Assembly: GCF_023614235.1 (NCBI RefSeq)
Contig: NZ_CP094264.1
Span: 4,960,001-5,024,000 of the forward strand
Direction: 5' to 3'
Length of the DNA: 64,000 nt
From: Streptomyces sp. MRC013
GTDB taxonomy: Bacteria; Actinomycetota; Actinomycetes; Streptomycetales; Streptomycetaceae
Shown here: positions 1 to 64,000 of the stretch, in pieces
How the letters are laid out: every line of letters starts with the position of its first letter
Position numbering within the stretch: position 1 is the stretch's first letter
The notes under the pieces: generated by a model
Told to the model about the DNA's origin: nothing
What the model saw: only the letters and a program-made list of their open reading frames with translations
Database searches by the model: none
Translations under genes and position numbers: made by a program

Positions 1-398
1 CTGGGGCGCGTACGGCTCGCCCTGGCGCCGCTCGTCCACCCGCTGAGCCCCTTCCGCGACCGCAAGGACCGCGCCCGCCGGGTGCTCGCCCTGCTCGACG
101 ACTGCGCGCGGGAGGTACGGGGCCTGGCCGCGGTGGTCGCCGACCCGGACGCCAGCCACGACGCCCGGCTCGCCGCGGCGTGCCGTCGGGTCGAGGCCGC
201 CGTGGAGGCCCTACTCGAAGGACGCGCGCGGGCGCGCGGGTCCGCCGGCCGCGACGCCGAGGCGGCTCCCGCCCCCGCGGCGGCCGGGGCGCCCCGGCCG
301 CGCCGGTGCTGGCGCACCTGCGCGACCTGGAACGGCTGCTGGCCGAGCTCGACGGGCCGCTGCGCACGGCGCCCCGCTCCCTCCCGGTGCGCTCCTGA
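1..398 (+). pseudogene. 3' end of an unrecognised gene, frame broken
   Basis: The window opens inside this gene. Frame 1 reads a charged, helix-rich segment (PLSPFRDRKDRARRVLALL...) to about position 285. The sequence then continues convincingly in frame 3 (LAHLRDLERLLAELDGPL...) to a stop at 398. Adding one G to the short G run at 286-289 would restore one frame through an Ala/Pro linker. I do not recognise the family; a cytoplasmic tail of a membrane transporter such as a FUSC-type exporter is only a guess. The break may be a sequencing error, as in several other genes here. Confidence 0.45.
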
Positions 399-476
399 GC
401 CGCGCCGCCGCGCCCGCCGGGCGGCCCGGGGCGGCGGACGGTACGCCCCGCCCGGCGCCCGGCCCCGCGTGAACAC

Positions 477-510
477 GGGGAGGGCCCGCACCGGAGTGCG
501 GGCCCTCCCC
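477..510. terminator. bidirectional terminator hairpin
   Basis: Perfect 15-bp inverted repeat (477-491 and 496-510) with a CGGA tetraloop. It sits between the end of the first gene and the convergent chelatase gene, as expected for a shared factor-independent terminator. As is usual in Streptomyces there is no long T tract. Confidence 0.85.
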
Positions 511-537
511 GTACGGGTCCCTCCCCGCCGCGGCCGG

Positions 538-1458
538 TCAGCGGGCGGGGGCCTCCTGCTGCTGCCGGGGGGAGATGCCCAGCAGCGTCATGTACCTCGA
601 CAGCGCCAGCCTGCCGATCGCCGGGTACGCGCCCAGCGGCCCGGCGGCCGGGCAGCCCGCCGCCTCGGCCGCGGCGTCCAGCAGCCCCGCGGCCAGCTCC
701 GGGCCGACCAGGTACGGGGCGACCGCGAGCTGCACCGAACCGGATTCGCGCAGCTGCCCGGCGACCGCCGCCACCGACCCCTCCTCGTCCAGGGCCGCCG
801 CCATCACCGGCACGGCCAGCCGCGCCGCCAGCAGCATGCCCGTGATCCCGGCCGCCTGCACGGCCTCGGTGCCGCCCGTCGTCGCCAGCACGATGCCGTC
901 CGCCGCCGTCGCGACCGTGAACAGCCGCGCCCGGTCGGCGCGCGCCAGCCCGGCCTCGGAGAGGCGCACGTGCAGCGCCTCGGCCAGCAGCGGGTGCGGG
1001 CCCAGCACGTCGGCCAGCTCCGCCGGCACGCCGCTGTCGGCGACGGCCCGCCGTATCCGGTCCGTCAGCGCGGCGTCCGGGCCGACCAGCAGCGGTACGA
1101 CGACGGCGGCCGGGCCCCGGGGCTCGGCGACCTCGCGGCCGGCCGCCCTGGCCAGCTCGTACCGGTCCGCGCGCAGCACCGAGGCGCGCCGCAGGACACC
1201 GGTCAGCGACGCGTACTCGGCGTCGTCCCCGTCCAGGAAGCCGACCGCGGCCTCCAGCCCCGGCAGTTCGGAGCGCGCGATGCTCACGAGTTCCTCCGCC
1301 AGGCCGCGCGCGGCGGCGGAAGGCTCGCCGGGGACGGCGAGGACGAGTGCGGGCGCGCCCTCGGGCGCCGCCAGGGGTTCGGGGCGACGGTGCCGCCCGG
1401 GCTGGCGGGGGCGCGGCATTCGTACAGGCAGGCCAGCGGGCCCAGTGGGGGAGCTCAT
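538..1458 (-). CDS. sirohydrochlorin chelatase / CbiX-family protein
   Basis: 306-residue protein of the CbiX/SirB class, which inserts metal (Co, Ni or Fe) into sirohydrochlorin-type tetrapyrroles. Two related halves are visible: the first starts near APALVLAVPGEPS and includes VVVPLLVGPDAALTDRIRRA, the second includes VQLAVAPYLVGPELAAGLLDAAAE, the usual internal duplication. The canonical N-terminal HGS-like motif is replaced by AVPGEPS, so catalysis is not certain. The ATG at 1458 is the first in-frame start before the conserved region. No siroheme or cobalamin genes lie nearby in this window, so the metal and pathway cannot be inferred from context. Confidence 0.8.
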   Translation of the reverse strand: MSSPTGPAGLPVRMPRPRQPGRHRRPEPLAAPEGAPALVLAVPGEPSAAARGLAEELVSIARSELPGLEAAVGFLDGDDAEYASLTGVLRRASVLRADRYELARAAGREVAEPRGPAAVVVPLLVGPDAALTDRIRRAVADSGVPAELADVLGPHPLLAEALHVRLSEAGLARADRARLFTVATAADGIVLATTGGTEAVQAAGITGMLLAARLAVPVMAAALDEEGSVAAVAGQLRESGSVQLAVAPYLVGPELAAGLLDAAAEAAGCPAAGPLGAYPAIGRLALSRYMTLLGISPRQQQEAPAR

Positions 1459-1544
1459 GGCGCCGCATGCTACTGCTTCCGCCCGCAGCGCTGTTCGGGG
1501 AGGGGCGTTCCCGCCCTCAATGGGCAGTTTGTCGGAAGGGCCGG

Positions 1545-2549
1545 TCAGTCGCCGTACGTGTCCAGGAGGCCGGGCTCGCGGGGCAGCGCCGGCGCGTCCG
1601 CGGCGAGCGCGGCGGCGATCGCCAGCGCGCCGGACAGGGAATCGCCGGCCGCCGGCACCGGCCGCGCGCCGGGGAGCCGGCGCGCCAGTTCGTCCCGCAG
1701 GGGCGCGAGCAGGGGAGCGCCGATCCGGAACAGGCCGCCCGTCAGGGCCACGTCGCCGGCGCCCCCCGCCGGGTGCACGGCGGCCGCCGCCTCGGCGATG
1801 TGCCGGGCCGCGCGGGCGAGGACGTCCGCGGCGACCGGGTCGTCCGCCGCGTGGCGGGCCACCTCCGGGGCGAACGAGGCCAGGACGGCGGCCCGGTCCG
1901 GGCGCGGATACAGACGCCCCGGCAGTCCCCCGACGGGCCCGAACAGGGCCTCGGCGCGGGCCAGCAGGGCGGGGGAGCCGCCGGGCCGCCCGTCGTGGGC
2001 GCGCAGCGCCGCCTCCAGGCCGGCGCGGCCGATCCAGGCGCCGCCCCCGCAGTCGCCCAGCAGGTGCCCCCACCCGTCGGCGCGGCGCCAGCGCACCAGG
2101 TCGGTGCCGAGCGCGACGAGCCCGGTGCCCCCGGCGACCACCGTGCCGGGCACGCGGCCCAGGGCGCCCGCGTAGGCGGTCACCGCGTCGGAGGCCAGCG
2201 CGAGCCGCCGCACGCCCAGCGCGTCGCGCAGCGCACCGGGCAGCACGGCCCGCAGCGGGTCCCCGAGCCCGGCCATCCCGGCGGCCCCCACGGCGACGGC
2301 GACGGGCCGCCGCCCGCCCGCCCCCGCCTCCGCCAGCAGCGTCCGGGCGGCGGACGCCAGCCGCTCCAGCAGCCATCCGGCGTCGATGCCGCCGGGCCCG
2401 GTGGGCACCGGGACGCCGAAGGTCCGCGCGGCCGCGGCCCGGGGCGGAGGGCCCGCCGCCGGGGTGGCGCCGTCCACCGCCGCGAGGGCGACGCGCAGGC
2501 CCGAGCCGCCCGAGTCGACGCCCAGGATCCACGCGCCGCCCGGGGTCAC
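1545..2549 (-). CDS. BadF/BadG-type sugar kinase (N-acetylglucosamine kinase-like)
   Basis: 334-residue ASKHA-fold ATPase of the BadF/BadG/BcrA/BcrD family, most like N-acetylglucosamine kinases. The N-terminal phosphate-1 motif [11 protein letters not shown], a phosphate-2 motif [12 protein letters not shown], an acidic [18 protein letters not shown] segment and a C-terminal ALTGGLF adenosine motif occur in family order. The GTG start at 2549 overlaps the TGA of ung (GTGA at 2549-2546), so the two are translationally coupled. Sugar specificity is inferred from family only. Confidence 0.8.
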
Positions 2550-3232
2550 GGCAGGCGCCAGTCGACCGGCTCCGCCCCCTGACGCAGCAGCAGGTCGTTC
2601 GTACGGCTGAACGGACGCGAGCCGAAGAAGCCGCGGTCCGCCGACATGGGGGAGGGGTGCGCCGACTCGAGGGCCGGGAGGTCGCCCAGGAGCGGCCGCA
2701 GGTTGCGGGCGTCGCGCCCCCACAGGACCGACACGAGCGGCTTGCCGCGCGCCGCCAGCGCCCTGATGGCCTGCTCGGTGACCTCCTCCCAGCCCTTGCC
2801 GCGGTGCGCGCCCGGTGTGCGCGGCGCCGTCGTCAGGGCCCGGTTGAGCAGCAGCACCCCCTGCCGCGTCCAGGGCGTCAGGTCGCCGGTGGACGGCCGG
2901 GGCAGGCCCAGGTCGGCGTGGAGTTCGCGGAAGATGTTCTCCAGGCTGCCCGGCAGCGGCCGCACGTCCGGCGCGACCGAGAAGCTCAGCCCCACCGCGT
3001 GCCCCGGCGTCGGATAGGGGTCCTGACCGACGATCAGGACCTTCACCTCGTCGAACGGCTGCCGGAACGCCCGCAGGACGTCCGGTCCGGCCGGAAGGTA
3101 CGTGCGCCCCGCGGCGATCTCCGCGCGGAGGAAGTCCCCCATCGCCGCGACGCGTCCGGCCACGGGGGCGAGGGCTTCGGCCCAGCCGGGCTCGAGGATC
3201 TCTCTCAACGGTCTTGCTGCCACGGCCGTCAC
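2546..3232 (-). CDS. ung: uracil-DNA glycosylase
   Basis: 228 residues, normal family-1 UDG length. It removes uracil from DNA in base excision repair. The water-activating motif [18 protein letters not shown] and the C-terminal [18 protein letters not shown] motif with catalytic His are both present. The family consensus is HPSPLSAHRGF; here an Asp replaces the second His, a tolerated position. It begins with ATG at 3232 and its stop overlaps the start of the downstream sugar kinase, an arrangement suggesting one transcript without an obvious functional link. Confidence 0.95.
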
Positions 3233-3258
3233 TCTACTGGCGTACCGCGGTCCTCACG

Positions 3259-4344
3259 TCACCCGACGACCGCCGCCCGCACGCACAGCACGTCCGGGAG
3301 GTGCGCGGCCAGTTGCCGCCAGCTGTCGCCGTCGTCGGCGCTCGCGAAGACCTCGCCGTTGCGGTTGCCGAAGTAGAGCCCCGCGGGGTCGGCGCCGTCC
3401 GTGCACATCGCGTCGCGCAGCACCGTGCCGTAGTGGTCGTCCTCCGGCAGGCCCCGCGACAGGGCCTCCCAGCCGCCGCCCGCGTCGCTCGTCCGGTACA
3501 CCCGGCAGCGGCGGTCCGCCGGCACCCGGTCGGAGTCGGCGGCGATCGGGAAGACGTACGCCGTCCCCGCGTGCTTCGGGTGCGAGACGGCCGCGAAGCC
3601 GAAGTCGGACGGCAGCCCGGTCCCGATGTCGGTCCACGTGGCACCGGAGTCGTCGCTGCGGTAGACGCCCCAGTGGTTCTGGAGGTAGAGCCGGTCGGGG
3701 TCGCCCGCGTCCTGCGCGATCTTGTGCACGCACTGCCCGAACCTCGGGTGCGGGTCGGGCAGGAACACCGCCGAGACCCCCTCGTTCGAGGGTGCCCAGG
3801 TCTCGCCGCCGTCGCGCGTGCGGAAGACCCCGGCGGCCGACACCGCCACCGTCACCGCGTCGGGGTCGCGCGGGTCCGCCACCACCGTGTGCAGCGCCTC
3901 ACCGCCGCCGCCCGGCTGCCACCGCGGCCGCGTCGGATGCTCCCACAACGGCCTGACCAGCTCGAACGTCTCGCCCTCGTCGACCGACCGGAAGAGCGCC
4001 GCCGGTTCCGCGCCCGCGTACACCACGCCGGGTGCCGCCGGGCCCGCCGGCTGCAGCTGCCAGACCCGCTCCAGCGAGGCGCCCGTGTCCCGGGGGAACC
4101 TCAGGGGCGGCTCCGCCGCCTCCGCCCAGGTGGCCCCCAGGTCGTCGGAGTGGAACACCGACGGCCCCCAGTGCGCGCTGTCCGCGCCCACCAGCACCCG
4201 GGGCACGGCCCGGCGCAGGTCGACACCGACCGCGTACACGGCCTGCGCCGGGAAGAGGGGGCCGCCGAAGTCCCACCGGCCGCCGCGCCGGAGGGCGGTG
4301 AACAGGCCCTTGCGGGTGCCCACGAGCAGCAGTACGTCGGTCAT
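3259..4344 (-). CDS. BNR/sialidase-like beta-propeller protein
   Basis: 361-residue protein made of repeated BNR-type blades: SDDLGATWAE, SVDEGETF, TRDGGETWAP, SDDSGATWTD, TSDAGGGWEA and SADDGDSWRQ are successive Asp-box motifs (S/T-x-D-x-G-x-T/S-W/F). It starts MTDVLLLVGTRKGLF, with no signal peptide or membrane segment, so it is likely cytoplasmic. This is the WD40/YVTN/BNR-like family (exo-alpha-sialidase-like fold) common in actinobacteria; no sialidase active-site arginines are evident and function is unknown. Gap to ung is 26 bp, so the genes may be co-transcribed. Confidence 0.8.
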   Translation of the reverse strand: MTDVLLLVGTRKGLFTALRRGGRWDFGGPLFPAQAVYAVGVDLRRAVPRVLVGADSAHWGPSVFHSDDLGATWAEAAEPPLRFPRDTGASLERVWQLQPAGPAAPGVVYAGAEPAALFRSVDEGETFELVRPLWEHPTRPRWQPGGGGEALHTVVADPRDPDAVTVAVSAAGVFRTRDGGETWAPSNEGVSAVFLPDPHPRFGQCVHKIAQDAGDPDRLYLQNHWGVYRSDDSGATWTDIGTGLPSDFGFAAVSHPKHAGTAYVFPIAADSDRVPADRRCRVYRTSDAGGGWEALSRGLPEDDHYGTVLRDAMCTDGADPAGLYFGNRNGEVFASADDGDSWRQLAAHLPDVLCVRAAVVG

Positions 4345-4555
4345 GGCCGGTACCTCCAGGACGTCTTCGCCGCAGATACGGGCCAGTGTGCACCCGCCCG
4401 CCGGAAACGGCCGCCCGAGCACCGTCCCCGCAGGCCGGCGGCGTGCGCTCGACACCTCCGCGCCGGGGCCGCCCCGCCCCGGGCCGCCTCCGCCCGGTCC
4501 CGGCCGGCCGGGAGCCCCACCGGCCCGCGCCCCGGCGCCCCGCCGGCCGCCGCCC

Positions 4556-5161
4556 CTACGGTCGTCCGCCCTCCGGCGGCGACCCCAGCTCCCAGTCGAG
4601 GCCGTACCGCTGGAACAGCTCCGCCCTGAGCCGGGCGGGGGACATCGGGGCGCCCGGCAGCAGTACGGCGAAGACGGCGCCCATCAGCAGCGCCCGCAGC
4701 AGCGGGTAGTCCGCGTCCAGGTCGCGCGCCCCGTACCGCGCGAGCGCGTCCCGCAGGAGCGCGGCGAGCCGCTGCTGCTCCGGGCAGCGTACGAATCCCT
4801 CCGCCTGGAGGATCCCGGCCATGTGCGTCCGCATGAGCAGCGGCCGCTCCACCGCCAGGCCGAGGATCGCGTCGATCGCCCGCGCCAGCAGCTCACGCCC
4901 GTCCTCGGCGCGCGGCTCGCGCTCCAGGGCCGCCGCCAGGGTCATGTGCATCAGGCGGTGGACGGCGGACTGCAGGAGCTGGCGCTTGCCCGGGAAGTAG
5001 TACGACACCAGGCCCCGTGCCGAACCGGCCCGGTCGGCGATGTCCGCGAGGGTCGTCGCCTCGTACCCCCGTTCGGCCACGAGGTCGACCGTCGCCTGCA
5101 GGAGCCGCTCACGGGACCGCCGGCGGAGCTCCGCGTTGACCGATGCGCTCCGCGGGGACAT
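4556..5161 (-). CDS. TetR/AcrR-family transcriptional regulator
   Basis: 201 residues. The N-terminal helix-turn-helix spans about residues 12-58 (RERLLQATVDLVAERGYEATTLADIADRAGSARGLVSYYFPGKRQLL), a standard TetR signature, followed by a helical ligand-binding domain. I chose the ATG at 5161 because AGGAG lies 7 nt upstream; a longer reading from 5227 would place the operator inside the gene. A perfect inverted repeat just upstream suggests autorepression. Target genes are unknown; the flanking PAP2 and BNR genes are on the same strand. Confidence 0.85.
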   Translation of the reverse strand: MSPRSASVNAELRRRSRERLLQATVDLVAERGYEATTLADIADRAGSARGLVSYYFPGKRQLLQSAVHRLMHMTLAAALEREPRAEDGRELLARAIDAILGLAVERPLLMRTHMAGILQAEGFVRCPEQQRLAALLRDALARYGARDLDADYPLLRALLMGAVFAVLLPGAPMSPARLRAELFQRYGLDWELGSPPEGGRP

Positions 5162-5178
5162 GATTAACTCCTGTATTG

Positions 5179-5195
5179 ATTGGCTCCCAGCCAAT
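5179..5195. promoter_or_regulatory. TetR operator ATTGGCT-CCC-AGCCAAT
   Basis: A 7+7 bp perfect palindrome with a 3-bp spacer lies in an AT-rich patch, striking in this GC-rich sequence, 18 bp upstream of the TetR start codon. A TATATT-like -10 element sits at its upstream edge on the minus strand. Size and position fit an autoregulatory TetR operator. Confidence 0.7.
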
Positions 5196-5248
5196 ATACT
5201 CGTACCGTCCTCGCCGGCACACAGCACTCCGCCGGTCGGGGCGGTGCG

Positions 5249-6106
5249 TCATGCGGACCGGGCGACACGGGGGATCGCCCGGTCCGCGATGACCTCCCGA
5301 CGTTCCGGCGGGGTCGGCCCGACCGTTCCGGCGCGGGCCGCGCGCCCGCCGTCCAACCGTCCGCCGGCGGACGCTCCGCGCGGTCCCGTCCAGTCGTCCG
5401 CGTGCCGCGGGCCGGGTCCCGCCCGGCGCCGCCCGCGAGGGCCGCGCCCCGCCGCCCACCGCTCGTACGCCGCGACCGCGGCCGCCACCAGGCAGGCCCC
5501 CAGCAGCCAGCCGCCCAGCACGTCCGAGGGCCAGTGCACCCCCAGGTACACCCGCGTCAGCCCCACTCCGGCCGTCGACACCGCCCCCGCCACCGCCACC
5601 GGCCGCACCAGGGTCCACCGGGCCGCCCGCGCCGCCGCCCACCACAGCAGCCCGCACACGACCGCAGCGGTCATGGCGTGCCCGGACGGGAACGCCGCGA
5701 ACTCCGCCGAGTCCACCGGGTCCGGCAACCGCGGCCGCTCCCGGCCCACCAGCGTCTTCATCCCCTGCTGCACCGCGGCCGCCACCGCGCACACCCCCGC
5801 CAGCAGCGCCGCGGGGCCGGGCTCGCCGGCCCGCCACAGCGCCAGCACCACCACCCCCAGCAGGACGCGCAGCGTCAGCGGGTCCCACACCCAGTCCGAC
5901 AGCACCCGTACGCCCTCCGTCAGCGCCGGGCGGCGCACCGCCACCGGGTGCAGCCCCTCCACCACCACCCGGTCGAAGGCGAGCAGTGGCGCCCAGGCGA
6001 CGGCCACGAGCAGCAGGAGGAGCACGGCCGCCGCGCCGCAGCCCACGGCCGCGGCACGGACGAGCGGAGGACGGGCGACGGGCGAGACGTGTGCGGAGGG
6101 AGGCAT
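5249..6106 (-). CDS. PAP2-family membrane phosphatase
   Basis: 285-residue integral membrane phosphatase of the PAP2 (phosphatidic acid phosphatase type 2) superfamily. The three-part active site is present: KTLVGRERP, PSGHA and TRVYLGVHWPSDV, with Thr instead of the usual Ser in motif 3 (SRxxxxxHxxxD). About five to six hydrophobic helices surround these. The substrate is a lipid phosphate or polyprenyl pyrophosphate by family. The last 70 residues are Arg/Gly/Pro-rich and disordered, likely cytoplasmic. It lies 87 bp upstream of the TetR gene. Confidence 0.85.
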   Translation of the reverse strand: MPPSAHVSPVARPPLVRAAAVGCGAAAVLLLLLVAVAWAPLLAFDRVVVEGLHPVAVRRPALTEGVRVLSDWVWDPLTLRVLLGVVVLALWRAGEPGPAALLAGVCAVAAAVQQGMKTLVGRERPRLPDPVDSAEFAAFPSGHAMTAAVVCGLLWWAAARAARWTLVRPVAVAGAVSTAGVGLTRVYLGVHWPSDVLGGWLLGACLVAAAVAAYERWAAGRGPRGRRRAGPGPRHADDWTGPRGASAGGRLDGGRAARAGTVGPTPPERREVIADRAIPRVARSA

Positions 6107-6206
6107 ACCGGGATCCTGCCCGCGAATCGCCCGGGCAGACGACCGACGCGTCCGTCCGGGCCGGTCGCGCCGCCTGCGCCGTCCGCGCGGTTCGCTCCGG
6201 AGCGGG

Positions 6207-7142
6207 TCAGGACAGGGCGCTCAGTCCCGGGGCCAGCGCCACCAGCAGCGGCACCGCCGGCACGAGAGCGGCCGCCGCCGTCAGCCGCAGCCGCCGCCCC
6301 GGCGTGAGGCGCGGCTCCGCCGTCAGCAGCCGCGTCACCCGCCGCGGCACCTCGGCGTGGTGCGCCGGACACGGCCCGAAGGCGCCCCGGTCCTCGTTCA
6401 GCCCGACCAGCGCCAGCGCGATCGCCAGCCGCCCGAACCGCTTCGACGCCGAGTCGTCCGCGGCCAGCTCCACCAGCCGGTGCATCTCGGCGCGGAACGC
6501 CGCGAACACCGGGACGCGCGGGAACCCCGACGCCAGCGCCGCCGCGCAGTGCAGCAGCCAGTCGTGCCGCGCCCGCGCGTGCCCCTGCTCGTGGGCGAGC
6601 ACGGCGTCGAGCTGGCGCCCCCTCAACCGCCGCAACGCCGCCGTGGTGATGACCAGCCGGGGCCGCGGACCCGGCAGCCACCGGGCGTCGGGCCGGTCGC
6701 CCTCCACCAGTACCAGAGGGCCCGAACCCGTCTCCTCGCCCGGCAGCAGGGGCGCCCGCACCAGCAGTTCGGCGCGCTGCCGCCTGCGCCGCGCCCGGGT
6801 GTCGCGCACCTCCCGGGTGAGCATCGCCCCGGTCCACAGCCCGCCGCACGCCAGCAGCACCGCGAGCGCCGCCGACCAGGGGCCGAGCGACCCCAGGGCG
6901 TACGCCTCCACGACCGCGGCCGGCGCCGTCGCGAACACCCGGCCGCGCACCGCCTGCCAGGAGGCCGCCGCACTGAACGTCATCGACAGCGCGAAGCTCA
7001 GCAGCACCGCCGCCACCACGCACTGCCACACCCACAGGGCGACGATCGGTTCGCGCTCCGTCCAGTCGGCCCGCGCGAGCAGGCGCGGGGCCACGGCGGC
7101 GACCAGGACGCCGAGCGCGAGCAGCGCGAGGGAGACCCACAT
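6207..7142 (-). CDS. M56-family membrane metallopeptidase
   Basis: 311 residues. A BlaR1/MecR1-like zinc peptidase domain with the HEQGH motif (H184-H188) is flanked by four to five hydrophobic helices: MWVSLALLALGVLVAAV at the N terminus, then two central ones and one at the C terminus. Unlike BlaR1 it has no penicillin-binding sensor domain. In actinobacteria such genes usually follow a BlaI/MecI repressor; none is visible in the 250 bp upstream, and the next gene is divergent. Probably a membrane peptidase acting in envelope stress; substrate unknown. Confidence 0.85.
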   Translation of the reverse strand: MWVSLALLALGVLVAAVAPRLLARADWTEREPIVALWVWQCVVAAVLLSFALSMTFSAAASWQAVRGRVFATAPAAVVEAYALGSLGPWSAALAVLLACGGLWTGAMLTREVRDTRARRRRQRAELLVRAPLLPGEETGSGPLVLVEGDRPDARWLPGPRPRLVITTAALRRLRGRQLDAVLAHEQGHARARHDWLLHCAAALASGFPRVPVFAAFRAEMHRLVELAADDSASKRFGRLAIALALVGLNEDRGAFGPCPAHHAEVPRRVTRLLTAEPRLTPGRRLRLTAAAALVPAVPLLVALAPGLSALS

Positions 7143-7394
7143 GACGCCAGCCTATGAGCGCGGCGGCGCTCCCCGGCCGACGCGGTCGCGGAAGTGACGC
7201 ACGCCACGCCGCAGCGGTCCGGGACCCGCCGGCCGGGCCCCGCCGCGGCCGGTGCCGTACGCCGCCGGAGTCCGCCCCGCACACCGCGCCCCGCCGGAGG
7301 CGCGCCCCGCCGGTGCCGGGGAGGGGGCCGGGACGGGAGGAGCGCCGCGTTAGTCTCGGTGGCCGAACGGCACGCCGAGGGGAGAACGACCAGG

Positions 7395-7926
7395 ATGGAC
7401 ACCGCACCGCTCAGGGACGCCCGGGAGACCTGCCGTGACGCCGTGGAGGCGGACGTCCCCGCGATCGTCTCCCTCGTCGAGTCCGCCTACCGGGGCGACG
7501 CCAGCCGCGCCGGCTGGACCACGGAGGCCGACATCCTCGACGGGCAGCGCACCGACCCGGACGGCGTGCGCGCGGTCATCACCGCGCCCGGCTCCCGGCT
7601 CCTCGTCGTCGAGCGGGACGGCGCCCCCGTCGCCTGCTGCCAGCTGGAGCGCCGCGGTGACACCGCCTACTTCGGGATGTTCGCCGTCCGCCCCGGGCTG
7701 CAGGGCGGCGGGCTCGGCCGGCGCGTCCTCGCGGAGGCCGAGCGCCTGGCCCGGGAGGAGTGGGGCGCGCGGGAGATGCACATGACGGTGATCTCCGTAC
7801 GGGACGAGCTGATCGCCTGGTACGAGCGGCGCGGCTACCGCCGTACCGGGCGGACGACGCCGTTCCCGTACGGCGACGAGCGCTTCGGCGTGCCGCGCCG
7901 CGACGACCTGGAGTTCGAACTGCTCG

Positions 7927-7943
<17 letters not shown>
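7395..7943 (+). CDS. GNAT-family N-acetyltransferase
   Basis: 182 residues with the GNAT fold: beta-strand region AYFGMFAVRPGLQGGGLGRRVLAEAERLA carries the acetyl-CoA pyrophosphate-binding Q/RxxGxG/A motif, and WYERRGYRRTGRTTPFPYGDE is the usual C-terminal signature. I chose ATG 7395 (MDTAPLRDARETC), preceded by GAGGGGAGA, over longer upstream starts with no coding signal. Its 3' end overlaps the convergent clp gene by 17 bp. The substrate is unknown. Confidence 0.85.
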
Positions 7944-10527
<2,584 letters not shown>

Positions 10528-10755
10528 AGATGACCGCCCCAGTCGTCCCGGTTCGTAACTGTCCGTTCGAAGTCCGTGCCGGCCGCGGCACGGTTCCGGC
10601 CAGGCGGGTTCCCCGGGGGTGCCCGTTACACCCTCGGGCCGGTGTGACGGGCCCGGTGAAACGGTCGATGTGTCCGCTTCGGCCTTGCCGGACGGGAAAA
10701 ACAGCGGTGAACACTGGGGTCGGGCAGGATAATTTCCGCCAAGCCCTCTTGTGGG

Positions 10756-10798
10756 GGAGAACCGTGGGCGGATACGGTTCCTTTACGCGAGGTTCTCC
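10756..10798 (+). promoter_or_regulatory. two mutually exclusive hairpins in the DUF6421 leader
   Basis: GGAGAACC (10756-10763) can pair with GGTTCTCC (10791-10798), or its 3' part GAACCGT (10759-10765) can pair with ACGGTTC (10774-10780). Both stems use bases 10759-10763 and cannot form together. The distal stem ends 3 bp before the GGAGG of the downstream gene. This could be a translation-control switch or a DNA operator with three half-sites. Confidence 0.35.
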
Positions 10799-10813
10799 TG
10801 TGGAGGAAGTGAG

Positions 10814-12211
10814 ATGACGGAAATTCTTGTGCAGGATGCTGTCGGCGGCGAGCTGTCCGCCGACGTCCGGGTGGTCGACCACCCCGCATGGCCGCAGCTC
10901 AAGAATGCCGTGGAGGAGATCCGGGTCTGGCAGTCCGCCGACGGGTCCATAGACCTCGGAGCCGAGGGCGCCCCGGCCCGCGCGGACGCCGACGCCGCGC
11001 TCGACCGGGTCGTCGCCGCCGTCGAGCGGCTCTCCCCGCTGCTGCCGCACGGCACCGCGTACCACCGCGCGCTCGTCGCCGACCTGCGCAAGTGGGCGGC
11101 CGGCGGCTACGCGGTGCCGGACTTCCTCGACTCGCTGACGGCCTTCCAGCCCGCCGCCGAGCGCGTCGACGGCCGCCAGCACCTCGTCGTGTTCCCGATG
11201 TACACGCAGAACGGCAACCCGGACCGCAACCTGGAGGCCGTCGTCCTGCGCATGGTGTGGCCGGAGTGGCTCGCGGAGCTGGAGGCCACCCGCTACGACA
11301 ACCCGCTCTTCTGCGGCATCACCTTCGAGGACTTCACCTCGGGCTACGACACCAACTCCGCCGTCCTCTTCCCCGAGACCGTGGCCGTCCGCGAGGCCCC
11401 CGAGCGGTTCAGCTGGGGCGGCATCTTCTGCGACCGCGAGGCCGCCCGCTTCCGCCGCGTCACCGCGGCCGCCGTCGAGACCCTCGGTGTGGAACTGCCC
11501 GCCGACATCCAGGAGATGCTCGGCGACCAGCAGCGCTGCCAGGAGGCGTTCGTCCTGTGGGACATGGTCCACGACCGCACCCACAGCCACGGCGACCTGC
11601 CCTTCGACCCGTTCATGATCAAGCAGCGCCAGCCGTTCTGGATGTACGGCCTGGAGGAGCTGCGCTGCGACCTGACCGCCTTCAAGGAGGCCGTCCGCCT
11701 CGAGGCCGAGGGCAACCCGCACGGCCGCGACGTGCAGTACGCCGTGCTGTTCGACCGGATGTTCCGCTTCCCGCTCACCGGCGACCGCGTCCGCAACTAC
11801 GACGGCCTCGGCGGCCAGCTGCTCTTCGCCTACCTCCACAAGCACGACGTGGTGCGCTGGACCGACAATACCCTGCACATCGACTGGCGGCGCGCCCCCG
11901 GGGTCACCAACCGGCTGTGCGCCGAGATCGAGAAGCTCTACCGGGACGGCATCGACCGCCCGAAGCTGGTCCACTGGTTCGCCGCGTACGACTTCGTCTC
12001 CGCCTACCTCGCCCCGCACCCCGGCTCCCGCTGGGCCAAGGGCCCGGACGCGCTGGACCTCTCCCAGCCGCCGCGCAGGCTCGTCGACGACGTGCTCCCG
12101 GACGAGTTCCCGCTGAGCATGTTCTACGAGGCCCTCTCCAGGAAGCTGAAGTCGGTGATCGCCTCCACCAAGGGCATCACCCCGGCCGACGTCGAGAAGG
12201 CCGCCGCGTGA
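10814..12211 (+). CDS. DUF6421-family protein, possible metalloenzyme
   Basis: 465-residue actinobacterial protein matching my recollection of DUF6421, with no assigned function. No signal peptide or membrane segment. Residues 253-260 read HDRTHSHG and residues 281-286 EELRCD, giving HDxxH-(23)-EExxxD. That resembles the zinc site of gluzincin metalloenzymes (HExxH plus downstream ExxxD) with Asp for the catalytic Glu; this is my inference. Start ATG 10814 follows GGAGGAAGTGAG. The stop overlaps a possible GTG of the SDR gene (GTGA at 12208), so it heads a three-gene operon with an SDR and a threonine-aldolase-like lyase, suggesting a shared small-molecule pathway. Confidence 0.8.
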   Translation: MTEILVQDAVGGELSADVRVVDHPAWPQLKNAVEEIRVWQSADGSIDLGAEGAPARADADAALDRVVAAVERLSPLLPHGTAYHRALVADLRKWAAGGYAVPDFLDSLTAFQPAAERVDGRQHLVVFPMYTQNGNPDRNLEAVVLRMVWPEWLAELEATRYDNPLFCGITFEDFTSGYDTNSAVLFPETVAVREAPERFSWGGIFCDREAARFRRVTAAAVETLGVELPADIQEMLGDQQRCQEAFVLWDMVHDRTHSHGDLPFDPFMIKQRQPFWMYGLEELRCDLTAFKEAVRLEAEGNPHGRDVQYAVLFDRMFRFPLTGDRVRNYDGLGGQLLFAYLHKHDVVRWTDNTLHIDWRRAPGVTNRLCAEIEKLYRDGIDRPKLVHWFAAYDFVSAYLAPHPGSRWAKGPDALDLSQPPRRLVDDVLPDEFPLSMFYEALSRKLKSVIASTKGITPADVEKAAA

Positions 12212-12270
12212 GCGAGCGCACCACGGGTACGACCGGGACGTCCGGTACGCAGACGGAGGAGACGAACACC

Positions 12271-13029
12271 ATGACCACCAACGGCAACGGCGGACCGCTG
12301 GACGGCGCCGTCATCGCGGTCGCCGGGGCCGCGGGCCCCGCGGGCCGCGCCGCCCTGCTGCGGCTCGCCGAGGCCGGCGCGACCGTCGTCGCCGCCGACG
12401 CCGACCCCGAGCGCCTCGCGGAGGCGGTCGACGCCGCCCGCTACGCCCACGGCGGCGCCACCGTCACCGGCGAGAAGGTGGACCTGCTCGACCTGGCCGC
12501 GACCCGCGGCTGGGCCGACAGGACCGAGAAGGAGTTCGGCCGCGTCGACGGCCTCGTCCACCTCGTCGGCGGCTGGCGCGGCGGCAAGAGCTTCGCCGAC
12601 ACCGACCTGGCCGACTGGGAGGTGCTGGAGAAGCTGCTCGTCCGCACCGTCCAGCACACCTCCCTCGCCTTCCACGGGGCGCTGGGGCGAAGCGACCGCG
12701 GCCGGTACGTCCTGGTCAGCCAGTCCGGCGCGAGCAACCCCACCGAGGGCAACGCCGCGTACGCCGCCGCGAAGTCCGCCGCCGAGGCGTGGACCCTCGC
12801 GCTCGGCCACTCCTTCCGCAAGGCGGGGGGCGAGGAGGGCCCGAAGGCCGCTGCTGTCATCCTGGTGATCAAGGCACTGGTGCACGACGCGATGCGCGCC
12901 GAGCGCCCGAATGCGAAGTTCGCGGGCCACACCGACGCCGAGGAGCTGGCCGAGGCCGTCGCCGGCGTCTGGGACCGGCCCGCCCAGGAAGTGAATGGAC
13001 AGCGCCTGTGGCTGACCCCCAAGCCGTGA
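12271..13029 (+). CDS. short-chain dehydrogenase/reductase
   Basis: 252-residue SDR, NAD(P)-dependent. A glycine-rich nucleotide motif AGAAGPAGRAAL follows the first strand; Asp at AADADPE suggests NAD preference. The catalytic set is S-Q-S-G-A-S, then Y164-A-A-A-K168 (numbered from ATG 12271). I prefer ATG 12271 because GGAGGA lies 10 nt upstream. GTG 12208, which overlaps the DUF6421 stop, would add 21 Thr/Gly-rich residues and is the alternative. Middle gene of the DUF6421 operon; its 3' end overlaps the next gene. Confidence 0.85.
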   Translation: MTTNGNGGPLDGAVIAVAGAAGPAGRAALLRLAEAGATVVAADADPERLAEAVDAARYAHGGATVTGEKVDLLDLAATRGWADRTEKEFGRVDGLVHLVGGWRGGKSFADTDLADWEVLEKLLVRTVQHTSLAFHGALGRSDRGRYVLVSQSGASNPTEGNAAYAAAKSAAEAWTLALGHSFRKAGGEEGPKAAAVILVIKALVHDAMRAERPNAKFAGHTDAEELAEAVAGVWDRPAQEVNGQRLWLTPKP

Positions 13030-14105
13030 CCCCGCCGTTCCCCACCCGCACCGACGCGCGCCGCCACCACGACCCGTCGGTACGGGGCTTCGCCAGCGAC
13101 AACTACGCGGGAGCCCACCCGGAGGTCCTCGCCGCCCTGGCCGTCGCCAACGGCGGCCACCAGACCGCCTACGGCGAGGACGACTACACCGACCACCTCC
13201 AGCGGGTGATGCACAGCCACTTCGGCCCGACCGCCGAGGCGTTCCCGGTGTTCAACGGCACCGGTGCCAACGTCACCGCCCTGCAGGCGCTCGCCGACCG
13301 CTGGGGCGCGGTGATCTGCGCCGAGTCCGCGCACATCAACGTGGACGAGGGCGGCGCGCCCGAGCGCATGGCCGGTCTCAAGCTGCTCACCGTGCCCACC
13401 CCGGACGGCAAGCTCACGCCCGAACTGATCGACCGGCAGGCGTTCGGCTGGGACGACGAGCACCGCGCCATGCCGCAGGTCGTCTCCCTCGCCCAGAACA
13501 CCGAGCTGGGCACGGTCTACACGCCGGACGAGATCCGGGCGATCGCCGACCACGCCCACGGCCTAGGGATGAAGGTCCACCTCGACGGCGCCCGGCTGGC
13601 CAACGCGGCCGCGTCGCTGGACGTTCCGATGCGCGCGTTCACCAACGCCGCGGGCGTGGACGTGCTGTCGCTGGGCGGCACCAAGAACGGCCTGCTCTTC
13701 GGCGAGGCGGTCGTGGTCCTCGACCCCGAGGCCGGCCGCCACATGAAGCACCTGCGCAAGATGTCCATGCAGCTCGCGTCCAAGATGCGGTTCGTCTCCG
13801 TGCAGTTCGAGGCGCTGCTCGCCAAGGATCTGTGGCTGCGCAGCGCCCGGCACGCCAACGCGATGGCGCGGCGCCTCGCCGAGGGCGTCCGGTCCGTCGA
13901 CGGCGTGGAGATCCTCCACCCGGTGCAGGCCAACGCGGTCTTCGCGCGGCTTCCGCACGAGGTGGGCCTGCGGCTGCAGAAGCGGTTCCGGTTCTACTTC
14001 TGGGACGAGGCGGCCGGCGACGTCCGCTGGATGTGCTCCTTCGACACGACGGAGGACGACGTGGACGCGTTCCTCCTGGCGCTCAAGGAGGAGATGGCCC
14101 GCTAG
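13008..14105 (+). CDS. threonine aldolase-like beta-eliminating lyase (PLP)
   Basis: 365-residue fold-type I PLP enzyme of the low-specificity threonine aldolase/tryptophanase-like family. Seen: FNGTGANVTALQALAD phosphate-binding region, HLDGARLANA (Asp that binds the pyridine nitrogen, plus Arg), and SLGGTKNGLL carrying the Schiff-base Lys (K226 from this start). Known family members cleave beta-hydroxy amino acids to glycine plus aldehyde. Start is uncertain: GTG 13008 gives VADPQAV..., while GTG 13026 overlaps the SDR stop codon (GTGA). Last gene of the operon, followed by a strong terminator. An SDR plus aldolase pair could make or degrade an unusual amino acid. Confidence 0.8.
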   Translation: MADPQAVTPPFPTRTDARRHHDPSVRGFASDNYAGAHPEVLAALAVANGGHQTAYGEDDYTDHLQRVMHSHFGPTAEAFPVFNGTGANVTALQALADRWGAVICAESAHINVDEGGAPERMAGLKLLTVPTPDGKLTPELIDRQAFGWDDEHRAMPQVVSLAQNTELGTVYTPDEIRAIADHAHGLGMKVHLDGARLANAAASLDVPMRAFTNAAGVDVLSLGGTKNGLLFGEAVVVLDPEAGRHMKHLRKMSMQLASKMRFVSVQFEALLAKDLWLRSARHANAMARRLAEGVRSVDGVEILHPVQANAVFARLPHEVGLRLQKRFRFYFWDEAAGDVRWMCSFDTTEDDVDAFLLALKEEMAR

Positions 14106-14111
14106 CGCGCA

Positions 14112-14163
14112 CGCGGGAGCGGCCGACCGGACCCGCGTCGAGGACCGGTCGGCCGCTCCCGCG
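14112..14163. terminator. terminator of the DUF6421 operon
   Basis: Perfect 19-bp inverted repeat (14112-14130 and 14145-14163) with a 14-nt loop, starting 6 bp after the lyase stop codon. Confidence 0.85.
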
Positions 14164-14247
14164 CCGTCCGCGCCCCGGCCACCCGGGCGCGGGCCGCACG
14201 TGCCGGAGCGCCCCGGGCGGGCACGGGCCCGCGGCGGGGCGCCGCGC

Positions 14248-14961
14248 TCAGCGCAGCTCCGCCGGGGCCGGCGCGGTGCCGCCCAGGTGGGCCGGGACCC
14301 ACCACGTGTCCTGCGCGTCCTTCGGGCGCACCGGGTACGCCCGCTGGGCGGCCTCCAGCAGCTCCTGGACCCGCTCGCGCAGCCGCCGCGTGATCGCGCC
14401 GGCGTACTGGTCCGCCGGGGCCTCCACGGGCTCGCCCACCCGCAGCGTCACCGGGATGTGGCTGCGCCTGAAGTTCCGGGGGCGGCCCTTCGTCCACAGC
14501 CGCTGCGTCCCCCACAGCGCCATCGGGACCAGCGGCACCCCGGCCTCCTGGGCCAGGCGCGCCGCGCCCGACTTGAAGCCCTTGAGGGTGAACGACTGGG
14601 AGATCGTCGCCTCCGGGAAGACGCCGACGATCTCGCCGGAGCGCAGGGAGTCCAGCGCGTGGCGGTAGGCCGCCTCACCCTGCCCGCGGTCCACCGGGAT
14701 GTGCTTCATGCCCCGCATCAGCGGCCCGGAGATCCTGTGACGGAAGACCGAGTCCTTCGCCATGAACCGCACCAGACGCTTCTGCGGCAGGGCGGCGAGT
14801 CCGGTGAAGACGAAGTCCAGGTAGCTGATGTGATTGCTGACGAGCACCGCGCCGCCGGTGCGCGGGATGTTCTCCGAACCCTGAATGTCGATCTTGAGGT
14901 CGAGCGCCTTGAACATCGTGAGCGCGGCGCCGATGACCGGCCGATAGACGAGTTCTGCCAT
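14248..14961 (-). CDS. 1-acyl-glycerol-3-phosphate acyltransferase (PlsC-like)
   Basis: 237 residues of the lysophospholipid acyltransferase family. The catalytic H(x4)D motif is NHISYLD, and the second motif is FPEATIS, with GVFPEATISQSFTLKGFKSGAARLAQEAGVPLVPMALWG following the family pattern. There is an amphipathic N terminus but no clear membrane span, so it is likely membrane-peripheral. It transfers fatty acyl groups to lysophosphatidic acid or a related acceptor. Monocistronic and divergent from the thioredoxin gene; the 250-bp upstream region should contain both promoters. Confidence 0.9.
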   Translation of the reverse strand: MAELVYRPVIGAALTMFKALDLKIDIQGSENIPRTGGAVLVSNHISYLDFVFTGLAALPQKRLVRFMAKDSVFRHRISGPLMRGMKHIPVDRGQGEAAYRHALDSLRSGEIVGVFPEATISQSFTLKGFKSGAARLAQEAGVPLVPMALWGTQRLWTKGRPRNFRRSHIPVTLRVGEPVEAPADQYAGAITRRLRERVQELLEAAQRAYPVRPKDAQDTWWVPAHLGGTAPAPAELR

Positions 14962-15211
14962 CTGGAGAACGCCCTTCTTTCCGTCTGCCTGGGGAGGGTG
15001 TCCCGGCGGAAGTTACGCAGCCGTAGGTGTCCGGCCCGCGCCCGATGCTGCCCCATGTACCGCGCCCAGGCCAGTCCGAACCCCCCTTCGCGGGCGGAAC
15101 GAGGCGAGATACTCGTCACGTCGCCGCGTCCGGGCCGCCGCCGGGGAATCCCCGGGGCCGGCGCGGCGCTGCGCGGGGAGAGGGACCGGACGACGGGGAG
15201 CGGAGGCCGCG

Positions 15212-15571
15212 GTGGCGCGGGACGGTGCGGAGAAGCGGTGCGAACGGGTGCTCGGCCCCGGGGACCTGGGCGCCGAACCGGGGGAGCGGGCCACGCTCGT
15301 GCAGTTCTCCACCGCCTTCTGCCAGCCCTGCCGCGCCACCCGGCGGACGCTCGCCGACGTGGCGGACATGGTCCCCGGCGTCGTCCACGTGGAGATCGAC
15401 GCCGAGCGGAACCTCCCCCTGGTCCGGCGCCTCGGCGTCACCTCGACCCCCACCGTGCTCGTCCTCGACGCGGCCGGCCGCGTCGTCCGCCGCGCCGCCG
15501 GGCAGCCCCGCAGGGCCGATGTGATCGCCGCGCTCGGCCGTGCCCTGGAAACCCCCGCTGACCGGCCGTGA
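15212..15571 (+). CDS. thioredoxin-family protein with CQPC active site
   Basis: 119 residues, thioredoxin fold: TLVQFSTAFCQPCRATRRTLADV, with a CQPC redox motif instead of CGPC, a VEIDAERNLPLVRRLGVTSTPTVLVLD segment holding the cis-Pro (TPT), and a C-terminal helix. No signal peptide, so cytoplasmic. GTG 15212 is preceded by GGAGG. It is followed after about 200 bp by a flavin reductase gene on the same strand. The variant dipeptide should alter redox potential relative to housekeeping TrxA. Confidence 0.85.
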   Translation: MARDGAEKRCERVLGPGDLGAEPGERATLVQFSTAFCQPCRATRRTLADVADMVPGVVHVEIDAERNLPLVRRLGVTSTPTVLVLDAAGRVVRRAAGQPRRADVIAALGRALETPADRP

Positions 15572-15767
15572 CGCTGATCGCATCTTCCCGTACGGCCTTG
15601 ACGCGGGCGGCCGCGCGTCGACAGGGTGGCGCCCGTGCCGTACGAACCCCTTCTCCGCGGACCGGCCCGCCCCGGCCCCGTCCGCCACGGGAGCGCGCCC
15701 TGTCCGGATGCCTGAGCGACCGGGGACCGCGGCCCCGCGTACGCACCGCCCGCACGAGGACGACTCC

Positions 15768-16295
15768 GTGACGGCCGCCCGCCGGCCCGGCGCCGGAGGG
15801 CTCACGGCCCCGCCCGCCGGGGCCGAGCTGCTGCGCTCCGCCTTCCGGCGGCACGCCGCCGGCGTCGCCGTGATCACCGCCCCGGGGCCCGGCGGCCGCC
15901 CCGCGGGGTTCACCGCGGGCTCGCTCGCCTCGGTCTCCGCCGAGCCGCCGCTGGTCTCCTTCGGCATAGGCACGGGCTCGTCCAGCTGGCCCGCCGTCTT
16001 GGCCGCCACCCATGTGGGCGTGCACCTCCTGGGGGAGGACCAGCGGGAGCTGGCCGCGGTCTTCGCCCGCAGCGGCGCCGACCGCTTCGCCGCGCCGACC
16101 CGCTGGACCACCGGCCCCGAGGGGGTCCCGCTGCTCGACGGCGTCCTCGTCTGGCTGGTGTGCCGGGTCGCCGGCCGCGTACCGGCCGGAGACCACCGCA
16201 TCGTCGTCGCCGAGATCGTCGCCGGGGACGCCGAGGCCCGGGAGGGCCGGCCGCTCCTCTACCACCAGGGCCGCTTCAACGCCTTGAGGCACTGA
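15768..16295 (+). CDS. flavin reductase family protein
   Basis: 175-residue FMN-binding split-barrel protein: LLRSAFRRHAAGVAVITAP at the N terminus, GFTAGSLASVSAEPPLVSFGI (flavin-binding GxT/SxxSxxSxxPP pattern), HVGVHLLGEDQRELAAVFA, and a C-terminal PLLYHQGRF typical of reductases that supply FMNH2 to monooxygenases. GTG 15768 has GAGGA 8 nt upstream; ATG 15708 would add 20 low-complexity residues. No partner monooxygenase is visible nearby. Confidence 0.85.
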   Translation: MTAARRPGAGGLTAPPAGAELLRSAFRRHAAGVAVITAPGPGGRPAGFTAGSLASVSAEPPLVSFGIGTGSSSWPAVLAATHVGVHLLGEDQRELAAVFARSGADRFAAPTRWTTGPEGVPLLDGVLVWLVCRVAGRVPAGDHRIVVAEIVAGDAEAREGRPLLYHQGRFNALRH

Positions 16296-16364
16296 AGGGA
16301 CCGGTCGCCCGGCGTCGGGAAGGTCACAGTTCCCAGCGCTTGCCGACCGGGAAGGCTCCGGCTG

Positions 16365-16376
16365 TACTGGCGAGTA
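16365..16376. promoter_or_regulatory. palindromic element TACT-GGCG-AGTA upstream of etfB
   Basis: Perfect 4+4 half-sites TACT/AGTA around GGCG, followed by AAT, lie 110 bp before etfB, downstream of a TTGCCG that could be a -35. AT-rich palindromes of this sort are typical operators of lipid-metabolism TetR regulators, which would suit an ETF operon. This is inference from position only. Confidence 0.3.
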
Positions 16377-16485
16377 ATGTCCCGTCGCGGGGCGGCCGCC
16401 GCCCCGAGCGGAAACCGCCCCATCAGGCGCCTATGCTGCGTGCAACAGAGCAGCACCGTAATGACGATGCAGTAGGAGAGCCGGC

Positions 16486-17271
16486 GTGAGCTTGAGGATC
16501 GTTGTCTGTGTGAAGTACGTGCCCGACGCCACCGGCGACCGGCACTTCGCCGATGACCTGACCGTCGACCGCGACGACGTCGACGGCCTGCTGTCGGAGC
16601 TGGACGAGTACGCGGTCGAGCAGGCGCTGCGGATCGCCGGGGACGCGGACGACGCGGAGGTCACCGTACTCACCGTCGGTCCCGAGGACGCCAAGGACGC
16701 CCTGCGCAAGGCGCTGTCGATGGGCGCCGACAAGGCCGTCCACGTCGAGGACGACGACCTGCACGGCACCGACGTCATGGGCACCTCCCTGGTCCTCGCC
16801 AAGGCGATCGAGAAGACCGGCTACGACCTGGTCGTCTGCGGCATGGCGTCGACCGACGGCACCATGGGCGTCCTGCCGGCGATCCTCGCCGAGCGCCTCG
16901 GCGTCCCGCAGGTCACCCTGCTCTCCGAGGTCTCCGTCGAGGACGGCGTGGTCAAGGGCCGTCGCGACGGCGACGCCGCGACCGAGCGGCTGGAGGCCTC
17001 CCTCCCGGCCGTCGTCTCCGTGACGGACCAGTCCGGCGAGGCCCGCTACCCCTCCTTCAAGGGCATCATGGCCGCCAAGAAGAAGCCGGTGGAGTCCCTG
17101 GACCTCGACGACCTGGACGTCGACGCCGACGAGGTCGGCCTCGACGGCGCCTGGACGAAGGTCGACTCCGCGACGGAGCGCCCGGCCCGCACGGCCGGCA
17201 CGGTCGTCAAGGACGAGGGCGAGGGCGGCAGGCAGCTGGCCGAGTTCCTCGCGGGCCGGAAGTTCATCTAG
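16486..17271 (+). CDS. etfB: electron transfer flavoprotein subunit beta
   Basis: 261 residues, typical EtfB/FixA length. It opens RIVVCVKYVPDA, contains DEYAVEQALRI, the nucleotide-binding VCGMASTDGTMGVLPAILAERLGVPQVTLLSEV segment, and a C-terminal region beginning PSFKGIMAAKKKP, the family signature. With EtfA it forms the AMP/FAD heterodimer passing electrons from acyl-CoA dehydrogenases to the quinone pool. GTG start preceded by AGGAG; etfA follows after 63 bp. Confidence 0.97.
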   Translation: MSLRIVVCVKYVPDATGDRHFADDLTVDRDDVDGLLSELDEYAVEQALRIAGDADDAEVTVLTVGPEDAKDALRKALSMGADKAVHVEDDDLHGTDVMGTSLVLAKAIEKTGYDLVVCGMASTDGTMGVLPAILAERLGVPQVTLLSEVSVEDGVVKGRRDGDAATERLEASLPAVVSVTDQSGEARYPSFKGIMAAKKKPVESLDLDDLDVDADEVGLDGAWTKVDSATERPARTAGTVVKDEGEGGRQLAEFLAGRKFI

Positions 17272-17334
17272 GGCTCGCGCAGCGCAGAGCCACCGACAGC
17301 CCCTCAGACCTCGCATCCGCAGGAGAGCATTCCC

Positions 17335-18297
17335 ATGGCTGAAGTCCTCGTCCACGTCGACCACGCGGACGGCGCCGTCCGCAAGCCCACCCTGGAGCTG
17401 CTGACGCTGGCCCGCCGCCTCGGCGAGCCCGTCGCCGTCGCCCTCGGCCCCGGCGCCGAGGCCACCGCCGCCACGCTCGCCGAGCACGGCGCGACCCGCG
17501 TGCTCACGGCCGACGCCGCCGAGTTCGCCGAGTACCTCGTCGTCCCGAAGGTCGACGCCCTCCAGGCCGCGTACGAGGCGGTGTCCCCGGCCGCCGTACT
17601 CGTCCCGTCCTCCGCCGAGGGCAAGGAGATCGCCGCCCGCCTCGCGGTCCGCATCGGCTCCGGCCTCATCACCGACGCCATCGACCTGGAGGCCGGCGAC
17701 GAGGGCCCGGTCGCGACGCAGTCCGCGTTCGCCGCCGCGTTCACCACCAGGTCCCGCGTCTCCAAGGGCACCCCGGTCATCACGGTCAAGCCGAACTCGG
17801 CGCCCGTCGAGGCCGCCCCCGCCGCCGGTGCCGTCGAGACCCTCGCGGTCTCCTTCTCCGAGAAGGCCACCGGCACCAGGGTTATCTCCCGCACGCCGCG
17901 CGAGTCGACCGGCCGTCCCGAGCTGACCGAGGCCGCGATCGTGGTCTCCGGCGGCCGCGGCGTCAACGGCGCCGAGAACTTCGCGCTCATCGAGGGCCTG
18001 GCCGACTCGCTCGGCGCCGCCGTCGGCGCCTCCCGCGCCGCCGTCGACGCCGGCTGGTACCCGCACACCAGCCAGGTCGGCCAGACCGGCAAGTCGGTCT
18101 CGCCGCAGCTGTACGTCGCCGCCGGCATCTCCGGCGCGATCCAGCACCGCGCCGGCATGCAGACCTCGAAGACCATCGTGGCCATCAACAAGGACCCCGA
18201 GGCCCCGATCTTCGACCTGGTCGACTACGGCGTGGTCGGCGACCTCTTCGAGGTCGTCCCGCAGCTGACCGAGGAGATCAAGTCCCGCAAGGGCTGA
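17335..18297 (+). CDS. etfA: electron transfer flavoprotein subunit alpha
   Basis: 320 residues. The N-terminal domain pairs with EtfB. The C-terminal FAD-binding domain contains VVSGGRGVNGAENFALIEGLAD, GASRAAVDAGW, QVGQTGKSVSPQLYVAAGISGAIQH and AINKDPEAPIF, the diagnostic EtfA signature. ATG 17335 follows AGGAGAG. It is the last gene of the etfBA operon and is followed directly by a strong terminator. Confidence 0.97.
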   Translation: MAEVLVHVDHADGAVRKPTLELLTLARRLGEPVAVALGPGAEATAATLAEHGATRVLTADAAEFAEYLVVPKVDALQAAYEAVSPAAVLVPSSAEGKEIAARLAVRIGSGLITDAIDLEAGDEGPVATQSAFAAAFTTRSRVSKGTPVITVKPNSAPVEAAPAAGAVETLAVSFSEKATGTRVISRTPRESTGRPELTEAAIVVSGGRGVNGAENFALIEGLADSLGAAVGASRAAVDAGWYPHTSQVGQTGKSVSPQLYVAAGISGAIQHRAGMQTSKTIVAINKDPEAPIFDLVDYGVVGDLFEVVPQLTEEIKSRKG

Positions 18298-18312
18298 TCC
18301 GCGACCTCACCC

Positions 18313-18354
18313 GGCCGGGGCCGCGCGGTGGAGCACCACCGCGCGGCCCCGGCC
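18313..18354. terminator. etfBA terminator, shared with the convergent small gene
   Basis: Perfect 19-bp inverted repeat (18313-18331 and 18336-18354) with a tetraloop AGCA, 15 bp after the etfA stop and 25 bp before the 3' end of the convergent gene. Confidence 0.9.
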
Positions 18355-18379
18355 GTCCTCACACCCGGCTCCGCCGGCC

Positions 18380-18580
18380 TCAGCCCTCCCCGCCGTCGGC
18401 GGTGATCCTCCACCGGCCCACCTCGCGGCGGGCCGAGTCGTACACCGCCGAGCCGTCGCCGGGCCGCAGGGCGTAGTGGTGGAGGTTGCCGCCCCAGTAG
18501 CGCAGGACGCGGCCCAGCTCGCTCACCACCGCCTCCTTCGGCCGCGCGTCGTCCACGGTGACCTCGAGCACGAACTTCAC
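18380..18580 (-). CDS. small conserved hypothetical protein
   Basis: 66 residues: VKFVLEVTVDDARPKEAVVSELGRVLRYW... ending ...EVGRWRITADGGEG. I place the start at GTG 18580, preceded by AAGGGAG at 6-nt spacing. The alternating hydrophobic pattern and the central YWGGNLHHY motif suggest a small alpha/beta fold; similar short proteins occur in Streptomyces but I know no function. Divergent from the MerR gene, with which it shares a 162-bp promoter region. Confidence 0.7.
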   Translation of the reverse strand: MKFVLEVTVDDARPKEAVVSELGRVLRYWGGNLHHYALRPGDGSAVYDSARREVGRWRITADGGEG

Positions 18581-18625
18581 TGCTTCTCCCTTCGGGAAAC
18601 GGATCCACTCGGCCCCGGCGCCGGA

Positions 18626-18660
18626 CCTGGTGTCAAGTGTTTCATTCAAGTACCACCAGG
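18626..18660. promoter_or_regulatory. inverted and direct repeats between the divergent small gene and MerR gene
   Basis: CCTGGTG (18626-18632) and CACCAGG (18654-18660) form an inverted repeat enclosing two direct TCAAGT copies (18633-18638 and 18646-18651, 13 bp apart) in an AT-rich patch. The MerR regulator encoded 80 bp downstream has two DNA-binding domains, so a composite site of this kind is a plausible target. Confidence 0.45.
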
Positions 18661-18742
18661 CACTTTCACCGCGGCGTGGCCGGTGGGCGCGGCAGAATGC
18701 CGGAGAAGTCCCAACCGGGTGCGAAACCGGAGGAGCGAAGTC

Positions 18743-19447
18743 ATGGGCGATCGACTGAAGGCGGCGGACCTCGCGCGGTCGGCCGGGATCTCCGTGCAGC
18801 AGCTGCGCACCTACGCCGACACGGGGCTGCTCCCGCCCGTCGGACGCACCACCGCCGGCTACCGCGTCTTCACCCGCGCCCACGCCGACGCGCTCGCCGT
18901 GGCCCGCGAGCTCGCCGCCGGGCACGGCTGGGCCACCGCCCGCACCGTGATGGCGGCCGTCCACACGGGCGACCTGGAGACCGCGCTGGCCGCCCTGGAC
19001 GCCGGCCACGCCCGGCTGGACCGGGAACGCGCGGAGCTCGCCGCCGTCCGCGAGGCCCTGGGGGCCGTCCTGAAGGGGCGCGCCCCGTCCGCGCGGCACG
19101 GGCTGCGCATCGGCGAGGCGGCCCGCACCGTGGGCGTGAAGCCGCCCGTGCTCCGGCTGTGGGAGGCGCACGGACTCGTGCGGCCCCTCCGTGAACCGTC
19201 CACCGGCTACCGCCTCTACGACCGCTCCGAGCTGCACATCGCCCAGGTGGTCGCGCTCCTGCGCAAGGGGCGCCACCCGCTCGCCGCCATCGGGGCCGTC
19301 CTGCGCGAGCTGCGCGCCGGCGGCGGCCCCGACCGCGTCCTGGCCGAACTGGACGCCCGCGCCCGCGACCTCCACCGGAGCAGCCTGCGCCGGCTCGGCG
19401 CCTCCGCCGCCCTCCACGGCTACCTGGGCCGTCTCGGCCACCGCTGA
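18743..19447 (+). CDS. MerR-family regulator with two HTH domains
   Basis: 234 residues. The first MerR domain spans about 4-75 (LKAADLARSAGISVQQLRTYADTGLLPPVGRTTAGYRVF). A helical segment rich in DRERAEL follows, then a second complete MerR domain at about 122-190 (RIGEAARTVGVKPPVLRLWEAHGLVRPLREPSTGYRLYDRSEL). Single-chain double MerR proteins may bind DNA as monomers with two half-site readers. ATG 18743 has GGAGGA upstream. The gene ends right where the truncated kinase sequence begins. Confidence 0.85.
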   Translation: MGDRLKAADLARSAGISVQQLRTYADTGLLPPVGRTTAGYRVFTRAHADALAVARELAAGHGWATARTVMAAVHTGDLETALAALDAGHARLDRERAELAAVREALGAVLKGRAPSARHGLRIGEAARTVGVKPPVLRLWEAHGLVRPLREPSTGYRLYDRSELHIAQVVALLRKGRHPLAAIGAVLRELRAGGGPDRVLAELDARARDLHRSSLRRLGASAALHGYLGRLGHR

Positions 19448-21147
19448 CGGGGGCCGGGCGGCCGCGCGGGTCCGCCACCCCGGGGTCGTCGCCGTCCACG
19501 ACATCGCCGACCACGAAGGACGCCCCGTCATCGTCATGGAGCTGGTCGACGGGCCGTCGCTCGCCGACGTGCTCGCCGAACACGGCGTCATGGACCCGCG
19601 CGAGGCCGCCCGGATCGGCGCCGAAGTCCTCGGCGCCCTGGCCGCCGCCCACGCGGTGGGCGTCCTCCACCGCGACGTGAAGCCCGGCAACATCCTGCTG
19701 GACCGCACCGGGCGGGTCGTCCTCACCGACTTCGGCATCGCCGCCGTGGAGGACCCGGGGGACGGCTCCGCCACCCACCTCACCCGCAGCGGCGAACTGG
19801 TCGGCTCCCTCGACTACCTGGCGCCCGAGCGCGCCCAGGGCCAGGACCCGGGACCGGCCTCCGATGTCTGGGCGCTCGGCGCCACCCTCTACGCGGCGGT
19901 CGAGGGCGCGTCGCCGTTCCGCCGCACCTCCACGTGGTCGACGCTCACCGCCATCGTCGCCGAACCGCTCCCCGAACCGCACGGCGCCGGCCCGCTCGCC
20001 CCGGTGCTCCGGCGGCTGATGGCCAAGGACCCGGCCCACCGCCCGGACGCCTCCACGGCGGCCGGCCTCCTGCGGCGGGTCGCGGACGGTACGGGGGCGG
20101 CGGAGACCGCGGGGGGCGAGGGGGCGCCCGCCCCGTACGTCCCGACCGAGCGCACGGCGCTGCCCCCGCAGGGCTTCGGCCCGCCCGTCGCGGACGCGCG
20201 CGGCTTCGGCCCGCCGCAGGGCCTTCCCGCCCGCGGCGCCCCGGTGCCGGGAGCGGTGTACCCGGCGCCCGGCGAGGGCTCCGGCGGCCCCGCGCACGAG
20301 GCCCCGGGGACCGCCGTACCCGGCGCTCCCGCCCCGGTCCCCGGCCACGGGCGGGGAGCCGGCGGCGCCGCGGCGGTCCCGGCCGGCGTGCCGGGGCAGG
20401 GGGGGCCGCGGGTCCCGCGCGGCGGCGCGCGCCCGGGGCCGCAGGGGGCGCTCGCGGTCGCTGGTCGCGGCCGGCGCGGCCGCCGTCCTCCTGGTCGGCG
20501 GCGGCGTGACGTACCTGCTCGTGGAACGGGAGGGGGCGCCCGCGGGCGGGCGGGCGCTCACCGGCGGCGAGGCGACGGCGGACACGGCCGCACCGGTCGA
20601 CGACGACGGCATGCCCCTCGTCCCCGGCGCGGGCCCGACCGCCTCCGCGAACGGCCGGCCGAGCGCCGCACGCCGCCCCTCCGGGACGGACGGGCCCACC
20701 GCCTCCCCGTCGAGGGCGACCGCGGCGCCCGGCGCGCCCTCCGGCCCGGCCGGCGGTCCGGCCCCCGGCCCGGGCGGGAGCGACCGTACGGGCGGTGGTC
20801 CGGCGGGCGGCACCGGCGGCACGACGGGCGGCGGCTCGTCCTCCACCGGCGGGGTGGCGCGGGAGCCGGCGTGCCACCCCATCGGCGACGGCAAGTACAA
20901 CTGCACGGTCTGGCGGACCGCCGACTCCCACCGGGGCGACGGCAGCCGGGCCGGGGTCCTGAACGCCGGCACCAACTACTTCTACTGCCAGTCCGACCTC
21001 GGCCGGCGCGAGACGCACGGCGAGTGGACCAACGTCTGGTGGGCGAAGACCGACGACGACAGCGGCAACACCGGCGTGTGGTTCAGCGACGTGTACATCC
21101 GGGGCGGCGACAACGACGCCCCGGTGCCGGGCCTGCCCCTCTGCTGA
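19448..21147 (+). pseudogene. N-terminally deleted, frameshifted Ser/Thr protein kinase
   Basis: Immediately after the MerR stop the sequence reads GRAAARVRHPGVVAVHDIADHEGRPVIVMELVDG, i.e. a Hanks-type kinase from subdomain III on. HRDVKPGNILL, DFGIAA and LAPER are intact, but the glycine-rich loop and ATP-binding Lys (about 65 residues) are missing and no good start exists. In the Pro/Ala linker the frame breaks at the G run 20444-20448. The transmembrane helix (RSLVAAGAAAVLLVGGGVTYLLV) and the extracellular Cys-containing domain (CHPIGDGKYNCTVW...) continue in the next frame to 21147. The N-lobe loss looks like a real deletion; the frameshift could be a sequencing error. Confidence 0.75.
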
Positions 21148-21171
21148 GCCGCGCGGCCGCGCGGGCGGCTC
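21146..21171. terminator. hairpin after the kinase remnant
   Basis: GAGCCGC (21146-21152) pairs with GCGGCTC (21165-21171); the intervening bases are themselves GC-palindromic. It overlaps the stop codon of the kinase remnant. Confidence 0.5.
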
Positions 21172-21265
21172 CCGCACGGCGGCCGCCGCCCGCCCCCGGC
21201 TTCATGGACGGGGTGCGGGCCTGAGGCCCGGGGCTGTCCGGCGGCCCGGTCCCGCGGGCCGCGGC

Positions 21266-21721
21266 CTAACCGGCGAAACGCCGTACGTAGCGCTTCTGCC
21301 AGGGCGTCTCCACCGCGCGGGGGTGGTAGGCGCGGCGGACCCACTCCACCGCGCGGTCCGGCGGCACGCCGTCCAGGACCGCCAGGCAGGCCAGTGCCGT
21401 GCCCGTCCGGCCCCGGCCGCCGCCGCAGGCGACCTCGACGCGCTCCGCCGCCGCCCGCTCCCACGCGCCGGCCAGGACGGCGCGGGCCTCCGCCTCGTCC
21501 GCGGGCAGCCGGAAGTCGGGCCAGCGCAGCGGGCGGGACTCCCACGGGACCTGTGGAGGACGCCCGCCCAGCAGGTGGACCGCGTACTGCGGGACCGGTC
21601 CGTCCGGCAGCGGGCGGCGCAGGCCGCGGCCCCGCACCGTGCGTCCGGACGGGAACCGCACCACGCCGGGGTCGCCGGGCCGCCACGCGGGGGGCGCCGA
21701 GTCGCCGGGGGAAGGGGGCAC
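21266..21721 (-). CDS. protein-tyrosine-phosphatase-like protein
   Basis: 151 residues from GTG 21721 (an earlier GTG at 21772 would add 17 residues; neither has a strong ribosome binding site). The Cys-based phosphatase loop CGGGRGRTGTA (C-x5-R-T) is preceded by an Asp-containing WPDFRLPAD segment that could supply the general acid, and followed by HPRAVETPWQKRYVRRF. This is the small dual-specificity/tyrosine phosphatase-like family of actinobacteria. It lies next to a dead Ser/Thr kinase gene, but a functional link is only a possibility. Confidence 0.8.
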   Translation of the reverse strand: MPPSPGDSAPPAWRPGDPGVVRFPSGRTVRGRGLRRPLPDGPVPQYAVHLLGGRPPQVPWESRPLRWPDFRLPADEAEARAVLAGAWERAAAERVEVACGGGRGRTGTALACLAVLDGVPPDRAVEWVRRAYHPRAVETPWQKRYVRRFAG

Positions 21722-21796
21722 GGACCGACGGTAGCGGAACACGGGTGCCGCCCGCGGGGTTTCGTGGTGCACTGGAGTCGGGCAGGGAGACGGACC

Positions 21797-22815
21797 GTGG
21801 CCGCGTCGGGTTCGCGAGGACCGGTCGGTACCGCCATCGCCGCGGTGGCGGCCGCCGTGGTCGCCCTCGCGCTCCTGCTCTCCGGCTGCGGCCGGGGCGG
21901 CCCCGCACCGGCCGCCCCGACGGGGGTCCGCCGTCCGCCTCCCCGTCGGACCGGCCGGCCGGCCCCCGCCTCTCGCCGTTCACCGGACTGCCCGGCCGCA
22001 CCGGCCCCGTCCTCGCCGTGAAGATCGACAACGCCCCGGCCGCCCGGCCGCACACCGGGCTCGGCGCGGCGGACATCGTGTACGTCGAGCAGGTCGAGGC
22101 GGGCCTCACCCGGTTCCTCGCCGTGTACGCCTCCCGGCGGCCGCCCCGCGTCGGCCCGGTCCGCAGCGCGCGCGAGTCCGACGTGGAGCTGCTCCGGCAG
22201 TTCGGGCGCCCGGCCCTCGCGTACTCCGGGGTGCGCAGCGACCTGAAGGGGTTCCTGCGGGACGCGCCGTTGCACGCGCTGCCACCCGAGCGCGCCCCCG
22301 ACGCGTACGTGCGCGATCCCGGCCGCCCCGCCCCGCACAACCTGTACCTGCGCCCGGAGCGAGCCCTCGCCGCCGCCCCGGACGCCGGTCCCGCCCGGGA
22401 CGTCGGCTTCCGCTTCGGCGCCGCCCCGCCCGGCGGGCGGCGGGCGGCCGAGCACACCGTCCGGTTCCCCGCCGCCCGCCACGCCTTCACCTGGTCCGCC
22501 CCGGACGCGCGCTGGCTGGTCACCCTGGACGGCGCCGCGGCCCGCACCACGGACGGCGGGCGCGTCGGCGCGGCCACGGTCGTCGTCCAGTACGTCACGG
22601 TCCGCCCGTCCGCGTTCGAGGACCGCGGCGGCAGCGTCACCCCGTACACCGAGACCGTCGGCTCCGGCACCGCGCTCGTCCTGCGCGACGGCAGGGCCCA
22701 CGAGGCCCGCTGGAGCCGCCCCTCCGCCGCCGCGGGCACGTCCTTCACCACCCCGTCCGGCACGCCCCTGGCCTTCGCGCCCGGACCGGTCTGGGTGGTC
22801 CTCGCACCCCGCTGA
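21797..22815 (+). pseudogene. DUF3048 (YerB-like) lipoprotein, frame broken in the linker
   Basis: GTG 21797 with GGGAG upstream starts a lipoprotein signal (AIAAVAAAVVALALLLSGC, lipobox LSGC). The frame then breaks at the G run 21922-21926: one extra G would join it to ...SASPSDRPAGPRLSPFTGLPG and a full DUF3048 domain (VLAVKIDNAPAARPHTGLGAADIVYVEQVEAGLTRFLAVY; VGPVRSARESD) ending at 22815. Both halves are otherwise intact, so a sequencing error is likely and the gene is probably functional: an extracellular lipid-anchored protein of unknown role. Confidence 0.8.
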
Positions 22816-23009
22816 ACCGGGCCGAGCGGCCGGGCATCCTAACACCGGATCCGGCCAACCCGCCCGCCGTTCACGGGGCGTGCGGGTGCCCGTCTCCGGT
22901 GGGAAACCCCGCGGGCCCCGGAGCGTTACGGCCACCCGCCCGGAACGCGGGTTTCCGTGGCAAGGTGTTGCGGGCAGGCCACTGGGGGCCAACGGAGGAG
23001 GGGGGAACC

Positions 23010-24050
23010 GTGATCGTCTGGATCAACGGTGCGTTCGGCGCCGGCAAGACGAGTGCCGCACGCGAGCTGATCGACCTGATCCCCAACAGCACCTTGTACG
23101 ACCCGGAACCGACCGGCGGTGCGCTGCCGTCGCTGCTGCCGCGGGGCCGCCTCCCGGGCACCGCCGACTTCCAGGACCTGCGGATCTGGCGGCGCCTGGT
23201 CGTCGACACGGCGGCGGCGCTCCTCGCCGAGGTGGGCGGGGTGCTGGTGGTGCCGATGACCGTCCTGCGCCAGGAGTACCGCGACGAGATCTTCGGCGGG
23301 CTGGCGTCCCGCCGGATCGCCGTGCGGCATGTCGTCCTCACCCCTGATGAAACGATCCTGCGCGCGCGGATCGCGGCGCGCGAGGAGCACCCCGGCGACC
23401 CGGCCGGGAACGAACGGGTCAGGAAGTGGTGCCTCGACCACATCGCGCCGTACCGGGCCGCGCTCGGCGGGTGGCTCGCCGCCGACGCGTACGCCGTCGA
23501 CAACGGCCCGCTCACGCCGGAGGCGACGGCGAAGGCGATCGCGGACGCGGTGCGGACCGGCGCGGCGGGCGCCTGCGGGATCGTGCAGACCCCCGAGCCG
23601 ACCGGCGAGACCGTCGCGGCGGGCGTGCTGCTCTTCGACGACCGGGACCGGGTGCTGCTCGTCGACCCGACGTACAAGCCCGGGTGGGAGTTCCCCGGCG
23701 GGGTCGTCGAGCGGGGCGAGGCGCCGGCGCGCGCGGCGATCCGGGAGGTGGCCGAGGAGACCGGGCTGGAACTGGCGGCCGTGCCGCGGCTGCTGGTCGT
23801 CGACTGGGAGCCGCCCAGGCCGCCCGGGTACGGCGGACTGCGCCTGCTCTTCGACGGCGGCCGGCTCACGGGCGCGCAGGCGGACCGGGTGCTGCTGCCG
23901 GGCTCCGAACTGCGCGGCTGGCGGTTCGCCACGGAGGCGGAGGCAGCGGACATGCTGCCCCCGGTCCGGTACGAGCGCCTCCGCTGGGCGCTGCGCGCCC
24001 GCGAACGCGGCACGGTGCTGAACCTGGAGGCCGGCGTCCCGGTGGGCTGA
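23010..24050 (+). CDS. P-loop ATPase/kinase fused to a NUDIX hydrolase
   Basis: 346 residues. The N-terminal half is a small AAA-type P-loop domain (IVWINGAFGAGKTSAARELID; Walker A GAFGAGKT at about 8-15). Residues from about 205 form a NUDIX domain with a complete Nudix box, GGVVERGEAPARAAIREVAEETGLEL (GX5EX7REUXEEXGU). GTG 23010 follows GGAGGAGGGGG. The N domain resembles nucleotide/nucleoside kinases; the C domain cleaves nucleoside diphosphate derivatives. A repair or salvage role is possible but unproven. No signal peptide. Confidence 0.85.
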   Translation: MIVWINGAFGAGKTSAARELIDLIPNSTLYDPEPTGGALPSLLPRGRLPGTADFQDLRIWRRLVVDTAAALLAEVGGVLVVPMTVLRQEYRDEIFGGLASRRIAVRHVVLTPDETILRARIAAREEHPGDPAGNERVRKWCLDHIAPYRAALGGWLAADAYAVDNGPLTPEATAKAIADAVRTGAAGACGIVQTPEPTGETVAAGVLLFDDRDRVLLVDPTYKPGWEFPGGVVERGEAPARAAIREVAEETGLELAAVPRLLVVDWEPPRPPGYGGLRLLFDGGRLTGAQADRVLLPGSELRGWRFATEAEAADMLPPVRYERLRWALRARERGTVLNLEAGVPVG

Positions 24051-24248
24051 CGGGCCCTCCGCCGGCCGCCGGCACCGGCTCGCCGGGCGGCCCTCCGCGT
24101 GGACCGCGTGCCCCGCCGGCCGGCGCCCGCTCCCGGGTGCCTGTCCGCCGGCGGGTCCCTCCGCAGGGCGCGCCCGCCCCGCGGGGCGGGCGCGGCGCCG
24201 CCACGGCAGCGGCCGGTCCACGGCGGACCGGCCGCGCCCCCGGCCGGC

Positions 24249-25010
24249 TCACGCCCCGGCCGCCTCCGCCGCCGCCCGCAGGACGGCGGACGCGTCCTCC
24301 GCCAGCGGATCGCCGTGCCCGAAGCACACCGTCCGCAGCGGCTCCAGGCGGGACAGGCGGCGCATCGACTCCACGGCCGCCGCCCGGTCCACGTGGAAGA
24401 CGCCGAGTCCCACCCCGCCCACCGACGCCACGGTGTCCCCCGTCACCAGCACGCCGTGGCGCGGCAGGTGGACGGCGATCGAGCCGGGGGTGTGGCCGGG
24501 AGTGTGCACCACGCGGGCGCCGCCGCCGAAGTCCAGCACGTCGCCGTCCTCCAGTTCCCGGTCCACGCGCGTGGGCGGCGCCTCCGGCGTGGTGAGCCCG
24601 TGCGCGTACAGCGGGACCTCCCAGTCGAGCAGGTCCGGCTCGGGGACCGGCGCCTCCCCGCGCACCACGGGCGCGTCCAGCCGGTGCGCGAGGACCTCGG
24701 CGCCGTACCGCCCGGCCAGTGCCCCGGCGGCGCCCACGTGGTCGCGGTGGGCGTGGGTGAGGACGATCCGCCGCAGCCGGGCGTCCGGCCCGCCGACCTC
24801 GCGCAGCGCCCGCGCCACGGCCTCCTCGGAGCCGGCCCAGCCGGCGTCCAGCAGGGTCAGCGGGACGCCGTCGGCGGAGCCGTCGCGCCCGTCGTCGCGC
24901 CAGACGTACGCCAGGCCGACGGGGAAGCGGAGCATGTGCAGCCCGGGGACGACCGGGACCAGGTCGACGGCGGGCCCGCCGGGAGGACGCGTGTGCGGTT
25001 CGCAGGTCAT
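24249..25010 (-). CDS. MBL-fold metallo-hydrolase
   Basis: 253 residues with the metallo-beta-lactamase zinc ligands: THAHRDHVGAAG (HxHxDH), a downstream HTPGHTPGSIAVHL with the third His, LVTGDTV with the bridging Asp, and a final CFGHGDP. Glyoxalase II-like or other small thioester/ester hydrolase by family. The ATG at 25010 lies 68 bp downstream of the dipeptidase stop, so the two may share a transcript. The 198 bp downstream (24051-24248) hold no gene. Confidence 0.85.
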   Translation of the reverse strand: MTCEPHTRPPGGPAVDLVPVVPGLHMLRFPVGLAYVWRDDGRDGSADGVPLTLLDAGWAGSEEAVARALREVGGPDARLRRIVLTHAHRDHVGAAGALAGRYGAEVLAHRLDAPVVRGEAPVPEPDLLDWEVPLYAHGLTTPEAPPTRVDRELEDGDVLDFGGGARVVHTPGHTPGSIAVHLPRHGVLVTGDTVASVGGVGLGVFHVDRAAAVESMRRLSRLEPLRTVCFGHGDPLAEDASAVLRAAAEAAGA

Positions 25011-25078
25011 GCCCCGACGCTAGGGGGCGACCCGCCCGGACCGCCCCCGCCTGCGCTCTGCGCGATTCCGCCGAGAGC

Positions 25079-26443
25079 TCAACCCTGCTTCGACAGCGCG
25101 TAGTTCCGCAGGAACAGCGCCTCCGCGACCGACATCCGCTCCAACTCCACCGGTGACACGCTCTCGTTCACCGCGTGGATCCGGGCCTCCGGCTCGCTCA
25201 GACCGATCAGCAGGATCTCCGCCCGCGGATACAGCGAGCCCAGGGTGTTGCACAGCGGGATCGACCCGCCCATGCCGGCGGTCTGCATCTCCTCGCCCGG
25301 GTACGCCTCGGCCAGCGCCTCCGCCATCGACCTGTACGCCGGGCTGGCCACGTCCGCCCGGAACGCCTGCCCCTGCCCGACCTGCTCCACCGTCACCCGC
25401 GCGCCCCACGGGGTGTGCGCCTGGAGGTGCGCGGTGAGCAGCTTCGTCGCCTCGGCGGCGTCCTGGCCGGGCGGCACCCGCAGGCTGATCTGGGCGCGGG
25501 CGGTGGCCTGCACGGACGGCGTGGCGCCGACGACCGGCGGGCAGTCGATGCCGACCACCGTGACGGCCGGGCGCGCCCACAGCCGGTCGGCGACGGTGCC
25601 GGAGCCGATCAGCTCCACCCCCTCCAGCACCCCGGCGTCCCGCCGGAACTCCTCCTCCGCGTACTGCAGGCCCTGCCACTCGCCGTCCGAGGCGAGCCCG
25701 TCGACCGTAGTCGAGCCGTCCTCGGCGCGCAGCGAGTCCAGTACGCGGACGAGGGCGGCCAGCGCGTCGGGGGCGGCCCCGCCGAACTGCCCCGAGTGCA
25801 GGTTCCCGGCGAGCGTGTCCACCTGGACCCGCAGCATCGTCATGCCGCGCAGCGACGCGGTGACGGTGGGCAGGCCGACGCGGAAGTTGCCGGTGTCGCC
25901 GATGACGACGGCGTCGGCGGCCAGCAGGTCGGGGTGGGCCTCCGCGTAGCGCTCCAGCCCGCCGGTGCCCTGCTCCTCGGAACCCTCGACGATCACCTTG
26001 ACGCCGACCGGGACGCCGCCGTTCGCCTTCAGCGCGCGCAGCGCCAGCAGGTGCATGATGAACCCGCCCTTGCAGTCGGCGGTGCCGCGCCCGTACCAGC
26101 GGCCGCCCCGCTCGGTCAGCTCGAAGGGCGGGGTGTCCCAGCCGGCCGGGTCCAGCGGCGGCTGCACGTCGTAGTGGGCGTACAGCAGCACGGTGGGGGC
26201 GCCGGCCGGACCGGGCAGGTGGCCGTAGACGGACTGGCTGCCGTCCGGGGTGTCGAGGACCGACACGTCGGTGAAGCCCTCCGAGCGCAGCGCGTCCGCC
26301 ACCCACACGGCGGCCGCCTCGCACTCGCTCTTCGGGAACTGGGCCGGATCCGCCACGGACCGGAACGCCACGAGCTCCGCGAGTTCCGTCCTGGCGCGCG
26401 GCATCAGCGAGGCGACGGTGGCGGCGATCGGCTGGGCGGTCAT
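25079..26443 (-). CDS. M20-family dipeptidase
   Basis: 454 residues, zinc-dependent peptidase of the M20 family (CNDP-like dipeptidases). Metal and catalytic motifs: LLYAHYDVQP (HxD), GRGTADCKGG, EGSEEQGTGGL (the EE catalytic base and ligand), VIGDTG, and a C-terminal HAVNE (last His ligand). The dimerisation domain contains NLHSGQFGG. ATG 26443 is preceded by AGGAG. Cytoplasmic; it releases amino acids from dipeptides. Divergent from the flavoprotein gene at 26604. Confidence 0.9.
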   Translation of the reverse strand: MTAQPIAATVASLMPRARTELAELVAFRSVADPAQFPKSECEAAAVWVADALRSEGFTDVSVLDTPDGSQSVYGHLPGPAGAPTVLLYAHYDVQPPLDPAGWDTPPFELTERGGRWYGRGTADCKGGFIMHLLALRALKANGGVPVGVKVIVEGSEEQGTGGLERYAEAHPDLLAADAVVIGDTGNFRVGLPTVTASLRGMTMLRVQVDTLAGNLHSGQFGGAAPDALAALVRVLDSLRAEDGSTTVDGLASDGEWQGLQYAEEEFRRDAGVLEGVELIGSGTVADRLWARPAVTVVGIDCPPVVGATPSVQATARAQISLRVPPGQDAAEATKLLTAHLQAHTPWGARVTVEQVGQGQAFRADVASPAYRSMAEALAEAYPGEEMQTAGMGGSIPLCNTLGSLYPRAEILLIGLSEPEARIHAVNESVSPVELERMSVAEALFLRNYALSKQG

Positions 26444-26603
26444 GGTCACGCTCCTGGTGGGTGCGACGGCGGTACGACGGGACGCCGCCGCGACACCGCG
26501 GCGAACGCGAGTCCGATCCTCGCACAGGATGCCCGGAGGCAAGCCCCGTAGGATGCGGACGAGAGCGTGGACCACGGGTCGGGACCGGGAGCGGAAGCAC
26601 ATC

Positions 26604-27851
26604 GTGAGCAGCGAGAACGTGTGGGATGTCGTCGTGGTCGGCGCGGGGCCGGCCGGAGCGTCCGCGGCCTACGCCGCGGCAGTCGCGGGCCGCCGCGTGC
26701 TGCTCCTGGAGAAGGCCGATCTGCCCCGCTACAAGACGTGCGGCGGCGGCATCATCGGCCCGTCGCGGGACGCGCTGCCGCCGGGCTTCGAACTGCCGCT
26801 GCGGGACCGGGTGCACGCCGTGACGTTCTCGCTGAACGGCCGCTTCACCCGGACCCGCCGCTCGAAGCGGATGCTGTTCGGCCTGGTCGACCGGTCCGAG
26901 TTCGACGCCAGGCTGGTGGAGCACGCCCGGAGGGCCGGTGCCGAGGTGCGCACCGGTGCGGCCGTGGTGCGGGTCGAGCAGCACGGCGCCGCGGTGCCGG
27001 ACCGCCGCACCGTCGCTGTCGTCCTCTCCGACGGAGGGACGGTGCTGGCGCGGGCGGTGGTGGGCGCGGACGGCAGCGCCAGCCGGATAGGCGCCCACGT
27101 GGGGGTCAGGACCGACCAGGTGGACCTCGGCCTGGAGGCGGAGATCCCGGTCCCGCCGGCCGTGGCGGAGGACTGGGCGGGACGGGTCCTCATCGACTGG
27201 GGGCCCATGCCGGGCAGTTACGGATGGGTGTTCCCCAAGGGCGACACGCTGACGGTCGGCGTCATCTCGGCGCGCGGCGAGGGCGCCGCGACCAAGCGGT
27301 ACCTGGACGACTTCGTGGCCCGTCTCGGTCTCGCCGGGTTCGAACCGGCCCTCTCCTCCGGCCACCTGACGCGCTGTCGCAGCGAGGACTCGCCGCTCTC
27401 CCGCGGCCGGGTCGTCGTCTGCGGGGACGCGGCCGGGCTGCTGGAGCCGTGGACGCGCGAGGGGATCTCCTTCGCCCTGCGGTCCGGTCGGCTCGCGGGG
27501 GAGTGGGCGGTGCGGATCGCCGAGGCGCACGACGCGGTCGAGGCGCGCCGTCAGGCGCTGAACTACGCCTTCGCCGTCAAGTCCGGGCTGGGGGTCGAGA
27601 TGGCGGTGGGACGGCGGATGCTCGCCGTCTTCGCGCGGCGCCCCGCGCTGCTCCACGCCGCGATCACCGGATTGCGCCCCGTGTGGCGGGCGTTCACGGA
27701 CGTCACGCGCGGCGCGACGACGCTGGCCGGCATCGTCAGGACCAACGCCGTCGCGCGCCGCGCCCTGGAGTCGCTTGACCGCCGCGAGCAGGCGGAGCCG
27801 CAGGAGCGGGCGCCGGAACCGGAGCCGGAGCCGGCGGCTCGGGAGCGGTAG
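26604..27851 (+). CDS. geranylgeranyl reductase-family FAD oxidoreductase
   Basis: 415 residues. N-terminal Rossmann motif VVVVGAGPAGASAAYAAAVAGRRVLLLEK, YKTCGGG (the P-x-YK-x-C-GG signature of geranylgeranyl reductases), VVGADGSASR, and VVCGDAAGLLEPWTREGISFALRSGRLAGEW, the second FAD motif. The family reduces isoprenoid side chains, in actinobacteria often of menaquinone or lipids. The C-terminal tail is Glu/Pro-rich. GTG 26604 follows GGAAG. No isoprenoid genes are adjacent. Confidence 0.85.
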   Translation: MSSENVWDVVVVGAGPAGASAAYAAAVAGRRVLLLEKADLPRYKTCGGGIIGPSRDALPPGFELPLRDRVHAVTFSLNGRFTRTRRSKRMLFGLVDRSEFDARLVEHARRAGAEVRTGAAVVRVEQHGAAVPDRRTVAVVLSDGGTVLARAVVGADGSASRIGAHVGVRTDQVDLGLEAEIPVPPAVAEDWAGRVLIDWGPMPGSYGWVFPKGDTLTVGVISARGEGAATKRYLDDFVARLGLAGFEPALSSGHLTRCRSEDSPLSRGRVVVCGDAAGLLEPWTREGISFALRSGRLAGEWAVRIAEAHDAVEARRQALNYAFAVKSGLGVEMAVGRRMLAVFARRPALLHAAITGLRPVWRAFTDVTRGATTLAGIVRTNAVARRALESLDRREQAEPQERAPEPEPEPAARER

Positions 27852-27966
27852 GCGGCGGGGCGGGAGGCGGACGCGCCGGAGGGCCCCGGTTCGCCCCGCG
27901 GGCCCCGTGCGCCGGTCCGGCGGCCCTCAGCCCGCCGGCGGCCGGACCGGCGCGCCCCGGAGGCCG

Positions 27967-27994
27967 GCGGGGCCGGTCCGCGCGCCGGCCCCGC
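27967..27994. terminator. terminator hairpin between convergent genes
   Basis: 10-bp perfect stem GCGGGGCCGG/CCGGCCCCGC (27967-27976 and 27985-27994) with an 8-nt loop between the flavoprotein gene and the convergent mycothiol enzyme gene. Confidence 0.55.
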
Positions 27995-28030
27995 GACCGG
28001 CCCTCCCCGCGACCGACCGGTCCGCCCGCT

Positions 28031-28782
28031 TCACCACGTCACCGCCGAGGTCTCCCGCCACAGGCGGGCCAGCCGGTCGTCGCCCGCGACCCCGACGGCC
28101 GGGGAGCCGGCCGGCAGGCGGTTCCACAGGGAGAGGTACAGGGCCTCGGCCGGGCCGGTCAGCTCGCAGTCGGCCGGGCCGTCGGCCGTACGGGTGGTGC
28201 GGGGCGCGTCGGCGGACAGCGCCACCGTCCACACGTCACCGGTGTCCGTCGTGCGGACCCGCAGGACGCCGGGCCGGTCCGTGCGGACCCGGCTGCCGTC
28301 CCGGCCGTGGAAGCCGCACAGGAGCTCGTCGATCCCGTCGGCCGCCAGGTCCGGCTCGACCGGCGACCGGCCGGCCACCAGACCGAGGGCCGACTCCGCG
28401 TCCACCCGGTGCACGGTCGTCTCGTGGGCCTGGCGCCGCGCCCAGAACGCCAGCGGGGACGGGGCGGACAGGAAGGACCAGCACTCCAGGGCGTCCGGCG
28501 CTCCCGCCAGGGCGGCGACCAGCCGGTCGTGGCCCTCCCGGTACCAGTCCAGCAGCGGGGCGCCGTCGAGGGCGGGCCCACCGCCCCCGGGCGGTACGAC
28601 GTGTGCCCCTCGGCGACGAACGAGGTCGCCCAGCGGTGCACCATGCCGGTGTGCCGCAGCAGGTGCCGCACCTCCCAGCCGGGGCAGGTGCGCACCTCCG
28701 CGTCGGAACCGGCCAGTTCGGCGGCGTCGGCCAGCAACCGGCCCTCCCGGGCGAGGTGCTTGATGTGCTCGGCAGTGTCCAT
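28031..28782 (-). pseudogene. maleylpyruvate isomerase-family mycothiol-dependent enzyme, frame broken
   Basis: ATG 28782 begins MDTAEHIKHLAREGRLLADAAEL, with VRTCPGWEVRHLLRHTGMVHRW (the conserved CPxW and metal-binding His of the DinB-like N-terminal domain). The frame breaks at the C run 28584-28588 on the plus strand; one more base would join it to LLDWYREGHDRLVAALAG...HETTVHRVDAESALG and an intact C-terminal domain ending at 28031. The family is mycothiol-dependent, matching an actinomycete host. The break is probably a sequencing error; substrate unknown. Confidence 0.75.
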
Positions 28783-28925
28783 GGCGGGATTCTGCCACCG
28801 CGCCCCGCACGCCGGCCGCCGTACGCGTGGCGGCCGCGGTGCCGAACACCGCCGGCCCCCGCACCCCGTCCGGGGCCGGGCCGGTACAGACCCCCGGGGA
28901 CCGGTCGCCCCGCTCTCCCCTCGGG

Positions 28926-29258
28926 TCAGCCCTGCTGCTCCGGCGTGCCGTGCGACGGCGGGCTCGACGGTTCGGGCGAGGTGGCCGGCGACACCCGCGA
29001 ACCGCCCGCCGGGCGCCCGGCCTGCTCGGGGCGGAACGCCGACGGGTCGCCGCCGGTCGGTTCGGCCCCCGCGTCCAGTTGGCGCTTGCGGGACGCGAGC
29101 AACCGGACCACCTGCGGACGGTCGGCGTGCTCGTGCTCGTACCGCAGCAGCCGGTCGAGCTCCTCCGGCTGGAGCGACCTGATGCGCGACTCCAGCGCCC
29201 CGGTCGGCAGATGGTCGAAATCGGGCAGCGGCAGTCCGCCGCGGTCGTGGGTGGTCAT
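28926..29258 (-). CDS. conserved hypothetical protein
   Basis: 110 residues: a short N terminus, then LPDFDHLPTGALESRIRSL and ELDRLLRYEHEHADRPQVVRLLASRKRQLDAG, a pair of helices conserved in actinobacterial proteins of unknown role, then a disordered Pro/Ser/Gly tail. ATG 29258 has GGGAGGA upstream. A possible upstream gene ends in an ATGA overlap with this start. Cytoplasmic, no catalytic motif. Confidence 0.7.
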   Translation of the reverse strand: MTTHDRGGLPLPDFDHLPTGALESRIRSLQPEELDRLLRYEHEHADRPQVVRLLASRKRQLDAGAEPTGGDPSAFRPEQAGRPAGGSRVSPATSPEPSSPPSHGTPEQQG

Positions 29259-29530
29259 CCGGGTCCTCCCTGGAACGTGGCCGGCCACACCCGGGCGGCG
29301 TGGCACGTGCGGACTTCCCCGGCGTCCTCCGCCGCGGGGCGGCCGGAGGCGGTACGGGCCCGGCGCGGCCACCGCACCGGTCCGGGCGCCCGGCGCGGGG
29401 GCGGGTGCCGTCGGCCCGTACGGCGGGCGCGGCGCATCCCCTGCCGGGCGTCCGCCGCCCCGGCCCGGATCCGGCCGGGCCCGGCGAGGGGGCCTCCCGC
29501 GGCCGCCCGTTCCGCACCGGAGGGTGCCAT
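29255..29530 (-). CDS. possible small Arg-rich protein
   Basis: 91-codon frame starting MAPSGAERAAAGG. In its favour: a strong GGAGGAGG 8 nt before ATG 29530 and an ATGA overlap with the next gene's start. Against: strongly Arg/Pro/Ala-biased composition with no recognisable motif. It may be translated mainly to couple the downstream gene. I see nothing else in 29531-29956 beyond GC-rich spacer. Confidence 0.35.
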   Translation of the reverse strand: MAPSGAERAAAGGPLAGPGRIRAGAADARQGMRRARRTGRRHPPPRRAPGPVRWPRRARTASGRPAAEDAGEVRTCHAARVWPATFQGGPG

Positions 29531-29970
29531 GGGCGCCTCCTCCTCCCGGTTCCGCCTGTTCGCGCACGGTCGCGGCTTTCCGCCACCGCTGCCCGCAGTA
29601 CCCGTGGGGGGACGGCCGAAACAGCCCGCCGGGGCGGCCGGGGCGCGGGATCCCGCGGGCGTCGGGCGCGGCGTGGCGGGGCGGCCCGGACCGGGCCGTC
29701 GGAGGCCGGGTCCGGGCCGTGCCCGGGACGGCGCCGGGACCGGTGCGCACGGGCCGGACGTCACCCCGTGCCGCCTCCCCGCCGGCCCGGGCGCCACCCG
29801 GGCCGGCGGGGGCGCCGCGGCCACCGGGCCGATCGGGTGCCGGCGCGGCGCCGGCACCCCCGGGGGGCGTCCCCGCTCCGGTCCGGCGACCGTCCGGGGC
29901 GGCCCCCGGGGGGCCGTTCCCGCCGGGAAATCCCGTGTCCCCGGGACGCCCCCGCGTAGGGTCCCGGGCC

Positions 29971-30735
29971 ATGACCGGAAACGACCTCCCGCCCCGCCTC
30001 ACCCGCCTCGACTTCCACGGGCCGCTGTCCGAGGCCCGCGCCCGGCGGCTCGTCGCCGACCTGTCCGCCGCCCGGCCCGCCACGGTCCTGGACATCGGCT
30101 GCGGCTGGGGCGGGTTCCTGCTGCGGATCCTGGACGCCGTGCCCGGGGCGACGGGCACGGGCCTCGACGTCGACGGCGAGGACCTGGCCCGCGGCCGGGC
30201 CCTCGCCGAGGAGCGCGGCCTCGCCGGGCGCGTCGGGTTCGTGGAGGAGTCCGCCCTCAGGACGGCGCGGGGCCCGGCCGACCTCGTCCTGTGCCTGGGC
30301 GCCGGCCAGGCGCTCTGCGACCCGGGGGGCCCGTACGACGTGGCGGCCGTCCTGCGCGAACTGCGGCGCCTGGTGGCCCCGGGCGGCCGGGTCCTCCTCG
30401 GCGAGGGCTTCTGGGAGCGCGTCCCCGCTCCGGAGGAGCTGGCCCGGATGTGGCCGGGCGCCAGGGAGGACGACCACCTGCCGCTCGCCGCGCTCGTCGA
30501 CGAGGCCGTCGGGGCGGGCTTCCGCCCCGCCCGGATCGAGACGGCGGACCGGGACGAGTGGGAGCGGTTCGAGTCGGGCTACCGCCACGACGCGGAGCTG
30601 TGGCTCGCGGCCCACCCCGGCCACCCGGCCGCCGCCGCGACCCGCGCCCGCGTCGACCGGCAGCGCTCCTCCTGGCTCGGCGGCTACCGGGGCGTCCTCG
30701 GCATGGCGTACCTGACCCTCGTCCCGGTCGGCTGA
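29971..30735 (+). CDS. class I SAM-dependent methyltransferase
   Basis: 254 residues. Motif I VLDIGCGWGGFLLRILD, acidic GLDVDGEDLA at the end of strand 2, DLVLCLGAGQAL as motif II and a post-motif III region LVAPGGRVLLGEGFWER. ATG 29971 lacks a ribosome binding site, but TAGGGT (29957-29962) is a good -10 just upstream, suggesting a leaderless or near-leaderless transcript. It ends 7 bp from the convergent DUF4865 gene. Substrate unknown. Confidence 0.85.
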   Translation: MTGNDLPPRLTRLDFHGPLSEARARRLVADLSAARPATVLDIGCGWGGFLLRILDAVPGATGTGLDVDGEDLARGRALAEERGLAGRVGFVEESALRTARGPADLVLCLGAGQALCDPGGPYDVAAVLRELRRLVAPGGRVLLGEGFWERVPAPEELARMWPGAREDDHLPLAALVDEAVGAGFRPARIETADRDEWERFESGYRHDAELWLAAHPGHPAAAATRARVDRQRSSWLGGYRGVLGMAYLTLVPVG

Positions 30736-30742
30736 CCCCCGC

Positions 30743-31327
30743 TCAGTCCCAGTGCCGACCGCGCCGCAGCGCCGCGCGGCCGGGCTGGGACAGGTGCAGC
30801 ACCCGGAACACGTCCCCCGCCCCCTCCGGCGCCGGGCCGGCCCACAGGCTGAACGCCAGCACCTCCCAGTGGTGCGGGTCGACCGCCACCGCGGCCGCCA
30901 CGAGCCCGTCCTCCCGCACGAGCCTCCCGTGCGCCTCGACCTCCCGCGCCACCGCGTCGGCGGGCCGCTCGCCCTCGCCGACCGGCAGGCGCCGCCGCAC
31001 CGCGTGCCGGGGCTCCGAACCGGCCGCCGGCCCCTCCCCGTACGCCGCGCCCGCCCAGTGCCGCACCTCGGGCCGCCCGAAGTCGTCGACGATCCCCTGG
31101 AAGCCGGGCCCCCACAGGAAGGCGTTCATGCCCTCCGGCGCGGCCCACAGGTAGAACGGGGCGTACTGGTTCACCGGCGCGCCCGCCGACCTCTCCCGCA
31201 CCAGGTACGCCTTGAGGCCGAGCCCCGCGAAGCCGTCCAGCAGGTGGCCGCGGGTCGCCACCCGGCGGTGGATGATCCCCATGTCGTAGTCGGCGGGGAG
31301 GGTGATCTCGTACTGCATGGCGTGCAT
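30743..31327 (-). CDS. DUF4865-family protein
   Basis: 194 residues: MHAMQYEITLPADYDMGIIHRRVATRGHLLDGF...APFYLWAAPEGMNAFLWGPGFQGIVDDFGRP, matching the DUF4865 family, which often sits beside a TetR regulator and has a dimeric alpha/beta-barrel look. Start ATG 31327 (GGAGGA 8 nt upstream) shares its A with the TGA of the TetR gene (TGATG), so translation is coupled. Probably the main target of that TetR protein. Confidence 0.85.
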   Translation of the reverse strand: MHAMQYEITLPADYDMGIIHRRVATRGHLLDGFAGLGLKAYLVRERSAGAPVNQYAPFYLWAAPEGMNAFLWGPGFQGIVDDFGRPEVRHWAGAAYGEGPAAGSEPRHAVRRRLPVGEGERPADAVAREVEAHGRLVREDGLVAAAVAVDPHHWEVLAFSLWAGPAPEGAGDVFRVLHLSQPGRAALRRGRHWD

Positions 31328-31893
31328 CAGGCCGTCCTCCGCCCCGCCAGCAGGGCCAGCAGCCCGTCGACCGCCGCGTCGAACGCGGCCGCCGACCCGG
31401 ACGCGCGGGCCAGGACGTACCCACCCTGCACCGTCGCCAGGACCGCCGCGGCCGTGCGCTCCGGATCCAGCGCCCGGTCGAACTCGCCGCCGACCACGCC
31501 CTCCCGCAGGATCCCCGCGAGCCGCCCGCGCAGCCAGTCCAGGGTCTCGTCGACCGGCGCGCGCAGCGCCTCGTCCGCGATGACGTCCGGGTCCATGGTC
31601 AGCCGTCCCACCGGGCAGCCCCGCAGCACGTCGCGTTCGCGGCGCAGGTACGCCTCCACGCGCGCGTACGCGGTACCGCCGCCGCCCAGGGCCCGCTCGG
31701 CGGCGGCGCGCATCTCCTCGGCGGTGCGCCGGATCGCGGCCAGCGCCAGGCCGGGCTTCCCGGAGAAGTGGTGGTACATGCTGCCCTGGCCGGCACCGGC
31801 CCGCTGCTGGATGGCCCTCGGGCTGGCGCCCACGTACCCGCGTTCCCACAGCAGTTCGCGGGCGGCGTCGACGAGTCGTTCGGAAGCGGTCAC
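31327..31893 (-). CDS. TetR/AcrR-family regulator, probably leaderless
   Basis: 188 residues from GTG 31893: VTASERLVDAARELLWERGYVGASPRAIQQRAGAGQGSMYHHFSGKPGLALAAI is a textbook TetR HTH, followed by a C-terminal domain like the NemR/YjdC group. I chose GTG 31893 because a TACAAT -10 element ends 6 bp before it and an operator palindrome lies just upstream, implying a leaderless transcript. Starts at ATG 31908 or 31926 would put the operator inside the coding region. Stop overlaps the DUF4865 start. Confidence 0.8.
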   Translation of the reverse strand: MTASERLVDAARELLWERGYVGASPRAIQQRAGAGQGSMYHHFSGKPGLALAAIRRTAEEMRAAAERALGGGGTAYARVEAYLRRERDVLRGCPVGRLTMDPDVIADEALRAPVDETLDWLRGRLAGILREGVVGGEFDRALDPERTAAAVLATVQGGYVLARASGSAAAFDAAVDGLLALLAGRRTA

Positions 31894-31902
31894 GGGGAGA
31901 TT

Positions 31903-31920
31903 GTACATACCGGTAGGTAC
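31903..31920. promoter_or_regulatory. TetR operator GTACATACCGGTAGGTAC
   Basis: 18-bp palindrome with one mismatched pair, covering the spacer of the predicted promoter (-10 TACAAT at 31900-31905 on the minus strand). It should block transcription of the TetR-DUF4865 operon until the inducer arrives. Confidence 0.75.
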
Positions 31921-31967
31921 AGACATGTGTCCCGTGGCCGCCGCCGTCCGCGCGGCCCCGGCCCCGG

Positions 31968-32519
31968 TCAGCCCGCCACGGCCGAGCGGGCGGCGGCGGG
32001 CCCGCGCACCGCCTCCGCGGCCTCCGCGCCGTCGAAGGGCACGGGATCCCTGAACGCGGCGCCCGCCGCCCCGTACGCCGGGACCGCCGGGATGCCGGCG
32101 GGCGCGGCCGGGAGGGCGGGGAGCGTGAACCACACGACCTTTCCCGCGTCGCCCTGCGGGCGGGCGCCCCAGCTCTCGCTCACCGCCTCTATCAGCGCGA
32201 GGCCGCGTCCCGACGTGGCGAGCCGGTCCGGCCCGTCCTGCAGGTGCACGAGGGCGGGGAGGCGCGGGTCGTGGTCGTGGACGGAGACCGTGAGCCGGTC
32301 GAGGAGGAACTCGATCTCGACCGTGCAGGTCTTGTCCGGCTCGACGTGCCGGTGCACGTTGGTGAGGAGTTCGGTGACGCCGAGCGCCGCCATCTCGATG
32401 AGGGGGTCGAGGTTCCAGTAGCGCAGTTGCGCCGACACGATTCTGCGGACCTGACCGATCCGCGGCGGCAGGGCTTGGAGCTCTACCGCGCACTGCCTGC
32501 TGCTTGCCTGGCTGATCAC
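31968..32519 (-). CDS. anti-sigma-factor-like ATP-binding protein (HATPase)
   Basis: 183 residues. A single GHKL ATPase domain: ALGVTELLTNVHRHV (N box), VHDHDPRLP (G1-like) and SGRGLALIEAVSESWG (G2), as in SpoIIAB/RsbW-type anti-sigma kinases that are abundant in Streptomyces. The C-terminal 50 residues are Ala/Pro-rich and disordered. GTG 32519 start; no partner antagonist lies adjacent, but a STAS protein is encoded at 50.8 kb. Confidence 0.85.
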   Translation of the reverse strand: MISQASSRQCAVELQALPPRIGQVRRIVSAQLRYWNLDPLIEMAALGVTELLTNVHRHVEPDKTCTVEIEFLLDRLTVSVHDHDPRLPALVHLQDGPDRLATSGRGLALIEAVSESWGARPQGDAGKVVWFTLPALPAAPAGIPAVPAYGAAGAAFRDPVPFDGAEAAEAVRGPAAARSAVAG

Positions 32520-32692
32520 GGCTGCGACTCCCCGAAGTAGGTCCGGAAGAAGACGAGGATCGGATCCGGTGGACGGCCGGCCCGCGGCCCGACGGGCCGG
32601 ATCACAGCGTCACCGTCGATTCACCCTGAGTGATGTCCATCCAGCGTGGACCCGCCGTGACCGCTTCGCAACTCGCGGCAGCGCAGGCCCCG

Positions 32693-33013
32693 TCAGCCGC
32701 GCCGCCCGCCCGCCCTGCGCACGGCCTCCAGGAAGCGGCCGGACAGCGTCTGCCCGGTCCCCGGCCGACGGTCGCGCTGCGCCATGGTCAGCCGGTAGCG
32801 GGCGCCGTTGAGCGTCGCGACGGCCGCGTCGCGCGCCGCGAACCACGGCCGGCCCGCCCGCACGGTGCGCACCGGGGCGCTGTCGATCTCCCGGCCGTAA
32901 CTGGTCAGCAGCGCCAGCCGGCCGCCCTCGATGCGGACCTCGCCGGCCGTCGTCAGCGAGCGGGGCCACCGCTCGATGCGCACTCCCGTGGCACTGAACT
33001 CGGGTTCGCTCAT
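32693..33013 (-). CDS. conserved hypothetical protein
   Basis: 106 residues: MSEPEFSATGVRIERWPRSL...VRIEGGRLALLTSYGREIDSAPVRTVRAGRPWFAARDAAVATLNGARYRLTM. Alternating strands suggest a small beta-rich fold. ATG 33013 follows GGCGGA. I do not recognise the family. The 206-bp region to the divergent Cds1-like gene holds both promoters. Confidence 0.65.
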   Translation of the reverse strand: MSEPEFSATGVRIERWPRSLTTAGEVRIEGGRLALLTSYGREIDSAPVRTVRAGRPWFAARDAAVATLNGARYRLTMAQRDRRPGTGQTLSGRFLEAVRRAGGRRG

Positions 33014-33219
33014 GGTTCCGCCACCCCTTCGCAACGGCTTCGGCAGGCCCAGTCTGCACGGACGGCCCGCGTCCGCGCCAGTGTGCCCGCCGGACCGCCC
33101 TGCAAGCGTTTCCTATGGAGGGTCAAAGTCATCGTTCGCCCAGGTGAGGGGGGTATGTTCGGGTGGCGGAACCCAGGGGGGACCCTGGCGCGCAGGACAC
33201 GGACGACGAGGAGTGGGAC

Positions 33220-34386
33220 ATGACGAGGGTCGAGCAGCCCGAGCCGGCCGGACCCGGCAGCGCGGCGGTCGCGAAGGGTCCGGCGCCCGCCGGGACCATC
33301 GACGTCGACCGCAGCGATCCGGCCTACCGGACCTGGCTGAAGGACGCCGTGCGGAAGGTGCAGGCGGACGCGAACAGGACGGCGGACACGCACCTGCTGC
33401 GCTTCCCGCTGCCCGAGCGGTGGGGGATCGACCTCTACCTGAAGGACGAGTCGACCCACCCCACCGGCAGCCTCAAGCACCGGCTCGCCCGCTCGCTCTT
33501 CCTCTACGGCCTGTGCAACGGCTGGATCCGCCCCGACAAGCCCGTCATCGAGGCGTCCAGCGGCTCCACCGCGGTCTCCGAGGCGTACTTCGCGAACCTG
33601 ATCGGCGTCCCCTTCATCGCCGTCATGCCGCGCACCACCAGCCCGGAGAAGATCCGCCTCATCGAGTTCCACGGCGGCCGCTGCCACTTCGTCGACGACC
33701 CGCGCCGCCTGTACGGGGAGTCCGTGGCCCTCGCCGCGGAGACCGGCGGACACTACATGGACCAGTTCACGTACGCCGAGCGCGCCACCGACTGGCGCGG
33801 CAACAACAACATCGCCGAGTCGATCTACCAGCAACTGCGCCTGGAACGGTACCCGGAACCCGCGTGGATCGTCGCCACGGCCGGCACCGGCGGCACGTCC
33901 GCGACCATCGCCCGCTACGTCCACTACATGCAGTACGACACCCGCGTCTGCGTCCCCGACCCCGAGAACTCCTGCTTCTTCGACGGCTGGACGCGCAACG
34001 ACCCGCACGCCTCCAGCACCTGCGGCTCCCGCATCGAGGGCATCGGCCGGCCCCGCATGGAACCCAGCTTCGTGCCGGGCGCCATCGACCGGATGATGAA
34101 GGTGCCCGACGCCGCGAGCATCGCCGCCGTCCGCGCCCTGGAGAACGCCATCGGCCGCAAGGCGGGCGGCTCCACCGGGACCGGCCTGTGGAGCGCCCTG
34201 AGGATCGTCGCGGAGATGGTGGCCGAGGGCCGCACCGGCAGCGTCGTCACCCTGATCTGCGACCCCGGGGAGCGCTACCTGGACAAGTACTACTCCGACG
34301 AGTGGCTGGCGGAGCAGGGCCTCGTCATCGGCCCGTACGCGGCGGCGCTCGACGAGTTCCTCGCCACCGGCGTCTGGCCGGACTGA
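33220..34386 (+). CDS. PLP-dependent cysteine synthase-family / Cds1-like desulfhydrase
   Basis: 388-residue fold-type II PLP enzyme. [13 protein letters not shown] holds the Schiff-base Lys (K86), [15 protein letters not shown] is the substrate-binding Asn/Ser/Thr loop, and [18 protein letters not shown] is the phosphate-binding loop. Length and motifs fit the subgroup of mycobacterial Cds1 (cysteine desulfhydrase) rather than CysK. ATG 33220 follows GAGGAG. It would release sulfide from cysteine, or make it in reverse; direction cannot be read from sequence. Confidence 0.8.
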
Positions 34387-34514
34387 GCACCGGGCGGCGG
34401 CCCGTCACCGCACCTGACGGGCCGCCACCCGCCCGCGGCCTTCCGGGAGGTCCGCGCCGGAGCCGGAGCCGGGCCGGAGCCGCTACCGGCGTCGGACCGG
34501 TGCCGGCACCGGCG

Positions 34515-34998
34515 TCAGGGCCGAGGCCGGGGGCCGGTGCCGGGGCCGTCCGGGCCGCGCCCGCCCAGCAGCCGATCCAGCTCCCGGCCGAACACCCACC
34601 GGCCCGCCCGGGCCAGCAGGGGGCCGCACCACCGGGGCAGCCCGCGCACCCGCACCTCCTCCACCCAGGTCACCCGCGCCCCCGGACCCTCCGCGCGGAC
34701 CGTGATCTCGGCCCAACCGCGCACCACCCGCCCGTACTTCTCCAACCGGCACACACCCCGACCCCGTACCCCCGGTGCCCGGCGGCTCCCAGCGGACCAC
34801 CGCCATCGGGTCGTCGAACCCCAGCGGTCCGATCGCCGTACGCGCCGTGAACCGCGTGCCCGCACCCGGCGGGCCGGGCGTCAGCACCCTCACCCGGGTC
34901 AGCGGGACCCCCGCGCCGTGCGCCGGCCAGTCGGTTACCCGCCGCCACGCCTCGGCCGCCGGCAGCCCCGTACGCCGCTCCAGGCGGAAGACGCTCAC
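34515..34998 (-). pseudogene. SRPBCC-family protein, frame broken
   Basis: GTG 34998 starts VSVFRLERRTGLPAAEAWRRVTDWPAHGAGVPLTRVRV...GTRFTARTAIGPLGFDDPMAVVRWEPP, a START/SRPBCC-like N terminus. The frame breaks at the C run 34769-34773 (plus strand) and continues as VCRLEKYGRVVRGWAEITVRAEGPGARVTWVEEVRVRGLP to 34515. One base fewer in the run restores it, so a sequencing error is likely. The start overlaps the DeoR stop (GTGA), so the two genes are coupled. Function: small-ligand binding, unknown. Confidence 0.7.
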
Positions 34999-35861
34999 GC
35001 CCCGCCCCGCCGCCCGCGCCCCGCCCCGACCGCCTCCCGCGCGCCGGCCTCCCGGTCCGCGACGACCAGCCCCGGCAGGTGCTCCGCCATCGCGGCCCGC
35101 ACCTCCTTTGGCACCCCGGCGTCCGTCACCAGCGTGTCGACCTCCTCCAGCCGGGCGAACGAACCCAGGCCGACCCTGCCCCACTTGGTGTGGTCCGCCA
35201 CGACGACCACCCGCCGCGCCGACCGGATCAGCCGCCGGTTCGTCTCCGCCTCCGCCAGGTTCGGCGTGGACAGGCCCGCCTCCGCCGACACCCCGTGCAC
35301 CCCGAGGAAGAGCACGTCGAAGCGGAGCGCCCCGATCGCCCGGTCCGCCACCGGGCCGACCAGCGCGTCCGACGGCGTCCGCACCCCGCCCGTCAGCACC
35401 ACCGTCGCCGCCCCCGGCCGCGCCCCGCCGCCCGGCTCCGGGGCCGGCGCGGAGTGGAACGCGTCCGCGATCCGCACGGAGTTCGTCACCACCGTCAGCC
35501 CCGCCAGGCCCAACAGCCGCCGCGCCACCGCGTACGCCGTCGTGCCGCCCGAGAAGGCGACCGCGCTGCCCGGCGCCACCATCGCCGACGCCACCCGGGC
35601 GATCTCCTCCTTCGCGTCGGGCCCCGGCTCCCGGCCGGGACCGGGCCCGTGCGTCCGCGCCTCCGCGACCGGCACCGCCCCGCCGTGCACCTTCTCGACC
35701 ACGCCCCGCCGGGCCAGCGCGTCCAGGTCACGACGCACCGTCATGTCGGAGACGTTGAGCCGGCGGGTGAGTTCGTTGACCCGTACCCCGCCCCGCCGCC
35801 TGACCTCGTCGAGGATGAAGGCGCGCCGCTGCTCCGCGAGGAGGTTCTGGTTGCCGTTCAC
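34995..35861 (-). CDS. DeoR/GlpR-family transcriptional regulator
   Basis: 288 residues. The N-terminal DeoR HTH is RRAFILDEVRRRGGVRVNELTRRLNVSDMTVRRDLDALARRGVVEKVHGGAV. The effector domain has VAFSGGTTAYAVARRL, VVTNSVRIADAF, DVLFLGVHGV and VVVVADHTKWG, the DeoR sugar-phosphate-sensing fold. GTG 35861 is the natural start. The downstream SRPBCC gene is translationally coupled. No sugar operon lies adjacent, so the target is not evident. Confidence 0.88.
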   Translation of the reverse strand: MNGNQNLLAEQRRAFILDEVRRRGGVRVNELTRRLNVSDMTVRRDLDALARRGVVEKVHGGAVPVAEARTHGPGPGREPGPDAKEEIARVASAMVAPGSAVAFSGGTTAYAVARRLLGLAGLTVVTNSVRIADAFHSAPAPEPGGGARPGAATVVLTGGVRTPSDALVGPVADRAIGALRFDVLFLGVHGVSAEAGLSTPNLAEAETNRRLIRSARRVVVVADHTKWGRVGLGSFARLEEVDTLVTDAGVPKEVRAAMAEHLPGLVVADREAGAREAVGAGRGRRGGA

Positions 35862-36066
35862 CGCAGGGCCCGGTCCTTCCGTGGTGGTGGGGCGTACGCC
35901 GTGGGTCCGCCGTTCGCGCGGGTGTGAGCAGGCACATCCTGCCACGCGCTTCACACCGGGGAACGGCGGGGAGATTACGGGGGAGCCGTGCGGGGCCCCG
36001 CCCCGGCCGGCCGGGGCGGCCGTCCCGTCCCGTCGCACGTCCCCGGCGCAGAGAGCGAGCACCCAA

Positions 36067-38436
36067 GTGCCCCCAGCCACACCGGAACCCGTCCCGGTCG
36101 CCGAACCGGAGCCGCGCGACACCGGCGCCGCGCTCGAACTCCTCGTGCACGGCGTCGGCGGCACCACCCCCGGCGAGATGCTCGACGACCCCCGCACCGT
36201 CCGCGTCACCGGCGACGGCACCGCCGCCGTGTACCGGCGGGCCGCCGACCTGCGGGCGGAGGACGAACCCGGCCGGTTCCGCGACGGCCCCGTCCCGGAG
36301 GCGTACTGCTGGTGCAACCTCACCTCCGGCAACGGCACCCGCGCCCTGTGGCTGCTCCTCCTGCCGTTCATGGTGGCCAACCTGGCCCACTGGATGCGCC
36401 CGCCCGCCACCGGGCGCGGCCGCTCCGTGCGCCTGTACGGCGTCCTGGTCCGGCTGGTGGCGCTCAGCCTCACCGTGCTCCTCACCGCCGCCGCCTGCGA
36501 GGTCGCCCTCGACCTGGCGGCGTGGCAGTGCGCGGGCGCCGCCGCCTGCACCGAGGGACGCCCCTGGCTGGGCTTCCTCGCCGCCTCGGAGGGCGGCTGG
36601 TGGTCCCAGCCGGGCCGCCGCCTCACCGCGGCCGCCGCCGTCCCCACCGCGCTCGTCGCCCTGCTGTGGTACCTGTCCCGCCGCACCTGGACCGCGTACG
36701 AGGCGCAGCGCCCGCCGCGCGGCGAGGACGAGGGCGGCGGCCGCCCCGCCCTCGGCCGCCCCGGCTTCTGGTACGGCCGCCGCCTCGTCGCCCGGCTCCG
36801 CGCGGCGCACACCGCCGCCGGTCTCCTCACCGTCGCGGCCGCCGTCGCGGGCGCCGCCGCCCGCCACGACCGGGGGGCCGACGACCCGCTCCGCGCCGCC
36901 TTCGGCTGGTGCGTCGAGGGCGCCCTCGCGGCCTCGGCCGCCGTCGTGGTCGCCGTCGTCTGCCGGCGGGGCCGCAGCGAGCACCGCCTCGACGCCCGCC
37001 TCGACCGGGTCCTGGTGGCCTGGCTGCCCGGCTCCGCCGCCGTCCTGCTCCTCCTCGCCGCCCTGTACGCCTCCTGGTCCCGGCCCGGCTGGCGGTCCTC
37101 CGACGCACTTCCCGGCGACGCCGCGTTCAGCGTGCTCACCGTCGGCCAGGGCGCCCTCATCGTGCTCCTCGCCGCCGTCACGGTGCGCCTGCACCGCCGC
37201 GCACCCGACCCGCGCACCGCGCTGCACGGCCTCGCCGGGCCCGCCGTCGCCGTGCTGGCCTGCGCCCTCGGCGGGGTGATGACGGGCGGGGTCGCCCAGC
37301 GCGTCGCCGACTGGCTCGACGGCCCCGGCACCCCCGGCACGGGGGGCGGCCCGCTCGCCGGGCCGCCCCTGCTGCTGAGCTGGCAGGCCTCCGCCATCCC
37401 CCCGCTGCTGCTCCTGCTGCTCGTCCCGGCGGTCTTCCTCCTGGCCCGTACCGCGCTCGCCGCACGGCGCCTGGGCCCCGCCGTCGAGGCCGAGTACCCG
37501 GGGGAGGCGCCCGACTCGGTGCGCACCCGCCGGATCGCCCGCATCCGCGCCGCCGCCGGGCTCACCGACGCCGCCCCGGTCCTCGTCGGGCTGCTCGCCG
37601 CGGCGACCCTGCTGCTCGGCGCGGGCGGCGTCGCCGGCACCTGGGGGACCGGAACGGTGCCGGGGGAGGCGTTCGACGGGGCGCCCGCCTTCCTCGACGC
37701 CGCCGCCGAGGGCTGCCAGGCACTCGGCTCCTGGCTGGTGGGCTTCGGCTTCATCCTGTTCGTCACCTGGGGCCGCCGCGCCTACCGGGACGCCTCCGCC
37801 CGCCGCACCATCGGCATCCTGTGGGACGTCGGCACGTTCTGGCCGCGCGCCGCCCACCCGTTCGCCCCGCCCTGCTACGCCGAGCGCGCCGTGCCCGACC
37901 TCGCCTGGCGCATGGCGTCCTGGACCGGCCGCACCGGCGGGCGCCTGGTCATCTCCGGCCACTCGCAGGGCAGCGTCCTCGCGGCCGCCGCGGTCTGGCA
38001 GCTGCCGCACGCCACCCGCCGCCGCGTCGCGCTCCTCACGTACGGATCACCGCTGGAGCGGCTGTACGGGCGGTGGTTCCCCGCCTACTTCGGCCGCGAA
38101 CCGCTCGCCCACCTCCACCGCGAGGTGCACTGCTGGCGCAACCTGTGGCGGCGCACCGACCCGATCGGCGGCCCCGTCCGGCTGCCCGCCGAGGACGGCA
38201 GGCCGGAGGTCGACCACCCGCCCCTGCGCGACCCCCTCGTCTACGGCCGCACGCAGGACCACCCGCTGCCCGAGCCGATCCTCGGCCACGGCGACTACCA
38301 GGCCGACCCCGCCTTCGCCCGCGAACGGGCCGCGCTCCTCGACCGGTTGCCGCCCCCCGTGCCCCGGCAGCGCGCCACCGGTCCCGACGGCGACGCGGAC
38401 GCCCCTCACGGCGGTTCGGGGAGGTCCTCCGGGTAG
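36067..38436 (+). CDS. large membrane protein with alpha/beta-hydrolase (lipase-like) parts
   Basis: 789 residues. The N terminus contains LELLVHGVGGTTPGEMLDDP, like an oxyanion HG motif. About eight transmembrane helices follow, in groups around 95-150, 190-330 and 390-590. The C-terminal region contains RLVISGHSQGSVLAAAAVW, a nucleophile elbow GHSQG, then HxHREVHCWRNLWRRTDPIGGPV. The catalytic Ser domain is thus split by the membrane region. GTG 36067 is chosen as the first start after the upstream intergenic region. Its last 31 bp overlap the convergent beta-helix gene. Substrate unknown; probably a lipid or ester at the membrane. Confidence 0.75.
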   Translation: MPPATPEPVPVAEPEPRDTGAALELLVHGVGGTTPGEMLDDPRTVRVTGDGTAAVYRRAADLRAEDEPGRFRDGPVPEAYCWCNLTSGNGTRALWLLLLPFMVANLAHWMRPPATGRGRSVRLYGVLVRLVALSLTVLLTAAACEVALDLAAWQCAGAAACTEGRPWLGFLAASEGGWWSQPGRRLTAAAAVPTALVALLWYLSRRTWTAYEAQRPPRGEDEGGGRPALGRPGFWYGRRLVARLRAAHTAAGLLTVAAAVAGAAARHDRGADDPLRAAFGWCVEGALAASAAVVVAVVCRRGRSEHRLDARLDRVLVAWLPGSAAVLLLLAALYASWSRPGWRSSDALPGDAAFSVLTVGQGALIVLLAAVTVRLHRRAPDPRTALHGLAGPAVAVLACALGGVMTGGVAQRVADWLDGPGTPGTGGGPLAGPPLLLSWQASAIPPLLLLLLVPAVFLLARTALAARRLGPAVEAEYPGEAPDSVRTRRIARIRAAAGLTDAAPVLVGLLAAATLLLGAGGVAGTWGTGTVPGEAFDGAPAFLDAAAEGCQALGSWLVGFGFILFVTWGRRAYRDASARRTIGILWDVGTFWPRAAHPFAPPCYAERAVPDLAWRMASWTGRTGGRLVISGHSQGSVLAAAAVWQLPHATRRRVALLTYGSPLERLYGRWFPAYFGREPLAHLHREVHCWRNLWRRTDPIGGPVRLPAEDGRPEVDHPPLRDPLVYGRTQDHPLPEPILGHGDYQADPAFARERAALLDRLPPPVPRQRATGPDGDADAPHGGSGRSSG

Positions 38437-40838
38437 AGCAGGCTCAGGTCGTCCGTGCTCGCGCTGGCGAGCGCGGCGACCCGGCCCGCGTGCCGCTCCA
38501 CCATCGACTCGAACACCTGCCGCGCGGTGCGCCCGTTGCCGAAGGCGGGACCCTTGGGGAGCGCCTCGAAGTACTCCAGCAGCGCCCGGGCCGTGCCGTC
38601 GGCGAGCCGGTACTCGTGGTCCTCGGCCTGCTGCTCCACGATCCGCAGCAGTTCGTCGGGCGTGTAGTCGGGGAAACTGATCGTCCGCGAGAAGCGGGAC
38701 GCCACACCGGGGTTGACGGTGAGGAACCGCTCCATCTCCGCCGTGTAGCCGGCGACGATCACCACCACCGCGTCCCGGTGGTCCTCCATCAGCTTCACCA
38801 GCGTGTCGATCGCCTCGCGGCCGAAGTCCCGTCCCGAGTCCTCCGGCGACAACGCGTACGCCTCGTCGATGAACAGCACCCCGCCGCGCGCCCGGTCGAA
38901 CGCCTCCTGCGTGCGGATCGCCGTGGACCCGATGTGCTCCCCGACCAGGTCCACCCGCGACACCTCGACGAGGTGGCCGCGCTCCAGGACGCCGAGGGAC
39001 GCGAGGATCTCGCCGTACAGCCTCGCCACCGTCGTCTTGCCCGTGCCGGGGTTGCCGGTGAACGCCAGGTGGCGGCGGACGGACGCCGCCTTCAGCCCGG
39101 CCTCCCGCCGCCTGCGCCCCACCTCGATCATGTTGGTGAGCGTGCGGACCTCCCGCTTCACGCTCTCCAGCCCGACCAGCGCGTCCAGTTCGCCCAGCAC
39201 GTCCTGCGAGTCCCGCACCGGCTCCGGGGCGGGCGCCGCGACCGACGGCTGCGCCGGCACCGCGCCCAGCAGCCCGACGGGAGCGGGCGCCGTCGCGGCC
39301 GCCACCGCCGTCGCACCGGCCCCGGTGCCGGCCGGGGCCGCGGCGGGGCCGGGGACCGCGCGGCCGGCGACGCCGCTCTCGTCGCTGGTGCACCCGTCGG
39401 CGACCGGCCCGTCCTCGCCGAACTCGTAACCCCCGCGCGCGCAGCGCTCCGTGCGGCACCGCCGCAGCGTCGTCCGGCACCCGTCCATCACGTGGAAGCC
39501 GTAGCCGCCGCTGCCGGTGACCCGGCAGCCGGTGAACGTGCCGCGGCCCTCCGCCGACACGTAGAACCCGGCCTCCGCGGGCGAGGCGACCGTGCACCGC
39601 TCCACGGCCGGGTCGGCGCCCTTGGTGACGATGACCCCCGTCTGCACCCCGTCGAACGCGCAGCCGGCGAGCGTGCCGCCGCTGCCGTGGTCGCGGAACC
39701 AGGCGCCGGTCGCCGCGTCCCGGACCCGGCAGTCGTCGAGCTGGGCGGTCGCCCCGTCGCTGACGGACACGGCCGTGTTGCGCACCTGCGACAGGTCGCT
39801 GTCGACCACGTCGACCCGCGACCCCCGGTCGAGGACGAACAGCGCGTCCGGCACGTCGTGCACACGGCACGCCTCCAGCACCGCCGTCGCCCCGTCGCTC
39901 ACCCACACGGCCGGGTAGTCGCCCGTGCTGTCGTGGATCTCGCACCGGTTGGCGTCGACGCGGGTGCCCGGGTCCCACACGGACAGGCCGTTGCGCCCGA
40001 ACCGCCGCACCTTCGACCGCGTCATCGTCAGCACCGACCGGGACCGCAGGTCGACCGCGTTCTCCGGCACGTCGTGGATGTCGCAGTCGGAGAGCGTCAG
40101 CACCGCGTCCGTGTCCAGGGTCACCCCGTCCGCCGACGTGCGGTGCACCACCGAGTCGGCCAGGTGCGCCACGGCCCGCCCGCCGACGCGCACGCCGCTG
40201 CCGCGGATCTCGTACACCTCGCAGCCGACCGCCTCCAGGGAGCTGTCCTCCCCGGTCACCGAGAGGCCCGCGCCCGACGCGTGGTGGACGCGGCACCGCT
40301 CGATCCGCGGACGCGCCCCGCCGGTCACCGACACCCCGGCCTGGCCCGCGGAGACGACCTCGCACTCCTCGAACACGCCGCCGGCGCCGTCCAGTACGGC
40401 GATGCCGACGCCCGCCGGGTTGTCGACCGTGCACCGCCGCACCGTGGGCCGGGCCGCGCCGCGCACCTCCACGCCGGCCGCCGAGCGGGTCACGATCCGC
40501 AGGTCCAGCAGCTCCGGCGCGCCCTCCTCGACGAGCAGCGCGGGCGCCGCCGCGTCCTGCCCCTCCAGGTGCAGGTCCCGTACGGTCGCGGAGGCGCGCA
40601 CGGTCAGCGGCACCCCGTCGGCCGGGGCGATGCGCACCGAGCCGACGGCGCCGTCCGCGCCGCGCAGCGTCACGGCGTGCCGCAGCACCAGGTTCTCCCG
40701 GTAGGTGCCGGGGGCGACGGTGAGGACGTCGCCGTCCGCCGCGGCCTCCAGGGCCGCCGCGAGGGAGGCGTACTCACCCGTGCGGCGCCGCCACCGCGAC
40801 GCACCGCCGTGCGTGACCTGGACCGTGCCCTGTGCCAT
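38406..40838 (-). CDS. right-handed parallel beta-helix protein fused to a CbxX/CfqX-type AAA ATPase
   Basis: 810 residues, no signal peptide. Residues about 20-480 are a long run of right-handed parallel beta-helix coils (repeats such as PTVRRCTVDNPAGVGIAV, PRIERCRVHHASGAGLSV). An Ala/Pro linker (485-545) follows, then a single AAA module: GNPGTGKT (595-602), VLFIDEAYA (654-662), and SRFSRTISFPDY with the Arg finger region. The AAA type matches CbbX and the EccA-type ATPases of ESX systems. It is probably a cytoplasmic remodeler with a repeat platform for binding a partner. No ESX genes are in the window. Confidence 0.88.
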   Translation of the reverse strand: MAQGTVQVTHGGASRWRRRTGEYASLAAALEAAADGDVLTVAPGTYRENLVLRHAVTLRGADGAVGSVRIAPADGVPLTVRASATVRDLHLEGQDAAAPALLVEEGAPELLDLRIVTRSAAGVEVRGAARPTVRRCTVDNPAGVGIAVLDGAGGVFEECEVVSAGQAGVSVTGGARPRIERCRVHHASGAGLSVTGEDSSLEAVGCEVYEIRGSGVRVGGRAVAHLADSVVHRTSADGVTLDTDAVLTLSDCDIHDVPENAVDLRSRSVLTMTRSKVRRFGRNGLSVWDPGTRVDANRCEIHDSTGDYPAVWVSDGATAVLEACRVHDVPDALFVLDRGSRVDVVDSDLSQVRNTAVSVSDGATAQLDDCRVRDAATGAWFRDHGSGGTLAGCAFDGVQTGVIVTKGADPAVERCTVASPAEAGFYVSAEGRGTFTGCRVTGSGGYGFHVMDGCRTTLRRCRTERCARGGYEFGEDGPVADGCTSDESGVAGRAVPGPAAAPAGTGAGATAVAAATAPAPVGLLGAVPAQPSVAAPAPEPVRDSQDVLGELDALVGLESVKREVRTLTNMIEVGRRRREAGLKAASVRRHLAFTGNPGTGKTTVARLYGEILASLGVLERGHLVEVSRVDLVGEHIGSTAIRTQEAFDRARGGVLFIDEAYALSPEDSGRDFGREAIDTLVKLMEDHRDAVVVIVAGYTAEMERFLTVNPGVASRFSRTISFPDYTPDELLRIVEQQAEDHEYRLADGTARALLEYFEALPKGPAFGNGRTARQVFESMVERHAGRVAALASASTDDLSLLYPEDLPEPP

Positions 40839-41000
40839 GGTGCTGCTCTGCCCCCGCCTCGTGCGCTCGCGGCCGTCCGCTCACCGACCCGTCGCCCCAC
40901 CGTAGCGCGCACGGCGGAGCCGGGTCGCCCGCCCGGCCCACGTACCGGCGCCCCCCGCGTGCGCGCCGCCGCCCGGCGGGCCGTCCGGGCGGGGCGGGCG

Positions 41001-41859
41001 TCACGCGTCGCGGGTGGCGAGGACGCGCACCGGGTCGCCGAGGCGCAGCGTCCCCGTCGACTCGGGGACGAGGTTCTGGCCGAAGACCACCTTGCCGCCG
41101 GACCCGCGGTACCGCGACAGCGTGCGCAGCGGCTCCCTGCCCCGGACGCCGGTGCGCTGGTCGACGGTGGTCACGACGCAGCGGCCGCACGGCTTGGCGA
41201 CGCGGAGGACGACCTCGCCGACGGCGATCCGCGCCCACCGGTCCTCCTCCCAGGCGACCGTGCCGTCGACGACGGCGCTCGGCCGGAACCGCTCCATGGG
41301 CAGCGGCCCCTCGTCGGCGTGGTCGCCCGCCGCGACGAGGGCGTTGAGGGCGTCGAGGGACGCGGTGGTGGTGACCAGCAGCGGGAAGCCGTCGGCGAAG
41401 CTGACCGTCTCGCCCGCGCGCGCGTGGTCGGGGGCGAGGGGGGCGGCGCCGCGCCGGGTCGTCCATGTGCACCAGCCGCACTTCGGCGCCCAGGTGGTCG
41501 CTGAACCACGCGTCCGGTTCCGGCCCGGCCGGCACGGCGTCGACCTTCGTGCCGAACACGTCCACGACGACCGTGCCGCCCGCGGGGTCGGGCACGGGGA
41601 CGTCCAGCGGCGTGCGGCCGGGCGCGGACACCCGCACCCCGCCGCCGGGCAGCGGTTCGGCGGAGGCGGGCGCCAGTACGGGGTGCTGACGCTGCGTCAC
41701 CGCCTTGCCGTCCCGGTCGGCGATCATCCAGCGGCGGTCCCCGGCCAGGCCCCACGGCTCCACGACCGCCTGCGCGGGCGCGAAACCGCCCAGGGCCTTC
41801 ACGGGGTGGACGTGCAGGGAGCTCAGGACGGGCTGGGAGGCGACCTCATCACTCGGCAT
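41001..41859 (-). pseudogene. MOSC-domain protein, frame broken
   Basis: ATG 41859 starts MPSDEVASQPVLSSLHVHPVKALGGFAPAQAVVEPWGLAGDRRWMIADRDG (MOSC N-terminal beta barrel). The frame breaks at the G run 41438-41443 on the plus strand; with one base fewer it continues as PLAPDHARAGETVSFADGFPLLV and then the MOSC core MERFRPSAVVDG...RVAKPCGRCVVTTVDQRTG, including the conserved Cys pair, to 41001. MOSC proteins handle sulfur or molybdenum-cofactor ligands in mARC-like reductases. Break probably a sequencing error. Confidence 0.8.
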
Positions 41860-41941
41860 GGCCCCATCCTGCCAGTGGACCCCGGCCGGAATCCGGCCCG
41901 GTGCCGGACTCCGGGCGCCCGGGGCCGAGGTGCCGGGCCCG

Positions 41942-42409
41942 TCAGTAACCGCCCTGGTACGGCCGCCGGTAGGGATCGTCGTACGCCGCCGCCGGCGCGG
42001 GCCGCGGCGCGGCGGGGCGCATCGCCTCGTACCCGGCGGCCACCGGGGCGACGGGGCGCATCGGCTGGGGGCCCTGCGGGCCGGGGTAGCCGCGCGGGGC
42101 CGTGGCCTGCTGCGGGACGTACGGGGCCGGCGCGTACTGCACCGGGGCGGGCTGCGGCGCGGGCGCCTGCTGGGGATAGCCGTAGCCGCCGCCGTAGGAC
42201 GGGGCCGCGGGCTGCGGGGAGGGGAGGGCGGGGAGGGCCGCGGGCAGCGCCGGCAGGTACGAGCTGCCGGTGTCGTACGCGGCGGGCACTCGGATCGGGG
42301 CGATCTGAGGCGTGCCCCGCTCCGCGACCAGGGAGTCGTAGATCGGGGTGTCCGGGAACGACGGCGCGTAGGGGTACGCACCGCCGTAGGAGGCACGAGG
42401 GGAGGTCAT
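41942..42409 (-). CDS. DUF6643-family Pro/Ala/Tyr-rich protein
   Basis: 155 residues. The N-terminal block SFPDTPIYDSLVAERGTPQIAPIRVPAAYDTGSSYLPALPAALPALP is the conserved part of DUF6643, known from Streptomyces. The remainder is low-complexity Pro/Ala/Gln/Tyr, probably disordered. No catalytic or membrane features. The 245 bp to the divergent TerD gene should carry both promoters. Confidence 0.8.
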   Translation of the reverse strand: MTSPRASYGGAYPYAPSFPDTPIYDSLVAERGTPQIAPIRVPAAYDTGSSYLPALPAALPALPSPQPAAPSYGGGYGYPQQAPAPQPAPVQYAPAPYVPQQATAPRGYPGPQGPQPMRPVAPVAAGYEAMRPAAPRPAPAAAYDDPYRRPYQGGY

Positions 42410-42654
42410 GGCCCTAAGTTAAGCCCACGGTGTGCCGGGTGGAAGGCTGGTAGGCGGGTTGTTTGGCGCATCTTCCGCGGCCGTCGAACGTCAATGTGGC
42501 GAACACGGGGAAATCGGTCGCCGCGATGAGCGATGATCGCGCAAAAGCCGAGATGGCAGGGGGTTACCGGCGGGTCGCACCACTGCGGTCGAACCGGCGG
42601 GACCGGTGTGGCCGCCCGCCGGGCCGCCGGGGGCCGGAGCGCGAAGGGGGCTTC

Positions 42655-43938
42655 ATGTCCATGCTTAAAGGAGCCAATGTTCCAGTACCGACCCGAAGTC
42701 TTCGCGTCGAATTGGGCTGGCGTTCGGGCCCGGAGGTGCCGGACGTCGACGCGTCGGCCCTCCTGCTCGTCTCGGGGAGGGTCCGCTCCGACGCGGACTT
42801 CGTCTTCTACAACCAGGCGGCGCACCCCTCGGGGTCGGTGCGCCACGACGGGAAGCGGGCCTCGGGCGCGGCCGTGACGGACACGCTCACGGTGGACCTC
42901 CCGCGCGTGGAGGCCGCGGTGGAGCGCGTCGTCCTGGCCGCGTCGGCGGACGGCGGCACGTTCCGCCGGGTGCCGGGGCTGTACGTCAGGGTGCTGGACG
43001 CGGCGGACGGCGCGGAGGTCGCCCGGTTCGACAGCCGGGACGCGACGGTGGAGAGCGCCCTCGTCGTGGGCGAGTTGTACCGGCGTCGGGGCGCCTGGAG
43101 GTTCCGTGCGGTGGGGCAGGGGTACGACACCGGGCTGGAGGGACTGGCCACGGACTTCGGCGTCACGGTCGACGAGCCGCAGCGGCCGGGACCCCCGGCG
43201 CGCCCGGAGCCCCTCTCCGCCCGGGTGCCGGGGGCGTCCTCCGCGCGGGCCGCCGCGCCCGCGCCCCCGCCCGTCCCCGCGCCGGTACCGGCCCCGGCCC
43301 CCGTCCCCGCGCCGGTGCGGCTGACGAAGGCGACCCTGACGGAGGACGCCCCGTCCGTGTCGCTCACCGAGCAGGGCGGGACCTCCGGCGCCCTGCGCGT
43401 CCACCTCGACTGGGACGTCCGCGGGCGGGCGCGGGGCCGGGGCGCCGGGCACGGCGGCCCGGGTCCCGACCTCGACCTGTGCGCCCTCTTCGAGCTCACG
43501 GACGGGAGGAAGGGCGTCGTCCAGGCGCTCGGCGGCACCTTCGGCGCCCTGCACCACCCGCCCTACATCCACCTCGACGGGGACGACCGCACGGGCGCCG
43601 TGGCCACCGGCGAGAACCTCACCGTCAACCTCGACCACAGGGACGCCTTCCGCCGCATCCTCGTCTTCGTCACCCTCTACGAGGGCGCCCGCAGCTTCGC
43701 CGGCCTGCACGCCACCGTCACGCTCACCCCGCTCCGCGGCGCACCCGTCGAGTTCTCCCTCGACGAGTGCACCGTCCCCTCCACGGTCTGCGCCCTCGCC
43801 CTGATCACCCGCGAGGGCGACGACCTCGTCGTCCGGCGCGAGGCGCGCTACCTGGTCCCCGCACGCGGGGTCAGCCCCCAGCGGACCGTGGACCGCGCGT
43901 ACGGCTGGGGCATGGAGTGGACGCCCGGCCGCAGGTGA
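42655..43938 (+). CDS. TerD-family protein with two TerD-type domains
   Basis: 427 residues. Domain 1 (about 1-175) reads [11 protein letters not shown]...[34 protein letters not shown], the classic TerD start. A Pro/Ala linker (about 185-220) follows, then domain 2, including [22 protein letters not shown] and [41 protein letters not shown]. TerD domains bind Ca2+ and occur in tellurite resistance and phage/stress-response systems. AAGGGGG precedes ATG 42655. No other ter genes (terB, terC, terZ) lie in the window. Confidence 0.88.
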
Positions 43939-43947
43939 CCGCGTCCG

Positions 43948-45128
43948 TCACCGGTCCGCCGCCCGCGGAGCGGGGTACGTGCGGCCCTTCCAGGACGCCC
44001 CCGCCCCCGGTGGTGCCGGACCGCCGAGTCGACCGTCATCAGCAGGTACAGGGCGGCCGTCAGCGGCAGGAGCACGGCGAGCCACGCCGGCTGCCGGTAG
44101 TAGCGCAGCATCGGCGCGTACGTGCCCGCCATCACCGCCCACGCCACGCCCCCCGCCCAGGCCGCCGCCGCGTCCCCGCCGCCCGCCCCGGCCGCCAGGC
44201 ACAGCGGCGGCGCCAGGTACACCAGCGCCAGTCCCGCCACCGCCACGGCCAGCAGCGCACCGCTGTACCGGAGCTGGGCGTACGCGCTGCGCGCCACCAT
44301 CCGCCAGAGGTCCGCGAGGCGCGGATAGGGCCGCACGCTCTCGGCGTGCCCCGCGAGCCCCAGCCAGAGCCGCCCGCCCGCGCGGCGCACCGCCCGCGCC
44401 AGGGCCACGTCGTCGATCACCGCACCCCGGACCGCGTCCGGCACCCCGGCCCGCCCGGCCGCCTCCGTGCGCAGGAGCACGCATCCGCCCGCCGCGGCCG
44501 CCGTCCGCGAGCCGTCCCGGTTGACCCGGCGGAACGGGTACAGCTGGCAGAAGAAGTAGACGAAGGCCGGCACGAGAAGCCGCTCCCACACGCCGGCCAC
44601 CCGCAGCCGCGCCATCTGCGACACGAGGTCCAGGCGGTGCGAGACCGCCGCGGCCACCAGCCGGCGCAGGCCGTCCGGGGCGTGCGCGATGTCGGCGTCC
44701 GTGAGGAGCAGGAACTCCGGGGCGCCCCCCGCCCGCGCGCGGACCACCCCGACGCCGTGCCGCACCGCCCACAGCTTGCCCGTCCACCCGGGCTCCGGCG
44801 GCCCCGGCGACACGACCGTCAGCGGCAGGCCGCCGGCCCGCCCGGCCAGCACGCGGGCCAGGTCCCCGGTGCCGTCCCCGCTGCCGTCGTCGACGAGGAC
44901 GACTTCCGCCCGGCCCGGGTAGTCCTGGCCCAGCAGCGACGGCAGGCTCGCCGGCAGGACCTCCGCCTCGTCCCGCGCCGGGACCACGATCGCGACGGAG
45001 GGCCACCGCGCCGGTTCCGCGCAGCCCCGCGGCAGCCGCCGGCCGGTGCGCCAGAACATGCCGTGCCCCAGCAGCAGCCACGCCCACGCGGCGCAGGAGA
45101 CCAGGGCGATCCACGCGATCACGCTCAT
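43948..45128 (-). pseudogene. GT2-family glycosyltransferase (HpnB-like), frame broken near its end
   Basis: ATG 45128. N-terminal membrane anchor, GT-A domain with VVPARDEAEVLPASLPSLLGQDYPGRAEVVLVDDGSGDGT, metal-binding TDADI, an acceptor region VIDDVALARAVRRAGGRLWLG, and C-terminal transmembrane helices ending LPLTAALYLLMTVDSAVRHHRGRG. The frame is broken within the two C runs at 43998-44002 and 44004-44008; one extra base gives the family-like end SWKGRTYPAPRAADR and a stop at 43948. Without correction it runs on antisense to TerD to 43848. HpnB-like enzymes act on hopanoid-type lipids. Divergent from the racemase gene by 57 bp. Confidence 0.78.
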
Positions 45129-45185
45129 TCACGGCAGTCTGCACCACAACGGGCCGGGAGGAGGGCGGTCGGCTAGGGTGACCGG

Positions 45186-45975
45186 GTGAAGATCGCGCTC
45201 ATGGACTCCGGAATCGGCCTGCTGGCGGCGGCCGCCGCGGTGCGCCGGCTGCGGCCGGACGCCCGACTCGTGCTCTCCTCCGACCCCGACGGCGTGCCCT
45301 GGGGGCCCCGCACGCCGGACGACCTGACGACGCGCGCGCTGGCCGTGGCCCGCGCCGCCGCCGCGTACGCGCCCGACGCGCTCGTCGTCGCCTGCAACAC
45401 GGCCTCCGTCCACGCCCTGCCCGCGCTGCGCGCCGAACTGGAGCCGGACATCCCCGTCGTCGGCACCGTACCGGCGATCAAGCCGGCCGCCGCGGGAGGC
45501 GGCCCCCTCGCCATCTGGGCGACGCCCGCCACCACCGGCAGCGCCTACCAGCGGCGGCTGATCGCCGAGTTCGCGGCCGGGACGGACGTCACCGAGGTGC
45601 CCTGCCCCGGCCTCGCGGACGCCGTGCAGGAGACCGACGAGGAGCGGATCGGCGCCGCGATCGCCACCGCCGCCGCGCTCACCCCGCCCGCCGTGGCGGC
45701 CGTCGTCCTCGGCTGCACCCACTACGAACTGGTCGGGGAGCGCATCCGCGAGGCCCTGCGGACCGCCACCGGCCGGGACGTCTCGCTCTACGGCTCCGCG
45801 GACGCCGTCGCCGCCCAGGCGCTGCGCCGCATCGGCGCGACCCCCTGCCGGACGCCCCCCGGCGGCGGACGCCGACCTGACCGTGCTCCTCGGCGGCCGC
45901 CCGTCCCCCCTCCCCGCCGCCGCCCTCGCCTACCCGGAGGGCAGGCTGCTGCACGGCTCCGTCGCCGCCTGCTGA
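45186..45975 (+). pseudogene. Asp/Glu racemase-family protein (MurI-like), frame broken near its end
   Basis: GTG 45186: MKIALMDSGIGLLAAAAAVRRL, catalytic Cys 1 in VVACNTASVHALPAL, Cys 2 in VVLGCTHYELVGERIREAL, as in glutamate racemases. The frame breaks at the C run 45855-45860; with one C fewer the end reads ADLTVLLGGRPSPLPAAALAYPEGRLLHGSVAAC and stops at 45975 (262 residues, normal length). Probably functional with a sequencing error. It would interconvert L- and D-glutamate or aspartate for peptidoglycan; it may be a second copy besides a housekeeping murI. Confidence 0.78.
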
Positions 45976-46012
45976 CGCGGCGCGCCGGACGGCCGCCCTC
46001 CCCGCGGCCGGA

Positions 46013-46037
46013 CCCCGGGCCGGCGTCCGGCCCGGGG
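46013..46037. terminator. terminator after the racemase gene
   Basis: Perfect 11-bp stem (46013-46023 and 46027-46037) with a CGT triloop, 38 bp after the corrected racemase stop. Confidence 0.7.
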
Positions 46038-46131
46038 CGGCGGACCCGCGCGGTCGGCCGCCCCGCGCGTGCGCCGGGGGCGGAGCGGTCCGGCTCTCCG
46101 CCCGGCCGCGACACGCCGTAGACTCCGCCTG

Positions 46132-47757
46132 GTGAGCGCCACCATGACCCCCCTCGCCGTACCCGGACCCGCCGGACCGGAGGGGGCGCGCGGACGGCGG
46201 GCGCTCCACCGGGCGGCGAGGCCCGCCGCGGCCGCGCTCTCCGGGGCCGTCCTCTACCTGAGCTTCCCGCCCCGCCCCCTGTGGTGGCTCGCGCTCCCCG
46301 CGTTCGCCCTGCTCGGCTGGGCGCTGCGCGGACGCCGCCCGCGGGCCGGCTTCGGCCTCGGCCTCCTCACCGGCCTCGGGTTCCTGCTGCCGCTGCTGGT
46401 GTGGACCGGGGAGGAGGTCGGCCCGGTGCCGTGGCTGGCGCTGGCCGCCCTCGAGTCGCTCTTCGTCGCCGCCGCCTGCCTCGGCGTCGCCGCCGTGTCG
46501 CGGCTGCCCGCCTGGCCGCTGTTCGCCGCCGCCGTGTGGGTCCTCGGCGAGGCGGTGCGCGCGCGGGTCCCGTTCGGCGGCTTCCCCTGGGGCAAGGTCG
46601 CCTTCGGGCAGGCGGACGGGGTGTTCCTGCCGCTGGCCGCCGTGGGCGGCACCCCCGTCCTCGGCTTCGCCGTCGTCCTGTGCGGCTTCGGTCTGTACGA
46701 GGCGGTGCGGCTCGGCCCGGCGCGCCGCGCGACCGGCACCCCGCGGCGCGGGCCGCTCGCCGCCGCCGTCCTCTCCGTCCTGGCACCCGTCGCCGGTGCG
46801 GCCGCCGCCCTGCCGCTGGTCTCCACCGACGCCGAGGACGGCACCGCCACGGTCGCCGCGATCCAGGGCAACGTGCCGCGCCTCGGCCTGGACTTCAACG
46901 CCCAGCGCCGAGCCGTCCTCGACAACCACGCGCGCCGCACCGAGCGACTCGCCGCCGACGTCGCCGCGGGCCGGGCACCGAAGCCCGACTTCGTCCTGTG
47001 GCCGGAGAACTCCTCCGACCTCGACCCGTACCGCAACCCCGACGCACGCGCCGTCATCGACCGCGCCGTCCGCGCCGTCGGCGTCCCGACGGTCGTGGGC
47101 ACCGTCCTCACCCCGGAGACCGGCCCCCTGCGCAACACGCTCGTGCAGTGGGAGCCGGACCGGGGCCCCGTCGCCACGTACGACAAGCGGCACCTCCAGC
47201 CGTTCGGCGAGTACATCCCGATGCGGTCCGTCGTGCGGCTCTTCGACAAGGACGCCGACCGGGTCAGCCGGGACTTCGGGCCCGGCGACGCCGTCGGCGT
47301 CTTCGACCTGGCCGGAACCCGCGTCGGCCTGGCGACCTGCTACGAGGCGGCGTTCGACCGGGAGGTCCGCGACACCGTCGCGCACGGGGCCCGGCTGATC
47401 TCCGTGCCCAGCAACAACGCCACCTTCGGGCGCAGCGAGATGACCTACCAGCAGCTCGCCATGGACCGCGTGCGGGCCGTCGAGCACAGCCGCACCGTCG
47501 TCGTGCCGGTCACCAGCGGCGTCAGCGCGATCATCCTCCCGGACGGGCGGATCGTCCGGGAGTCGAGGCCGTTCACCCCGGACGCCCTGGTCGCGGAGGT
47601 GCCGCTGCGCTCCTCGCTCACCCCGGCGACCCGCGCGGGCGTCCTGCCCGAGGCCGGGCTCGCCGCCGTCGCGCTCGGCGGCCTCGGCCGGGCGGCGGCC
47701 CTCGCCGTGCGCGCGCGGCGGGGCGGGAACGCCGCGGCGGTGCGCGGCCGCCGGTAG
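46132..47757 (+). CDS. lnt: apolipoprotein N-acyltransferase
   Basis: 541 residues from GTG 46132 (ATG 46144 is an alternative). Six or so N-terminal transmembrane helices are followed by a nitrilase-like domain with the full catalytic triad: E292 (LWPENSSD), K352 (YDKRHLQPFGEY) and C403 (ATCYEAAFDR). It adds the third acyl chain to lipoproteins on the outer face of the membrane. TAGACT 8 bp before the GTG is a good -10, so the transcript may be leaderless. Followed by a strong hairpin at 47800. Confidence 0.9.
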   Translation: MSATMTPLAVPGPAGPEGARGRRALHRAARPAAAALSGAVLYLSFPPRPLWWLALPAFALLGWALRGRRPRAGFGLGLLTGLGFLLPLLVWTGEEVGPVPWLALAALESLFVAAACLGVAAVSRLPAWPLFAAAVWVLGEAVRARVPFGGFPWGKVAFGQADGVFLPLAAVGGTPVLGFAVVLCGFGLYEAVRLGPARRATGTPRRGPLAAAVLSVLAPVAGAAAALPLVSTDAEDGTATVAAIQGNVPRLGLDFNAQRRAVLDNHARRTERLAADVAAGRAPKPDFVLWPENSSDLDPYRNPDARAVIDRAVRAVGVPTVVGTVLTPETGPLRNTLVQWEPDRGPVATYDKRHLQPFGEYIPMRSVVRLFDKDADRVSRDFGPGDAVGVFDLAGTRVGLATCYEAAFDREVRDTVAHGARLISVPSNNATFGRSEMTYQQLAMDRVRAVEHSRTVVVPVTSGVSAIILPDGRIVRESRPFTPDALVAEVPLRSSLTPATRAGVLPEAGLAAVALGGLGRAAALAVRARRGGNAAAVRGRR

Positions 47758-47799
47758 GGGCGGTGCCGCACGCGCCCCGCCGGACCCGCCCTCCCCACC

Positions 47800-47825
47800 G
47801 CGGCGCCGGCGCGACCCGGCGCCGC
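47800..47825. terminator. lnt terminator
   Basis: 10-bp perfect stem (47800-47809 and 47816-47825) with a 6-nt loop, 43 bp after the lnt stop. Confidence 0.65.
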
Positions 47826-48262
47826 CGTGGGTGACAACCGGCCGGATCCGTGCGGCGGGCCGTCCGGCCGCCACCGGCCGGACCGAACGGCGTCCGCGGC
47901 GGCACGAGAGCCCCGGGCACACCCGTCCGGCCCCGGCCGGGGCACGCGGCCCGCGCGCCGCGGCCCGCACCGGACGGGCGGTCCGGCGGAGGCGTCCGTA
48001 CGCGCGGGGTGCGGCGGTCCGGCCGGTGGCGGGCACAGGGGTCCTCGCCCCGTACCGGGGAGCGCGCGGACCGGCAGGGGCGCCTCGGCGGGGCGGAGCG
48101 GCGGCCGCGGGCCCACACGTTCGGACAGGCCGCGGAGGGTCTTGGAGGGACGCCGGAGGACGTCCTGGCCGGGAGGGGAGGGCGCCCCCGCCCGATCACC
48201 GGGCCGCCCAACCGGCCGATAGGCTGGGGGAGTAGAGCAGGTGATCGACGGAGGAGTACCAC
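47826..48262. other. non-coding region upstream of the sensor kinase
   Basis: About 440 bp with no convincing gene on either strand. TAGGCT (about 48220) is a plausible -10 and GGAGGAG precedes the kinase start. A perfect 10-bp palindrome AGGACGTCCT lies near 48157. None of the 16-bp motif found elsewhere in this cluster is clearly present. Confidence 0.5.
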
Positions 48263-49987
48263 GTGGGCGTGGGGGAGCCGCTGTCGCGGATGCCTCAGAT
48301 GCGGCTCGACGAGCTGCTGGAGGAACTCGAGTCGCGCATCAACGCGGTCCGAGGCACCCGGGACCGCGTGCACAGCCTCCTGGAGGCCGTCGTCTCGGTG
48401 GGCCGCGAGCTGGACCTCTCCCAGGTGCTGCGGCGGATCGTCGAGGCCGCCGCGTTCCTGGTCGACGCGGAGTACGCGGCCCTGGGCGTGATCGGCCCCG
48501 ACGGGCGGACCCTCTCGCAGTTCCTCACCGTCGGGCTGGCGGAGGAGGAGATCGCCAGGATCGGCCCCCTGCCCGCCGGGCACGGCCTCCTGGGCGAGCT
48601 CATCCACAACCCCGAGCCGCTGCGGCTCACCGACCTCGGCGCGCACCGGGCCTCGTACGGCTTCCCCGCCCACCACCCGCCGATGCGCACGTTCCTGGGC
48701 GTCCCCATCCGGGTGCGCGACGAGGTTTTCGGCAACCTCTACCTGACCGACAAGCGCGGCGAGCAGGAGTTCGACGCCGAGGACGAGTCGGTGATCTCCA
48801 CCCTGTCCGTCGCCGCCGGCGTCGCCATCGACAACGCGCGGCTGTACGAGGCGTCGCAGCGCCAGCAGCGGTGGCTGCAGGCGAACGCGGAGATCACCCA
48901 CAGCCTCCTCTCCGGCAGCCCGCGCCTGGAGGTCCTGGAGCTCATCGCCCGCCGCGCCCGGGAGATCACCGGGGCGGCGCTCGCCGACGTCTCCGTACCC
49001 GTCGCCGGGACGGACGACCTCGTCGTCGAGCTGGCCACCGGCGCGGACGACGACACCCGCTGCGGCCTGGTGGTCCCGGTCGAGGGCACCCTGTCCGGCG
49101 GCGCCTACCAGGCGGGTGCGCCGGTGACGACGGCCGGCCTCGGGCAGGACGACCGCTACACCGCCGGCCCCCGCCGCTTCGACGGCCTGGGCCCGGCGGT
49201 CGCCGTCCCCCTGGGCACCGCCGCCAAGGACACCCGGGGCGTCCTGCTGCTGGCCCGGCAGCAGGGCGAGGCCGTCTTCACCGAGGGGGAGCTGGAACCG
49301 CTCCTGGCCTTCGCCGGGCAGGCCGCCCTCGCCCTGGAGCTGGCCGAGCGCCGCAGCGACGCCGAGCAGCTCGCGCTCCTGGAGGACCGCGACCGCATCG
49401 CCAGGGACCTGCACGACCTCGCCATCCAGCGGCTCTTCGCGACCGGCATGACCCTGCAGAGCGCCGCCCGGCTCGTCCGGCACGAGGGCGCCGCCGAACG
49501 CGTGTCCCGCGCCGTGGGGGACCTCGACGAGACCATCAAGATCATCCGCTCCACGATCTTCGGCCTGCGCGCCCGGGAGGAGGAGACGGGGCCGAGCCTG
49601 CGGGCGCGGGCGGCCCGCACGGTGGGCGAGACGGCGGCGATGCTCGGGTTCCCGCCCCGCCTGAGCATGGAGGGCTTGCTCGACACGGACGTACCGCCGC
49701 AGGTGGCCGATCACGTCATGGCGGCCCTCACGGAGGCCCTGAGCAACGCCGCCCGCCACGCGCACGCCACCCGGGTCGAGGTCGCCCTGCAGGCCACCTT
49801 CGACGAGGTCGTCCTCACCGTGACGGACGACGGCAGGGGGATCCCCGCCGACGGCAGGCGCAGCGGCCTGGGCAACCTCGAGGAGCGGGCCCGCGACGTG
49901 GGCGGAACCCTGAGCATCGAGCGCCCGGACGGGGGCGGCAGCCGGCTCGTGTGGCGGGCGCCGCTCGCCCCCGGCCGCGACGGGTGA
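48263..49987 (+). CDS. GAF-GAF sensor histidine kinase, DevS/OsdK-like
   Basis: 574 residues, soluble. GAF-A spans about 50-200 and contains YGFPAHHPPMRTFLGVPIRVRDEVFGNLYLTDK; H137/H138 match the region of the heme-ligating His of mycobacterial DosS/DevS. GAF-B spans about 225-365. HisKA_3 has RIARDLHDLAIQRLFATGM with phospho-acceptor H384. The ATPase domain has ALTEALSNAARHA, DDGRGIP and GLGNLEERA. Mycobacterial DosS and Streptomyces OsdK sense O2, NO or redox and drive DevR/OsdR. The matching response regulator is encoded at 51462. GTG 48263 with GGAGGAG. Confidence 0.9.
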   Translation: MGVGEPLSRMPQMRLDELLEELESRINAVRGTRDRVHSLLEAVVSVGRELDLSQVLRRIVEAAAFLVDAEYAALGVIGPDGRTLSQFLTVGLAEEEIARIGPLPAGHGLLGELIHNPEPLRLTDLGAHRASYGFPAHHPPMRTFLGVPIRVRDEVFGNLYLTDKRGEQEFDAEDESVISTLSVAAGVAIDNARLYEASQRQQRWLQANAEITHSLLSGSPRLEVLELIARRAREITGAALADVSVPVAGTDDLVVELATGADDDTRCGLVVPVEGTLSGGAYQAGAPVTTAGLGQDDRYTAGPRRFDGLGPAVAVPLGTAAKDTRGVLLLARQQGEAVFTEGELEPLLAFAGQAALALELAERRSDAEQLALLEDRDRIARDLHDLAIQRLFATGMTLQSAARLVRHEGAAERVSRAVGDLDETIKIIRSTIFGLRAREEETGPSLRARAARTVGETAAMLGFPPRLSMEGLLDTDVPPQVADHVMAALTEALSNAARHAHATRVEVALQATFDEVVLTVTDDGRGIPADGRRSGLGNLEERARDVGGTLSIERPDGGGSRLVWRAPLAPGRDG

Positions 49988-50175
49988 CCGCGGGCGGCGC
50001 CGCCCCGGCGCCCGGCCCGGGAGGCGGGGTGCCCGGTTCGGGGAACGGCGCGGTCGGACCGCGTCGGGGCGCGTGCCCGGGCCTCCCGCGCCACCGGCAC
50101 CGGGGCGCCCGGGCGACCGCGGTGGGAGGGGCTCCCGACGCGGCGTGGGCCCGGGGACCGGGCGCCCGCCGGCCA

Positions 50176-50640
50176 CTACGCGGTGAGCCGCAGGCCCGTC
50201 ACCAGGTCCGGCCGGATGCGCAGCGCGGCGTTCACCGCCGGATGTTCCGTCCAGGGGCGCAGGCGGGCGGTGAAGCGCGCGAGTTCACGTTCGTCGGTGA
50301 CCCGGTGGGCGTAACCGGTGACCATCACGCTCCAGCCGGTGTGGGTCTCGGGATCGATGGCGTCCGCCTCGTAGGCCACGACGACACCCGCCGTGTTCGC
50401 GGGCGTCACGAGGGACGCGAGCGTCGCACCGTCGTGCAGTTGGACGATGACGTCCTCCCCGTCTATGAGGTGGTTGACCGGGCGGACGGCGGGCAGGGCC
50501 TGCTGCGTGAAGACGATGCGCCCCAGCGAGACGGTGCCGAGCAGCCGCAGGGCCTCCGCACGGCCGAAGCGTGCCGTACGGCGGGGCGCCACCGCCTCAC
50601 GGCGGCCGTCCGCCGCCCCGTGCGTGGTCCGGTCCTTCAT
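50176..50640 (-). CDS. pyridoxamine 5'-phosphate oxidase-fold protein
   Basis: 154 residues. The split-barrel flavin-binding fold is seen in AEALRLLGTVSLGRIVFTQQALPAVRPVNHLIDGEDVIVQLHDG, VVAYEADAIDPETHTGWSVMVTGYAHRV and a short C terminus. Members bind FMN, F420 or heme; several are DosR-regulon members in mycobacteria. ATG 50640 has GGAAGG upstream. A palindromic 16-bp site lies 92 bp upstream (50725-50740), as for other genes of this cluster. Confidence 0.88.
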   Translation of the reverse strand: MKDRTTHGAADGRREAVAPRRTARFGRAEALRLLGTVSLGRIVFTQQALPAVRPVNHLIDGEDVIVQLHDGATLASLVTPANTAGVVVAYEADAIDPETHTGWSVMVTGYAHRVTDERELARFTARLRPWTEHPAVNAALRIRPDLVTGLRLTA

Positions 50641-50724
50641 CACGCCCACCTTCCGCTCCATTCCGGCCCGGGTCCCGGGCCGCCCGGTGCCCCGCCAGCG
50701 TCCCCCGGCGCCCACCGCCGCGGT

Positions 50725-50740
50725 AGGGCCGAACGGACCT
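50725..50740. promoter_or_regulatory. candidate DevR/OsdR-type box 1
   Basis: AGGGCCGAACGGACCT; its reverse complement reads AGGTCC-GTTC-GGCCCT. Centre 92 bp upstream of the pyridoxamine-oxidase-fold gene. One of six related sites in this cluster. Confidence 0.6.
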
Positions 50741-50772
50741 GTGAGCCATGGCCGGAATCCGGCCCGCGGCGG

Positions 50773-51099
50773 TCAGGCGAACGAGTACGGCACGGCACGG
50801 TCCACGCCCAGGGCGCGGAACACGCGGGCGGGGAGCGGCTGGACGCGGCACAGCCTCATGCGCGCCCCGGCCGCCGCGCAGCGCCGGTGCACGCGGAGCA
50901 GGAGGGCGACGCCGGAGCTGTCGCAGAAGGTGACATCGGCGAGGTCGAGCAGCAGTTCGCGCTCCGCGTCGCCGGTGAGGCGGGCCAACGCCGGCTCGAT
51001 GCGCTCGGCGGCGTGGAGGTCGAGTTCCCCGGCCAGGGCGACGGCCACCGTCCCCGGGCCCAGGGCGGTCGCGGTCAGGCTGATCGGAGGCGTCGTCAT
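50773..51099 (-). CDS. STAS-domain anti-sigma-factor antagonist
   Basis: 108 residues, SpoIIAA/RsbV type: VALAGELDLHAAERIEPAL, then LLLDLADVTFCDSSGVALLLRVHRR with the phosphorylatable Ser in DSSG, and VQPLPARVFRALGVDRAVPY. It would bind an anti-sigma kinase and free its sigma factor. ATG 51099 with GGAGAAAGG. It sits between the two-component genes with two tandem palindromic sites upstream, which suggests that the sensor system feeds into a sigma-factor partner switch. Confidence 0.88.
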   Translation of the reverse strand: MTTPPISLTATALGPGTVAVALAGELDLHAAERIEPALARLTGDAERELLLDLADVTFCDSSGVALLLRVHRRCAAAGARMRLCRVQPLPARVFRALGVDRAVPYSFA

Positions 51100-51191
51100 G
51101 ACGGCGGCCTTTCTCCGTACGAGGGTGCCCGGGGTGGTCGGCCCCGGCCGTGCCGGCGGGTGAAGTCCACCGCGGAACGCCGGGGGGCGGT

Positions 51192-51207
51192 AGGTCCGGC
51201 GGGCCCC
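51192..51207. promoter_or_regulatory. candidate DevR/OsdR-type box 2
   Basis: AGGTCC-GGCG-GGCCCC, centre 100 bp upstream of the STAS gene and 22 bp (about two helical turns) from box 3, like tandem response-regulator sites. Confidence 0.55.
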
Positions 51208-51213
51208 GCCGGC

Positions 51214-51229
51214 AGGGCCGAAGGTCCCT
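51214..51229. promoter_or_regulatory. candidate DevR/OsdR-type box 3
   Basis: AGGGCCGAAGGTCCCT; reverse complement AGGGAC-CTTC-GGCCCT. Centre 122 bp upstream of the STAS gene. Confidence 0.6.
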
Positions 51230-51368
51230 CCCCGACGGGGCCCTGCGCCGCGCGGGCGCGGGGGCCGGGCGCCGCGCGGCGTTTCCCCCGCCCGCGGGTC
51301 CCAGGCCACACCGACCGCATGGCGCCCGCCGCGCCGGGCACCGGCATGCCGCGGCGCGACGGCCGGCG

Positions 51369-51384
51369 AGGGCCGTCCGGCCCT
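51369..51384. promoter_or_regulatory. candidate DevR/OsdR-type box 4
   Basis: AGGGCC-GTCC-GGCCCT, perfect 6+6 half-sites, centre 85 bp upstream of the response regulator start, consistent with autoregulation. Confidence 0.65.
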
Positions 51385-51461
51385 GGTCGGGGAAGCGCCC
51401 GCACGGCACGATGCAGGCGGATCCGCCTGCGGCGGAGAACACGGCGAACACGGAGTGTGCG

Positions 51462-52166
51462 ATGACGGACGGCAGCGGCGGCCTCACGGGAAAGGAACCG
51501 ATCGGGGTCTTCCTCCTCGACGACCACGAGGTGGTGCGCCGCGGCGTGCACGACCTGCTGGACGCCGAACCCGACCTGACCGTGGTGGGCGAGGCCGGCA
51601 CGGCCGAGCAGGCGCTCGTGCGGATCCCCGCCCTGCGCCCCCGGGTCGCCGTCCTCGACGTGCGCCTGCCGGACGGGGACGGCGTGAGCGTGTGCCGGGA
51701 GCTGCGCTCCCGCATGCCCGACCTGGCGTGCCTGATGCTGACCTCGTTCGACGACGAGGAGGCCCTGCTCGACGCGATCATGGCCGGCGCTTCCGGCTAC
51801 GTGCTCAAGCAGATCACCGGGACCGACCTGGTCAACGCCGTGCGCACGGTCGCCTCCGGCCGGTCCATGCTGGACCCCGGCGCCACGGCGCGGGTGATGG
51901 CCCGGCTGCGCGGCGAGGCTCCCCGGCGGGAGGAGCCGCAGGGCCTGCCCGGCCTGACGGAGCGGGAGCGGGAGATCCTCGCCCTGGTGGGGGAGGGGCT
52001 GACCAACCGGGAGATCGGCAGGCGGCTCTACCTGGCGGAGAAGACGGTGAAGAACAACATCTCCCGGCTGCTGGCCAAGCTGGGCGTGGAGCGCCGCGTA
52101 CAGGCCGCCGTCATCGCCACCCGGGCCCTGGCCGCCCGGGACGACCGGGGCGGCCCGCGCGGCTGA
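51462..52166 (+). CDS. NarL/LuxR-type response regulator, DevR/OsdR-like
   Basis: 234 residues. Receiver domain: [30 protein letters not shown], phospho-acceptor D66 ([13 protein letters not shown]), [26 protein letters not shown] with the conserved Lys. The GerE/LuxR HTH is [51 protein letters not shown]. These features, including the KTVKNN recognition helix, match DevR/DosR and Streptomyces OsdR. ATG 51462 with GGAG. Its cognate kinase is probably the 48263 gene. Six palindromic sites nearby are likely targets. Confidence 0.92.
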
Positions 52167-52275
52167 GCGGGGCCGGCGCGTACGCGTCGACAGACGGGCC
52201 CGCACCGGTGCGGCGGCTCCCGTACGGCGTCCCCGAGGAGATCGGACGGGAGCCGCCGTCCGTCCAGGTCCCGCA

Positions 52276-52518
52276 CGGGACGTTCCGGCGACGGCCGAAG
52301 CGGCCCCTGCCGGCCGTCGCGCCGTCCGCACCCCGTACGGGACGTCCCCCCGGCGGTCGACGCGGCCCCTGTGACGGCTGCCGTCCATCCGCCCCCTGCG
52401 GGGTGCCCTTCCGGCGGATGTCGTGCTCTCTGACGGCCGCCGCCGGTCCGTCCCACGAGGGGGTGCCCTTCCGGCGGCCGTCGCGCCCCCCGACGGTCGC
52501 GGTCCGTCCGCGTCCCGT
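52276..52518. repeat. degenerate 60-bp tandem repeat, about four units
   Basis: An 18-bp block (GGGGTGCCCTTCCGGCGG) is repeated exactly at 52400-52417 and 52460-52477, 60 bp apart, and weaker copies of the surrounding unit occur around 52276 and 52338. The flanks carry several CCGTACGG/CCCGTACGGG palindromes (about 52330, 52517, 52557, 52570). The region 52167-52831 has no convincing gene. The period is a multiple of three but no frame has a start or codon signal. Confidence 0.6.
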
Positions 52519-52831
52519 ACGGGGCCGCGCCGCATCCGGTATCGGGCGCCGGTGCCGTACGGGCCCGCACCCCGTACGGGAGCGCTGTCCCCTGACGGGA
52601 GGCCGCCCCCTTACGGGCTCGGCGCCCCGGGGGCGGACCCCGGGCCGGGTCCGGGGGCGGACCCCGGGCCCGTCCGCTCGGGGTGTCCCCGGCCCTCGGG
52701 TCGGCCGCGTCCCCGAGCCGCTTCCGCTCCCCGGCCGTCCCCGCCCCGCCGGGCTCCGCCCGTTCCCGCGGGTCCACCGCGCACGGGGCCCGGCCCGTGC
52801 CGGGTGCGGCCCGTCCGGTCCGCGCCGCGCG

Positions 52832-53695
52832 TCAGTCGTGCGGCACGACCGCGACGGGGCAGTCCGCGTGGTGCAGCGCGGCGTGGGCGACCGACCCGAT
52901 ACGGGTGCCCACGGGTCCCCGCCGCGCCCTGCGGCCGACCACGAGCAGCCGGGCGTCCGACAGGGCCGACAGCAGCACCTGTCCCGCACTGCCGGCCTCG
53001 ACGTGCTCGACCACCGGCACCTCGGGAAACCGCTCGCGCCACGGCGCGAGCGCCTCGTGCAGCGCCTTCCTCTCGAACGGCTCCAGCCCTCCCGCCGCGG
53101 TGGCGAGGTACGCCGAGCCGGGGCTGTAGGCGTAGAGCGCCGGCAGGGTCCAGGCCCGTACCGCCCGCACGGCCGCGCCGCGCGCGGCGGCCGCCTCGAA
53201 GGCGAAGCCGAGCACCGCGTCGCTCTCCTCCACAGTGCCCTGCTGGCCCACGACGACCTCGCCGCCCGGCGCCCGGCCGTCCCGGTCGCGCACCGACACC
53301 ACCGGCCGGGTCGCGGCGGCGATCACCTGCTGCCCGTACGAGCCGAGGAGGAAGCCGGCGAGCGCCCCGTACCCTCGCGAACCGAGCACCAGCATCTCCG
53401 CGCCCTCGGCCTCCGCCAGCAGGGCGGCGACCGCCGTGTCCTGCACCACCTCGGAGGTGAGGGGGAGGTCCGGGTACTCGCCGGCGACGCGCGTCCGGGC
53501 CTCCTGCGCCACGGCCTCGGCCGAGCGGGACCGCGTCTCCCTCTCCTGCACCAGGGGCACGTCCAGCGGCTGCCAGAGCCAGGCGTGCACGATGCGCAGC
53601 GGCAGCCCGCGCAGTGCGGCCTCGCCCGCCGCCCAGTCGGCCGCGGCCAGGCTCTCCGCGGATCCGTCCACTCCTACGGTGATGGCGCGGGTCAT
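52832..53695 (-). CDS. universal stress protein, tandem UspA domains
   Basis: 287 residues, two UspA domains of about 140 each. Domain 1: TVGVDGSAESLAAADWAAGEA...MLVLGSRGYGALAGFLLGSYGQQVIAAATRPVVSVR with the ATP-binding G-2x-G-9x-G-S/T pattern. Domain 2: EVVVGQQGTVEESDAVLGFAFEAA...LLVVGRRARRGPVGTRIGSVAHAALHHADCPVAVVPHD. ATG 53695 with GGAGG. Tandem USPs are core members of mycobacterial DosR and Streptomyces OsdR regulons. Divergent from a second USP with two palindromic sites between. Confidence 0.93.
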   Translation of the reverse strand: MTRAITVGVDGSAESLAAADWAAGEAALRGLPLRIVHAWLWQPLDVPLVQERETRSRSAEAVAQEARTRVAGEYPDLPLTSEVVQDTAVAALLAEAEGAEMLVLGSRGYGALAGFLLGSYGQQVIAAATRPVVSVRDRDGRAPGGEVVVGQQGTVEESDAVLGFAFEAAAARGAAVRAVRAWTLPALYAYSPGSAYLATAAGGLEPFERKALHEALAPWRERFPEVPVVEHVEAGSAGQVLLSALSDARLLVVGRRARRGPVGTRIGSVAHAALHHADCPVAVVPHD

Positions 53696-53785
53696 GGGGG
53701 TGCCTCCGTACGGTTCGACGGGGACGGCCGCTCCGGCCGCCTCTCTCCTCCCCTCCAGCATGGGCGGTCCCCGGGGCACCCGCCG

Positions 53786-53801
53786 AGGGCCGGTCGGCCC
53801 C
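53786..53801. promoter_or_regulatory. candidate DevR/OsdR-type box 5
   Basis: AGGGCC-GGTC-GGCCCC, centre 98 bp upstream of the leftward USP gene. Confidence 0.55.
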
Positions 53802-53864
53802 GTTTCCCGGCCGTTCGGCCGCGAGGCGGTCCCGTGCGCCGCGCGGGCCGCCCGTCCCCCCGGC

Positions 53865-53880
53865 AGGGACCTGTGGCCCC
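53865..53880. promoter_or_regulatory. candidate DevR/OsdR-type box 6
   Basis: AGGGAC-CTGT-GGCCCC, inside the longer near-palindrome CAGGGACCTGTGGCCCCCTG (53864-53883), centre 77 bp upstream of the rightward USP gene. Confidence 0.6.
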
Positions 53881-53949
53881 CTGCGCGCGCCGTACCGGCC
53901 GGGCACTGTGGGAGGCGAACCCCGTCCCCGTCTCCCGAGGAGCCCCGCC

Positions 53950-54822
53950 ATGTCCCAGACCGTCACCGCCGGCCTCGACGGATCCCGCGAGAGCCTCGCC
54001 GCCGTCGACTGGGCCGCCGAGGAGGCGCTGCGCCGCGCGGTGCCGCTGCGACTGCTCCAGGTGTGGAACGGCGACGACGACCCGCGCACGCGTTTCGTCG
54101 ACCCGGCGACGGCACGTGGCTGGGGCGAGCGGACGCTCGGTACGGCGGAGAGGCGGCTGCGCCGGCGCCACCCGGACCTCGCCGTCGAGCCGGAATGGGT
54201 CTGCGGCGACCCGGTCGAGGTGCTGGGCACCGCCGGCGACGAGTCGGAACCGCTGGTGCTGGGCTCCCGGGGCCTGGGCACCCTGGCCGGTTTCCTGGCC
54301 GGGTCCGTCTCGCTGGCCGTCGTCGCCCGCGCGCGGCGCCCCGTCGTCCTCGTCCGCCCGCACGACCACCCGGAGCCCGGGGCGGACGGCCCGGCCGGGG
54401 AGGTCGTGGTCGGCCTGGACGTCTCCCGGCCGGCCGGCGAGGTGCTCGCCTTCGGCTTCGCCGCGGCCGACCGGTACGGCTGCGGACTGCGGGTCCTGCA
54501 CAGCTGGGCCGTTCCGACGGCCTACGGACCCGACATGGGCGGCGCCCTGCCGCTGTTCACGGAGGAGGTCGCGCGGGACTCTCGCCGGGCGCTCGACGAG
54601 GCGCTGGCCCCCTGGAGGGAGAAGTACCCGGACGTCCCCGCCGTCCCCGAGTGCCGCCGGGGCCGGCCGGCGCAGGACCTCGTGGAGGCCTCGCACGACG
54701 CCCGGCTGGTCGTGGTGGGCCGCAGGAACCGGCGCGGGCGGATCGGCGCCCACATCGGGGCCGTCACCCACGGCGTCCTGCACCACTGCCTGGCGCCCGT
54801 CGCGGTCGTGCCGCACGACTGA
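53950..54822 (+). CDS. universal stress protein, tandem UspA domains
   Basis: 290 residues. Domain 1: TAGLDGSRESLAAVDWAAEEALRR...PLVLGSRGLGTLAGFLAGSVSLAVVARARRPVVLVR. Domain 2: EVVVGLDVSRPAGEVLAFGFAAADRYGCGLRVLHSW...LVVVGRRNRRGRIGAHIGAVTHGVLHHCLAPVAVVPHD. Both carry the GxxG-GS/T-type ATP motif. ATG 53950 follows GAGGAG. Related to, but clearly diverged from, the neighbouring USP, so an old duplication. Confidence 0.93.
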   Translation: MSQTVTAGLDGSRESLAAVDWAAEEALRRAVPLRLLQVWNGDDDPRTRFVDPATARGWGERTLGTAERRLRRRHPDLAVEPEWVCGDPVEVLGTAGDESEPLVLGSRGLGTLAGFLAGSVSLAVVARARRPVVLVRPHDHPEPGADGPAGEVVVGLDVSRPAGEVLAFGFAAADRYGCGLRVLHSWAVPTAYGPDMGGALPLFTEEVARDSRRALDEALAPWREKYPDVPAVPECRRGRPAQDLVEASHDARLVVVGRRNRRGRIGAHIGAVTHGVLHHCLAPVAVVPHD

Positions 54823-55106
54823 CCGTCCGCCGGCGCCCCGCGCCGCGCGCACCCTCCCGCGGGTCCTTCGGCGCTGCCCGGACGGCCCGGCGACCGAGGC
54901 CCGGCGGCCGGGGCACCGGCGAGCACGCCGCGGTGGACGGCTCGTCGCGGATCCGCCGGGGAGGGAGGAGGGACGGGCGTGTACGGGGCCGGGGCCGCGT
55001 GCACGCCCTGTCCGCTCCGACGGGTCCCGGCGGACACTGCCGGGCGCCCGCCGGGACCGGCCGGACGCCCGGGAGCCGCTGGTAGCATGGGGGCGCGCTT
55101 CGACAC

Positions 55107-55142
55107 CGCCGGGGCCCGTACCGATCGGTACGGGCCCCGGCG
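55107..55142 (+). promoter_or_regulatory. 36-bp perfect palindrome in the helicase leader
   Basis: An uninterrupted perfect inverted repeat centred on GATC (55124/55125), reading GCCGGGGCCCGTACC into its mirror, lies 32 bp before the DEAD-box start. As RNA it gives a very stable hairpin (about 16 bp plus a tetraloop). It could be a transcription attenuator, an RNA-stability element or an autoregulatory site for the helicase. Nothing else is seen in 54823-55106 apart from a weak copy of the DevR-like motif at 54860-54875. Confidence 0.6.
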
Positions 55143-55174
55143 CGTTCCGGGCGCCAGACCGAGAAGGGTTCCCC

Positions 55175-56593
55175 ATGAACGCGAAGCCGCCGGCCCCCGT
55201 ACCCTCCCGCGCGAGCGGCCCGCGGCGGGCGGGAGCGCCGCTCGGCCAGCCCCCGGCGCCGGCAGCGGCGCCCCCGGGCCGCCCCCCGGCCGAGACCTTC
55301 GAGGCGCTCGGGCTGCCGCCGGAGCTGACGCACAGGATGGCCGAGCTCGGGGTGAGGGAGCCCTTCCCGATCCAGGCGGCGGCCCTGCCCGGCGCGCTGG
55401 CCGGGCGCGACGTCCTCGGCCGCGCGCGGACCGGCTCCGGCAAGACGCTCGCCTTCGGACTCGCGCTGCTCGTCCGGACGGCCGGTGCGCGGGCGGAGCC
55501 GAAGCGGCCGCTCGCCCTGGTGCTGGTGCCGACCCGGGAACTCGCGCAGCAGGTGACCGAGGCGCTGGAGCCGTACGCGCGGGTACTGGGCGTACGGCTG
55601 GCGACGGTGGTCGGCGGTCTGCCGGTCGGCCGGCAGGCCGCGTCGCTGCGGGCCGGCGCCGACGTGGTCGTCGCGACGCCGGGCCGGCTGACCGACCTCG
55701 TGTCGCGTCGGGACTGCCACCTGGACCGGGTGCGGATCACCGTGCTGGACGAGGCGGACCGGATGTGCGACCTGGGATTCCTGCCGCAGGTCTCGGAGGT
55801 CCTGGGCCGGGTCCGCCCCGACGGGCAGCGGCTGCTGTTCTCGGCCACGCTCGACGGCGCCGTCGACGGGCTGGTGCGGGACTGGCTGCACGACCCGCTG
55901 TCCGTCTCGGTGGACCGGGAGGCGGGCCCGGCGGCCGCGGTGGAGCACCACGTGCTGAACGTCCACGCCGCCGACAAGTACGCGACCGCGACCGAGATCG
56001 CCGCGCGGGACGGCAGGGTGCTGATGTTCCTGGACACCAGGGCGGGCGTGGACCGGTTCACCCGCCACCTGCGGGCCTGCGGCGTGTCGGCCGCCGCCCT
56101 GCACAGCGGCAAGTCGCAGCCGCAGCGCGCCCACGCGCTCGCCCGGTTCAAGGAGGGCGCGACCACGGTGCTGGTGGCCACCGACGTGGCGGCGCGGGGC
56201 GTCCACGTCGACGCGCTCGACCTCGTCGTCAACGTCGACCCGCCGGCCGACGCCAAGGACTACCTGCACCGCGGCGGGCGCACGGGGCGCGCGGGCGGGT
56301 CCGGGAAGGTGGTCACCCTGGTCACCCCCGGCCAGCGGCGCGACGTGAACCGGATGATCGCCGACGCCGGGATCCGGCCGGCCGTCACCCGGGTGCGTTC
56401 CGGCGAGGAGGGGCTGACCGCCGTCACCGGGGCGAAGCGCCCGCCCGCCGGGACGGGGACCGCAGCCGGCAACGCCCCCTTCCGCGGCCTCGGCACCCGC
56501 CCGGGCTGCCCCGCGAAGGAGTCCCGCAGGACCGCCGAGGCCCGCAGGACGGCGGAGGCCCGCGCGGCGGCCCGGGTGCGCAGGGGCCGCTGA
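55175..56593 (+). CDS. DEAD-box RNA helicase
   Basis: 472 residues with all main motifs: Q motif (FEALGLPPELTHRMAELGVREPFPIQ), I ARTGSGKT, Ia PTRELAQQ, Ib TPGRLTD, II DEAD, III SAT, IV-VI with FLDTRAGVDRF, VATDVAARGVHVDALDLVVN and HRGGRTGRAG. Disordered Pro/Ala N terminus and basic Arg-rich C-terminal tail typical of actinobacterial RhlE-like helicases acting on ribosomal or structured RNA in cold or stress. ATG 55175 follows GAAGGG. Two hairpins terminate it. Confidence 0.93.
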   Translation: MNAKPPAPVPSRASGPRRAGAPLGQPPAPAAAPPGRPPAETFEALGLPPELTHRMAELGVREPFPIQAAALPGALAGRDVLGRARTGSGKTLAFGLALLVRTAGARAEPKRPLALVLVPTRELAQQVTEALEPYARVLGVRLATVVGGLPVGRQAASLRAGADVVVATPGRLTDLVSRRDCHLDRVRITVLDEADRMCDLGFLPQVSEVLGRVRPDGQRLLFSATLDGAVDGLVRDWLHDPLSVSVDREAGPAAAVEHHVLNVHAADKYATATEIAARDGRVLMFLDTRAGVDRFTRHLRACGVSAAALHSGKSQPQRAHALARFKEGATTVLVATDVAARGVHVDALDLVVNVDPPADAKDYLHRGGRTGRAGGSGKVVTLVTPGQRRDVNRMIADAGIRPAVTRVRSGEEGLTAVTGAKRPPAGTGTAAGNAPFRGLGTRPGCPAKESRRTAEARRTAEARAAARVRRGR

Positions 56594-56670
56594 CGCCGGA
56601 CGGCGCCGAACGCCGGGACCCGCCTTCCCGCCGTCCGGTACACCGCGCCCGCCGCCGGGTCCGGAACCGC

Positions 56671-56734
56671 GCCGCGGGGCGGGCCCGACGGCCCCGCGGC
56701 GGTGGGCCGCCCCCCGGCCTCGGGGCCGGGGGGC
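56671..56734. terminator. two consecutive terminator hairpins after the helicase
   Basis: First stem GCCGCGGGGC/GCCCCGCGGC (56671-56680 and 56691-56700), second 11-bp stem (56709-56719 and 56724-56734) with a TCGG tetraloop. They separate the helicase from the convergent DUF4240 remnant. Confidence 0.75.
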
Positions 56735-56859
56735 CGCATGCCGCGGCGCCGCGGGTCCGTCGCCGGAGACGTGTTCACGCCCCGAGGGCGTGACGGGCGG
56801 TGAGGGCCGGGAGCCGCCCTCCCCACGGCCGACCTCGCCCTGTGACCGCGGGCTTCTGC

Positions 56860-57391
56860 CTACGCCGGGTGGAGGGCCGCCGAGCCGGGCAGCCGGCGGG
56901 CCGTTTCGCCGCGGTCGTCGAAGTCGAGGTCCCGGGTCGGGTCCAGCTTCGGACACCGGATGGTGAACGCGTGGTCGGGGAGCTGCCGGCCGGCCGCCGT
57001 GAGGTGCGCGTCCCAGACGGTGCCCAGCGTCCCCTCGCGCTCGAGGTCGACTCCGTCGGCCGCTGACGCGCGTACGACGGGCAGTTCCGCCGGGGCGTCG
57101 GGGCCGGCGACCGCCCGCTCGGAGGCTCGCGTCCCCGCGCGATCGACCAGCCGCGGAAGCAGCCGAAGCCGTCGTCGGCCCCCCGCCGACCACGTGGGCA
57201 GCGGCCCACAGGGGAGCGGTGCAGGGGTTCGTCCTCGGGTCCCACGGCACCTGCCGGGCGGCGACGACCTCCTCGGCCTGGTACGTGGCCGGCCGGGAGG
57301 CCGCCCGGCGGGCGGCCCCCTCGCCGTCGTCCGGGCCGGGAGCCTGATCGCGGGCCGCCTCGACGAACTGCCGGGACCGCCGTCCGTCCAC
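56860..57391 (-). pseudogene. degenerate DUF4240 gene with two frameshifts
   Basis: Three frames together spell a DUF4240 protein: DGRRSRQFVEAARDQAPG...EEVVAARQVPWDPRTNPCTAPLWAAAHVVGGG (start ATG 57391), then ADDGFGCFRGWSIARGRE, then ERAVAGPDAPAELPVVRASAADGVDLEREGTLGTVWDAHLTAAGRQLPDHAFTIRCPKLDPTRDLDFDD to 56860. The first break is at the C run 57179-57184; the second, near 57120, is not in a homopolymer. Several family-conserved residues also look altered (e.g. GWSIARGRE for a GWLIAQGRE-like segment). I regard it as a decaying gene of unknown function. Confidence 0.7.
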
Positions 57392-57539
57392 GGCGGCGGA
57401 GCACGCCGCCCGGTAACGGCACCGGGCCGGTCACCGCGGTTCGGCCCACCGGAGCGGTCGCGCGGCCCCCGTCGGCGTGGGCGGCCGCCGGGGGTGCGGG
57501 ACCCGCCCCCGAGTGGTGGACGGCTCCCGCGCGCCCCGT

Positions 57540-58085
57540 TCACCCCATGGTCTTGGCGCCGTCCAGGGACTCGCGGATGATGTCGGCGTGCCCGGCGTGC
57601 TGCGCGGTCTCGGCGATGACGTGCAGCAGCACCCGGCGGGCCGACCAGCGCGTGCCGGGTGCGAACCACGGCGCCTCCGGCAGCGGCCGGGCCGCGTCCA
57701 GGTCGGGCAGGGCGGCGATCAGCTCGTCGGTCCGCCGGGCCACCGCCGCGTAATCGGCCAGCACGCCGGCCAGCGTCTCGCCGGGCAGCAACCGGAACTC
57801 CTCGGCCCGCTCGGCGAGGTCGGTCTCGGCCATGGCGGTGAAGTCGGGCATGACCGACGGGCCGTCCACGATGAAGTCCACCCAGAGCCGCTCCATCGCG
57901 GCCACGTGCTTGATCAGGCCGCCCAGGCACAGCGCGCTGACGGTGGTCCGCAACCCGGCCTGCTCGTCGGTGAGGCCCTGGGTGGTGAAGCGCAGGAACC
58001 CCCGGTGCAGGTCCAGCGTCTGCAGCAGGTCGGCGCGCTCGCCGGTGAGGGCCGCCGACTCGCCCGGGTTCAGGGTCTCGGTCAT
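57540..58085 (-). CDS. DinB-family (DUF664-like) protein
   Basis: 181 residues. Four-helix DinB fold with metal-ligand positions: KHVAAMERLWVDF (His 1), and a C-terminal HVIAETAQHAGHADIIRE with the paired His. Such proteins are thiol- or metal-dependent transferases, often using mycothiol or bacillithiol. ATG 58085. It is divergent from the WYL regulator by 99 bp and is a likely target of it. Confidence 0.88.
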   Translation of the reverse strand: MTETLNPGESAALTGERADLLQTLDLHRGFLRFTTQGLTDEQAGLRTTVSALCLGGLIKHVAAMERLWVDFIVDGPSVMPDFTAMAETDLAERAEEFRLLPGETLAGVLADYAAVARRTDELIAALPDLDAARPLPEAPWFAPGTRWSARRVLLHVIAETAQHAGHADIIRESLDGAKTMG

Positions 58086-58184
58086 GGTCTTCCGCCTCCG
58101 GTTGTTTCCGTGTTCCTCGGTCTACGACGACGGTAGGGTCCATAGCGGTCAGTTCCCGTCCTGAATTCCGGGAGGATCGGAGCC

Positions 58185-59147
58185 ATGGCGAACACCGGCA
58201 CCCGGACGCTGCGACTGCTGTCCCTCCTGCAGACCCATCGCTACTGGCCCGGCGCCGAACTGGCCGACCGGCTCGGTGTCTCGGTCCGCACCCTGCGCCG
58301 GGACGTCGACCGGCTGCGCGAGCTCGGCTACCCGGTGGAGGCGCAGCGCGGCGTCGACGGCGGCTACCAGCTCGCCGCGGGCGCCGCGCTGCCGCCGCTG
58401 GTGATCGACGACGACGAGGCGGTCGCCCTGGCCGTCGGGTTGCACACCGCCGCGGAGGGCGCGGTGGAGGGCATCGCCGAGTCCTCGATACGGGTACTGG
58501 CCAAGGTGGTGCAGGTGATGCCCACCCGGCTGCGCCGCCGGGTCGAGGCGCTGCGCGCGATGACCGTACCCGCCGGCTGGGGCAGCCCGGCCCGGGCGGG
58601 CGTCGACCCGGGCGTGCTCACCGCACTCGCACTGGCCTGCCGGGACAGCGAACAGCTGCGCTTCGGCTACACCGCCGCCGACGGCCGCCGCACCGACCGG
58701 TGGGTCGAGCCGCACCGGCTGGTCCGCCTCGCGCACCGCTGGTACCTGGTCGCGTACGACCTCGCCCGGCACGACTGGCGCAGCTTCCGGGTCGACCGGC
58801 TCACCGTCCCGGAGGGCACCGGCACTCCGTTCCGCCCGCGCGCCCTGCCCGCCGCCGACGCCGCCGCGTTCGTCCGCGCCGGGATCGGCGGCCTGCCCCG
58901 CCCGTACCGGGTGACGGCCCTGGTGTACGCCCCGGCCGCGACCGTACGGCAACGGATCGGGCGGTGGGGCACGGTCGAGGAGGTGGACGCCGAACACTGC
59001 CGGGTCGGCATGACCACCGACTCCCTGGACTGGCCGATCCTGGCCCTGGGCTCCCTCGGGGCCGAGTTCCGCGTGCTCGAACCGGCCGAACTGGTCGACC
59101 GGCTCCGCGACTGGGCGGCCCGGTTCGACCGGGCGGTACGGGGCTGA
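58185..59147 (+). CDS. WYL-domain transcriptional regulator (YafY/PafC type)
   Basis: 320 residues. N-terminal winged helix: TRTLRLLSLLQTHRYWPGAELADRLGVSVRTLRRDVDRLRELGYPVEAQRGVDGGYQL. The WYL domain spans about 150-235 and includes RFGYTAADGRRTDRWVEPHRLVRLAHRWYLVAYDLARHDWRSFRVDRL. A C-terminal WCX domain follows. ATG 58185 preceded by GGGAGGATCGGAG. Known members respond to ligands or single-stranded DNA; this one probably controls the divergent DinB-like gene and itself from the shared 99-bp region. Confidence 0.9.
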   Translation: MANTGTRTLRLLSLLQTHRYWPGAELADRLGVSVRTLRRDVDRLRELGYPVEAQRGVDGGYQLAAGAALPPLVIDDDEAVALAVGLHTAAEGAVEGIAESSIRVLAKVVQVMPTRLRRRVEALRAMTVPAGWGSPARAGVDPGVLTALALACRDSEQLRFGYTAADGRRTDRWVEPHRLVRLAHRWYLVAYDLARHDWRSFRVDRLTVPEGTGTPFRPRALPAADAAAFVRAGIGGLPRPYRVTALVYAPAATVRQRIGRWGTVEEVDAEHCRVGMTTDSLDWPILALGSLGAEFRVLEPAELVDRLRDWAARFDRAVRG

Positions 59148-59262
59148 CGGCCCGGCCGCCGTGCCGCTCCTGCTGCCGGAGGCGGGCGGCGCGGACGGTC
59201 CCGTCGCCGGCGGGTCCGGGGAACCGGGCCGCACCGGGCTCCTCGAACCGCCCGCGGCAGCA

Positions 59263-59287
59263 CCGCGGGTCCGGGGTGGACCCGCGG
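59263..59287. terminator. possible terminator hairpin
   Basis: 10-bp stem CCGCGGGTCC/GGACCCGCGG (59263-59272 and 59278-59287), loop GGGGT, 115 bp after the WYL gene. The 59148-59518 interval otherwise contains no convincing gene. Confidence 0.45.
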
Positions 59288-59518
59288 GTGGATCCCCCGC
59301 GGGCACGGCATCCGGCCCGCGGGTCCCCGCCGGAGCGCCTCCGGCCCGCACGACTCCGCGGGCCTCCCGCCACCCGGGCGGCCACCCGGGCGGCGGTGGC
59401 CCCGCCGGGGCGGCGCCGCCGACCCGCGCCCGGAGCTTCCCGCGGGCGGGGGCGGGAGGTTCGGGGGCGGGATGCGGGGCAGACGGGCGGTGGTGTGCGC
59501 CGGTGGAGGGGGTCGTAC

Positions 59519-60244
59519 GTGGCGGTGACGGGACGGGTGGACGGAAGGCGCGGGGGCGCCGGGTGGCGGGACGTGGTACTCGCCGTGGGACTGGTCGGGG
59601 CCGTCGCGGGCGGCCTGGTGCTGCTGGTGCGGACGGCGTGGGGCGGCCCGCACGGGGCCTTCGGCCCGGTGGCGCTGGTCCTCGCCGTCGCGGCCCTCGC
59701 CGCGGTGGCACGCCGCGCGGGCACCCGGGGAACGCGACGGGCGGAGCCCCCGGGCGGCGGCGCACCCGGAACCGCCCCACCGCTCGGCATCCCGCCCGGA
59801 GCCGGCGGCGCCGCGCCCGTACCCGTGCTGGACGGCGACGCCGTCGACCACGGGCAGGTGGACCCGCAGGGCTTCGAGCACACGGTCGCAGCCCTCTGCG
59901 TACGCGACGGCTGCACCCGCACCGAGGTCTCCGGCGGCCCCGGCGACCTCGGCGCCGACGTGGTGGCGACCACCCCGGACGGGCGGAGGCTGGTCGTGCA
60001 GTGCAAGCAGTACGCCGCCGACCACCTCGTGGGCTCCCAGGACCTCCAGCGCTTCGGCGGCACCTGCTTCGCCGTCCACGGGGCGGAGATCGCCGTCGTG
60101 GTGACGACCAGCGGTTTCACCGCGCCGGCCGCCGAGTACGCCGCCGCACTCGGCATCGTCTGCGTCGACGGCGACGCGCTCGCGGCCTGGACGGACGGCC
60201 GCACGCCCCCGCCCTGGGAGCCCGCCCCGCCCGCCGCCCCCTGA
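59519..60244 (+). CDS. membrane-anchored Mrr-like restriction endonuclease
   Basis: 241 residues. Two hydrophobic helices at about 15-60 (VVLAVGLVGAVAGGLVLLV and FGPVALVLAVAALAAVA), a Pro/Gly linker, then an Mrr_cat domain from about 120: GFEHTVAALCVRDGCTRTEVSGGPGDLGADVVATTPDGRRLVVQCKQYAADHLVGSQDLQRFGG, with the D...QxK catalytic core and Q-FGG. GTG 59519 follows GGAGGGGG. Mrr-like enzymes cut DNA, often modified DNA. The membrane anchor suggests action on incoming DNA. Confidence 0.88.
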   Translation: MAVTGRVDGRRGGAGWRDVVLAVGLVGAVAGGLVLLVRTAWGGPHGAFGPVALVLAVAALAAVARRAGTRGTRRAEPPGGGAPGTAPPLGIPPGAGGAAPVPVLDGDAVDHGQVDPQGFEHTVAALCVRDGCTRTEVSGGPGDLGADVVATTPDGRRLVVQCKQYAADHLVGSQDLQRFGGTCFAVHGAEIAVVVTTSGFTAPAAEYAAALGIVCVDGDALAAWTDGRTPPPWEPAPPAAP

Positions 60245-60320
60245 CCCGGGTGCGGAGGGCTCGCGGGGGGCCGTGCGGGCGGCGGCCGGGCCGGGCGGGC
60301 GGCATGGCAGGATCGGGACA

Positions 60321-60983
60321 ATGACGGAACGGATCATCGCCGCGTGTGACGGGGCGTGCAAGGGCAATCCCGGGCCGGCGGCCTGGGCGTGGGTCATCGC
60401 CGGCACGGACGGCGGGGTGGCCTCCTGGGAGGCCGGCCCGCTGGGCCGGGCCACCAACAACGTCGCCGAACTGACCGCCCTGCTGCGGCTGCTGGAGGCC
60501 ACCGACCCGGCGGTCCCGCTGGAGGTGCGCATGGACTCCCAGTACGCGATGAAGGCCGTCACGACCTGGCTGCCGGGCTGGCGCCGCAAGGGCTGGAAGA
60601 CCGCGTCCGGCTCGCCGGTGGCCAACCGGGACCTGGTCGTGGCCATCGACACCCTGCTGACCGGCCGGGACGTGCGGTTCGTCCACACCCCGGCCCACCG
60701 GGTCGACGGCGACCCCCTGAACGCCGCCGCCGACGCGGCCGCCGGCCGGGCGGCCGTCACCCAGCGTCCCGCGGGCTCGGCCGCCGGCTCGGAACCGCCG
60801 GCCCCCGACACCCGCGAACGCCCGCGGACCCCCCGCCGGCCCCGCGCCGCGACCGCCTCCCGGGGCACGGTGCGGGCCAAGTTCCCCGGCCGGTGCCGCT
60901 GCGGAAACCCGTACGCGAAGGGCGAGACGATCGCGAGGAACGACACCGGCTGGGGCCACCCGGCGTGCGCGACGGCGTCCTGA
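60321..60983 (+). CDS. ribonuclease HI-like protein with Cys/His tail
   Basis: 220 residues. RNase HI fold (1-150): AACDGACKGNPGPAAWAWVI (Asp 1), NNVAELTALLRLLEA (Glu), VRMDSQYAMKAV (Asp 2), HTPAHRVDGDPLNAAADAAA (Asp 4). It cuts RNA in RNA:DNA hybrids. A disordered Arg/Pro linker leads to a C-terminal CRCGNPYAKGETIARNDTGWGHPAC element, a likely zinc-binding knuckle. ATG 60321, no strong ribosome binding site. Confidence 0.88.
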   Translation: MTERIIAACDGACKGNPGPAAWAWVIAGTDGGVASWEAGPLGRATNNVAELTALLRLLEATDPAVPLEVRMDSQYAMKAVTTWLPGWRRKGWKTASGSPVANRDLVVAIDTLLTGRDVRFVHTPAHRVDGDPLNAAADAAAGRAAVTQRPAGSAAGSEPPAPDTRERPRTPRRPRAATASRGTVRAKFPGRCRCGNPYAKGETIARNDTGWGHPACATAS

Positions 60984-61105
60984 GACGCCGTGCCCCGGCC
61001 GGAGGACGGGCGGGCCCGCACGGCCCCGCGACGGCGGGGACCGCACCGCGGGGCCGCCACGGGAAACCGTTTGCGGGCGGCGCCGACGGGGCCGAAGGTG
61101 GCCTG

Positions 61106-62059
61106 ATGCACTCCGAGACCACCTTCACCGTACGCCCGGCCACCACCGGTGACGCGCCGCTGATATGCGCGCTGCTCAACGAGATCGACACCGTCGAGAC
61201 CGGTCGGCCCGACACCGAGCCGCACGAGGTGGAGACCTCCCTCGCCCACCCCGAGGTGGACCTCCGGCAGGACTCCTGGCTCGCCTTCCAGGGCGGCCGG
61301 CTCGTCGCGTACGCCCTCGTGTGGGACGAGTCCGGCGGCGAGCGCGTGGACGCCGACCACTACGTCCTGCCCGGCCACGGGGCCGCCGGGGAGCGCCTGT
61401 TCGAGCTGGCCGAGCGGCGGGCGGCCGAGCGGGCGCGGGCCAACGGCGCCTCCCGCGCCGTCGTCCACCTGCACCTCCACGCCACGCCCACCACCGACCT
61501 CGGCATGCTGGCCCGGCGCGGCTGGAAGCGGGTGCGGCGGTACCACGTGATGTCCCGGGCCCTGTCCGACGCCGACCGGTCGGTCCCGGAACCGCCCGCC
61601 GGCCTGGTGCTGCGCGACTGCGCCGACGAGGCGGACCGGCGGCGCGCCCACGCCCTGATCCAGGAGACCTTCGCCGAGCACTTCGACCACGTGCCGCGCA
61701 CCTACGGGCAGTGGCTCGACGACGTCGGCGGCGACCGCGTCGACTGGTCGCTCGTGTGGATCGCCTCCTTCGGCACCGACGACGCGGCCGTGCTGTACTC
61801 GCGCAACGACCGGCGGAGCACGGCGTGGATCGGCCGTGTCGGGGTCCGCCGGGAGTACCGGGGCCGGGGCGTCGCCGGGCACCTGCTGCGGCACGCCTTC
61901 GCGACGTACGCCGTCCTCGGCCGCGACACGATCGGGCTGGGCGTCGACACGCTCAACGGGTCCGGTGCGCCGCGCCTCTACGAGGCGCACGGGATGGGCG
62001 TCCGGTACGCCGTGGACACCTGGGAGGCGGTGCTCGCCGCGGCGCCCGCCGGGGTGTGA
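61106..62059 (+). CDS. double-domain GNAT N-acetyltransferase
   Basis: 317 residues, two GNAT domains arranged like mycothiol synthase (MshD-like). The N-terminal domain (FTVRPATTGDAPLICALLNEID) is degenerate. The C-terminal domain is complete, with WIGRVGVRREYRGRGVAGHLLRHAFATYAVLG (Q/RxxGxG/A acetyl-CoA motif) and LGVDTLNGSGAPRLYEAHGMGV. ATG 61106 follows GAAGGTGG. It could act on a mycothiol-like or amino-sugar substrate; not the canonical MshD by position. Confidence 0.85.
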   Translation: MHSETTFTVRPATTGDAPLICALLNEIDTVETGRPDTEPHEVETSLAHPEVDLRQDSWLAFQGGRLVAYALVWDESGGERVDADHYVLPGHGAAGERLFELAERRAAERARANGASRAVVHLHLHATPTTDLGMLARRGWKRVRRYHVMSRALSDADRSVPEPPAGLVLRDCADEADRRRAHALIQETFAEHFDHVPRTYGQWLDDVGGDRVDWSLVWIASFGTDDAAVLYSRNDRRSTAWIGRVGVRREYRGRGVAGHLLRHAFATYAVLGRDTIGLGVDTLNGSGAPRLYEAHGMGVRYAVDTWEAVLAAAPAGV

Positions 62060-62180
62060 GGAGCGGTGGCCCGCCCGCGCTCCCGGAAGGAGGCGCGACG
62101 ACCCCGTCCCACCCGCCCGCGGGAGGGAGCCCCGCGGCGCGGCCCGGCCGGGCGTCCGCGCCGCGGGGCCTTCGGGGCGA

Positions 62181-62330
62181 CCGTGCCCACGGGGTTGCCG
62201 ACCGGCCGTGCGTGCGGGGTCACCGGGTCGGTGGTGCCGCGGGGCCGTCGGGGTGCCGTGCCCACGGGGTTGCCGACCGGTCGTGTGCGCGGGGTCACCG
62301 GGTCGGCCGTGCCACGGAGCCGTCCGGCCG
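62181..62330. repeat. two tandem copies of a 75-bp unit
   Basis: Unit 1 (62181-62255) and unit 2 (62256-62330) share CCGTGCCCACGGGGTTGCCG at their starts and a GCGGGGTCACCGGGTCGG block further in, with scattered differences. The surrounding interval 62060-62507 has no convincing gene; the 25-residue periodic frames seen on both strands lack a ribosome binding site. Confidence 0.65.
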
Positions 62331-62507
62331 GTCGTGCCGTCCGGAGGCCCGGCAGGTCCGAGGTCGCCGGGGCCGTGCGCGTGGGCCCTCCCCGTGCCGT
62401 ACCGTCGCGCCGCGCCGTTGTACCGCTGCGGCCTGCGCCTCCCGCGGACCGGCCGGGAACGGGGTACTCCGCCCGGTCCTCCGCGGAGGACCGGGGAGGG
62501 AGCCGCG

Positions 62508-62912
62508 TCAGAACGCCCCGACGGCCCGCGTCAGCTCCGCGACCGCCGCCGCCACGGGCGCCGCCGGTTCGGCGAACTGCGCCAGCCGGTTCAACGCCCG
62601 CCGCACCACGCCCGGTTCGGGTCCGCCCTCGTCCAGTTCCTCCCGCAGCCGGCGCAGCTCCACCCGCGGCGCCTCCTGGTCCGGCAGCGCCGCCCGGTGC
62701 TCCTCCAACAGGCGCTCCACCAGCCGGATCAGCTCGTCGACCCGGACGCGCTGCTCCGTGCCGGGGGCGTGGACGGTGATGTCGCCCGCCACGGCCCGCG
62801 CGTTCTGCCCGACGGCCTGGTTGACGACGCTGCTGTGCCCGCCGTACTGCTGCACGCCGTGGTTGCCGGCCGGGGACGGCTCGTGGGGAGGCCGTCGGGT
62901 CTGCTCGGACAT
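62508..62912 (-). CDS. hypothetical protein with an N-terminal NHGV...NQAVG motif
   Basis: 134 residues. After a polar start, residues about 17-40 read NHGVQQYGG followed by NQAVGQNARA, a motif also present at the C terminus of the adjacent upstream protein. The rest is helical (VDELIRLVERLLEEHRAAL, VELRRLREELDE, VVRRALNRLAQFAEPAAPVAAAVAELTRAVGAF). Family not certain; small proteins of this look accompany multi-domain conflict or effector systems in actinobacteria. ATG 62912 lies 13 bp after the upstream gene's stop, so same operon. Confidence 0.7.
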   Translation of the reverse strand: MSEQTRRPPHEPSPAGNHGVQQYGGHSSVVNQAVGQNARAVAGDITVHAPGTEQRVRVDELIRLVERLLEEHRAALPDQEAPRVELRRLREELDEGGPEPGVVRRALNRLAQFAEPAAPVAAAVAELTRAVGAF

Positions 62913-62925
62913 GTTCGTTCCCCTC

Positions 62926-64000
62926 CTATCGTCCGGACGCGCCGCCGGACGGCCTTCCGCCGCCGGCGGTGGCCGTCGCGGTCGCTGTGGTCGCCCGGGC
63001 GCCCGTGCCGACCGCCTGGTTCCCGACGACGCTCACGCCACCCGTCTGCAGGACGCCGTGGTTGAGGATCGTCTGCGACTGCGTGCGGAAGTCGGCCGTG
63101 TCCACGCCGTGCTCCTCCAGGAAGCCGCGGACCGCGGCCAGGGCGTGCCGGTCGAGCGCGTCCAACGTGTGCCGCGCGTCCACCGGCTGGAAGTGATGGA
63201 AGTACTCGGGCCCCTGGACGGCCTCGCGGACGCTCAGCCGGGCGCCCCGGTCGAACGCGGAGTCCTCGCGGGCGGCCCGCATCTCACTGCGCAGCCGGCG
63301 CGGCCTGCGGTACTCGGCGAGGACGTCCCCCAGGCACGCCCACGGAGCCCGCCACAGGGCGCCGCCCGTACGGCGCAGCGCTCCGGGCAGCAGGGTGCGG
63401 CGGCCCGGCGCGGCGAGGGACACCGGGGGCAGCAGGTCGACCGCGTGCAGGGCGCGTCGCACCGGGCCCAGCACGTACCGCTCGCACCGCAGGTGCAGCG
63501 TCCCGTCCGCCACCGCGACGTGCAGCAGGTGGCTGGGCACCACCTCACCGCCCCACAGCGGCACATGGCTGGCCAGATAGTGCCGGGCCACCCCGTCCGG
63601 GCGCAGCGCGATCCGCCGCACGGCCTCCTCCGGCAGGCGGGTGACGGGCGGGCGCAGCGGGTCGGGCAGGAGCCGGTCGTCGCCGGCCAGTTCCCTGCCG
63701 CTGACGAACACCCGGTCCTCCACGGTCAGTTCGGCCCCGCCCCGGGCCCCGGGCCCCGTGGGCGCGGGGAGCCCCCGGCCGCCTGCGCCAGCCGGTGGCG
63801 CAGCCGGGCGATGACGTCCCAGGCGTCGAAGTCCGTGACGGCCCGCTCCGACTCGGCGGGCAGCAGCGGCACGGACAGCGTCCATTCCGACTCCCGCCTG
63901 CCGTAGCCGACGAACGGCGAGAAACCGCTGTGGCAGCGGACGTTGCCCCGCTGGGCGTCGGCCACCGCCGCGATCCTGGCGGCCGCCCAGGGCTCCACCG
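62926..64000 (-). pseudogene. partial gene of unknown function, frame broken; carries the same motif
   Basis: The coding runs off the window's right edge. N part: AARIAAVADAQRGNVRCHSGFSPFVGYGRRESEWTLSVPLLPAE...ITARLRHRL-like, clearly coding. One extra G in the run 63772-63776 (plus strand C run) joins it to ELTVEDRVFVSGRELAGDDRLLPDPLRPPVTRLPEEAVRRIALR...YFHHFQPVDARHTLDALDRHALAAVRGFLEEHGVDTADF. The C terminus carries NHGVLQTGG and NQAVGTGARA, like the downstream gene. I do not recognise the family. Confidence 0.6.

Follow-up and report, generated by a model that had tools for sequence, protein, structure and literature searches.

Six copies of a 16-bp palindrome (AGGKMC-N4-GGMCCY) in the stretch of DNA analysed here (the window, 64 kb) are predicted operators of an OsdKR (DevSR) two-component system, and very probably this OsdK-OsdR (DevS-DevR type) oxygen/redox system, with its core regulon and the mechanism proposed below, accounts for them. 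The sites, at 50725-50740, 51192-51207, 51214-51229, 51369-51384, 53786-53801 and 53865-53880, each match the pattern with 0 mismatches, no further exact match occurs in the whole 64-kb window, and their centres lie 77.5-122.5 bp upstream of the starts of five genes. These are a pyridoxamine-oxidase-fold (PNPOx-fold) gene (50176-50640, minus strand; PF12900), a STAS gene (50773-51099, minus strand), the response regulator gene osdR (51462-52166, plus strand) and two tandem-domain universal stress protein (USP) genes (52832-53695, minus strand, and 53950-54822, plus strand), each with two PF00582 stretches. An earlier sequence-only reading of this DNA had given the same six sites and the same distances, and both are borne out. 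An OsdR core regulon is recognized by boxes that precede USP and other stress genes grouped around osdR, and the window shows this arrangement.

The six sites fall inside 3.16 kb against ~0.04 expected (Poisson P ~6e-12), a probability that is post hoc because the pattern was derived from these very sites. The sequence-only reading had also raised the frequency of the motif in unrelated regions, and here the outcome is divided: AGGKMC-N4-GGMCCY is not enriched genome-wide (43 and 48 matches on the two strands, ~70 distinct places, against 83 and 80 for the reversed control), but no comparable cluster occurs elsewhere in the window. Three stricter palindrome patterns that were tried genome-wide also gave fewer matches than their own reversed controls. 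Since AGGKMC-N4-GGMCCY lacks enrichment, it was replaced as a test by a scoring matrix built solely from the 26 S. coelicolor OsdR sites in Table 1 of PMC5069765.

The OsdR consensus derived from 12 Streptomyces species is AGGGCCGATCGGCCCT, a motif that S. coelicolor OsdR bound in vitro by EMSA in 2016 (PMC5069765). This is a better consensus for the window sites than AGGKMC-N4-GGMCCY, and site 53786 is identical to the published own site of S. coelicolor osdR (PMC5069765). Because the consensus had already been published and tested, the operators are not peculiar to this system, and the earlier description of them as 'its own operators' does not hold. The matrix places 51369 (19.5), 50725 (18.2), 53786 (17.8) and 51214 (17.8) at ranks 1-4 of the 64-kb window, so these four are strong by sequence alone; a group of four or more sites with scores of 17 or higher inside 3.2 kb arose with 1 of 1000 column-permuted matrices, or 4 of 1000 at a threshold of 12. 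As a correction to the sequence-only reading, 51192 (8.7, rank 15) and 53865 (5.4, rank 50) are weak by the same matrix. A weak box-like sequence (6.8) also lies 21 bp upstream of box 53865, at 53844-53859. Site 26712 (13.8) was taken as chance because it lies inside an oxidoreductase-like reading frame.

The rest of the genome was scanned in 20 stretches picked by eye from the pattern-match lists. In 8 of them the site falls within a called gene and in 10 it lies outside genes, and 2 have no site at a threshold of 11. Five or more places in these stretches reach a score of 17. Two of them fall within called genes and three between genes, and of the two intergenic ones tested for geometry (the third is L159) L156 is promoter-like. 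L156 is also the only one with such geometry among the four tested of the 10 intergenic stretches.

Conservation in orthologous loci, which the sequence-only reading had proposed as a check, was found in a comparison set of 80 related loci whose OsdR orthologues are 73-93% identical to the window regulator. A box scoring at least 12 lies upstream of osdR in 67 of 79 loci (one was left out for having too little upstream DNA) and is missing in the other 12, against a mean of 0.92 and a maximum of 32 for 200 permuted matrices; these counts are not independent events because the loci share ancestry. Across the 80 loci 288 of 323 boxes are intergenic, compared with 33 of 180 for 8 permuted matrices, and with genes called by a simple codon-score caller, boxes of at least 12 precede 47 of the 101 USP-like genes and 38 of the 62 PNPOx-like ones. 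Outside the genus, only 4 of 8 fetched loci had a box of at least 9, and in one of the four its distance to the start was just 14 bp.

The spacing between boxes and -10-like elements may offer a reason for the weak sites. Among 274 oriented boxes (intergenic, scoring at least 12 and with a start 40-160 bp away; those in divergent intergenic regions may count twice), 125 have a -10-like AnnnT whose offset from the box centre is +31.5/+32.5, where other offsets average 8.7 with a maximum of 45, and 149 lack AnnnT at this near register. There is a second peak at +53.5/+54.5 (20 and 25 boxes), and the two registers separate according to whether a weak neighbour lies at +20 to +24: with one (25 boxes), the far -10 is present in 11 and the near in 1, and without one (249 boxes), the far is present in 34 and the near in 124. 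Box pairs favour a 22-bp spacing (8 pairs, where offsets of 30-80 average 0.73 pairs each); an offset of 14 likewise shows 5 pairs. The two favoured distances would place box centres either at about -42.5 or, where a weak box sits 22 bp promoter-proximal, at about -64.5. This preference for two distances from the -10 can explain why the window sites are so uniformly placed, why two of them stand in tandem and why some are weak. This promoter rule for where OsdR works is testable, and it predicts a purpose for weak sites.

Four window promoters carry AnnnT at the expected register: GACGCT (50697-50702, minus strand) with box 50725, CACGAT (51407-51412, plus strand) in the osdR promoter, CATGCT (53757-53762, minus strand) in the promoter of the USP gene at 52832-53695, and CACTGT (53904-53909, plus strand) with box 53865. 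The STAS promoter has TGnnnT instead (TGGACT, 51164-51169, minus strand). Box 51192, weak and proximal, is in register with this hexamer, and its centre would lie near -42.5; the strong distal box 51214, 22 bp away, would be centred near -64.5. The T-G-n-n-n-T is invariant in 7 aligned loci, the window included, and AnnnT is almost absent from STAS-A and STAS-B boxes at both the near (0/7 and 0/9) and far (1/7 and 0/9) registers. The STAS -10 therefore appears to be a TGnnnT variant, visible by alignment rather than by the general AnnnT rule. No near -10 was found for histidine kinase, nitroreductase or PFL boxes (0/5, 0/4 and 0/2).

The low matrix scores of 51192 and 53865, and the derivation of AGGKMC-N4-GGMCCY from the very sites it describes, favour a reading in which the four strong boxes alone are operators and these two are chance look-alikes in 77% GC DNA. 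We regard this as unlikely, since both keep the spacing to a -10-like hexamer that the strong boxes have, the distance of 51192 from its strong neighbour is the favoured 22 bp, and the related loci L027, L177, L178 and L180 also have a weak box in the position equivalent to 51192. The evidence for the two as putative operators is promoter geometry only, plus conservation in the case of 51192.

The proteins fit an OsdKR system, as the sequence-only reading had proposed in calling them DevS/OsdK-like and DevR/OsdR-like. The regulator is of the NarL family (PF00072, PF00196); among solved structures it is closest to M. tuberculosis DevR (3c3w, E 6e-79), with VraR next (4e-41), and the recognition-helix stretch EKTVKN is identical between it and DevR in the alignment. 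Numbered on that alignment, EKTVKN covers K179, K182 and N183 of DevR, which are conserved recognition-helix residues. The operator AGGGCCGATCGGCCCT lies upstream of the regulator's own gene at 51369-51384. The kinase (48263-49987, plus strand) has two GAF, HisKA_3 and HATPase domains, and the first of the GAF domains most resembles those of DosT (2vzw, 3e-48) and DevS GAF-A (2y8h/2w3d). The haem-proximal histidine of GAF-A is kept, with HHPPMRTFLGVP aligned to HHPPMRTFLGVP of DosT and YHPPMRTFLGVP of DevS; we take this residue to be H147 in DosT and H149 in DevS. No strong box occurs within 413 bp upstream of the kinase start.

The palindromes could instead be operators of another NarL/LuxR-type regulator in the genome rather than the adjacent OsdR. 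GC-rich palindromes can be common to several regulators of this fold, and 48 matches to the regulator occur in the genome at E up to 1e-3, one of them being the regulator itself. The remaining matches are at most 46% identical, however, against 73-93% for the 80 orthologues elsewhere, the box precedes osdR itself in most loci, and the motif is one that S. coelicolor OsdR binds (PMC5069765), so we consider this highly improbable. That the palindromes are RNA hairpins or terminators, as GC-rich inverted repeats in intergenic DNA might be, is scarcely credible given that start codons follow only 77-122 bp downstream of them, that they fall outside the predicted transcripts because they are upstream of the -10-like elements, and that no Rfam match at gathering threshold was found in 50000-55200.

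In the OsdKR mechanism that we infer, from signal, phosphorylation and binding to transcription starts and direction of regulation, the haem-GAF kinase would phosphorylate OsdR, and OsdR~P dimers would bind the 16-bp palindromes and activate osdR itself, the PNPOx-fold gene, the two USP genes and the STAS gene. Activation would be class-II-like with two modes: a single strong box near -42.5 would replace the -35 element (osdR, PNPOx and the first USP gene), or a strong box near -64.5 would cooperatively load a second dimer onto a weak -42.5 box (STAS). What the computation establishes is the operators with their spacing and conservation, and the orthology; judged from the DNA, the dormancy regulon and operator already described for Streptomyces extend to this organism. 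The OsdR consensus and operator were already known; the counts in related loci, the two-distance rule and the STAS target are added here.

OsdK/OsdR of S. coelicolor (SCO0203/SCO0204; Urem et al. 2016, PMC5069765) shares the operator consensus, the autoregulatory osdR box, USP and PNPOx-fold targets and a kinase with a DevS/DosT-like sensor, and, as here, boxes tend to precede starts by a moderate distance, 50-150 bp for about half of those in its table. In S. coelicolor osdR and osdK form an operon (PMC5069765), whereas here the kinase gene stands apart, ~1.5 kb upstream of osdR. DevS/DosT-DevR (DosR) of M. tuberculosis is homologous in both regulator and sensor domains, but its regulon is largely unlike this one beyond USP-type genes. 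To our knowledge it has no STAS member, and the operator consensus here is presumably GC-richer than that of DevR. DevR binds a high-affinity site and, cooperatively, an adjacent low-affinity site, the proximal box overlapping the -35 (PMC3029386), an arrangement that the STAS promoter resembles; no figure for tandem-site spacing was found in the passages of DevR literature consulted, PMC3029386 included.

The STAS product is a single-domain protein of anti-sigma-antagonist type (TIGR00377 above cut-off; PF01740/PF13466), and its family profile matches the single-domain antagonists SpoIIAA (1th8, 3e-11), RsbV (6m36) and RsfB (8ih8) with DSSG aligned. Its phospho-acceptor motif (D-S-x-G) reads CDSSG, and S or T follows D in 7 of 7 aligned members. 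Unlike SpoIIAA, RsbV and RsfB, the gene is seemingly under OsdR control, and no anti-sigma or sigma protein was found among the domain-tested neighbouring products. It diverges from osdR with two boxes, whereas for S. coelicolor neither a STAS gene nor one for an anti-sigma antagonist is listed in Table 1 of PMC5069765, and 'STAS' has 0 matches in the main text of that paper. In the related loci 12 of 15 called STAS-related genes have a box, in a census that used the window protein alone as query and not a profile seeded with box-bearing clades; the comparison suggests that the STAS gene is a recurrent OsdR target and supports its earlier placement in the regulon. No OsdR-STAS link by name was found in the literature searched, which mostly excluded subscription journals; nearest is the downregulation of bldG, an anti-sigma antagonist gene, in an S. 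coelicolor osdR mutant (PMC5069765). In M. smegmatis RsfSR-SigF, respiratory state likewise reaches a sigma factor through anti-sigma-factor antagonists, by post-translational partner switching (PMC10950880), whereas here the link would be antagonist transcription.

We tentatively suggest, at somewhat less than even odds, that in some Streptomyces a promoter with a strong and a weak box in tandem lets OsdR activate transcription of a dedicated anti-sigma-factor antagonist. Low oxygen or respiratory stress would then act through a partner-switching module to release an alternative sigma factor, in a two-tier dormancy circuit whose two-position promoter code (-42.5 single, or -64.5 plus weak -42.5) would set graded or switch-like responses. 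If so, oxygen sensing and sigma-factor partner switching would be wired in series via a direct operator. Further genes with boxes in the 80 loci include those for flavohaemoglobin, PFL, AdhE, phosphoketolase and an S30AE hibernation factor, among others, suggesting a low-oxygen programme broader than the published table.

The six palindromes that a sequence-only reading had proposed as operators of a DevR/OsdR-type regulon, starting at 50725, 51192, 51214, 51369, 53786 and 53865, are present with 0 mismatches and are the sole exact matches to its pattern in the window. Their non-chance character, also claimed there, stands for their packing (six matches in 3.16 kb) but not for the degenerate pattern as such, which shows no enrichment across the 5.33-Mb genome (43 + 48 matches on the two strands versus 83 + 80 for the reversed control). 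To avoid circularity, the scoring matrix was built solely from published S. coelicolor sites, 26 in number, which Urem et al. 2016 list in their Table 1 (PMC5069765). In a scan of the 64 kb it ranks 51369, 50725, 53786 and 51214 as the top four places, with 51192 at rank 15 and 53865 at rank 50. The place at 26712-26727, AAGGCCGATCTGCCCC, scores 13.8 but lies within an oxidoreductase-like frame and is probably a chance match.

The proposed DevR/OsdR-type regulator (osdR, 51462-52166) is nearest DevR among its PDB relatives, with the DevR recognition-helix EKTVKN unchanged, and its operator is the published OsdR motif. The kinase at 48263-49987 likewise proved DevS/OsdK-like: it has two GAF domains, of which the first is nearest DosT and DevS and keeps the HPPMRTFLGVP stretch including its histidine. 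Urem et al. draw a consensus, AGGGCCGATCGGCCCT, from 12 osdR upstream regions, demonstrate OsdR~P binding to such sites by EMSA, and report weaker binding when conserved bases are altered (PMC5069765); the S. coelicolor osdR site, AGGGCCGGTCGGCCCC, is identical to window 53786-53801 (PMC5069765). According to a 2022 review, OsdK/R and DevS/R are two labels for a single S. coelicolor system (PMC9739842). The cluster is thus another case of a known system: the six-palindrome finding is real and its main interpretation correct, and the system is already known in kind.

Conservation of the boxes was assessed in the 80 top-ranked loci (L018-L097) out of at least 535 related places, mostly from Streptomyces and Kitasatospora; their regulators share 73-93% identity in the best-matching segment. 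Orthologous loci do retain the operators: a box scoring at least 12 lies 40-220 bp upstream of osdR in 67 of 79 testable loci, compared with a mean of 0.92 and a largest count of 32 for 200 permuted matrices. Such boxes number 323 across the 80 loci (mean 39, largest 120 in 40 permutations), 288 of them intergenic, though 84% of the DNA is called genes; with eight permuted matrices the intergenic share is 33/180. Among 29 further loci, which may overlap the 80 and were the only ones read from 296 genomes searched (203 with a match), a box scoring at least 9 precedes the regulator in 19 of 21 same-genus loci and in 4 of 8 loci of other families in the class.

When 274 boxes from the 80 loci are each oriented to their gene, the flanking DNA beyond the box is over-rich in A at +31.5/+32.5 from the box centre and in T at +35.5/+36.5. 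The AnnnT pair accompanies 125 of the 274 (62 boxes at +31.5, 64 at +32.5), against a mean of 8.7 at control offset pairs, the largest of which (45) is a second peak at +53.5/+54.5. Taking AnnnT as the end of a -10 hexamer would put box centres at about -42.5/-43.5 or about -64.5, and we infer -42.5 for the near register. Where a weak neighbour follows 20-24 bp downstream, boxes tend towards the far register (11/25, near 1/25), and those lacking one towards the near register (124/249, far 34/249); the preferred spacing of box pairs is 22 bp, with 8 pairs at 22 bp, 20 at 20-24 bp and 5 at 14 bp, and a mean of 0.73 per offset at 30-80 bp. Because five promoter types contribute near-register boxes (osdR 54/67, PNPOx 26/35, USP 14/36, ADH 7/12, Crp-type 3/6), the spacing rule is not owed to the ancestry of one promoter. 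Near-register elements in the window are CACGAT before osdR, GACGCT before the PNPOx-fold gene (50176-50640), and CATGCT and CACTGT before the two USP genes (52832-53695 and 53950-54822); at the STAS gene (50773-51099), TGGACT stands at near-register distance from a weak box, with a strong box 22 bp behind. This two-register rule can explain why placement is uniform, why two boxes stand in tandem and why some sites are weak, and the strong/weak arrangement matches the high-affinity site with adjoining low-affinity site described for DevR (PMC3029386). The promoter rule and STAS membership are the parts that merit a bench test. The -10-like element, with an approximate sequence of [GC]A[GC]G[AC]T, apparently disfavours T as its first base (3 of 125 cases), as if held weak without activator.

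The STAS gene encodes 108 residues with one STAS domain of anti-sigma-antagonist type and a CDSSG motif. In six other loci of the 80-locus set a STAS gene is likewise divergent from osdR, with a box 97-130 bp upstream that scores at least 12 in five and only 8.3 in L024. The STAS-upstream box of L045 is the sole box between the two genes, AGGGCCGAAGGTCCC is retained in L029 and L097 amid diverged DNA, and L027 repeats the 22-bp tandem. Boxes also accompany a second STAS clade, located at other places in the osd regions (6/6). Inclusion of the STAS gene in the regulon, as first proposed, is supported by a census seeded with the window protein alone, which found 15 related proteins among 1336 called genes of the 80 loci: 12 of the 15 have a box scoring at least 12 (for L024 the box counted is just the one nearer osdR), against a background of 318/1336. 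The genes L062_11, L091_11 and L091_12 have none, nor does a sixteenth stretch (L087) found by tblastn only. An earlier count of 12/14 gave a Fisher P of 1.6e-6, with a profile seeded with box-bearing clades and relatedness ignored. Window-type STAS genes occur in 12 of 199 genus genomes (13 genes at E <=1e-20, the window's own included, some perhaps duplicating the 80 loci, as G188 coordinates are those of L045). A box scoring at least 12 lies within 300 bp of 12 of the 13; in L184 this is just the box nearer osdR, and L183 lacks one. Six show a tandem partner 21-22 bp away. From this survey and the locus counts, OsdR control of STAS therefore looks restricted to some lineages, yet recurring.

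The second clade (L033, L042, L077, L079, L091, L096) carries F-I-D-C-x-G, its Cys at what we take to be the usual position of the phosphorylated Ser. Its nearest box lies just 43-45 bp from the called start in five of six, and transcripts would be nearly leaderless if the -42.5 rule holds. Sigma-factor release by the STAS protein, also put forward earlier, is a candidate role; domain searches of neighbouring products revealed neither an anti-sigma nor a sigma partner. It has two precedents, bldG and RsfSR-SigF-type partner switching: the anti-sigma antagonist gene bldG is reported to be downregulated in an S. coelicolor osdR mutant (PMC5069765), and partner switching is reported to convey respiratory state to SigF in M. 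smegmatis (PMC10950880).

Beyond the cluster, the part of the genome scanned holds a strong box (17.8) at C1:5072916, 59 kb past it (stretch L156, C1:5070920-5074920), flanked on one side by a Crp-like gene and on the other by one with a helix-turn-helix/PNPOx-type-like start, both named by resemblance alone. This box, too, has a weak partner 22 bp away, and GACACT occupies the far register on the Crp side; S. coelicolor has Crp-like OsdR targets as well (PMC5069765). In the 80 loci, boxes also precede genes for S30AE/hibernation factors (6/8), pyruvate-formate-lyase-like proteins (4/13), AdhE (6/11), phosphoketolase (5/16), GAPDH (4/5) and flavohaemoglobins (11/13), each group named from one representative; examples of such extra genes are L069:15794-16585, L019:14990-17257 and L066:8666-9868. 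These boxes suggest a wider low-oxygen programme. Within the cluster, the DNA that separates osdR from the first USP gene (52150-52850) is non-coding and rich in degenerate repeats, with many CCCGTACGGG inverted repeats and 50-51-nt direct repeats at ~60-nt spacing.
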